Below the pieces are notes generated by a model. It had not been told where the DNA came from. It did not search any database and saw only the letters and a list, made by a program, of their open reading frames with translations. The translations under genes were made by a program, and so were the position numbers. Of a stretch of DNA of 34,239 nt, positions 1 to 34,239 are shown one piece after another. The first letter of the stretch is position 1; each line of letters opens with the position of its first letter. The DNA comes from Aurantimonas marina (lineage in GTDB: Bacteria > Pseudomonadota > Alphaproteobacteria > Rhizobiales > Rhizobiaceae): assembly GCF_017183135.1 (NCBI RefSeq), contig NZ_JADDXW010000023.1:1-34239 (forward strand), read 5' to 3'.

Positions 1-320
1 GGGAAGCCGCGTCCCCGCATCGCCACACGCGACGGCGATCTGATCTTCGGGCGGATGTCACGCGCGGTGGCCGCAGCTCGACGGTCGGCCACGTCTCTCT
101 CCCCAGAAGGGGCCAACCGTTACGCCATCGCGACCGAGCCGTTCCGTGGCGTGTTTTGCACCATGCCAGACCCTGCCGGGGTCTGGTCCGCATCCCGGAA
201 AACTGCCCCGTCGCCATTGTCGGGTGCCATTCACGGCCAATATAGGCCTCGGCGTGCGGTCGACGTGCTGCTTGGCAATAAAGCCGGTCATGAATCGGCG
301 GAGTATCCGGTGAGGGTTTC
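1..320. other. Left-edge stretch without a supported gene
   Basis: I see no recognisable gene in this stretch. A plus-strand frame is open from the first base, but its translation has no family features I recognise, so it could be a chance frame or the tail of a gene cut by the window edge. An 8-bp stem with a 5-base loop (CCAGACCC at 166-173, GGGTCTGG at 179-186) could end transcription of an upstream gene, although no T-run follows it on either strand. Confidence 0.4.
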
Positions 321-1352
321 GTGGACGAGACGCTATCTGTTCTTCTCATTATGGCCGGGTCCGCCCTTGTCGTGGTGATCATCGTCGATGCCATCGGCGG
401 CTTCTTCCGCATCGGCGCCAGCGCGGGGATATTGACCCGCCCTTTCGAGGAACTCGTCAGTCGGGTGGTCCTGTGGTGGGTTCGGCGATCCGGGAATCGG
501 AACCAGCTGAATTTGCTGGGGGCGTACTGTGTTGCCACGCGAACCGTCGTCAGCGTGACGATGCTGTGGCTCGGTTGGAGCCTGCTCTACGTATCGTCCG
601 AGGAGGCCGTTGTCATCTCATCGTCCGAGGAGATCGCAGGAACGCTGGAGCGGTTCTATTTTGCCGGCTATGTCGTATCCACCTTGGGTCTGGGAGACAT
701 CAAGCCCGGCAACGACACCTGGCGCATGGTGACGACATTCGCCTCGCTCTCCGGTTTCATGTTCCTGACCTTCGTGGTCAGTTTCATGGTGACGATCGCC
801 AGCCAGATATCGCAACGACGATCGGTAGCTATGGCCATCATATCGGCTGGGGATAGTCCCTATGACGTGCTTGACCGCTATCGCAACGGCGACACCGTAG
901 ATATCAGCCCACTCGTCAGCATGATCGCACTGCCGGTTATAAAGTCAGCCGAGGCCAGTACCAATTTGCCGCTCCTGCATCGCTTTCACACGTCGGACAC
1001 GGTGGCATCCTATGCCGTGGCAATCGCCCGGCTCAATGAGACGTTGACGATCCTGGAGCATGGCTGCAAGTCTGATCCGGGCCCCCAGATCGCGCTGGTG
1101 CGACACGGGATCGACATGATCGTCGACTCGCTGCCGGGTGAATGGCGAGACGACGCGGTAGCAGCGCCGCCCGCACTGAGGCCACTTCGCGCCTCTGGAC
1201 TCATCTGCGCGTCCGATGAAGCGTTTGCCGATGCGATGACACAGGAGCGTGTGCGGTACCGCCGCGACAGGCTCAAGAACATGGTGGCGAGCCTCGGGTT
1301 TTCCTGGGACCGGGATGTCTACCGGAACGCTGGGGACCGCGTTCTGCCGTAA
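321..1352 (+). CDS. Potassium channel family membrane protein
   Basis: This 343-residue inner-membrane protein looks like a small two-TM ion channel with a cytosolic tail. Residues 8-30 form a first hydrophobic segment and residues 72-92 a second. A re-entrant filter-like motif follows at residues 119-130 (VSTLGLGDIKPG), and a last hydrophobic helix runs over residues 138-162. The canonical K+ filter is TVGYGD; here it is TLGLGD, a variant seen in divergent bacterial channels, so ion selectivity cannot be assumed. The C-terminal 180 residues are soluble and show no domain I recognise. The start is a GTG and I saw no strong ribosome-binding site. The gene stands alone on its strand, with gene-poor DNA on both sides. 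The channel call is fairly safe; the ion and the role are inference. Confidence 0.75.
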   Translation: MDETLSVLLIMAGSALVVVIIVDAIGGFFRIGASAGILTRPFEELVSRVVLWWVRRSGNRNQLNLLGAYCVATRTVVSVTMLWLGWSLLYVSSEEAVVISSSEEIAGTLERFYFAGYVVSTLGLGDIKPGNDTWRMVTTFASLSGFMFLTFVVSFMVTIASQISQRRSVAMAIISAGDSPYDVLDRYRNGDTVDISPLVSMIALPVIKSAEASTNLPLLHRFHTSDTVASYAVAIARLNETLTILEHGCKSDPGPQIALVRHGIDMIVDSLPGEWRDDAVAAPPALRPLRASGLICASDEAFADAMTQERVRYRRDRLKNMVASLGFSWDRDVYRNAGDRVLP

Positions 1353-1877
1353 CGGTTTCCGGCTGGATGATCTACTCCCGCGAAACTGGGTCATTTTGAA
1401 CCGGAGTTCCCGCGTTGGTGGCGTGCCCTGACTTGGTAACACCTAATTGGAGAAATTCCGGAGGTTTGCTCAGGGCTGGCGAGCCCTATCACGCCAGCGG
1501 CCCCTGCGCTGGCAGGCGGTTCCGTTCGAAACCGGGTTGGAATTGCGTCTATCTGATCCAGCCTAAGTGCTGCGAATGGCGCAGTACCGACGTCACGCCT
1601 CCGGCCATGTGACGAAACAGCCGACCGAAACCATTTAGGAGGTTGAACGGGACGGCCACGTGGCAGACTTCCGAGTGGAGTAGGCAATTTCAGGCACCCA
1701 GCTCGCATAGGCGCTCGTCGGACAGTGCGCTCCAAGAGCAACCTCCATCCAAGCAGGAGGCCTGTTGGTTGATCGCGGCGAGGCGTACTCCCCATTTCGC
1801 ATGCAATGTTGGCCCCTTTGCGCATTTGCGGCCGAGCTGAATGCTTGGAAAACCGGCCGGCAACTCCTCATCCCGCC
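1353..1877. other. 525 bp gene-poor stretch with tandem hairpins
   Basis: No open frame here resembles a known protein, and base composition is less biased by codon position than in the neighbouring genes. The only structure I see is a pair of consecutive stem-loops at 1472-1513. This may be decayed DNA or hold an unrecognised RNA. Confidence 0.4.
1472..1513. repeat. Two tandem perfect hairpins
   Basis: The first hairpin has stem AGGGCT/AGCCCT with loop GGCG (1472-1487). Five bases later a second follows, with stem GCCAGCG/CGCTGGC and a 7-base loop (1493-1513). Neither is followed by a T-run on either strand, so they are not textbook intrinsic terminators. They could be part of a structured RNA, or chance in G+C-rich DNA. 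Confidence 0.45.
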
Positions 1878-2558
1878 CTAGCCATGGAGCAGCAAGACAC
1901 GGGCCGCCAGGGACCGGCGGATATGATCGCGCGCGACCTGTTCGGCTACATCCGCATCGCGTGCGGTAACCGCTTCCACGATGGCCGCATGTTCGCGGCA
2001 GGCTTCGGCATGGCGTCCGGGGACGGAGTAGGTCGTGGGACCGAGCAGGGCAATGGCGTCCTGCATTTCCTGCAGCGCCGCATCAAGATAGTGATTGCGG
2101 GCGGAGGCGTAGAGGGTGTCGTGGAAGCGATGGTTGAGGTCGGCGGCCAGATCGCTCGCTTCGGGAGCGACGGCCGCGAACCGAAGCGCGACATCGGCCA
2201 GCACCTGATGCTCAACCGGTGCGCCGTGTTGCGCCGACAGACGCGCGGCGGCGCCCTCGAGGATTTCCCGCATGGCGTAGAGCTCGAACACTTCCGCCGA
2301 TCCGAGACGCCGCACGACCAGCCCACGACCGCTCGCCGGCTCGACCAGGCGCTTCGCCAGAAGCCGGCTGAACGCTTCCCTGACGGGCGTCCGGCTGACC
2401 TTCAGCCGGTGTGCCACTTCTTCCTCGCGCAGCCGATCTCCCGGCCGGTACTGTCCGGCGCGGAGCGCCTCCCGCAAGGCATCGAAGACATACTGCGACA
2501 GGCCCTGCCGATTGCCTTCGCGCGCGCCGGAAGCCGGTGACCCGGCTGCTGTGACCAT
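1878..2558 (-). CDS. GntR family regulator, FCD (FadR-type) subfamily
   Basis: This 226-residue DNA-binding regulator probably controls the divergent tcu operon in response to a tricarboxylate or related acid. Residues 18-85 form the GntR winged helix (REEEVAHRLKVSRTPVREAF is the helix-turn-helix region). Residues 92-220 match the all-helical FCD ligand domain, with the expected acid and histidine positions for a metal site (LNHRFHDTLY, then REHAAIVEA, then RDHIRRSL). Start at the ATG at 2558, preceded by AAGGGCG. It is transcribed away from tcuA with 127 bp between them, which contain a GTATAC-centred operator candidate. In Salmonella the tcu regulator is LysR-type (TcuR), so this is a regulator swap. 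The ligand is inference. Confidence 0.9.
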   Translation of the reverse strand: MVTAAGSPASGAREGNRQGLSQYVFDALREALRAGQYRPGDRLREEEVAHRLKVSRTPVREAFSRLLAKRLVEPASGRGLVVRRLGSAEVFELYAMREILEGAAARLSAQHGAPVEHQVLADVALRFAAVAPEASDLAADLNHRFHDTLYASARNHYLDAALQEMQDAIALLGPTTYSVPGRHAEACREHAAIVEAVTARDADVAEQVARDHIRRSLAARVLLLHG

Positions 2559-2637
2559 GGCTTCGCCCTTCTCAATTCGCCGCCGACGGCGCTATGAATA
2601 GCATGCGGCGGTTGACCTGTGTATCGACTTGTGTTTT

Positions 2638-2659
2638 TTCGTATACAAATAAATACGAA
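2638..2659. promoter_or_regulatory. Candidate GntR/FCD operator in front of tcuA
   Basis: A perfect inverted repeat TTCGTAT (2638-2644) and ATACGAA (2653-2659) overlaps a GTATAC core (2641-2646). FCD-type GntR proteins commonly bind palindromes of the form TTGTATACAA, and TTCGTATACAAA here is close to that. It sits 27 bp upstream of the tcuA ATG and 80 bp from the regulator start, a sensible position for repression. Binding is inferred. Confidence 0.6.
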
Positions 2660-2685
2660 CCAATTTTCGATGGACTGGGGCGGCC

Positions 2686-4080
2686 ATGGCGGACTGGAAC
2701 AAGCGCTGGGACGTGCTCGTGGCGGGCGGCGGTAACGCCGCCCTTTGCGCGGCGATCGCCGCCCGGCGGGAGGGGCGTTCGGTGCTGGTGGTGGAAGCCG
2801 CGCCGAAGTTTTATCGCGGCGGCAATACCCGGCACACCCGCAACATGCGCTGCGCCCACGATGCCGCGACCGAGACGCTGTCGGGTCCCTATGGCGAGGC
2901 CGAGTTCTTCGACGATCTGATGCTGGTCACCGCAGGCAACACCGACGAGAGGCTGGCGCGCCTGATGATCCGCGAATCGAAGGCGATGCTGGACTGGATC
3001 CAGGAACAGGGAGTGCGCTTCCAACCCTCCCTGGGCGGCACGCTGAGCCTCGGCCGCACCAATTCCTTCTTTCTCGGTGGCGGTCGTTCGATGCTGAATT
3101 CGCTCTACCGGACGGCGGAACGGCTGGGTGTCGTGGTCGCATATGGTGCGGAGGTGACGCGCCTCGACATCGAGGACGGCGTCTTTCGCTCCGCGACGGT
3201 GACGACGCCGGAGGGAGAGCATCGCATCGTCGCGACGAATTTCGTTGCCGCCTCCGGCGGTTTTGAAGCCAATCTCGAATGGCTGAAGGAAGGCTGGGGC
3301 GACAAGGCGGACAACTTCCTCATCCGTGGCACGCCCTACAACAAGGGAACGATCATCCGCATGCTGCTTGAAGCGGGCGTCGAACAGATCGGCGATCCGA
3401 CCCAGTGTCATGCCGTGGCGATCGACGCGCGGGCGCCGAAATTCGACGGCGGCATCATTACGCGGCTGGATTGCGTCGTCTTCGGCATCGTCGTCAACCG
3501 GGATGGCGCCCGCTTCTATGACGAGGGCGAGGACATCTGGCCGAAGCGCTACGCGATCTGGGGTCGCCTGGTCGCGGCGCAGCCCGATCAGATCGCCTAC
3601 ATAATTTTCGATTCCCCATCGCTGGAAAAGTTCATGCCATCGCTGTTTCCGCCGGTCATGGCCGGATCGACCGGCGAACTTGCCGACAAGCTCGGCCTTG
3701 ATCGGCAGGCCCTGCAGGAGACGGTCGCCACGTTCAACGCGGCGGTCGAGGGTGGCCGTCCCTTCGACCATACGACGCTCGACGGCAACCGGACGCGGGG
3801 CCTTGAAATCGACAAGACCAATTGGGCCCAGCCCATCGAGACTGCGCCGTTCTATGCCTATCCGGTGCGGCCCGGCATCACCTTCACCTATCTCGGCGTG
3901 CGCGTGAACGAACAGGCGCGGATGAAGATGGCCGACGGCCGGCCGGCGCCGAACATGTTCGCGGCGGGAGAGATCATGGCGGGCAACGTCCTCGGACAAG
4001 GCTACGCGGCCGGTATCGGCATGACCATCGGCAGTGTCTTCGGGCGGATCGCCGGACAGGAGGCGGCTCGCAATGCATAG
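2686..4080 (+). CDS. tcuA: FAD-dependent tricarballylate dehydrogenase TcuA
   Basis: TcuA (464 aa) oxidises tricarballylate to cis-aconitate with FAD. The Rossmann FAD motif is at residues 10-40 (VLVAGGGNAALCAAIAAR, then LVVEAAP). A TcuA-like stretch follows with GGNTRHTRNMRCAHD. The fumarate-reductase-type substrate domain occupies the middle. The C-terminal FAD cap has MFAAGEIMAGNVLGQGYAAGIGMTIG. The length is normal for the family. The ATG at 2686 has a purine-rich GGGGCGG upstream. It overlaps tcuB by 8 bases, so the pair is translationally coupled. Related flavoproteins (fumarate reductase/succinate dehydrogenase-like) exist, but the neighbouring tcuB supports this call. Transport is probably by the Tct system in this window, since no TcuC symporter is present. 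Confidence 0.92.
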   Translation: MADWNKRWDVLVAGGGNAALCAAIAARREGRSVLVVEAAPKFYRGGNTRHTRNMRCAHDAATETLSGPYGEAEFFDDLMLVTAGNTDERLARLMIRESKAMLDWIQEQGVRFQPSLGGTLSLGRTNSFFLGGGRSMLNSLYRTAERLGVVVAYGAEVTRLDIEDGVFRSATVTTPEGEHRIVATNFVAASGGFEANLEWLKEGWGDKADNFLIRGTPYNKGTIIRMLLEAGVEQIGDPTQCHAVAIDARAPKFDGGIITRLDCVVFGIVVNRDGARFYDEGEDIWPKRYAIWGRLVAAQPDQIAYIIFDSPSLEKFMPSLFPPVMAGSTGELADKLGLDRQALQETVATFNAAVEGGRPFDHTTLDGNRTRGLEIDKTNWAQPIETAPFYAYPVRPGITFTYLGVRVNEQARMKMADGRPAPNMFAAGEIMAGNVLGQGYAAGIGMTIGSVFGRIAGQEAARNA

Positions 4081-5197
4081 GACCGATGCCCTTGCCGAGG
4101 CCGATCGGCTAATGACGGTCTGCAATTCCTGCCGCTACTGCGAAGGCTTGTGCGCGGTATTTCCGGCGATGGAGATGCGGCGCGACTTCCAGGACGGCGA
4201 TCTCAACTATCTGGCCAATCTCTGCCATTCCTGTGGCGCCTGCTATTACGATTGCCAGTTCTCCCCGCCGCACGAATTCGCGGTCAATGTGCCCAAGGTT
4301 CTCGCCGAAGTCCGCAACCAGTCCTACGAGCAATATGCCTGGCCACAGGCGTTTCGCAGGGTATTTGCGCGCCACGGCCTGGTTGCGGCATTGCTCGTGG
4401 CGCTATCAGTCGCACTCTTCCTGATCGGATTGGTAGCTTGGAACGCGCCGGGAGCCCTGTTCGCGGCGCATCTCACGGACGAGAATTTCTATGCGCTGAT
4501 GCCGCACAACGCGATGGCGCTGCTCTTCGGCACGGTCTTCCTCTTCGCGATCTTTGCCCTCGGCATGGGGGCGCGCAACTTCTGGCGTGACATCGGTGAA
4601 CCGGCCGCGACGCTTGCCCAACCGGCCGCCCTCGGCCGCGCGGCTCATGACGCCGGCACGCTTCGCTATCTCGATGGCGGCGGCGAGGGCTGCATGAACG
4701 AGGACGAAGCGCCGACCGATCGCCGCCGAATCTACCACCACCTGACCTTCTACGGTTTCATGCTCTGCTTCGCCGCAACATCGGTTGCGACGCTCTATCA
4801 TTACGTCTTCGGGCGCGTGGCCCCTTATCCCTGGTGGGACGTGCCGGTCATCCTCGGCACGCTGGGCGGAATCGGGTTGTTGATCGGCCCCGCAGGTCTT
4901 CTCGCAGCGAAACTGCGCCGCGACGAGGCGCTGCAGGATGGTAGCCGGTTCGGCATGGATACGGCGTTTCTCGCCATGCTGTTCCTCACCGGCCTGACCG
5001 GGCTCCTGCTGCTCTTCCTGCGCGCGACCCCGGCCATGGGCGTTCTGCTGGCGGTGCATCTCGGCTTCGTTCTGGCGCTATTCCTGACGCTGCCCTATGG
5101 CAAGTTCGTCCACGGTATCTACCGCTACCTGGCGCTGGTCCGCTATGCCCGGGAGCGCAAGGCGCTTGAGCAGGAAGCCGCCGATGCCGAGGCCTGA
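4073..5197 (+). CDS. tcuB: Tricarballylate utilisation protein TcuB, Fe-S/membrane electron carrier
   Basis: TcuB (374 aa) reoxidises the FADH2 of TcuA and passes electrons towards the quinone pool. The N-terminus has two ferredoxin-like cysteine clusters: C17, C20, C23, C27 and C51, C54, C57, C61. This is the pattern for two 4Fe-4S centres. The rest has about six hydrophobic helices (starting near residues 100, 145, 220, 260, 300 and 330), with histidines that could bind heme. I chose the ATG at 4073 over an in-frame upstream ATG at 4034: it lines up with the family N-terminus and gives an 8-base overlap with tcuA rather than a 47-base one. The next gene starts 14 bases before this one ends. 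Confidence 0.92.
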   Translation: MHRTDALAEADRLMTVCNSCRYCEGLCAVFPAMEMRRDFQDGDLNYLANLCHSCGACYYDCQFSPPHEFAVNVPKVLAEVRNQSYEQYAWPQAFRRVFARHGLVAALLVALSVALFLIGLVAWNAPGALFAAHLTDENFYALMPHNAMALLFGTVFLFAIFALGMGARNFWRDIGEPAATLAQPAALGRAAHDAGTLRYLDGGGEGCMNEDEAPTDRRRIYHHLTFYGFMLCFAATSVATLYHYVFGRVAPYPWWDVPVILGTLGGIGLLIGPAGLLAAKLRRDEALQDGSRFGMDTAFLAMLFLTGLTGLLLLFLRATPAMGVLLAVHLGFVLALFLTLPYGKFVHGIYRYLALVRYARERKALEQEAADAEA

Positions 5198-6239
5198 AAG
5201 CGCGACCCGGCGGGGCAGACAACTGTTCACGCTGGTTGTCGCAGCCCTCGGCGTCGGACTTTTCTGGCTCCTGGATCTGCCGCTGCCGTTCCTCTTGGGG
5301 CCGCTCTTCGCCTGCCTCGTCTTCGCAATAGGAGGAGCGGGGCTTGCCGATTCCGGCCGGATCGGCGTGTTAATGCGCACTGTGCTGGGGGTCGCGGTCG
5401 GCTCGTCGATCACGCCGGACCTTTTGAGCCGCCTTCCCGGGATGGCGTACTCCGTCGCCCTCGTGCCACTGTTCGTCCTGATCATCGGTCTCGTCGGTTA
5501 TCCGTTCTTCCGCCGCGTCTGCGGCTTCGACGGGCCGACCTCCTACTACGCCGCGATGCCGGGCGGGTTTCAGGACATGGTGATCTTTGGCCAAGAGGCC
5601 GGCGCGGACATTCGCGCCCTGTCGCTCATCCACGCCACACGGGTGCTGTTGATCGTCACGCTCGTCCCGTTTCTGATGACGTCGATCTATGGCCAACCGC
5701 TTGCCAACGCGCCGGGCGCCGCGCTGGCGGATATTCCCTGGCGTGAACTCGTCCTGATGGCAGTTGCCGCCCTGGTCGGCTGGAAGGGTGGCGAACGCAT
5801 TGGACTGTTCGGCGCCTCGATCATCGGGCCGTTGGTCGTCGCCGCGGCGTTCAGCCTGCTGGGCCTCGTCGAGCACCGCCCCCCGGCGCTGGCGATCCTG
5901 GCGGCGCAATTCTTCATCGGTGCCTCGATCGGTGCCAAATACACCGGCGTCAGCTGGCGCGAGTTGCGAGTCGACGTGATGGCGGGCGCTGCCTTCTGCG
6001 TGCTGCTCGCCGTGGTCGCGGCGATCTTTGCCGAAGCCGTGGCGCTCGCCGGCTTCGCCCCGGCCGTCGAGGCGCTATTATCCTTCGCGCCGGGGGGGCA
6101 GGCCGAAATGGCGGTGCTGACGATCATCGCCGGTGCGGATCTGGCCTTCGTCGTCACCCACCATGTCGCCCGCATGGTGGTGGTGATCGCCGGTGCGCCG
6201 GTCGTGGCGCATTTTCTGAAATGGAAGGATCGTGAGTGA
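5184..6239 (+). CDS. AbrB-family (PF05145-type) integral membrane protein
   Basis: This 351-residue polytopic membrane protein has two similar halves of about 170 residues each. It matches proteins often labelled AbrB family transcriptional regulator or ammonia monooxygenase, names that probably mislead: there is no DNA-binding domain here, and the layout is that of a transporter. Family-like motifs are DLPLPFLLGPLFACLVF in the first half, GFDGPTSYYAAMPGGFQDMVIFG in the middle, and LSFAPGGQAEMAVLTIIAGADLAFVVTHH near the end. The start ATG at 5184 has CAGGAAG just upstream and overlaps tcuB by 14 bases. The stop overlaps the next gene by 4 bases. Its place inside the operon suggests transport of a substrate or by-product, which is inference. 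Confidence 0.85.
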   Translation: MPRPESATRRGRQLFTLVVAALGVGLFWLLDLPLPFLLGPLFACLVFAIGGAGLADSGRIGVLMRTVLGVAVGSSITPDLLSRLPGMAYSVALVPLFVLIIGLVGYPFFRRVCGFDGPTSYYAAMPGGFQDMVIFGQEAGADIRALSLIHATRVLLIVTLVPFLMTSIYGQPLANAPGAALADIPWRELVLMAVAALVGWKGGERIGLFGASIIGPLVVAAAFSLLGLVEHRPPALAILAAQFFIGASIGAKYTGVSWRELRVDVMAGAAFCVLLAVVAAIFAEAVALAGFAPAVEALLSFAPGGQAEMAVLTIIAGADLAFVVTHHVARMVVVIAGAPVVAHFLKWKDRE

Positions 6240-7192
6240 GAATCGCCATTCTCGACGACTGGTCCGGATCGGCGCTCGATTACGCTGACTGGAAGAGCCT
6301 CTACGCCGCGATCACGGTATTTTCCGAGCCGTTCGGCTCAGCCGAGACGCTGGTCGCTGCTCTTCGTCCGTTCGACGTGCTCTGTCTGATGCGCGAGCGC
6401 ACGCCGCTTCCGGCGGCGGTCATCGAAGCGTTGCCGGCGCTGAAGCTGATCGTGACCACCGGCGCGCGCAACAATGCGATCGATCTCGTGGCGGCGCGGG
6501 CAGCCAGGATCACGGTCTGCGGCACCCGCTCGCGCAAGACCACGACGGCAGAACTGACGCTGCTTCTCATCCTGGCGCTGTCGCGCAACCTGATCGGCGA
6601 AGCCGCGCGACTGCGCGGGGGCGGCTGGCAGGGACCGCCGGGCCGCGACCTTGATGGCCTCCGGCTCGGCCTGATCGGCCTGGGGACCGTCGGCGCGCAA
6701 GTCGCCCGGTTGGCGCAGGTTCTTGGAATGCAGGTGAGCGCCTGGTCGCGGAATCTGACGGACGCCCGCTGCGCCGAATGCGGGGTGAACCGCGCGGCGT
6801 CACTGGCCTCCCTGATGGCCGAAAGCGACGTGGTCTCGGTCCACCTCGTGCATTCGCCGCGAACCGACCGCCTGATTGGGCCGGACGCGTTTGCCGCGAT
6901 GCGGGACGGTGCCGTCTTCGTCAACACCTCCCGCGCCGGGATCGTCGATACGCCGGCGCTCCTTGCCGCAATGCGCGCCGGACGACCAGCCAAGGCCGGG
7001 CTCGACGTCTTCGACAGCGAGCCGCTACCGCAAGGCGATCCGCTTCGCGCGGCCTTCGCCGAGTTCGGCGACCGTCTGCTCGCCACGCCGCATCTCGGCT
7101 ATGTCACCGACAAAACCTGGCGGCTGTTCTACGGTGACACGGTGGAGGCCATTGCCGCTTGGCAGGCCGGTGCGCCGATCCGCAAGCTCTGA
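6236..7192 (+). CDS. D-2-hydroxyacid dehydrogenase family protein
   Basis: This 318-residue NAD(P)-dependent enzyme interconverts a D-2-hydroxy acid and the 2-oxo acid. The nucleotide-binding motif is GLIGLGTVGAQVARLAQ (GLGTVG at residues 148-153). The catalytic triad is complete: R233 in NTSRAG, E262 in LDVFDSEPLP and H286 in ATPHLG. The start GTG at 6236 overlaps the upstream stop by four bases (GTGA), so this is the last gene of the tcu operon. The next gene on the opposite strand ends 17 bp later. The substrate cannot be read from sequence. Its position suggests a hydroxylated tricarboxylate or a breakdown product, but a phosphoglycerate-like or glyoxylate-like activity is equally possible. 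Confidence 0.9.
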   Translation: MRIAILDDWSGSALDYADWKSLYAAITVFSEPFGSAETLVAALRPFDVLCLMRERTPLPAAVIEALPALKLIVTTGARNNAIDLVAARAARITVCGTRSRKTTTAELTLLLILALSRNLIGEAARLRGGGWQGPPGRDLDGLRLGLIGLGTVGAQVARLAQVLGMQVSAWSRNLTDARCAECGVNRAASLASLMAESDVVSVHLVHSPRTDRLIGPDAFAAMRDGAVFVNTSRAGIVDTPALLAAMRAGRPAKAGLDVFDSEPLPQGDPLRAAFAEFGDRLLATPHLGYVTDKTWRLFYGDTVEAIAAWQAGAPIRKL

Positions 7193-7209
7193 CGAGACGG
7201 GGCTGGGCG

Positions 7210-8298
7210 TCAACGGCTCCAGACAGCGCCCGGCACCATCAACTGACCTTTCGCCAGCAGGCGCGCAGTCCGCAGCAGCCCGGCCGAGCGAAGGTCGAAG
7301 CCGTCTGATCCGTGGGTGAAATCAGCCGCGACCTCGATGTTTCCCGAGGGATGCTCGATGGTGAGCACGGCAGGCCCTTCGACCGGGCGCTCCGCCAGGC
7401 CGTCGGCGACGGTCCCGGGCACCAGGGCGCACGAGGCGAGGCATTGGGCACCGGTGACGGCCATCGACGGATGACAGTTCCACGGCATGAAATAGCGGGC
7501 CGAGATCGTTCCACCGGAACGGGCGCTACTGAGCAAGCCGAATTTGGGCATCACCGATTTCGACACGTCGCCGAGCCCCATCCGTCGTCCGGCTTCCTGT
7601 CGGATCGGCTCCATACGGGTGTAGAAGTCGCGATTGGCGTCGAGTTCCTCGGCGCTCTCCTCGCCGGTCAGGCCGAACGCGTCGGCCCGCGCGATGACGA
7701 TGGGCATCGCCACATCCATGCAGGTGACCTCGATCCCATCGATGACGTCGCGCAGATTGCCCGTCGGCAGCAGGGACCCGCAGGTCGATCCGACCACGTC
7801 CATGAAGTTGAGCGTTACCGGCGCCGCCGTTCCCGGCACGCCGTCGATGCGCGCGTCGCCGTCATACTCGACGAAGCCGTCCGGCGTCTGCACGATCGCC
7901 TCGATCCGCGCTTCGGTATTGACGGCGCGGATGCGCACCGGCGTTTCAGAACCCTTGATGTCGACCAGCCCCATCTCGATCGCGGCGGGGCCGACGCCGG
8001 AGAGGATGTTGCCGCAGGTCGGCTTGAAGTCGACCAGGCCGTCGAGCACCGAAACCTGGGCGAAGAAGTAATCCACTTCGGCCCAGTCGTCTTCGGACCG
8101 GGACAGCATGGCGACCTTGGTCGTCACCGCCGCGCCGCCGCCGATTCCGTCGATGTTGAGCTTGTGACCCGAGCCGACGGCCGCGACCAACACCCGCGCC
8201 AAGGTCTCGCGGTCCCCGGGAAGATCCTTCCGCGCGATATAGGGGCCGCGGGAGGTCCCGCCGCGCATGAACAGGAAAGGAATTTCGGTCTGCCGCAT
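7210..8298 (-). CDS. PrpF family cis-trans isomerase / 4-oxalomesaconate tautomerase-like protein
   Basis: This 362-residue member of the PrpF family (diaminopimelate-epimerase fold, no cofactor) probably acts on an aconitate-type acid. Known members isomerise 2-methylaconitate (PrpF), 4-oxalomesaconate (GalD) or aconitate. The hallmark N-terminus FLFMRGGTSRGPYI is present at residues 8-21. Family-type stretches DFKPTCGNILSGVGPAAIE and GSLLPTGN follow, with the first cysteine in the expected catalytic place. I chose the ATG at 8298; the longer upstream frame runs antisense-free into the transporter gene and makes no sense as protein. GAGG lies 8 bases before the ATG. It follows the transporter gene by 5 bp, so import and isomerisation are co-expressed. 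The exact substrate is inference. Confidence 0.88.
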   Translation of the reverse strand: MRQTEIPFLFMRGGTSRGPYIARKDLPGDRETLARVLVAAVGSGHKLNIDGIGGGAAVTTKVAMLSRSEDDWAEVDYFFAQVSVLDGLVDFKPTCGNILSGVGPAAIEMGLVDIKGSETPVRIRAVNTEARIEAIVQTPDGFVEYDGDARIDGVPGTAAPVTLNFMDVVGSTCGSLLPTGNLRDVIDGIEVTCMDVAMPIVIARADAFGLTGEESAEELDANRDFYTRMEPIRQEAGRRMGLGDVSKSVMPKFGLLSSARSGGTISARYFMPWNCHPSMAVTGAQCLASCALVPGTVADGLAERPVEGPAVLTIEHPSGNIEVAADFTHGSDGFDLRSAGLLRTARLLAKGQLMVPGAVWSR

Positions 8299-8303
8299 GG
8301 AGG

Positions 8304-10313
8304 CTACCTCAAGGGCCAAGGGAGATCGACGGCCGATTGCAGCCATCCACTCGGGAAATTCAGCGACAGGGCGTTGGCCAGGAAGGTGAAGAAGACCATC
8401 GCCACCGCCGTCAGGAGCAGTGTGCGGGTCCAGCTGGCTTGCGCCCGCACCCGCAGAAACACCAGGAAGAAGACCAGCGCGCCCAACCAGAAACCGACTA
8501 GGGCGGTGATGGCGACCAGCGCCGCGATCCAAAACGCTCCGGCCCAAGGACTGCGAATATCGTCCTCGCCGACATGATCGCCGTGGACCTCGTGATCGAA
8601 GATCGCCGGATTGGCGTTCTCGCCGAGCACCAGCACCCCGAGCAGCAGCAACGCGAATAGACCGGCGACAGCCGCGCTGCCCATCGGGAAGACCGCCCCC
8701 AGAAAGGATTGGCCGGCCGCATCCCAGATCGCATAGGCAAAGATCGCGAGCACGAGGGCGGCAAACGCGATCTGCGGCCCGCGATCGGTCAACGGCGCGC
8801 GCCCAGAAACCGAGATGGCCGTCGCCGAGGCATCTGCAGGAGCCGGCGCGCCGGTGTCGTCGACGCGGTTGCGCACGCCGAACCAGATCGACAGTGCCGT
8901 CAGCGCGCCGATGATCAAGACGCCCGGACGACTCAGGAACTCCCAGCCGTAGAATTGCACTGCCTGGTAGAGGTAGGTTTCGGCCTGCGGCGCCAACACG
9001 AAGCCGATCAGCATCGCGGGGCGCGGCCAGCCGAAGCGCTTCATCAGAACGCCAAGCACGCCCAGCACCAGCAGCGCCACCAGATCGGCCAGATCGCGCG
9101 TCGCCTGAAAGGCGGCGAAGGAAATCACCGCGATCATGAACGGGGCGAGCAGCGGAAACGGAATGGTCGTCAGCCGCGAGATCGGCTGCGCCAGCGCGAT
9201 GCACAGCCCTGCGCCGATGACATTGGCAAGGGCAAGCGACCAGATGATCGAATAGGTGATGTTGAGATCGGAGGTGACCATCGAGGGGCCCGGCTCGATG
9301 CCGATCAGCACCATTCCGCCGAGGAACACCGCCATCGACCCGGACCCGGGAATGCCGAACAGGAGGGTGGGCAGCAGGGCGCCGCCTTCCTTGGCGTTGT
9401 TGGCGCTTTCCGGAGCGATCACGCCGCGGATGTCGCCTTGGCCGAACCGCGAGGTGTCCTTCGTCGTCTGCACCGCGTGGCCGTAGGCGATCCAGTCCAC
9501 GACCGAGCCGCCGAGGCCGGGGATCGCGCCGATGATGCAGCCGATGCCGGCGCAGCGCAGGCTGAGGAACCAGTGGCGCATCCAGTCGCGGACGCCCTCG
9601 AACCAGCCGGCCCCGAGAGAGGCTCCACCGGTGATCGACTGATTGCGGCGCAGCAATTCGGCGATCTCTGGAAAGGCGAAGAGTCCGAGGCCGACCACGA
9701 CCAGCGGCACGCCGTCATAGAGATAGTCGAAGTCTAAGATCATCCGGAATTCACCGGTGGCTGGCGCACCGCCGACGGAGCCGAGCACCAAACCGATCCC
9801 GCAGGCAGCCAGCCCTTTGGCAAGACTGCGACCGGCGAGCACACCGACCATGGAGAGGCCGAACAGCGACAGCATGAACAGTTCGGCCGAGCCGAAGGCG
9901 AGAATGATCGGCCGGGCGATCAAAACGAAACCGGTCAGGACGACAGCGCCGAACAAGCCGCCGAAGAGCGAGGAGACGAAGGCGGCCGAAAGGGCACGCG
10001 CCGCCTGACCCTGCTTGGCCAGCGGAAAGCCGTCGAGCACTGTGGCCTGGCTGGCGCTCGATCCGGGAATGCCCATAAGGACAGAGGCAAAGGTATCCGA
10101 GGTGGGGATGACCGCGATCAGGCCGATCAGCATGGCCAACGCGGTGACCGAGTCCATGCCGTAGAGAAACGGGATCAGCAGCGACAAGCCAGCGATGCCG
10201 CCAAGGCCGGGAAAGACGCCGATCGACAGGCCGAGCACGACGCCGAGCAGCATGTAGAGCATGTGTTGCCACGTCAGGAGTTCGGCGAGCGCCGAAACGA
10301 AGACGTCGAACAT
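8304..10313 (-). CDS. Tripartite tricarboxylate transporter permease, TctA-TctB fusion
   Basis: This 669-residue inner-membrane protein carries both permease subunits of a TTT transporter. Residues 1 to about 500 are TctA, with a glycine-rich first segment GLSIGVFPGLGGIAG, then GIPGSSASQATVLDGFPLAKQG and LLFGIPGSGSMAVFLGGM, and about eleven hydrophobic segments. After a short polar linker (about 500-520, VDDTGAPAPADASA), residues 525-669 form a four-helix TctB-like domain ending in LNFPSGWLQSAVDLPWPLR. In classic systems TctA and TctB are separate proteins. The ATG at 10313 has GGGAGGT seven bases upstream. It follows tctC by 76 bp, which can form a long hairpin, and is 5 bp from the prpF-like gene. 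Confidence 0.93.
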   Translation of the reverse strand: MFDVFVSALAELLTWQHMLYMLLGVVLGLSIGVFPGLGGIAGLSLLIPFLYGMDSVTALAMLIGLIAVIPTSDTFASVLMGIPGSSASQATVLDGFPLAKQGQAARALSAAFVSSLFGGLFGAVVLTGFVLIARPIILAFGSAELFMLSLFGLSMVGVLAGRSLAKGLAACGIGLVLGSVGGAPATGEFRMILDFDYLYDGVPLVVVGLGLFAFPEIAELLRRNQSITGGASLGAGWFEGVRDWMRHWFLSLRCAGIGCIIGAIPGLGGSVVDWIAYGHAVQTTKDTSRFGQGDIRGVIAPESANNAKEGGALLPTLLFGIPGSGSMAVFLGGMVLIGIEPGPSMVTSDLNITYSIIWSLALANVIGAGLCIALAQPISRLTTIPFPLLAPFMIAVISFAAFQATRDLADLVALLVLGVLGVLMKRFGWPRPAMLIGFVLAPQAETYLYQAVQFYGWEFLSRPGVLIIGALTALSIWFGVRNRVDDTGAPAPADASATAISVSGRAPLTDRGPQIAFAALVLAIFAYAIWDAAGQSFLGAVFPMGSAAVAGLFALLLLGVLVLGENANPAIFDHEVHGDHVGEDDIRSPWAGAFWIAALVAITALVGFWLGALVFFLVFLRVRAQASWTRTLLLTAVAMVFFTFLANALSLNFPSGWLQSAVDLPWPLR

Positions 10314-10344
10314 GGCGGTGACCTCCCAGAGCCGCGTCGGAATC

Positions 10345-10379
10345 GGGGTGGACGACTCTTAGGAGCCGCCCACCACCCC
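10345..10379 (-). terminator. Intercistronic hairpin between tctC and tctAB
   Basis: GGGGTGG (10345-10351) pairs perfectly with CCACCCC (10373-10379). The enclosed bases pair further (GACGACTC against GAGCCGCC, with mismatches). No T-run follows on the minus strand. Such hairpins between a binding-protein gene and its permease gene often stabilise the first message or cut read-through, so more TctC than TctAB would be made. That role is inference. Confidence 0.5.
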
Positions 10380-10389
10380 AATCAGGGGG

Positions 10390-11490
10390 TCAGTCGTCGC
10401 TCAGCTTCACGTTATATTCCGAGCCCAGCATGTCGACGACCTGGCTGCGCAACTCGGGCGAGATCGTCGTGCCCTTTTCGAACAGCGCCTGTGCCGCCTT
10501 GCCGGTCACCTGCTCATAGGTGCCGAGTACGGGCTCCTTGGCCGACTGGTATTCCGGATCGGCCTTCATCTGTGTGACGGCATCCTGATAGGCCGCGACG
10601 ATGTCCTCAGGTGTGTCCTTGGGCAGGAATACCATCTTCTGGGCCGGAAAACCGGCGGTAAAAAAGGCGAAATAGGCATCGAACTCCGGACCCGACGGCG
10701 CTTTACCGGTCAGCATCTCGTAGGCTTCGCCGAAATGCGGCAGGTCGGGAAAGGTCGGATCGCGGACGAGATTGCCGTCCTCGTCCAGTGCGCCCCAGGA
10801 GAACAGCGGAACCGCCTTGCCCTCGTCCACCAGCGGCTGCACGTTCTTCAGATAGGCCGAAGACGTCTGGTAATCGATGTTGACCTCGCCGCGCTCGAAG
10901 GCAAGGCGTCCGTCGCCGCGCCCCTTGAAGCCGAAGACGTGCTGGACGTCGAGGCCCATCATCTTGAAGCCGAGCAGCGGAACGAGATCGAGCGAAGTGG
11001 CGCCTTGGCTCGCATAGACCAGCTTCTGGTCCTTCAAATTGCCGATGTCATTCGCGGTCGGCACCAGTTCGGGAGAAGCATAGACGACACCGCCTGTCGG
11101 CGCGGCCAGGACGATCTTCCAGTCCTTGTATTCATAGCGGACGCGTGGATCGCCCAGAAGATACGGGAACTGGGTCGAGCCCGACGTGCCGAGGATGGTC
11201 AGGCCGTCCGGCTTGGCGCGGCTGGCGAAGAGGTTGGTCCCCTTGGTCGAGCCACCGCCGGGCTCGTTGACCACGACAACCGTGGGGTTGCCGGGCAGAT
11301 ATTTGGAGAAGAACGGCGCATTGAACCGCGCCCAGGTGTCCGAACCGCCGCCCGGCGAGAACGGGATGATCCATTCGATGGTCTTGCCCTCGAACGAGAC
11401 CTGAGCCGAAGCCGGTCCCGACATGGTGAGGGCAGCGAGTGAAGCCGCGATCGCCAGGGTCGCGCGGCGCGTGAAATTGTTGACTGTCAT
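10390..11490 (-). CDS. tctC: Tripartite tricarboxylate transporter substrate-binding protein TctC-like
   Basis: This 366-residue periplasmic binding protein delivers the tricarboxylate or related acid to the TctAB permease. The signal peptide covers residues 1-29, with twin arginine-like RR at 8-9, a hydrophobic core and a cleavage site after ASA (27-29). The mature part starts with KTIEWIIPFSPGGGSDTWAR, the conserved TctC opening, and later has VNEPGGGSTKGTN and LVYASQGATS. I chose the ATG at 11490 because it gives a proper signal peptide and has GGAGGAC just upstream; a longer in-frame extension has none. It is divergent from tctD, 169 bp away. The ligand is not readable. TctC proteins bind citrate, aromatics and many other carboxylates. 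Confidence 0.92.
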   Translation of the reverse strand: MTVNNFTRRATLAIAASLAALTMSGPASAQVSFEGKTIEWIIPFSPGGGSDTWARFNAPFFSKYLPGNPTVVVVNEPGGGSTKGTNLFASRAKPDGLTILGTSGSTQFPYLLGDPRVRYEYKDWKIVLAAPTGGVVYASPELVPTANDIGNLKDQKLVYASQGATSLDLVPLLGFKMMGLDVQHVFGFKGRGDGRLAFERGEVNIDYQTSSAYLKNVQPLVDEGKAVPLFSWGALDEDGNLVRDPTFPDLPHFGEAYEMLTGKAPSGPEFDAYFAFFTAGFPAQKMVFLPKDTPEDIVAAYQDAVTQMKADPEYQSAKEPVLGTYEQVTGKAAQALFEKGTTISPELRSQVVDMLGSEYNVKLSDD

Positions 11491-11659
11491 TGGGTCCTCC
11501 CAGACCGTTGCATTGATAGTCGAGATCAGATGACGGTATCCCGCGCTCCGTGTCTTTTCTCCCATGGATCTGCCGGCGTCGTCTAAATCGCGGGGCCAGC
11601 TTGATCCGGGTCTGTTTATTCGCGCAACCTGTCTGAACCCTGTCAAGGTCCGGAGAACC

Positions 11660-12340
11660 ATGCGAATTGTTCTGATCGAAGACAATGAAATGCTCGCGCG
11701 CGGGATCGCCACTGCGCTGCGCGATCTCGGACATGCCGTGGACTGCCTCTCGGACGGCAACGAAGGCGCCACCTATCTCGCCACCCAGGGCACAGACGTC
11801 GCGATTGTCGATGTCAACCTGCCGGGACTGAGCGGCTTTGAGCTGGTCCGGGCACTACGCCAACGCGGGAATTCAACGCCGGTGCTGATCCTGACGGCGC
11901 GGGGCGAGACAAACGATCGGATCACCGGGCTGGACGCCGGCGCCGACGACTATCTGGTCAAGCCGTTCGACATGGCCGAGCTGATTGCCAGAATCCGCGC
12001 ACTTGCGCGGCGGCTACCAGGATTGCGGCCCGTCGAGGAAACGCTCGGCCGGCTCCGCTTTGACCACGGCGCGCGGCAGTTGTTCGGGCCGCAAGGCCCC
12101 ATCGAGCTCGCGCGACGCGAACTCGCGCTGTTCGAGTACCTGCTCCAGAATTTGGGGCGTGTGATCGCGAAGGAGCGGATCGGCGAGGCCTTGTATGGCG
12201 TCGGCTCCGAGATCGAACCGAATGCGGTGGAACTGGTGGTCTCGCGCCTCCGGCGCAAGTTGCAGGAGACAAACGTCGAGATCCGCACCGCCCGGGGGGT
12301 GGGTTACATGCTCGATGCCGGCAACACCGCTCGATCATGA
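11660..12340 (+). CDS. tctD: OmpR-type response regulator TctD-like
   Basis: This 226-residue two-component regulator probably activates the divergent tct operon when its substrate is present outside the cell. The receiver domain (1-118) has the acidic pocket ED at 7-8, the phospho-acceptor D51 in VDVNLPGLSG and the conserved lysine in DYLVKPFD. The C-terminal winged helix (130-220) contains RELALFEYLLQN and the recognition part NAVELVVSRLRRKL. The ATG at 11660 has GGAG 7 bases upstream. Its stop overlaps the tctE start by four bases (ATGA). The symbol rests on the arrangement with tctE and tctC, which is the classic tctCBA/tctDE layout. Confidence 0.92.
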   Translation: MRIVLIEDNEMLARGIATALRDLGHAVDCLSDGNEGATYLATQGTDVAIVDVNLPGLSGFELVRALRQRGNSTPVLILTARGETNDRITGLDAGADDYLVKPFDMAELIARIRALARRLPGLRPVEETLGRLRFDHGARQLFGPQGPIELARRELALFEYLLQNLGRVIAKERIGEALYGVGSEIEPNAVELVVSRLRRKLQETNVEIRTARGVGYMLDAGNTARS

Positions 12341-13713
12341 TCCGCTCATTGCGCTCGCGGCTCTTCCTGCTGATCGTCTTACCGCTGGTCGTCGTCGCCG
12401 GCTTCGCCGCCGTGGCTCGCTATGTGATGGCCGAGCGGACATCGCAGGTGCTCTACGACAATACTCTCCTCGCCGTCGCATTGGCGATCTCGCGCGACGT
12501 CGTGCTCAGCGAGGGCGATCTCCTGTCCGAGCAGCTGTTGGAATCACTGACCCAGACGCTCGGCGATGCCATCTACTACGAGGTCACCGGCCCGGGCGGC
12601 CGTTTCGTCACCGGATACACCACGTCGCCGCCCTTGCCCGCGGCGCAGGAGATCGCAAGCGGCGTCCCGACCTTCTTCGATGCGCAGTATTTCGACGCGT
12701 CCGTCCGGGCGGTGGTTCTCCGCGAATTCATCTCCGAACCGCAATTCGGCGGTTGGGTGACGGTAAAGGTCTGGCAGACCGTCCGCCAGCGCGACGCGCT
12801 GAGCCTGCAACTGGCTATGGAGGCGTCGACCCTCATGGCCGTAGTGATCGTCGCCGCAGGAGCGTTCGTCTGGTTCGGGATCAACTTCGGCCTGCGGCCG
12901 TTGCTGCAGCTGCGCGAAGCCGTCGAGCGGCGTTCTCCTGACGATCTCAGCCCGATCCGGCGCTCGCTTCCGCGCGAGGTCAAAAGCCTCGTCGCGGCGA
13001 TGAACGCCTTGTTTCGGCAGCTCTCGGATGCCTTTGCCGCCCGCGATGCGTTCATTTCCAGCGCCGCGCATCAGTTACGCAATCCGATCGCAGCCATTCT
13101 GGCGCAGGTGGAAGCGGCGGAGGCCGCCCCTACGGATGCGGATTTGCGCAAAAGGGTCACTGAAGTCGCAGCGGCAGCACGGCGGACCGCCCGCCTGACC
13201 CAGCAATTGTTGTCGCTGGAGTGGGCGCGCGGCAGCAACGCACGGGTCGGCGCGCAGACATTCGACCTCGGCGAATTGGTCGCCGAGAGGTTGCGAATAC
13301 GGGCAGCCGACGCATTGCGCCGTGGGATTGACGTTTCGCTGGAGGTGACCGGTCAGCCTGTCCCAACGTCGGGCGATCCGGTTCTGCTCGGCGAGGCGCT
13401 CGAGAACCTTCTCGATAACGCCATCCGATACGGCTGCCAGGACGGTGGTGCAGTGCGGGTCGAGGTCGGGTTCGAGCCGGGATTTGTTCGTCTAGCCGTC
13501 GAGGATGACGGTCCGGGTGTGCCGGTCGACCAGCGGGACCGCATCTTCGAGCGGTTCCAGCGTGGTGTCGACGACGGGGTGGAAGGCTGCGGACTCGGCC
13601 TGGCAATCGTGCGGGAAATCGCCGAGCGGCACGGTGGCAAAGCTTGGCTGGCCAATACACAGGGCGGAGCGCGGTTCGTGATCGAATTGCCCATCACGGC
13701 AGCCGCCGCGTAA
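12337..13713 (+). CDS. tctE: Sensor histidine kinase TctE-like
   Basis: This 458-residue inner-membrane kinase partners TctD. TM1 spans about residues 9-27 and TM2 about 163-183. Between them lies a periplasmic sensor of about 135 residues of the 2CSK_N/TctE kind, then a HAMP-like region. The H-box is SAAHQLRNPIAAIL with H245, and the ATPase domain has ENLLDNAIRYG, DDGPGVP and GLGLAIVREIAERHGG. All catalytic boxes look intact. It overlaps tctD by 4 bases. The next gene is convergent, 212 bp away. Confidence 0.93.
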   Translation: MIRSLRSRLFLLIVLPLVVVAGFAAVARYVMAERTSQVLYDNTLLAVALAISRDVVLSEGDLLSEQLLESLTQTLGDAIYYEVTGPGGRFVTGYTTSPPLPAAQEIASGVPTFFDAQYFDASVRAVVLREFISEPQFGGWVTVKVWQTVRQRDALSLQLAMEASTLMAVVIVAAGAFVWFGINFGLRPLLQLREAVERRSPDDLSPIRRSLPREVKSLVAAMNALFRQLSDAFAARDAFISSAAHQLRNPIAAILAQVEAAEAAPTDADLRKRVTEVAAAARRTARLTQQLLSLEWARGSNARVGAQTFDLGELVAERLRIRAADALRRGIDVSLEVTGQPVPTSGDPVLLGEALENLLDNAIRYGCQDGGAVRVEVGFEPGFVRLAVEDDGPGVPVDQRDRIFERFQRGVDDGVEGCGLGLAIVREIAERHGGKAWLANTQGGARFVIELPITAAAA

Positions 13714-13749
13714 TGCATCGGTCGAGCGGACCCCGTCGGCTAGCCGTCG

Positions 13750-13763
13750 GTGACAGCCGTCAC
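13750..13763 (+). terminator. Weak hairpin after tctE
   Basis: GTGAC/GTCAC with a four-base loop lies 37 bp after the tctE stop. It has no T-run and is short, so it is only a weak terminator candidate. Confidence 0.25.
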
Positions 13764-13788
13764 ATGGATCAACTTCGAATTTTATGGA

Positions 13789-13816
13789 GTAAAGTTAACT
13801 TCATTGAAAAAATGAA
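13789..13816. repeat. AT-rich palindromes between tctE and the RND operon
   Basis: An AT-rich island in otherwise G+C-rich DNA holds the perfect palindrome AAGTTAACTT (13792-13801) and a hairpin TTCATT/AATGAA (13800-13816). The octamer GTAAAGTT (13789-13796) also occurs in the promoter region of this efflux operon, at 19250-19257. It might be a regulator site, or chance. Confidence 0.4.
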
Positions 13817-13890
13817 AATCTAGTGCGAGCAATTTTCTCAATGTCTCCAGGGTGAGGGCCTTCCTCCCGTTGCCGTTGGCCGGAGAATTG

Positions 13891-13931
13891 ATCCGCAGTA
13901 AGCGGATTTCGGCTGACTATTCTTGTCAGCC
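13891..13931 (-). terminator. Two hairpins at the 3' end of the RND operon
   Basis: GGCTGAC/GTCAGCC (13911-13931, 7 bp, 7-base loop) overlaps the stop codon of the RND gene. ATCCGC/GCGGAT (13891-13907, 6 bp, 5-base loop) follows it in the minus direction. Together they look like the end of the operon message, though neither has a strong T-run. Confidence 0.45.
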
Positions 13932-16900
13932 GGCCAGGGTCTCCGGCACCAGATCGTTAGAGGGTTCGGCTGCGGGGCCCTTGGGTGCCTTCACACGGAA
14001 AACAACAAGGTAAAGCGCCGGTATGAAGAGGAGTGTGATTAGGGTTCCCGCGATGATGCCGCCCATCATCGCGTAGGCCATCGGCCCCCAGAAAACCTCG
14101 CGCGAGATCGGGATCAGCGCCAGACTTGCCGCCGCAGCCGTGAGCAGGATCGGGCGTGCCCGCATTGTGCTGGCCTCGAACACCGCATTCCAGGGAGGAA
14201 CGCCTTCCTCGCGCAAGAACTCGATCTGATGGACGAGGATGATCGAGTTGCGGATGAGAATGCCGACGAGCGCCAGAACGCCCAGGATCGCGACGAAGCC
14301 CAGCGGTGCCCCTGACGGAATTAAGGCTGCGACGACGCCGATCAGGCCCAGCGGTGCCGCGCTGACGACAATGAGCGTCGCCCTGAAGCTCTGCATCTGG
14401 ATCATGATCAGCGTCAGCATGGCGACGAGCATCAACGGCACGACGGCGGCGATCGGTCCCTGGCTTTGGGCGCTCGATTCCACCGCACCGCCGATTTCTA
14501 CCGTGTATCCGGCAGGCAGGCTCTCCTGGAACGCGGCGATCTTTCCGGCGAGGTCCGCGACGATCGTCGCGGGTTGTGCCCGCCCGAGGATCGCCGCGCT
14601 GACCGTGACCGTCGGGATGCGCGAGCGCGAGTAGAGGATCGGGTCTTCGTAGCTGTAGCCATAACTGACGAGGCTCGCGAGCGGGATTGCGGCACCTTCG
14701 GAATTCGTCAGCTGCAGGTTCTCGATCGCCTCGATGGAGTCGCGGTCCGACTGGCGGCCGCGCGCCACTACGTCGACCAGATAGATGCCGTCCCGGACCT
14801 CCGTGATCGTCGAACCGTCGAGGATGAGGTTCAGTGTCGACGCGATCTGCTGTGATGTGACGCCCAGCTGGCGCGCCTTGTCCTGCAGGATTTCCACCTG
14901 CAGCACCCGAGCCGGCTCGTTCCAGTCCATGACGATCGATCGCAGACGGGGATCGCCCGCCATGACAGCCGCAAGCTCTCGTCCGCCGGCTCGCACCACC
15001 TCGATATCCGGACCGCCGATGCGGTACTGCACCGGGCGGCCGACCGGTGGTCCGAGCTCGAGATTCTTCACATAAACGTCGATGCCGACGAGGTTTTCGC
15101 GGGCGAATGTCTGGATCTTGTCGCGGACCCGCTCGCGCGCCGCGAGATCCTTGTTGACGATGACGACCTGGCCGAAGAACGGGTTCGATGGCTGGATATC
15201 GTAGGCAAGGATGAAGCGCTCGGCCGAGCGGCCGACATAGGACGAGAAATGGTCGATGTCGTCGTCGCCGACCAGCGTCGCCTCGAGCTTGTCCATCTCC
15301 GCTTTGGTCTCGGCGATGGTCGCGTTTCGCCGCAGCATGAAGTCGACCACGAGTTCCGGCCGGTCGGACGTCGGAAAGAACTGCTGCTGGACGAAGCGCA
15401 TCGAATAGATCGAGCCGGCAAAGAGCGCGACCGTGATCAGGATCGTGATCCAGCGCCAGCGCATCGCGCCCCGCAGGATGCGGCTGAAGGCCCGCCGGGC
15501 AAGACCGGGCTTTGCGTCGTGCTTGTGCATCGACTTGGGCAGCAGCAGCACGCCGATCAGCGGCGTGAACAACACGGCGACGACCCAGGACAGAAGCAGA
15601 GCCAGGGCAATGACGACGAACAGCGAGAAAGTGTACTCGCCGGCATTGGAATTGTTGAAGCCGATCGGCAGGAAACCGGCAACCGTGACGAGCGTTCCCG
15701 ACAGCATCGGAAAGGCGATCGAGGTCCATGCGAAGCTCGCCGCCTTTTCCCTCGTCTCGCCCATCTCCAGACGGGATACCATCGTCTCGATCGCGATCAT
15801 CGCGTCGTCCACCAGAAGGCCGAGAGCGATGATCAGCGCGCCGAGCGAAATCCGCTGCAGCGTCAGGCCGGCATATTCCATGCCGATAAAGGTCATGGCG
15901 AGGACCAGCGGGATCGACAAGGTGACGACCAACCCGGCGCGAAAGCCGAGGCTCACGAAGCTGACGACAAGGACGATGATCACCGCTTCGAGCAGTGCCT
16001 GGGTGAAGCCACCGACGGATTCTTCCACCACAGCCGACTGATCAGCGACGATGTGTACGCCGATGCCGACAGGCAGTTCGGAGACGATGCGCGCCATCTC
16101 CTCTTTCAGGTTTTCGCCGAAGTCGACGATGTTGCCGCCCTTTCGCAGGCCGATGGCAAGGCCGATCGCCGGCTCGCCATTATACCGGAAGAGCGCCGAG
16201 GGCGGGTCCTGGTAGGCCCGCTTGATCGTCGCGACGTCGCTGAGGCGGAAAAAGCGATCGTTGACGCGAAAATTGACCGCAGCCAGACTGTTTTCGGAGG
16301 CGTATTGGCCCGATACACGCACGAAGATGCGCTCCGGCCCGGACTGCACGATACCGGATGGCGCGATCGCGTTCTGGGCTTTCAGCGTATCGATGATCGA
16401 CTGCTCGTCGATGCCGAGCCCCGCTATCTTGCGCAGCGAAAACTCGAGGAAAATCCGTTCGTCCTGCGCGCCGACGAGTTCCACCTTGCCGGCATCCGGC
16501 AGCTGCAGGACCTTTGTGCGCACGTCGTCGACATAATCGCGCAACTGGCGTGGCGTGAAGCCATCGGCGGTGAAGGCATAGATGTTGCCGAAAACGTCGC
16601 CGAACTGGTCGTTGAAACCGAAGCCGTGAAACTCGGCGGGGAACTCACCGCGAATGTCGGCCATCATGTGGCGGACGCGGGTCCAGATGCTGGTGATCTG
16701 ACCGGCCTTCGTTGTCGGAAGGAGGTTGACGAAGATGACCGTCTGACCGGGCGTGGTGATCGACCGGGTATAGTCGAGGGAGTCCAGTTCCTGGAGCTTC
16801 TTCTCCATCCGGTCGGTGACCTGCTCGGTCATCTCCTCGACGGTCGCACCGGGCATGACGCCCGAAACGACCATCGTCTTGATGGTGAAGGGCGGATCCT

Positions 16901-17015
16901 CCTCGCGGCCGAGATTGAGATAGGAGAGCGCACCGACGAGCATCGCGATGATCATCAGGAACCAGACGAACGAGCGGTGGTGAAGCGCCCAGTCGGAGAG
17001 ATTGAAGCCTTTCAC
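13926..17015 (-). CDS. RND efflux transporter permease, TriC-like
   Basis: This 1029-residue inner-membrane proton-driven pump of the HAE-RND class exports drugs, solvents or biocides. It has the standard 2 x (1+5) helix plan with two large periplasmic loops. The proton-relay pair DD is at residues 403-404 in GLLVDDAMIAIETM. The N-terminus (about 1-35) has the first TM helix, and GREEDPPFTIKTMVV follows. The length is normal for the family. It overlaps the upstream adaptor gene by four bases. Two different adaptors in front of one pump is the layout of TriABC of Pseudomonas aeruginosa (triclosan), and the sequence style fits that subfamily. No outer-membrane channel is encoded here, so a chromosomal TolC/OpmH-type partner is expected. 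The substrate is not readable. Confidence 0.93.
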   Translation of the reverse strand: MKGFNLSDWALHHRSFVWFLMIIAMLVGALSYLNLGREEDPPFTIKTMVVSGVMPGATVEEMTEQVTDRMEKKLQELDSLDYTRSITTPGQTVIFVNLLPTTKAGQITSIWTRVRHMMADIRGEFPAEFHGFGFNDQFGDVFGNIYAFTADGFTPRQLRDYVDDVRTKVLQLPDAGKVELVGAQDERIFLEFSLRKIAGLGIDEQSIIDTLKAQNAIAPSGIVQSGPERIFVRVSGQYASENSLAAVNFRVNDRFFRLSDVATIKRAYQDPPSALFRYNGEPAIGLAIGLRKGGNIVDFGENLKEEMARIVSELPVGIGVHIVADQSAVVEESVGGFTQALLEAVIIVLVVSFVSLGFRAGLVVTLSIPLVLAMTFIGMEYAGLTLQRISLGALIIALGLLVDDAMIAIETMVSRLEMGETREKAASFAWTSIAFPMLSGTLVTVAGFLPIGFNNSNAGEYTFSLFVVIALALLLSWVVAVLFTPLIGVLLLPKSMHKHDAKPGLARRAFSRILRGAMRWRWITILITVALFAGSIYSMRFVQQQFFPTSDRPELVVDFMLRRNATIAETKAEMDKLEATLVGDDDIDHFSSYVGRSAERFILAYDIQPSNPFFGQVVIVNKDLAARERVRDKIQTFARENLVGIDVYVKNLELGPPVGRPVQYRIGGPDIEVVRAGGRELAAVMAGDPRLRSIVMDWNEPARVLQVEILQDKARQLGVTSQQIASTLNLILDGSTITEVRDGIYLVDVVARGRQSDRDSIEAIENLQLTNSEGAAIPLASLVSYGYSYEDPILYSRSRIPTVTVSAAILGRAQPATIVADLAGKIAAFQESLPAGYTVEIGGAVESSAQSQGPIAAVVPLMLVAMLTLIMIQMQSFRATLIVVSAAPLGLIGVVAALIPSGAPLGFVAILGVLALVGILIRNSIILVHQIEFLREEGVPPWNAVFEASTMRARPILLTAAAASLALIPISREVFWGPMAYAMMGGIIAGTLITLLFIPALYLVVFRVKAPKGPAAEPSNDLVPETLAG

Positions 17016-18115
17016 GATTGTCTTTCGCCTTCCGCGATGTCCGTCAGCGAGATCGCTTGCCCGTCCGCAAGGCTGTGGACGCCGGCGACGACCACGCGCT
17101 CGTCGGGTTTCAGTCCGGCTTCGATCTGCACCGTGCCACCGGGCGCGTCGCTCACCGTCACAGCGCGCTTCGATACCGTCATCGCCGCCTCGTCCACGAC
17201 CCAGATCGATGCCTTGCCATTCTCTTCCAAGATGGCGCTCTTCGGTAGGATCACCGATGCCGGCTGCCCTGCCTTTTCTTGTGGGATCGCTGTGATCAAC
17301 GCCCCGATGCGAAAGGCGGGCGGGGGATCGGCGAGCGTGATACGCACCCGATTGGTGCGGGTCAGGGCCTCGGCCTGGGGCGCAATCTCGCGGATCTTTC
17401 CCTCGACGCTGAGATCCGGCTCGATCTGCAGGACGACGCGGAACGGGTCGCCGGCGGCCAGATCGAACTGCTGGGCCGCCGGCACGTCCACGACAGCCTC
17501 GCGCTCGCCCGTCTGGGCGAGCTTGAAGACCGCCGCGCCGGCCGACACGACTTGGCCGACATCCGCCTGGCGGTCCGTGATAACCCCGTCATAGGGCGCC
17601 GTCAGGACGGCGAAACTCAAGGCATTCTCGGCTTTGTCGAGCTGTGCCCGTGCGCTCGCGAGCTCGGCAGTGGCAATCTGACGGCTTTGTTCGGCGACAT
17701 CGAGATCAGATTGCGATACGGTGTTCTCAGTGTACAGGGTCCGCATACGCTGGGCACTCGCGTCAGCCGTGCGAGCCTGAATCCGGGCATTGGCCAACTG
17801 GGCCCTGGCAGAGCGCACGTCGGCGGCGAGCGTTTCGGCGTCGATCGCCGCGAGCGGCTGCCCCTTCTCGACCTGATCGCCAACGTCGACATCTCGCGAA
17901 ACAAGTCGGCCGAGGGTGCGAAACGCCAGGGTCGTTTCGAAGCGCGGCGCGATTCTGCCGCTGAGCCCGTGTTCCGCGGTTACGCGCCGGGCGGTGACCA
18001 TGGTAAGAACCGGGCGCGGCGGCAACGGCGCGGCCTGCGATCCGTTGTCCTGGCTGCAACCCGTCACAAGAGGCGCCGCAAGGAGCAGTGCCGTGAAGCC
18101 GAATGCTCTTTTCAC
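17012..18115 (-). CDS. RND periplasmic adaptor lipoprotein (second adaptor)
   Basis: This 367-residue membrane fusion protein links the pump to the outer-membrane channel. The lipoprotein signal ends in the lipobox LVTGC with Cys20. Residues 45-95 form the first half of the lipoyl domain, followed by a coiled-coil hairpin of about 60 residues rich in Ala, Gln and Glu (RSARAQLANARIQARTADA on). The second lipoyl half contains APYDGVITDRQADVGQVV, and beta-barrel and membrane-proximal domains follow. It overlaps its neighbours on both sides by 4 bases (ATGA), so the three genes are tightly coupled. Confidence 0.93.
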   Translation of the reverse strand: MKRAFGFTALLLAAPLVTGCSQDNGSQAAPLPPRPVLTMVTARRVTAEHGLSGRIAPRFETTLAFRTLGRLVSRDVDVGDQVEKGQPLAAIDAETLAADVRSARAQLANARIQARTADASAQRMRTLYTENTVSQSDLDVAEQSRQIATAELASARAQLDKAENALSFAVLTAPYDGVITDRQADVGQVVSAGAAVFKLAQTGEREAVVDVPAAQQFDLAAGDPFRVVLQIEPDLSVEGKIREIAPQAEALTRTNRVRITLADPPPAFRIGALITAIPQEKAGQPASVILPKSAILEENGKASIWVVDEAAMTVSKRAVTVSDAPGGTVQIEAGLKPDERVVVAGVHSLADGQAISLTDIAEGERQS

Positions 18116-19224
18116 GAACCGGCCTCTTCATCCATTGCGACGAGATCAGGGATCTGTCCTGGCCGCACGAGCTGGGATCCTTCCGTAATGACCCGGTCCC
18201 CGGCCACAACGCCTTCCTCGACGACGATCCCGCCGCTTTGGTAGGAACCGATCGTCACCGGAGTCAGCCTGGCGGCGTCACTCTCTTTGTCGACGGTCCA
18301 GACCGCCGCTTTGCCGCGATCCGCCATGAGCGCCGTCCAGGGCAAGACGATTGCCTCTTCCTGGGCTTCCCCGACATCCGTGCCGACCACGGCCGAGCCG
18401 AGCGTCATCTGCGGCGGAACCGTGTCGAGGCCGACCTTGACCTTGACGGTGCCGGTCGTCGAGTCGATCAGCGGCGAGACCTCGCGCATCGTTCCCACGG
18501 TTTTCACCGAGGGATCGCCGACGAGCGCGACCGTGATCGAGTGTGACTTCCGGGCACCGATAAGCAGCTGTTCCTGAATGTCGAAGACCGCGTCGCGATC
18601 GCCGTTCTCGGCAAACCCAAAGGCCGTCTGGGCCGCACTGACCACCTGGCCGGGATTGACGCTGCGGCTGGTAATGACACCGTTGGCGTCGGCCCTCAGA
18701 ACGGTCTCTTCCAGGTTTGTCCTCGCCGTTTCCAGGTCGGCTTTTGCCATGTCGACGGCACTCGTTGCCGATGACAGTGCCCTTTGCGCACTGTCGAAAT
18801 TCCCGCGGGTGGTGAAGCCCTTGCCGAACAGTTCCTTCTGCCGCTGAAACGCCGACGACGCCTGAGTCAGTTGCGCGTTGGCCGCATCTACCGCCGCTTC
18901 GGCAGCCGCTACACTGGCTTGCTGCTCGGTCGGATCGAGCTTTGCCAGCACCTCTCCCTCTGTCACCTTCGCCCCGACGTCGACGGCGACTTCCGTCACC
19001 CGGCCGGCTGTCTTGAAGGAATAGGTCGCGGTATGGCGCGCCGTGATCTCGCCCGTCAATGTCGTGGTCTGGTTGATGGTTTCTGGCTCGATAGTGACGA
19101 AACCGATTGGCTCGGGTGGCCTTTCCACCTTGTTTTCAGGCGAACAGGCGGTGAGCGAGAATGCAACCGTCGCAACGAGAAGCACGCGAACCGGGCTCGA
19201 CCGAGCGTCCATTCTGCCGATCAT
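18112..19224 (-). CDS. RND periplasmic adaptor lipoprotein (first adaptor)
   Basis: This is the first adaptor of the operon, about 370 residues, similar in plan to the next one. It has a lipobox FSLTAC, a lipoyl half (ATYSFKTAGRVTEVAVDVGAKV), a coiled-coil hairpin with SVAAAEAAVDAANAQLTQA, a second lipoyl half with LRADANGVITSRSVNPGQVV, and beta-barrel domains. The start is uncertain: ATG at 19224 (GAGG just upstream), ATG at 19212 or TTG at 19239. I chose 19224 as a compromise between the ribosome-binding site and signal peptide length. It is divergent from the MarR gene, and the operator candidate at 19251-19263 lies directly upstream. Confidence 0.88.
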   Translation of the reverse strand: MIGRMDARSSPVRVLLVATVAFSLTACSPENKVERPPEPIGFVTIEPETINQTTTLTGEITARHTATYSFKTAGRVTEVAVDVGAKVTEGEVLAKLDPTEQQASVAAAEAAVDAANAQLTQASSAFQRQKELFGKGFTTRGNFDSAQRALSSATSAVDMAKADLETARTNLEETVLRADANGVITSRSVNPGQVVSAAQTAFGFAENGDRDAVFDIQEQLLIGARKSHSITVALVGDPSVKTVGTMREVSPLIDSTTGTVKVKVGLDTVPPQMTLGSAVVGTDVGEAQEEAIVLPWTALMADRGKAAVWTVDKESDAARLTPVTIGSYQSGGIVVEEGVVAGDRVITEGSQLVRPGQIPDLVAMDEEAGS

Positions 19225-19250
19225 CGACCTCGCACCCAATTGCTTGCTTG

Positions 19251-19263
19251 TAAAGTTGCTTTA
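19251..19263. promoter_or_regulatory. Candidate MarR operator between the efflux operon and its regulator
   Basis: The inverted repeat TAAAG-TTG-CTTTA lies in the short divergent promoter region, 27 bp upstream of the adaptor start and 33 bp before the MarR ATG. MarR-type proteins bind short AT-rich palindromes in such places and usually repress both directions. Binding is inferred. Confidence 0.5.
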
Positions 19264-19296
19264 TGATAGAGTTAAGTGAAAAGAAGGTACGCGTCA

Positions 19297-19764
19297 ATGG
19301 CAGGCGGCAACCACGAGGAAGCTGACGAAAGGGTGGGGAAGGCGACCTCGGACGAGATCGGACGTCTGTTCAAGCTGGTCATGCGAACCGCGATCGACTT
19401 CGACAAGGATCTTGCCGCCCGGCACGACCTTGCGCTCACCGATCTTGGATGTCTTGGGTTCCTGGAGAACAGCAAGGCGCCCGTCACCGGGAAGATGATC
19501 GCCGAACATGTGGCGCTCTCGACCGGGGCGACGACAGCCCTTCTCGACCGGCTGGAGCGTGTCGGCCTCGTCGAGCGGCGCCCCAATCCGACGGACAGGC
19601 GCGGGATCGTGATCGCACTCGTGGAGGAAAACGCCCGGTCGATCCTTGAGGAGCATCGCCATATGCGCGACCGGCTCTGGGCAGCGATCAACAGTCTTAC
19701 GCCAACGGAAGCCGAGACGGTCGCGAAGTTTCTGCGAACGCTGCTCGAGCGTATCGACGGCTGA
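19297..19764 (+). CDS. MarR family transcriptional regulator
   Basis: This 155-residue regulator probably represses the divergent efflux operon. The winged helix spans about residues 45-115: LTDLGCLGFLENS, then KMIAEHVALSTGATTALLDRLERVGLVERRPNPTDRRG with the wing DRRG, flanked by the dimerisation helices. I chose the ATG at 19297 rather than the in-frame GTG at 19276 because AAGAAGG lies 7 bases upstream of it. The inducer is not readable; phenolic compounds are common for MarR. Confidence 0.88.
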   Translation: MAGGNHEEADERVGKATSDEIGRLFKLVMRTAIDFDKDLAARHDLALTDLGCLGFLENSKAPVTGKMIAEHVALSTGATTALLDRLERVGLVERRPNPTDRRGIVIALVEENARSILEEHRHMRDRLWAAINSLTPTEAETVAKFLRTLLERIDG

Positions 19765-20154
19765 ACTCGCTGACTCCGCGGTGGCGACTACCTCGAACCT
19801 TCGGTCGGGGCACGGAACCGCCGTGGGAAGTTCGCGCCGCGGCCTGAATCTACGCGCCGAAGCAGCCGTAGACCAGCTCTGTAAGGTCTCGAATGCGGTC
19901 CGCCGTGCGAGCACGACGAGGCGCCAGGAGGCCCGTCGCCGAGGGTGGCCGCTCATCCGATCGAGACGACTCCGCGGCTCGATTGAAAGTAGAGCACCAA
20001 ACCGGAATTGTTCGCTTGCGACCCGCCGCCACGAGTGTGAATCGCGATTTTATCTGCCAACCAATGATCAAAGATTAGTAAATCAAAGATTGACTTTGGT
20101 TGCGCAACCTGGAAGTTTTTGCGGCGTTGCCTGGCGTGATGTCCGCGCCGGTGG
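19765..20154. other. 390 bp without a gene, ending in an AT-rich repeat cluster
   Basis: No frame here resembles a known protein. The last 100 bp are AT-rich compared with the surroundings and hold the direct and inverted repeats described separately. This is the convergent gap between the marR gene and nnrS. Confidence 0.4.
20059..20101. repeat. Cluster of direct and inverted repeats downstream of nnrS
   Basis: ATCAAAGATT occurs twice (20067-20076 and 20082-20091) with a period of 15 bases. An inverted pair CAAAG/CTTTG (20084-20098) overlaps the second copy. AACCAA (20059-20064) and TTGGTT (20096-20101) frame the whole. It could be a protein-binding array or the fold at the end of the nnr message. 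Confidence 0.45.
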
Positions 20155-21330
20155 TCATGCCGGACCGGTCCGTGTCCGACCGGGCTTCGCCGCCATCAGC
20201 ATTGGCACGAAAACGACCGCGAAACCAAGCAGCGCAACGCTCCAGCCGGCGCCCGCAAACGTCAGAAGCGGCAGGGCGAATTCCGGCGCAAGCGCCGCGG
20301 CGATACGCGCGACGGCGGCGGTCAGCATGGCTGCGTAGAGAATAAGCGTTGCGGGCGAGGCCTTGAGCGCTCGCCCGGAATGGCCAAGGCTCGCCCGTGT
20401 CATCATCGCCAGCGTCATCGTGCCGACCGCGCCCACCGTCCAGCTGTGGGTCACGGCGCTCGCCGTCACGGTTTCCGGCCAGGCGACGCTGGCGCCGAGC
20501 AGCAGGAATCCCGCTGGAACGAACCCATAGGCGATGTGCATGATGGCGAGGATCGGCTCGCGCCAGGTCGGCGCGCCGCGCCACCTTAGAAGGCGGATGA
20601 CGAGCAGCGCGGCCGCCAGAAGCGCCAGGGCGGCGGTGATGGGTGCCGCCGGGGCGACGACCCAGGCCATCAGCGCGACCATTGTCGTGCCGATGGCCAG
20701 GGCATCCGGTCGGCCGAACGGCAAGGGTAGGGGCTTTTCGCGCTTCACCAACCAGTTGCGCGTGAAGCTGGGCGTGACCCGTCCGCCGATCAGTGTGATG
20801 AGCGCGATCAGCGCGGCGATCGAAAGGCGGAGCGCGAGGTCGGTCGGTGCGCCGCTCAGAGCCTGGACATGAAACAGGATGTTCCCGGCGAGCAGCGCCG
20901 CCACCAGCACCAGCACGCGCAGGTTCCGCCAGTTGCTGCCGGCGATGATCTCGCGGGCGGCGAAACCGATGACCGCGACCAGAAACAGCACATCGATCAC
21001 GGCGGCGATTGCCAGACCAATCAGGTCGGCCTCGAGCATGGCGAGGCGCCCGAGCACCCAGATCACGACCAGAAACAGGAGCGGTGCTCCCTTGACCGGA
21101 AAGCGCCCGGTCCAGTTAGGGATGGCGGTGAAAAGAAAGCCGCAGATCACGGCTGCGGCGTAGCCGAAGATCAGCTCGTGCGCGTGCCAGCCGAGATCGC
21201 CATAGGCGTTTGAAAGGTGGATCGAGCCGCCATAGGCGAGGAGCCAGAGCGGCACAGCCGCGCCGCCCCATAGGGACGCCAGCAGGAAGAACGGGCGGAA
21301 ACCGTAACTGAGAAGCGGCGGCGTCGACAT
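20155..21330 (-). CDS. nnrS: NnrS family protein
   Basis: NnrS (391 aa) is a polytopic membrane protein described as containing heme and copper, linked to nitric oxide metabolism and to relief of nitrosative stress. The family signature is at the start: LLSYGFRPFFLLASLWGG, and GDLGWHAHELIFGYAAAVICGFLFTAIPNWTGR with the conserved histidines. About 12 hydrophobic helices fill the rest. The length is normal. The gene starts 13 bp after the nnrU stop and belongs to the NsrR-flanked operon. NnrS is also known from cytochrome cbb3 or denitrification clusters; no nitrite or NO reductase is in this window. Confidence 0.93.
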   Translation of the reverse strand: MSTPPLLSYGFRPFFLLASLWGGAAVPLWLLAYGGSIHLSNAYGDLGWHAHELIFGYAAAVICGFLFTAIPNWTGRFPVKGAPLLFLVVIWVLGRLAMLEADLIGLAIAAVIDVLFLVAVIGFAAREIIAGSNWRNLRVLVLVAALLAGNILFHVQALSGAPTDLALRLSIAALIALITLIGGRVTPSFTRNWLVKREKPLPLPFGRPDALAIGTTMVALMAWVVAPAAPITAALALLAAALLVIRLLRWRGAPTWREPILAIMHIAYGFVPAGFLLLGASVAWPETVTASAVTHSWTVGAVGTMTLAMMTRASLGHSGRALKASPATLILYAAMLTAAVARIAAALAPEFALPLLTFAGAGWSVALLGFAVVFVPMLMAAKPGRTRTGPA

Positions 21331-21343
21331 GGGGTGGCTTTCG

Positions 21344-22063
21344 TCAAGATCTCAGGTAAATCAACGGGTCGACGCCGAAGAGCCAGAGATGGCCGCCGGC
21401 GAGAAACCAGACATAGAACGCCAGCCCGACGAGGATTCCGACAAGCGTCTGCCTGTCGACGGCAAGGCGTGCCCGGCCGGCCAGTATCGCGGCAAAGGGC
21501 AGGATCGACGTATGCGCCGCCAAGGCGGTCCACCGATCGAGTCCGAGCCGGGATTTCGCCCGCTTGTCGGCGAGGCCAAAGCCGGCGGCGGCGTAGAGCG
21601 CGAGGCCGCCGAACAACGCGATCGACACCACATCGCCATTCACCGCGACATGCGAAAGCGCCCAGAGCACGAAGCCCCATAGCACCGGATGCCGGGTCAC
21701 GGCGACGATGCCCGGTCGGGCCGGATCGAACCCGCGGTCCCGCCACGACACCGATAGGGGATTCGATCGCAACAGCCCGGCGACGATGAGAGTGAGGGCA
21801 AGTGGCATGACCACCAGCGGGACCGCAACCAGTTCGGGCGTCAGCGGCCATAGTGAGAGCGTCGGAGCGTTGCGCGCCGCCGCAATCAGCCAGACGAGAA
21901 GAAGAATGGAGATCAGGGAATAGAGGGCCAGATAGGCCCCGCGTCCGAGCGTATGGACGACGAAGCCCCGAACCTGCGGCGCCGCAGGTACGACATGGGC
22001 GGTCATGAACAGGACATAGGCGAGGGCGAACTGAACCACGGCCGACAGCTTAGAGCAGGACAT
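21344..22063 (-). CDS. nnrU: NnrU family membrane protein
   Basis: This 239-residue membrane protein has about six hydrophobic helices and belongs to the NnrU family, seen with denitrification and NO-response genes. Family-like stretches are VRGFVVHTLGRGAYLALYSL, FDPARPGIVAVTRHPVLWGFVLWALSH (the histidine pair near HP and SH is conserved in this isoprenylcysteine-methyltransferase-like fold) and WTALAAHTSILPF. I chose the ATG at 22063, which overlaps the upstream small gene by 14 bases; the longer frame upstream is a shadow of that gene. The biochemical role is unknown. Confidence 0.88.
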   Translation of the reverse strand: MSCSKLSAVVQFALAYVLFMTAHVVPAAPQVRGFVVHTLGRGAYLALYSLISILLLVWLIAAARNAPTLSLWPLTPELVAVPLVVMPLALTLIVAGLLRSNPLSVSWRDRGFDPARPGIVAVTRHPVLWGFVLWALSHVAVNGDVVSIALFGGLALYAAAGFGLADKRAKSRLGLDRWTALAAHTSILPFAAILAGRARLAVDRQTLVGILVGLAFYVWFLAGGHLWLFGVDPLIYLRS

Positions 22064-22217
22064 ACATCGCCAAGGCCAGACTGACCGCCCCCCAGACACA
22101 CATATTGATAAAGGACCGGAACAGGCCTCCATCCTCCTCAATGCTGATGCCGCATTTGCGGAGCATGAGATTGCCAGGAAACAGAAACACGTCCAGCACG
22201 AGGTGCAGAAATCTCAT
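22050..22217 (-). CDS. Small membrane protein (55 aa) at the head of the nnr operon
   Basis: This short gene starts at the ATG at 22217 with GAGGACG a few bases upstream, and ends with TAA at 22050-22052. The protein opens with MRFLHLVLDVFLFPGNLMLR, continues KCGISIEEDGG, and ends in a hydrophobic helix with MCVWGAVSLALAMYVLL. So two hydrophobic segments flank a short polar part with one cysteine. The 14-base overlap with nnrU and the good ribosome-binding site say it is a real, coupled gene. I do not recognise the family. Its place suggests a role in handling nitric oxide or in assembling NnrU/NnrS; this is inference. Confidence 0.75.
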   Translation of the reverse strand: MRFLHLVLDVFLFPGNLMLRKCGISIEEDGGLFRSFINMCVWGAVSLALAMYVLL

Positions 22218-22350
22218 TGCTTCGTCCTCTTTTTTTCAGACGCGAGCGGCACCGACGGGGCCGGCGGCATGTCGCTCATCCCGCGAGCACGTCGCCTTTC
22301 CGGAGCGGGCCAGGCGGCTTCGTCCCGGCTCGTAACGCCGTGCGCGGTTC

Positions 22351-22377
22351 AAAAGATGCGTTTGTAATCCATCTTTT
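22351..22377. promoter_or_regulatory. NsrR-type operator
   Basis: Perfect 8-base arms AAAAGATG (22351-22358) and CATCTTTT (22370-22377) are separated by 11 bases. It can be read as the known NsrR layout of two 11-base half-sites with one base between (AAGATGCGTTT, G, TAATCCATCTT). The consensus half-site is AAGATGCYTTT, matched here almost completely. It lies 63 bp upstream of the nsrR start and 133 bp upstream of the nnr operon start, so one site could control both directions. The repeat is seen; binding is inferred from the neighbouring NsrR gene. Confidence 0.82.
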
Positions 22378-22406
22378 CTGACAATATTGCGCTGTGGCGA
22401 TTAAAG
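22378..22406 (+). promoter_or_regulatory. Possible nsrR promoter
   Basis: CTGACA (22378-22383) and TTAAAG (22401-22406), 17 bases apart, lie directly after the operator and upstream of the GTG start at 22441. The -10 is a poor match, so this is tentative. If right, bound NsrR would abut the -35 region. Confidence 0.35.
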
Positions 22407-22440
22407 CAATACCGTCTATGCACCTTTTGGGAGAGTTTCC

Positions 22441-22917
22441 GTGCGCCTGACCCTTTATACGGACTACGCCTTGCGGCTGTTGATGTATCTGGCGCTGAAG
22501 CCGGACGCGCTGGCGACCATCCAGGAGGTCGCCGAGGCCTATGGAATCTCGCGCAACCATCTGATGAAGATCGCTCAGGAGCTTGGCCGCGGCGGTTTCG
22601 TCGAAACCGTCAGGGGGCGGGGTGGTGGCCTCCGGCTCAAGGCCGATCCCGCTGACATCGTCGTCGGCGATGTGGTTCGGGCGACGGAGGACGATTTCCG
22701 CATTGTCGAGTGCTTCGATCCGACCCGCAATCGCTGCGTTATCACCGGTCCGTGCCGGTTGCGGGGCGCGCTCGCCGAGGCGCTCGGCGCCTATCTCGCG
22801 GTCCTCGATCGCTTCACCCTCGCCGACCTCGTAATCGCGCGCACGCCGCTTCAGGACATCCTCGGACTTCCGGCTGGCCCGGGCGTGGCGGCGCTCGCGA
22901 ACGCTGGGCCGGCTTAG
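22441..22917 (+). CDS. nsrR: Rrf2 family NO-sensing regulator NsrR
   Basis: NsrR (158 aa) is an Fe-S cluster repressor that releases DNA when nitric oxide attacks the cluster. The winged helix lies at residues 1-68 (MRLTLYTDYALRLLMYLA, then EVAEAYGISRNHLMKIAQEL, then GRGGGLRL). Three cysteines at 91, 99 and 105 (ECFDPTRNRCVITGPCRL) form the cluster site, and Asp8, the fourth ligand in the Streptomyces protein, is present. The GTG start has GGGAGA nearby. It is divergent from the nnr operon, with a matching operator between them. Rrf2 relatives such as IscR have a different cysteine spacing and context. Confidence 0.92.
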   Translation: MRLTLYTDYALRLLMYLALKPDALATIQEVAEAYGISRNHLMKIAQELGRGGFVETVRGRGGGLRLKADPADIVVGDVVRATEDDFRIVECFDPTRNRCVITGPCRLRGALAEALGAYLAVLDRFTLADLVIARTPLQDILGLPAGPGVAALANAGPA

Positions 22918-22930
22918 CGGGCCGCATCGC

Positions 22931-23299
22931 TCATTTGGTGCCGCTGGCTTGGCGCTTTTCCAGATAAGCCTTTAGTGCAATGGCGTTGTTGTGGGCCGTG
23001 TCCTTCGCCGCGTAGACGAGCGTCACGCGGCCCTTGGCGAGACGATCACGCAGCGCTTCAACCGCCTCGGGGTTGGCGTCGAGTTCCTTGGTATAGCGCT
23101 GCGTAAATTCGTCCCATCTGGCCGCATCGTGGCCGAACCAGTCCCGCAAGGCGTCGCTCGGTGCCACCTCCTTGGCCCACTCTTCGAGCTTCAAGGCATC
23201 CTTGGAGACTCCGCGCGGCCACAGCCGATCGACCAAGATTCGCTGGCCGTCCGACTGGCCCGGCGCATCATAGGCCCGCCGCAGCCAGAGACTGGTCAT
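22931..23299 (-). CDS. DUF488 family protein
   Basis: This 122-residue soluble protein belongs to the DUF488 (YeaO-like) family. Hallmarks are RILVDRLWPRGVSK at residues 20-33, EEWAKEVAPSDALRDWFGHD, and LVYAAKDTAHNNAIALKAYL near the end. The function is not established. Its start overlaps the stop of the cyclo-ligase gene by 4 bases, so they form an operon. The gene is convergent with nsrR. Confidence 0.88.
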   Translation of the reverse strand: MTSLWLRRAYDAPGQSDGQRILVDRLWPRGVSKDALKLEEWAKEVAPSDALRDWFGHDAARWDEFTQRYTKELDANPEAVEALRDRLAKGRVTLVYAAKDTAHNNAIALKAYLEKRQASGTK

Positions 23300-23982
23300 C
23301 CACGCGTCTCGGGCCGGGTGATCCGGCCTTTTCCGGTGACGATCACGTCCATCGGGATGTCGTGGGGCTGCGGATAGATCGTCGCGATCTGCATCGTCGG
23401 CAGCCCGACGCCGATCACCAGCGGTTTTCGCGCTTGCGCCGCCAGGGTGCGGTCATAGAAGCCGCCGCCATAGCCGAGGCGATAGCACTGCGGGTCGAAG
23501 CCGACCACCGGCGATAGCACTACGTCGGGCGTGAGTTCCTCGCCATCGGCGGGGATCGGGATGTTCCATACGCCGCGTTCCATCCGCCCGTCGGGCGTCC
23601 ACGCGCGGAAGACCAGCGGCTGCGCCTTGGCCACCACGACGGGCAGGGCAACGGAGACGCCGCGTTCATTCAGGGAACGCATCCAGGGCAAAAGGTTGAG
23701 TTCGCCGCGGATCGGCCAATAGAGGCTGACGACCAGCCCGCGCCGCACATCGACCAGTCTGTCGAGCTCGGCGGCGACCTCGTCTGCGATGCGGCCGCGC
23801 TCATCGACGGCGGTCGCCAGGCGCATCGCGATCAGCCGCTCGCGTTCAGTCTTGCGCCAGCGGGCGACATCGGCGGCTGCCGTCGCGTCTCCTGCGAGGA
23901 AGCCGTCTTCCGTCTCACGCAACTCATGCGAAAAACAGGGCGGCGAGGCGAATTCCCCCGGCTGATCGTTGTCTTCGGTCAT
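23296..23982 (-). CDS. 5-formyltetrahydrofolate cyclo-ligase
   Basis: This 228-residue enzyme converts 5-formyltetrahydrofolate to 5,10-methenyltetrahydrofolate with ATP, which recycles folate. Family marks are the N-terminal LYWPIRGELNLLPW, then LPVVVAKAQPLVFRAW, and the ATP-binding loop RLGYGGGFYDRTL. The N-terminal 40 residues (MTEDNDQPGEFASPPCFSHEL) are an extension common in alphaproteobacteria. I chose the ATG at 23982, which has AAGGAAGG six bases upstream, over ATGs at 23988 and further upstream. The gene is coupled to DUF488. Confidence 0.9.
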   Translation of the reverse strand: MTEDNDQPGEFASPPCFSHELRETEDGFLAGDATAAADVARWRKTERERLIAMRLATAVDERGRIADEVAAELDRLVDVRRGLVVSLYWPIRGELNLLPWMRSLNERGVSVALPVVVAKAQPLVFRAWTPDGRMERGVWNIPIPADGEELTPDVVLSPVVGFDPQCYRLGYGGGFYDRTLAAQARKPLVIGVGLPTMQIATIYPQPHDIPMDVIVTGKGRITRPETRG

Positions 23983-24033
23983 GTCCATCCTTCCTTGCGG
24001 ATCAGCTTCTGTCGGCGGTTGTGCGGGATGCAC

Positions 24034-24453
24034 TTATCGGACTGCCTTGTAGGCCTGCCAGGTGGCGTGACCGAGAAGCGGAAACACGACGATCAGCGCA
24101 AGCAGGCCGGTCACGGCGGATAACAGAAACAGGGCGACGACGATCGCACCCCAGGCGAGCATCACCGGCAGATTGTTCCAGACGAGTGCCATGCTGGTTC
24201 CCATTGCGGTAAAGGCGTCGCTCTTCTCGTCCAGCAGCATCGGGACCGAGAATGCGCTGATCGCGAAGGAGAAGGCGGCGAAGAGACCGCCGACGATGAT
24301 GCCGGCAAGCAGCATCGCCCATCCGGTCGACAGCACCGCGAAAGTGGCGGTGGCGGCAAGGAAGATCAGGACCGCCCGCGGCACCGGCGTATTCAGTTCC
24401 TTGATGCCGTTCCGCTCGTGTCCGGTGGTCTCGCGCCCGGTCACCGGATTCGC
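24034..24453 (-). pseudogene. Chimera: CcoP N-terminal fragment fused to DUF2189 C-terminal half
   Basis: An open frame from the GTG at 24444 gives 136 residues. Its first 23 or so residues (VTGRETTGHERNGIKELNTPVPR) match the N-terminus of CcoP, the diheme subunit of cytochrome cbb3 oxidase (family form VTGxETTGHEWDGIKELNxPxPRWW). From residue 25 on the sequence is the C-terminal half of a DUF2189 membrane protein, with FAISAFSVPMLLDEK and a tail LGHATWQAYKAVR; full members are about twice as long. No heme motif remains. The codons just before the GTG (P, N, A) continue in frame to the ccoQ stop. This looks like the product of a deletion. It might still be translated as a 3-helix protein. Confidence 0.8.
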
Positions 24454-24555
24454 CTATGTCCATGGCGTGTCGTCCTTATCGAGGATGTCCTTGGCCTTGT
24501 CGAACCGCTTCTTACTGGAGGGCCAGAAGACGTAGGCGAGAACGCCGATCGACAA
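24454..24555 (-). pseudogene. CcoQ C-terminal fragment
   Basis: The minus-strand frame ending at the TAG at 24454-24456 reads LSIGVLAYVFWPSSKKRF, then DKAKDILDKDDTPWT. This is the C-terminal half of CcoQ/FixQ, the small cbb3 oxidase subunit: end of the TM helix, WPSxKK, and the terminal DDTPW. The expected first helix part is absent: upstream codons (VLQEATLGREQIDSR) show no hydrophobic helix, and a stop lies before them. It sits directly before the CcoP fragment in the native order. Confidence 0.78.
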
Positions 24556-24878
24556 ACGCGAGTCGATCTGTTCACGCCCGAGGGTCGCTTCCTGCAACAC
24601 TGCCCCGAATACCCGTTACACCTCGAGCCGAACCACGCGCCCGGGCGGCTGCCGTCCGGCGCTCGCCTGTCCGCAATTGATCGCACGATTTCGGAGCGAC
24701 GAATCGTGCGTGCAGATTGTACGGAATCTTTCTGGAGAAGTGGAGTCGTGGGCCTTTGAGACGAAGGTTCGCGGCGCTCGCCCTGGCGTATGCCCTGACC
24801 GGAATGGTGGACCCGGTGGGAGTCCCTCGGACGATCGACCGATCAAGCCGGTGCGGAAACAGTAGCTTAGGAGAAAAT
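24556..24878. other. Stretch without a gene between the ccoQ fragment and tRNA-Gln
   Basis: I see no ccoN or ccoO remains and no other recognisable protein. The one clear structure is the 9-bp inverted repeat at 24682-24710. This is presumably debris at the breakpoint of the cbb3 locus deletion. Confidence 0.4.
24682..24710. repeat. 9-bp inverted repeat
   Basis: CGCACGATT (24682-24690) and AATCGTGCG (24702-24710) are perfect inverse copies around 11 bases. It could be a hairpin or a binding site. It has no T-run and no gene start nearby. Confidence 0.5.
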
Positions 24879-24952
24879 TGGCTGGGGAACCTGGATTCGA
24901 ACCAGGACTAACGGAGTCAGAGTCCGTGGGTCTACCGTTAACCTATTCCCCA
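24879..24952 (-). tRNA. tRNA-Gln (anticodon CTG)
   Basis: The minus strand folds into a complete cloverleaf of 74 bases, with the CCA encoded. The acceptor stem is TGGGGAA against TTCCCCA, followed by G and CCA. The anticodon stem is ACGGA/TCCGT with loop CTCTGAC, giving anticodon CTG, which reads CAG. The T stem is CCTGG/CCAGG with loop TTCGAAT. A T-rich stretch (ATTTTCTCC) follows the 3' end. The promoter candidate at 24990-25018 reads into it. Confidence 0.95.
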
Positions 24953-24989
24953 CCGTATCGGCCGCCTGTCGGCGCCGCGGATGCAAGCT

Positions 24990-25018
24990 CATATAGACGC
25001 AGGCGGGGCGACTGTGAA
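24990..25018 (-). promoter_or_regulatory. Promoter of tRNA-Gln
   Basis: On the minus strand TTCACA (25013-25018) and TATATG (24990-24995) are exactly 17 bases apart. The -35 matches 5 of 6 and the -10 matches 4 of 6 consensus bases. It lies about 37 bases upstream of the mature tRNA 5' end. Confidence 0.6.
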
Positions 25019-25150
25019 CCCTCCGCCGCGATTTTTCCGTCACCCGATGGCTCCGGACCGATCAATCCCCTTGCAGCGTTCGCGGCGGACCGCGAACGGG
25101 AGCAATCACGCATCCGCGGCCGATTGGCCCGTCATGCGCCTTGCCCGCCC

Positions 25151-25178
25151 TTGTGCTGTCCATAGGGCTTGCTACACT
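25151..25178 (+). promoter_or_regulatory. Possible promoter of the ppx-rlmE operon
   Basis: TTGTGC (25151-25156) and TACACT (25173-25178) are 16 bases apart and lie 65 bp upstream of the ppx start. This is a fair sigma-70-type match, not tested. Confidence 0.4.
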
Positions 25179-25243
25179 CGATAGCGAATAAGCCAACAAA
25201 GGCGCCATGACGTCCGGCAGGATGGCGGCGCCGGAGAGATAGT

Positions 25244-26680
25244 GTGAGTGACCATGATATCGGTGGGAGAAGCCATCCGTCTTCGGAACTGAACGGGGTT
25301 TTTCAACCCGGTTCGTCGTCGCGATCCCCGCACGGGGCGGGCGAGGGCGAGCAGTCCCTGACCAAGCGACAGCGCCGGCGGCGACGCAAGGCGGTTGCCA
25401 AGAACGCGGCGCTCCCCGACGCCGCGACCAAGACGGCGAAAGACGACGATCGGCCTGCTGGCCGGGCGGAGCCGCGTGGGGCGCGAAAATCCCGTCGACG
25501 CGGTCCGAGGGCCCGCGCCGCGAAGCCGGATGCCGTCGCGTCGGCGCCGGACGGGGCCGAGGGCGCTGCTGCGCCGGCGGCACCCGCTCGCGCCGAAGCG
25601 AATTCCGATCGGCGTTCGGCCGGCGGGCCCACGCCCGCCCGTGCCGCGCGATCGGCGCCCGCCGCGCATCGCCCGCCCGCCTACGCCGCGCTCGATCTCG
25701 GCACCAACAATTGCCGTCTTCTCATCGCGATCCCGACCCGGCCTGGCCAGTTTCGGGTGATCGACGCGTTCTCGCGCATCGTGCGGCTCGGCGAAGGCCT
25801 CAGCCGCACCGGCAGCCTGTCGCGCGGCGCGATGGATCGGGCGATCACCGCCCTGGGCATCTGCGCACAGAAACTGGCCGCGCGTGACGTCGGCAATATG
25901 CGTCTGATCGCGACGGAAGCCTGCCGCCAGGCCGCGAACGGCGCCGAATTCATCGAGCAGGTGGCGCGGCAAACCGGACTTGAACTGGAAATCGTCACCC
26001 GTGAGACCGAGGCACGGCTGGCGGTCTCCGGTTGCGGCTCGTTGATCGATCGCTCGGCCAAGGGCGCCGTTCTGTTCGATATCGGCGGCGGCTCGTCCGA
26101 GATCGCGTTGCTCGATCTTCGCGGCGGCTACACCCGCCGCCTGGCAAGCCGCATCGTCGCCTGGACGTCGCTGCCGGTCGGTGTGGTGACGCTTGCCGAA
26201 CGCCACGGCGGCCGCGACATCACGCCCGAACTGTTCGAGCAAATGGTGGTCGAGACGGTGGAGATGATCCATCGTTTTCCCGAGCGCGGCCGGCTCGGGT
26301 CGATCGTCGGGAGTGACCGGTTTCATCTGCTCGGTACGTCGGGAACGGTCACCACGCTCGCAGGCGTCCATCTCAACCTCGAACGCTACGACCGCCGCCA
26401 GGTCGATGGTCTGTGGCTGACCGACCGCGAGGCCGACGAACTGGTTGCCAGGATCGCCGGATGGAGCTTCGACGAACGGGTCGCCAATCCTTGTATCGGC
26501 AGCGATCGTGCCGATCTGGTACTGGCCGGCTGCGCCATCCTGCAGGCGATCCGCCGGGTCTGGCCGGCTCGGACGTTGCGGGTGGCCGATCGCGGCCTTA
26601 GGGAAGGCCTGTTGACCGAGATGATGGTCGCCGACGGCGTCTGGCGGCGGAACGAACCGATGAGAAAGACAGGCGGATGA
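25244..26680 (+). CDS. Ppx/GppA family exopolyphosphatase / pppGpp phosphohydrolase
   Basis: This 478-residue phosphatase removes terminal phosphate from polyphosphate or from pppGpp. The catalytic core starts at about residue 146 with [16 protein letters not shown] (first phosphate loop). It continues with [36 protein letters not shown] (second phosphate loop) and [11 protein letters not shown]. Residues 1-145 are an unusual low-complexity extension rich in Arg, Ala and Pro ([10 protein letters not shown] at 41-50), probably disordered and possibly nucleic-acid or polyphosphate binding. The GTG start has GGAGAG upstream. It overlaps rlmE by four bases (ATGA). Confidence 0.9.
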
Positions 26681-27411
26681 GCGGACGCGGCGACGACCGG
26701 AGCCTGACGGTCAAGGTCAAGAAGAAGCGCGGGGTGAAGGCGTCCTCGCGCCGCTGGCTCGAGCGCCAGCTCAATGACCCGTATGTCCGCCGGGCGAAAG
26801 CCGATGGCTACCGATCGCGGGCAGCCTACAAGCTGATCGAGATGGACGACCGCTACAAGCTGCTGAAGCCGGGCCTGAGGATCGTCGATCTCGGCGCAGC
26901 GCCGGGCGGCTGGTGTCAGGTCGCGGTCGAACGCACCGGGTCGAGCGGCGACGACATTCGCGTCGTCGGCATCGATTATCTGGTGGTCGAGCCGGTCCCC
27001 GGCGCGACGATCCTGGAATTGGACTTCCTCGACGATACGGCCCCGTCCCGGCTGCTCGAAACGCTGGGCGGCGATCCCGACATCGTCTTGTCCGATCTGG
27101 CGGCGCCCACCACCGGCCACCGCCAGACGGACCATTTGCGCACCATGCATCTGTGCGAGGTGGCGGCGGATTTCGCCATCCGCACCCTGAAGCCGGGCGG
27201 ACATTTTCTCGCCAAGACGTTCCAGGGTGGGACCGAGCGCGATCTTCTCAACCTGCTCAAGCAGAATTTCGCCAGCGTCCATCACGTCAAGCCGCCGGCC
27301 TCGCGCGAGGGTTCGGTCGAGCTCTATCTGCTGGCCAAGAGCTTCAAGGGCCGGCGGAAACCGCCCGACGCGGAAGGCGGCGAGGGCGAGGAGGGGCGGC
27401 CGTCCGGCTGA
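26677..27411 (+). CDS. rlmE: 23S rRNA 2'-O-ribose methyltransferase RlmE
   Basis: RlmE (FtsJ/RrmJ, 244 aa) methylates the 2'-OH of U2552 in the A-loop of 23S rRNA, using S-adenosylmethionine, late in 50S assembly. The SAM motif is [14 protein letters not shown] at residues 70-83. The catalytic tetrad K52, D140 (LSDLAAP), K180 (LAKTFQGG) and E215 ([11 protein letters not shown]) is complete. The N-terminal 25 basic residues ([15 protein letters not shown]) suit RNA binding. It is coupled to ppx by a four-base overlap, a common pair in Rhizobiales. A hairpin follows its stop. Confidence 0.95.
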
Positions 27412-27431
27412 TCCCCTTGCGAATGCCGTCG

Positions 27432-27455
27432 GCGGATCGGCATGTGCCGATCCGC
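27432..27455 (+). terminator. Hairpin after rlmE
   Basis: A perfect 10-bp stem GCGGATCGGC/GCCGATCCGC with loop ATGT lies 20 bp after the rlmE stop. No T-run follows, so it may stabilise the message end or act as a weak terminator. It could also sit in the guaB leader, since guaB starts 127 bp later. Confidence 0.55.
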
Positions 27456-27582
27456 GGTCGCGCAATGTATTCGGTGTCGCGGGCCCGTCTTCCAAACGTC
27501 ACGACACCGTGCTAGCAGCCCGTGCCAATCCTTTTCCCGCCCGACTCGCTTTTGGGTGGGCGCATCATCCACGAGGACTGGC

Positions 27583-29088
27583 ATGGCCCGCATCATCGAT
27601 ACCGCAACCGGTATGACCGCTCTCACCTTCGATGACGTCCTGCTGCAGCCGGGTCATTCGGAGGTGATGCCGGGGCAGGTCGACCTTCGTACCGCGATCA
27701 CCCGCACGCTGAAGCTGAACATTCCGATCCTCTCGGCCGCCATGGACACGGTGACCGAGGCGCGGCTGGCGATCGCCATGGCTCAGGCCGGCGGCATCGG
27801 TGTGATCCACCGCAACCTGACCCCGACCGAACAGGCCGAGGCGGTTCGCCAGGTCAAGAAATTCGAAAGCGGCATGGTGATCAATCCGGTGACGATCGGC
27901 CCGAACGCGACCCTCGGCGACGCCCGCGCGCTGATGGATCAACACCACATTTCCGGCATTCCCGTGGTCGAGAACGGCGGCAAGGGCGGGCAGACCCCGG
28001 GGCGGCTGGTCGGGATCCTCACCAATCGGGACGTACGCTTCGCCTCCGACGAGCGTCAGCCGATCCACGAGTTGATGACCAAGGACAAACTCGTCACCGT
28101 TCGAGAGACCGTGGATCAGGACGAGGCCAAACGGATTCTTCACCACCACCGCATCGAGAAGCTCGTCGTCGTCGATGGCGACAATCATTGCATCGGCCTC
28201 ATCACGGTCAAGGATATCGAGAAGTCGCAGCTCAATCCAAACGCTTCGAAGGACACGCAGGGGCGTCTCCTGGCTGCGGCGGCGACCAGCGTCGGCGACG
28301 ATGGTTTCGAACGGGCCGAGCGGCTGATCGATGCCGGTATCGACCTTCTGGTCATCGACACCGCCCATGGCCATTCGCAGCGCGTGCTGGACGCGGTGGC
28401 ACGGGTGAAGCGGCTCTCCAACGAGGTTCAGATCCTGGCCGGCAACGTCGCCACGCCCGACGGAACCAAGGCGCTGATTGACGCCGGCGCCGACGGCATC
28501 AAGATCGGCATCGGACCGGGCTCGATCTGCACCACGCGGATCGTCGCGGGCGTCGGCATGCCGCAGCTCTCGGCCATTATGGGCGCCGCCGAAGAGGCGG
28601 ACAAGGCGGGCGTCCCGGTGATCGCAGACGGCGGCATCAAGTTCTCGGGCGACCTCGCCAAGGCGCTGGCCGCCGGCGCGGCGGCCGCCATGGTCGGCTC
28701 GCTGCTCGCTGGCACCGACGAGAGCCCCGGGGAAATCTATTTGCATCAGGGCCGCTCCTACAAAGCCTATCGCGGCATGGGTTCGGTCAGCGCGATGGCA
28801 CGCGGCTCGGCCGACCGCTACTTCCAAGCCGAGGTGCAGGACACGTTGAAACTCGTGCCGGAGGGCATTGAGGGTCAGGTCGCCTATAAGGGGCAGGTTT
28901 CGGCCGTCCTGCATCAACTCGCCGGCGGCCTGCGCGCGGCGATGGGCTATGTCGGCGCGCGCGATCTCGAGACCTTCCGGCGCGATGCGCAATTCGTGCG
29001 CATTTCCAGCGCCGGTTTTCGCGAAAGTCACGCTCACAACGTAACGATTACCCGCGAAAGCCCGAACTATCCGGGTGCGGGAAGCTGA
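27583..29088 (+). CDS. guaB: IMP dehydrogenase GuaB
   Basis: GuaB (501 aa) oxidises IMP to XMP with NAD+, the committed step of GMP synthesis. The N-terminus [17 protein letters not shown] is typical. Two CBS domains insert at about residues 97-215. The catalytic loop is [15 protein letters not shown] with C316. The flap and C-terminal part have [16 protein letters not shown], then [29 protein letters not shown] chose the ATG at 27583, since it gives the conserved N-terminus; GAGG lies upstream. An in-frame extension to 27442 is not coding-like. A MAPEG remnant follows, as in related genomes. Confidence 0.96.
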
Positions 29089-29098
29089 GGCGCGCCCC

Positions 29099-29483
29099 AT
29101 GCGCAAAAGCATGGGAATATTCTGGCCAATGATCGCTCATGCGGTGCTGATCTTCGCCGTTTATCCGGTCGTGTCTAACTGTCGAAAGGCGCGGTGAAGG
29201 AGCGTGCGGCGCGGGTCGAGGACTACAGGGTGCCGGTTCGCGAGCCGGAGAAAAGCGCCTCGGCGGCGCGCAATCTCAGCCGCCAATACGAGCTTCCGGT
29301 GTTGTTCTACGTGGTCTGCTTAGCGCTATTCGTAACCGGCGGTGCCGGGTGGATCGCAGTCTCGCTGGCATGGCTTTTTGCGCTGTCCCCGGTTGGCCCA
29401 CGCCTACATACATCCTGGCTCCAATGGTACTCGTCGGACTTCTGTGGTTGTCGTTCGCCGCGCACCTTGCCTTGGGTCGATGA
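29099..29483 (+). pseudogene. MAPEG family membrane protein, frameshifted
   Basis: The parts of one MAPEG protein are found in order in three frames. Frame A from the ATG at 29099: MGIFWPMIAHAVLIFAVYP, ending at the TGA at 29195. Frame B from 29194: ARNLSRQYELPVLFYVVCLALFV, then GWIAVSLAWLFALS. Frame C at 29390-29413: RLAHAYIH. The last frame, 29412-29483: ILAPMVLVGLLWLSFAAHLALGR and stop. The family reads ...FALSRxAHAYIH, about 13 more residues, then the last helix, so some 38 bases seem deleted in addition to two other frame changes. Intact homologues sit after guaB in related genomes. No single frame would give a full four-helix protein. Confidence 0.8.
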
Positions 29484-29491
29484 GAGCGTCG

Positions 29492-30652
29492 TCAGCCTGA
29501 CGTTTCCGGAGTCAGCTCGATCAGTCGTCCGCCCGCCCTGTCCTCCAAAAGCCACAAGGCGCCGTCCGGCCCTTGCTCGACCTCGCGAATGCGCGCGCCC
29601 ATGTCGAAACGCTCCGCCTCGGTCGCGAGATCGCCATTGCTCTGGTTTTCGAAAACCACGCGCACCAGCGCCTGGCTCGACAGCCCGCCGATGAAGCCCG
29701 AGCCTTGCCATTCAGGGAACATCTCGCCCGAGTAGATGACCAGGCCGGATGGAGAGATCACCGGGTTCCAATAGACCTCTGGAGCGGCGAAATCAGGACG
29801 CGTGTCGTGCTCCGGGATGCCGCTGCCGTCGTAGTTGTCGCCGTTGGAGACGACCGGCCAGCCGTAGTTCCGGCCGGGCTCGATCAGGTTGATTTCGTCG
29901 CCGCCGCGCGGACCCATTTCGTGCTGCCAGAGAGTGCCGTTTGAATCGAAGGCGATCCCGAGCAGGTTGCGGTGGCCGACGCTCCAGAATGTTTTCGCGA
30001 GCTCGCCCTGGTCCTGGAACGGGTTATCTCGCGGCACGGAGCCGTCGTCGTTGAGGCGGATGATCTTGCCGAGATTTTGGTCCATGTCCTGTGCGGGCGT
30101 CTTCTTCTGGCGGTCGCCGGAGGTGATGAACAGCTTTCCGTCCGGCGCGAAGGCGAGGCGATGGCTGTAATGGCCGCGACCGCTCACCTTCGGCTGCTGC
30201 CGCCAGATGACGTCCATATCGCGCAACGACGGGCCGTCCGTCTCCTGCGTCAGTACCGCTCTGGCGACGGCAGCGCCGCGGGTGTCGCCGTCGCCGGCCT
30301 CCGCATAGGAGAGGTAGACGATTTTGTTATTGGCGTAATCGGGATGCAAAATGATGTCGCCCAAACCGCCCTGGCCGCCATAATCGACCTCCGGAACCCC
30401 ACGGACCTCGGCCGTCTCGCCATCCTGGCTCATCAGGAGAAGCCTGCCAGGCTTCTCCGTCACGAGCAGGTCGCCGTCGGGCAGAAACGTCATGGCCCAC
30501 GGTTCGTTGAATTCGGCGACGGGCGTTGCCGTCACCGTTTTCCCTCCGGCGGTGTTGAGGTCGAAGCTCTGGGCGATCGCGGAGGCGGCGAAAATAAAGG
30601 TCGCCATCGACGCGATCGAGATTGGCAATGCTATATGGTTCTCACGCGTCAT
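29492..30652 (-). CDS. Secreted PQQ-dependent sugar dehydrogenase (glucose/sorbosone dehydrogenase family)
   Basis: This 386-residue periplasmic six-bladed beta-propeller resembles soluble aldose sugar dehydrogenase (Asd/YliI). The signal peptide is residues 1-27, ending AIA before Q28. Family features are [39 protein letters not shown], the histidine in [24 protein letters not shown], and [25 protein letters not shown]. The end has [24 protein letters not shown]. These match the PQQ and calcium-binding region of the family, though PQQ use cannot be proved here. The gene converges with the MAPEG remnant and lies downstream of oxyR in the same direction, 150 bp apart; no shared promoter is visible. 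Confidence 0.9.
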
Positions 30653-30802
30653 GATCAGGCTCCCGTCGGGTTGATTAGCTGGTTACATTGGCATCTTAAG
30701 CCTTCAGCGCTCTCGACTGTTCCGTCACCCCTTTGTGAAGCGTGCGATGCTCGGGCGCCAACTACGAGCGCAATAGCGGCTCCCACTCTTACTTCCTTCC
30801 CG

Positions 30803-31747
30803 CTATCCACGCCGGATCGCCCTTTGCCTCGACGGCCCCGAAGTTCGACGCCGCCGAACGTTATCGCTGCTGCGGCGGATGAGCGCGGCCAGCGCGTCGA
30901 AATCGCGCCTTCGGGCCGTTGATGGACGGAAGGCGAGGGCGATCGTCCGGAATGGCGCCGGCGCCTCGAATGGCCGGATTGCGATGCCGCCGCCGCTGGT
31001 CTCGTCGGCGATCGCCATCTGCGGGATCAGCGTCGCACCCAACCCGCCGGACACCATGCGAAGGATCGTCGTCAGGCTGGTCGCGGCGAGTCCCGCCATC
31101 TCCCCCGCATCGGCGGTACGGCAGATCTCGAGCGCCTGGGCGCGCAGGCAGTGCCCTTCTTCCAGGAGGATCAGGCGCTCCTGCCGGAGTATCTTCAGCG
31201 GTACGGGACTCGGCAGGCGGTCGGCTTCGGCCACAGGCAGCGCCAGATGGAAGAGGTCGTCGAAGAGCGCGATGCTCTCCAGGTCTGACCATTCGACCGG
31301 CAGCGCCACGATGGCGCAATCTATTTGGCCCGCCGTAAGGTCGGCGAGCAGCCGGTCGGTCACGCTCTCGCGGATCTCGCATGCAAGCGTCGGATATGTG
31401 CGGCCAAGTTCGCGTAGGATGTTGGGCAGGAGATAGGGCGCGGCGGAAGGGATAATGCCGAGCCGAAGCCGCCGGCTGAGCAATTGATCGCCCAGGCTGG
31501 CGAGATTCTCGAGTTCGTTCACCTCCGCAAGGATGCGTTGGACGCGCTCGCCGATAAGCGACCCGTCGCTGGTCAGCGAGACGCCGCTAGCGGCGCGATT
31601 GAACAGCGGCCCGCCGAAGAACTCTTCCATCTGGGCGATCTGCGCCGACAGTGCCGGCTGACTGATGTTAAGCCGCCTGGCCGCCTGGCCGAAGTGGAGG
31701 GTCTCACTGAGCGCCTGGAAATAGCGAAGCTGCCGGATGGTGATCAT
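30803..31747 (-). CDS. oxyR: Hydrogen peroxide sensor and regulator OxyR
   Basis: OxyR (314 aa) is a LysR-type activator that senses H2O2 by a disulfide. The N-terminal helix-turn-helix is residues 1-60 (LRYFQALSETLHFGQAARRL, then ISQPALSAQIAQMEE). The redox pair C200 and C209 lies in EEGHCLRAQALEIC, the same nine-residue spacing as C199/C208 of E. coli. C123 and C144 are extra cysteines. I chose the ATG at 31747, the normal LysR start; the longer frame upstream has no family match. It is divergent from katA, 116 bp apart. The basic C-terminal tail of about 20 residues (RRRRTSGPSRQRAIRRG) is not part of the core domain. Confidence 0.95.
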   Translation of the reverse strand: MITIRQLRYFQALSETLHFGQAARRLNISQPALSAQIAQMEEFFGGPLFNRAASGVSLTSDGSLIGERVQRILAEVNELENLASLGDQLLSRRLRLGIIPSAAPYLLPNILRELGRTYPTLACEIRESVTDRLLADLTAGQIDCAIVALPVEWSDLESIALFDDLFHLALPVAEADRLPSPVPLKILRQERLILLEEGHCLRAQALEICRTADAGEMAGLAATSLTTILRMVSGGLGATLIPQMAIADETSGGGIAIRPFEAPAPFRTIALAFRPSTARRRDFDALAALIRRSSDNVRRRRTSGPSRQRAIRRG

Positions 31748-31751
31748 CGCG

Positions 31752-31788
31752 ATAGGATAAACTGATCGAGGTGAATGGCAAATACGAT
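31752..31788. promoter_or_regulatory. Possible OxyR binding region between oxyR and katA
   Basis: Four tetramers sit at exact 7-base intervals: ATAG (31752), TGAT (31763), AATG (31774) and CGAT (31785). The OxyR consensus has four ATAG/CTAT elements with this 4-7-4-7-4-7-4 spacing. The base match is only partial (4, 2, 2 and 3 of 4), so the call rests on spacing and place. Confidence 0.4.
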
Positions 31789-31863
31789 TGGAGATTATCA
31801 GGCGTGCCCGTATGATGCTCTGGAGAATTGCAGAAATTGATCGAGCGAAGAAAGGCCTGTTGC

Positions 31864-33366
31864 ATGGCTGACAATACGAGATTGACAACGACCGCCGGCG
31901 CGCCTGTGTCCAGCAACCAGAACTCGAAGACGGTGGGACCGCGCGGTCCGGTGCTGCTCGAGGACTACCAACTGATCGAGAAGCTGGCGCACCAGAACCG
32001 CGAGCGCATCCCGGAGCGTGTGGTCCACGCCAAGGGCTGGGGCGCCTTCGGAACGCTGACGGTTACCGAGGATGTGACGGGATACAGCCGTGCCAAGGTT
32101 TTCAAGCCGGGCTCGAAGACGGAGATGCTCGCGCGCTTTTCGACCGTGGCCGGAGAGCAGGGAGCGGCCGACGCCGAACGCGACGTGCGCGGCTTTTCGA
32201 TGAAATTCTACACCGAGGAAGGCAACTGGGACCTGGTCGGCAACAACACCCCGGTATTCTTCGTGGGCGATCCCTACAAATTCCCGGATTTCATCCACAC
32301 GCAGAAGCGCCACCCGCGCACCAATCTGCGTTCGGCGACGGCCATGTGGGACTTCTGGTCGCTTTGCCCGGAATCTCTGCATCAGGTCACCATCTTGATG
32401 TCGGACCGTGGCATCCCGATCGATCCGAGCCGTATGAACGGCTATGGCAGCCATACCTTCTCCCTGTGGAATGATCAGGGCGAGCGTTTCTGGGTGAAGT
32501 TTCACTTCAAGACCCAGCAGGGCCATGCCCATTTCGTCAACGAGGAGGCCGAGAAGGTCATCGCCAAGTCGCGCGAAAGCTATCAGGAAGCGCTCTATGG
32601 CATGATCGAGGCGGGCAACTTCCCGAAATGGACGATGTTCATTCAGGTCATGCCCGAGGGTGAAGAGGTTCAGTTTGAGGAGAAGACGGGCTGGAGCGCT
32701 TTCGACCTGACCAAGGTCTGGCCGCATGGCATGTACCCGTTGATCAAGGTCGGCGAGATGGAACTGAACCGCAATCCGGAGAACTATTTCTCCGAGATCG
32801 AGCAGTCTGCCTTCAATCCGTCTAACGTCGTGCCGGGCATCGGATTCTCGCCCGACAAGATGCTGCAAGGGCGCCTGTTCTCCTATCCGGACGCGCATCG
32901 TTACCGAATCGGCACCCACTACGACGCGCTGCCGGTGAACAAGCCGAAGAGCCCGGTGAACCACTATCACCGCGATGGCACCATGCCGTTCGGCCTGCGC
33001 ACCAACCCGGACGCCTATTACGAGCCGAACAGCTTCGGCGGCCCGGTCGAGGATCCGAGCGTCGAGGAGCCGCCGCATCGCTATGCGGGCCAGGTCGGAC
33101 GCTACGATTTTCGCGGCGAGGCCGACCATTACAGCCAGCCGCGTGCACTCTTCGAGCTTTTCGACGAAGGTCAGAAGCAGCGGCTGTGCGCCAATATCGC
33201 CGGCGCGATGCAGGGCGTGCCGCAGTTCATCGTCGATCGCCAGCTGGCGCATTTCGACAAGGTGCATCCGGACTACGGTGCGGGCGTCCGCAAGGCGATC
33301 GCCGAGCAGTCGCGCGACGATGCCGAGGCCAGCCTTACGACCAGCCACAGCGCCGCCGCCGAGTAG
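31864..33366 (+). CDS. katA: Heme catalase KatA
   Basis: KatA (500 aa) breaks down H2O2 to water and oxygen; it is a small-subunit monofunctional heme catalase. The distal His55 is in [12 protein letters not shown], the distal Asn in [11 protein letters not shown] (127-128), and the proximal heme ligand Tyr341 in [14 protein letters not shown]. The length is that of the clade-3 type. I chose the ATG at 31864, which aligns with the family start (LTTTAGAPV); a TTG at 31828 in frame with GGAG upstream is an alternative that adds 12 residues. It is divergent from oxyR, so peroxide induction through OxyR is likely. A strong hairpin follows. Confidence 0.96.
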
Positions 33367-33416
33367 TCGGCACCGTCGCCGTGACCTAACGCTCCGGCGC
33401 TGCGTGCCGGACAAGA

Positions 33417-33440
33417 AGGGCCGGGAGCGATCCCGGCCCT
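33417..33440 (+). terminator. Terminator of katA
   Basis: A 10-bp G+C-rich stem (AGGGCCGGGA with TCCCGGCCCT) around loop GCGA is followed by a CT-rich stretch CTGCTCTTC. It lies 50 bp after the katA stop. The stem is strong and the T-run weak. Confidence 0.75.
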
Positions 33441-33540
33441 CTGCTCTTCAGGCCGCTTCAGCCGACGGTGGCAGCATTGCGGAGTCCCGCCAGCTGGCCT
33501 GCCGTCTGGCTTTGTTCAGCAGTGCGTCCGGAGGCGCGGC

Positions 33541-33822
33541 ATGGGCAATCAGTGGATCCTGCAGGATGCCAAGAACAAATTCTCGGCAGTGGTCGAGGCG
33601 GCCTTGAACGGCCGGCCGCAGCGCGTGACACGACGGGGCGAGGCAGCAGTTGTCGTCGTGTCCGCGAAGGAGTTCGATGCGATGAAGGACCAGGAGATAG
33701 AGCGCAATCGCGTCTTTGTGAGGCAGTTGCTTTAGGCCCCCGAAAGCCTTGGGCCTGGCCAGGAGCTCATCGACGAAAATAATCGCGCGATGCTCGTTCC
33801 GCGTGACGTTGAGTTCGACTAG
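33541..33822 (+). pseudogene. Phd/YefM family antitoxin with a premature stop
   Basis: The intact part (33541-33735, 64 aa) has the Phd/YefM DNA-binding fold: MGNQWILQDAKNKFSAVVEA, then RPQRVTRRGEAAVVVVSAKEFDAM. A TAG at 33733-33735 ends it early. Reading on in the same frame gives APESLGPGQELIDENNRAM, then LVPRDVEFD and a second TAG at 33820-33822, 6 bp before the toxin start. The C-terminus of such antitoxins wraps and blocks the toxin, so the short form could still bind DNA but probably not neutralise. The neighbouring toxin is also broken, which fits loss of selection on the pair. It could be a real short antitoxin, but the in-frame tail argues against it. Confidence 0.72.
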
Positions 33823-33828
33823 CGCCGG

Positions 33829-34202
33829 ATGTATTTACTGGACACAATGGTGTTGTCTGAATTGGAAGACGCCACCCGACCACGCCGTGCCGGCTTGGCT
33901 GGCAAGGAACGCTGACAGCATGCAATGCTTCAGCGTTGTGACCGTCGGCGAACTGGAGCGGGGCATCGCGTTACTACACCAACAAAAGCGCAGCCGTGCG
34001 GATCGTCTCTCCATCTGGTTCGCAGGTCTCAGCGAGGAATTTTCGATCGGACGCTACCGATAACCTATCGAATCGCATTCGCCACGCCGCCGATCTATTG
34101 ATCGCCGCGACCGCGCTGGAACAGGATCTGACGATCGTCACGCGCAACATTCGTCACTTCGCGCCAACTGGTGCAAAGCTTTTCAATCCCTATGAAGGCT
34201 GA
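33829..34202 (+). pseudogene. VapC-like PIN domain toxin, frameshifted and internally deleted
   Basis: The pieces of a PIN-domain ribonuclease appear in order in three frames. The first, from the ATG at 33829, is MYLLDTMVLSEL (D5 of the active site). The second is KTPPDHAVPAWLARN, then FSVVTVGELERGIALL with the second acid, and ends at a stop (34061-34063) after GLSEEFSIGRYR. The third is HAADLLIAATALEQDLTIV, then TRNIRHFAPTGAKLFNPYEG, with stop at 34200-34202. Between the second and third parts about 20-25 residues of the family are missing. No single frame gives a functional toxin. The gene follows the antitoxin in the normal order. Confidence 0.8.
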
Positions 34203-34239
34203 GCCCTTTGACCGATCCCACCGTTTTGCGGAACCGTGC

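Follow-up and report, generated by a model that had tools for sequence, protein, structure and literature searches.

A stretch of Aurantimonas marina DNA raises the question of whether joined pieces of respiratory genes amount to a new protein or to the debris of an old operon. We analysed a contig of 34,239 nucleotides (the window), which is the whole of contig C16 in a 4.03-Mb draft genome of 66 contigs. At positions 24034-24567 the minus strand carries the tail of ccoQ, the head of ccoP and the tail of a DUF2189 gene. Comparison with related sequences indicates that this region is very probably a degenerate pseudogene, the remnant of a ccoNOQP-small ORF-DUF2189 operon that formerly lay upstream of the cyclo-ligase/Rrf2/NnrU/NnrS block. 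It is a well-resolved yet ordinary pseudogene scar. The features are listed below, where C10 is another contig of the same genome, G006 is a second Aurantimonas genome and L088 is a locus of uncultured Aurantimonas 3-561.

24879..24952, minus strand: tRNA-Gln(CTG), an integration site in the genus
24563..24859, minus strand: integrase head of DUF6538 type, decayed and joined to the ccoQ tail; DNA and tblastn matches to copies in G006
24454..24555, minus strand: ccoQ tail, 33 codons (24555-24457) and TAG (24456-24454); 3 bp shorter than in C10 and G006
24331..24463, minus strand: ccoP head, from the true ATG (24463) to the deletion joint; a 5-bp deletion just after the ATG shifts the native frame
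24394..24421, no strand: interval in which L088-like sequence switches to C10-like sequence, from the comparison of informative sites
24329..24331, no strand: deletion joint of ccoP and DUF2189; 1,473 bp absent relative to C10:60971-62443
24034..24329, minus strand: DUF2189 tail, about the last 97 of 264 residues (37%); 99.3% identity to C10
24034..24444, minus strand: fused open frame of 136 codons, internal GTG start (24444), stop at 24034; judged a pseudogene frame
23296..24033, minus strand: 5-formyltetrahydrofolate cyclo-ligase family gene, also the downstream neighbour of DUF2189 in G006 and L088
22931..23299, minus strand: DUF488 gene
22441..22917, plus strand: Rrf2-family regulator
21344..22141, minus strand: NnrU
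20155..21330, minus strand: NnrS

Profile searches identified two of the three parts. Residues 4-37 of the 136-residue frame matched Pfam FixP_N (E 5.8e-9, 36 bits, cut-off 24.9) over profile positions 2-35 of 48 only, and residues 35-72 matched DUF2189 at positions 89-126 of 126 (E 3e-8, 34.3 bits, cut-off 26.2). These two matches are not chance. The NCBIfam ccoP profile reached 24.5 bits, below its cut-off of 179.95, and no cytochrome c domain, of which the CcoP family has two, was matched in the frame. The DUF2189 domain is likewise incomplete (38 of 126 positions); the C10 protein covers positions 1-126. The ccoQ tail alone matched no Pfam or NCBIfam profile, FixQ included, and was recognized by its DNA, which aligns with the intact ccoQ of C10, the protein of which matches FixQ (E 2e-17). 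The order of ccoQ before ccoP is native, and so is the overlap of the ccoQ stop with the ccoP ATG. The first-pass annotation, made from the letters alone, had read the last 33 residues of CcoQ in native order before a CcoP head that runs unbroken into DUF2189, and this anatomy is confirmed. Its "C-terminal half" of DUF2189 was an overestimate, as the coordinates above show.

The site lacks ccoN and ccoO altogether, along with the start of ccoQ, the bulk of ccoP, the small ORF and the front part of DUF2189. The scar is thus truncated at both ends, has lost 1,473 bp internally and carries a ccoP frameshift, the 5-bp loss lying directly after the ATG relative to both C10 and G006. By eye hardly any bases are shared at the ccoP/DUF2189 joint, and a repeat-driven deletion is therefore not claimed. 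A terminator scan returned five terminator-like sites, some of them overlapping, against 0.8 +/- 0.8 in shuffles.

The identity of the lost operon follows from relatives. Both G006 and L088 carry ccoNOQP, the small ORF, DUF2189 and the cyclo-ligase gene, and then Rrf2, NnrU and NnrS as in the window; G006 has extra ORFs within its cco-to-NnrS block, and L088 is without the DUF488 stretch. As an intact operon lies at the matching place in these two, we read the scar as its remnant, and the earlier suggestion of a deletion scar of a cbb3 locus, together with the proposed search for an intact ccoNOQP near DUF2189 and the cyclo-ligase gene, was borne out. In A. marianensis (G004) the cyclo-ligase gene has no adjoining cco, and its cco adjoins nar; a stretch of its contig C70 is identical over 11,041 bp to contig 30 of A. 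marianensis LRZ36. Among the eight Aurantimonas genomes searched, that of the window included, close cyclo-ligase matches (86-100%) occurred in the window's genome, G004 and G006, and the best in the other five were 33-34%. Close NarH matches (98-100%) were found in the same three genomes, with weak, partial matches only in the other five. A second, distant cyclo-ligase relative (37%) lies at C1:70828-71358 of the window's genome, and since such a distant match was present in all eight genomes, the copy in the window seems to be accessory and linked to the nnr/cco block. At the far end of the window (33541-34063) there is a Phd/YefM-type antitoxin gene (E 5e-13); the ORF next to it had no Pfam match and is PIN-like by eye.

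Could the fused frame nevertheless be a working chimeric membrane protein, started from the GTG at 24444? The frame is open over 136 codons, and in a Kyte-Doolittle plot its hydrophobic stretches run on across the joint. By eye a weak AGG lies 7-11 bases upstream of the GTG, and the survival of such a frame counts against the pseudogene reading. However, the 5-bp deletion puts the true ATG out of frame, so that the 136 residues can start solely at the internal GTG, and the promoter region and upstream genes are gone. A scan of 24000-24960 found no sigma-70 promoter-like site, which is weak evidence. The product would be without the haem-binding cytochrome c domains and would keep only 38 of the 126 DUF2189 positions. 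For comparison we used 87 loci, namely the best 80 of 228 relatives found in genome_contigs and seven further genome loci. The ccoP head and DUF2189 tail occurred together in 79 of the best 80 of 228, at 1,457-1,636 nt from each other, and no fusion of the two was seen in the 86 testable loci (L114 was left out, as it begins too near the match to tell). When the whole frame was checked as a possible normal conserved protein, the outcome was negative: in a search of 60 relatives and the genome itself, a match over residues 1-136 was obtained for the copy in the window only. The fused frame is therefore probably not a working protein, judging by its sequence, and the new chimeric membrane protein that had been considered possible is very improbable.

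The small ORF deleted from the window separates ccoP from DUF2189 in 85 of the 87 loci (L155 had no match and L114 was untestable); examples are L040 10093-10275 in G006 and L036 13506-13688, minus strand, in C10. It encodes about 60-78 residues with one likely membrane helix, followed by a conserved ANAHLVYVA...SQPxCVxH...AAKSxC pattern. Three members matched no Pfam or NCBIfam family above cut-off, and that of L040 gave no convincing solved-structure match. It could be a small, as yet undescribed partner of cbb3 oxidases of this type. Related genes are also found on plasmids. On Paracoccus sediminicola plasmid p3 (L187) ccoNOQP-DUF2189 adjoins a recombinase and IS256. On Afipia carboxidovorans plasmid pHCG3 (L188) a P-type ATPase gene and ccoS come after the small ORF and DUF2189, an IS3 transposase lies upstream, and the 8.3 kb examined include no annotated ccoNOQP. 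A plasmid source for the scar was considered and rejected: 99 plasmid records matched (5 at 80-90% identity, 94 at 60-80%), none over 80% of the query, and none was close enough to name a source.

The search for further copies in the same genome was also positive. Contig C10 carries ccoN, ccoO, ccoQ, ccoP, the small ORF and DUF2189. This operon faces a nar operon, in which NarG and NarI were assigned by Pfam and narK, narH and narJ by eye. The C10 ccoN is incomplete, covering profile positions 248-470 of 474, because the contig stops within it. C23 holds a further cbb3 cluster, and the intact CcoP proteins of both contigs have cytochrome c domains. With these two clusters the genome has therefore retained cbb3 oxidase genes despite the loss at the window site. 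The lost high-affinity oxidase of the first-pass annotation thus holds for the site and fails for the genome. A cbb3 oxidase would be made from C23 and, if the C10 ccoN is whole, from C10; the scar most likely has no function of its own. On its downstream side the C10 operon is flanked by another scar (L036 12163-12667), in which a moeA tail is joined to the tail of a DUF2478 gene beside the nar operon, with about 865 bp absent in comparison to the intact pair on C13 (L183 3786-5578). Since this flank too consists of joined gene tails, the genome has two scars of like anatomy.

The scar resembles C10 unevenly along its length. Positions 24033-24328 are 99.3% identical to C10 (2 differences in 295), whereas positions 24330-24554 are 91.0% identical (94.2% without gaps), with 13 of 225 aligned bases differing and 8 gap positions in the ccoQ/ccoP part. 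The likeness to C10 stops at the DUF2189 stop. The near identity of the DUF2189 tail also counts against the pseudogene reading, as decay since the last exchange has been short and there is little direct sign of lost constraint. The window was then compared with C10, G006 and L088 at the informative sites, which were 16 only. In 24421-24554 the window agreed with L088 against C10 and G006 at five sites and with C10 against G006 and L088 at none, whereas in 24034-24420 no site was L088-like and 11 were C10-like, 4 of them in 24330-24420 and 7 in 24034-24329 (5:0 versus 0:11, Fisher p 2.3e-4). By these sites the scar is a mosaic, in which 24421-24554 groups with L088 and 24034-24420 with C10, and this grouping suggests that recombination has shuffled these cco copies. 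A simple recent duplication of C10 followed by deletion does not account for the full history: upstream of 24,421 the scar has five informative sites in common with L088 and none with C10. Nor does extra decay alone account for the difference between 91% and 99% identity, as it leaves the L088-shared states unexplained.

The C10 operon also has a mixed background. Its nar genes are 95.8% identical to those of G004, but the cco genes beside them are 74.7% identical to the G004 cco and 91.3% identical to the cyclo-ligase-linked cco of G006. With nar nearly the same in C10 and G004 and the cco identity to G004 low, the oxidase operon beside nar differs between them. This contrast, and the C10-likeness of the scar only downstream of about 24,420, are consistent with ectopic gene conversion between two cbb3 operons of the genome, in which the NO-response-linked operon would have replaced the resident oxidase beside nar; we put this forward tentatively, as a reading that is less likely than not. 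The affinity of C10 itself changes along the operon, being nearer to L088 in ccoN and ccoO and nearer to G006 beyond, and so it is also possible that the exchange took place in C10, by import from another lineage.

On its other side the scar meets the remains of an integrase. Positions 24563-24859 have 81% and 75% DNA identity to the integrase heads of G006, and tblastn gave 61% over 69 aa at 24662-24859 (E 6.3e-24); the G006 integrase copy matches DUF6538 (E 1.6e-15). The joint with the ccoQ tail falls within about 24,556-24,563. The tRNA gene had been described as abutting the scar and as a usual site for rearrangement. Between tRNA-Gln and the ccoQ tail there are 323 bp, which hold the integrase remnant, and it is the second part of the description that fits. 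DUF6538 integrase-type ORFs adjoin tRNA-Gln in G001 and G003, and on G006 C195 such an ORF stands beside a repeat of the tRNA-Gln end at the contig start, about 10 kb from the tRNA. Two of these three ORFs score just below the Pfam cut-off for DUF6538, and only that of G006 matches an integrase catalytic domain; G002 has a similar ORF at tRNA-Gln by eye. The repeat of the tRNA-Gln 3' end, present on G006 C195, was not found in 24000-25000 of the window, the sole span covered. The G006 C195 element itself (L073 1-12046) spans about 12 kb between tRNA-Gln and the repeat of its end, and carries the integrase, Vsr, a C-5 cytosine methylase and a resolvase.

In the history that we propose, cco copies would have exchanged sequence by homologous recombination, and the copy at the window site would have become redundant and then decayed. 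A deletion, visible in the alignment to C10, removed the ccoP body, the small ORF and the DUF2189 front; ccoN, ccoO and the ccoQ head are absent, and the cut end is joined to the decayed integrase head beside tRNA-Gln. Losses of 3 and 5 bp are observed as well, and the second of them takes the true ccoP ATG out of register.

The operon may instead have been broken on arrival, if a block of NnrS-NnrU-Rrf2-DUF488-cyclo-ligase-DUF2189'-ccoP'-ccoQ' moved to the tRNA-Gln/integrase site and cco was cut then. This differs from decay in place solely in the timing of the upstream cut. The direct joining of the ccoQ tail to the integrase remnant fits such a move, as do the neighbours of the nnr block in G006, G004 and L088, which are unlike those in the window. 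In G006, moreover, the window's efflux block (13887-19781, 90.4%) and the integrase head lie 3.6 kb apart on one contig with no cco/nnr block between them, but G006 could equally have lost the block from that place. A single cut on arrival does not account for the internal deletion or for the losses of 3 and 5 bp, which are events apart from it. We regard arrival in broken form as a real possibility that stops short of being probable, and the upstream cut of cco may date from the block move. That the joint is an artefact of assembly is highly unlikely. The draft is in 66 contigs, holds two near-identical DUF2189 tails and has C10 ending inside ccoN, which speaks for an artefact, but the ccoQ/ccoP part departs from C10 at too many bases and gaps to have been built of C10 reads, and the adjacency of DUF2189 and the cyclo-ligase gene is found in two relatives.

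Taken as a decayed operon, the locus indicates that the NO-response block formerly adjoined a low-oxygen oxidase operon in the window's lineage, and that what looks like the loss of an oxidase is a displacement, with a further copy kept at another genomic site. If the reading by ectopic conversion were true, denitrifiers could swap low-oxygen oxidases between respiratory modules. Annotating the fused frame as a protein of the CcoP or DUF2189 family would be misleading. More broadly, the locus is of modest value, since duplication, exchange and decay of operons near tRNA genes are common.

The closest known system is the ccoNOQP-small ORF-DUF2189 operon of Alphaproteobacteria (e.g. L088 and L087 of A. 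marianensis LRZ36), which shares its genes and their order with the window remnant; there the genes are separate and whole, whereas the window copies are truncated and joined. In Brucella ovis a decayed cbb3 operon with a ccoO frameshift pseudogene is reported (PMC2677664). As described there, a gene of the cco operon was lost through a small deletion, as in the window, but a single frameshift struck an otherwise conserved operon, whereas the window has large deletions and its genome keeps further cbb3 clusters. A ccoP gene fusion in Neisseria reportedly gave a working oxidase subunit an additional haem domain (PMC2924362). In both cases ccoP is joined to another gene; the Neisseria fusion was a functional gain, whereas in the window both partners are without most of their length.
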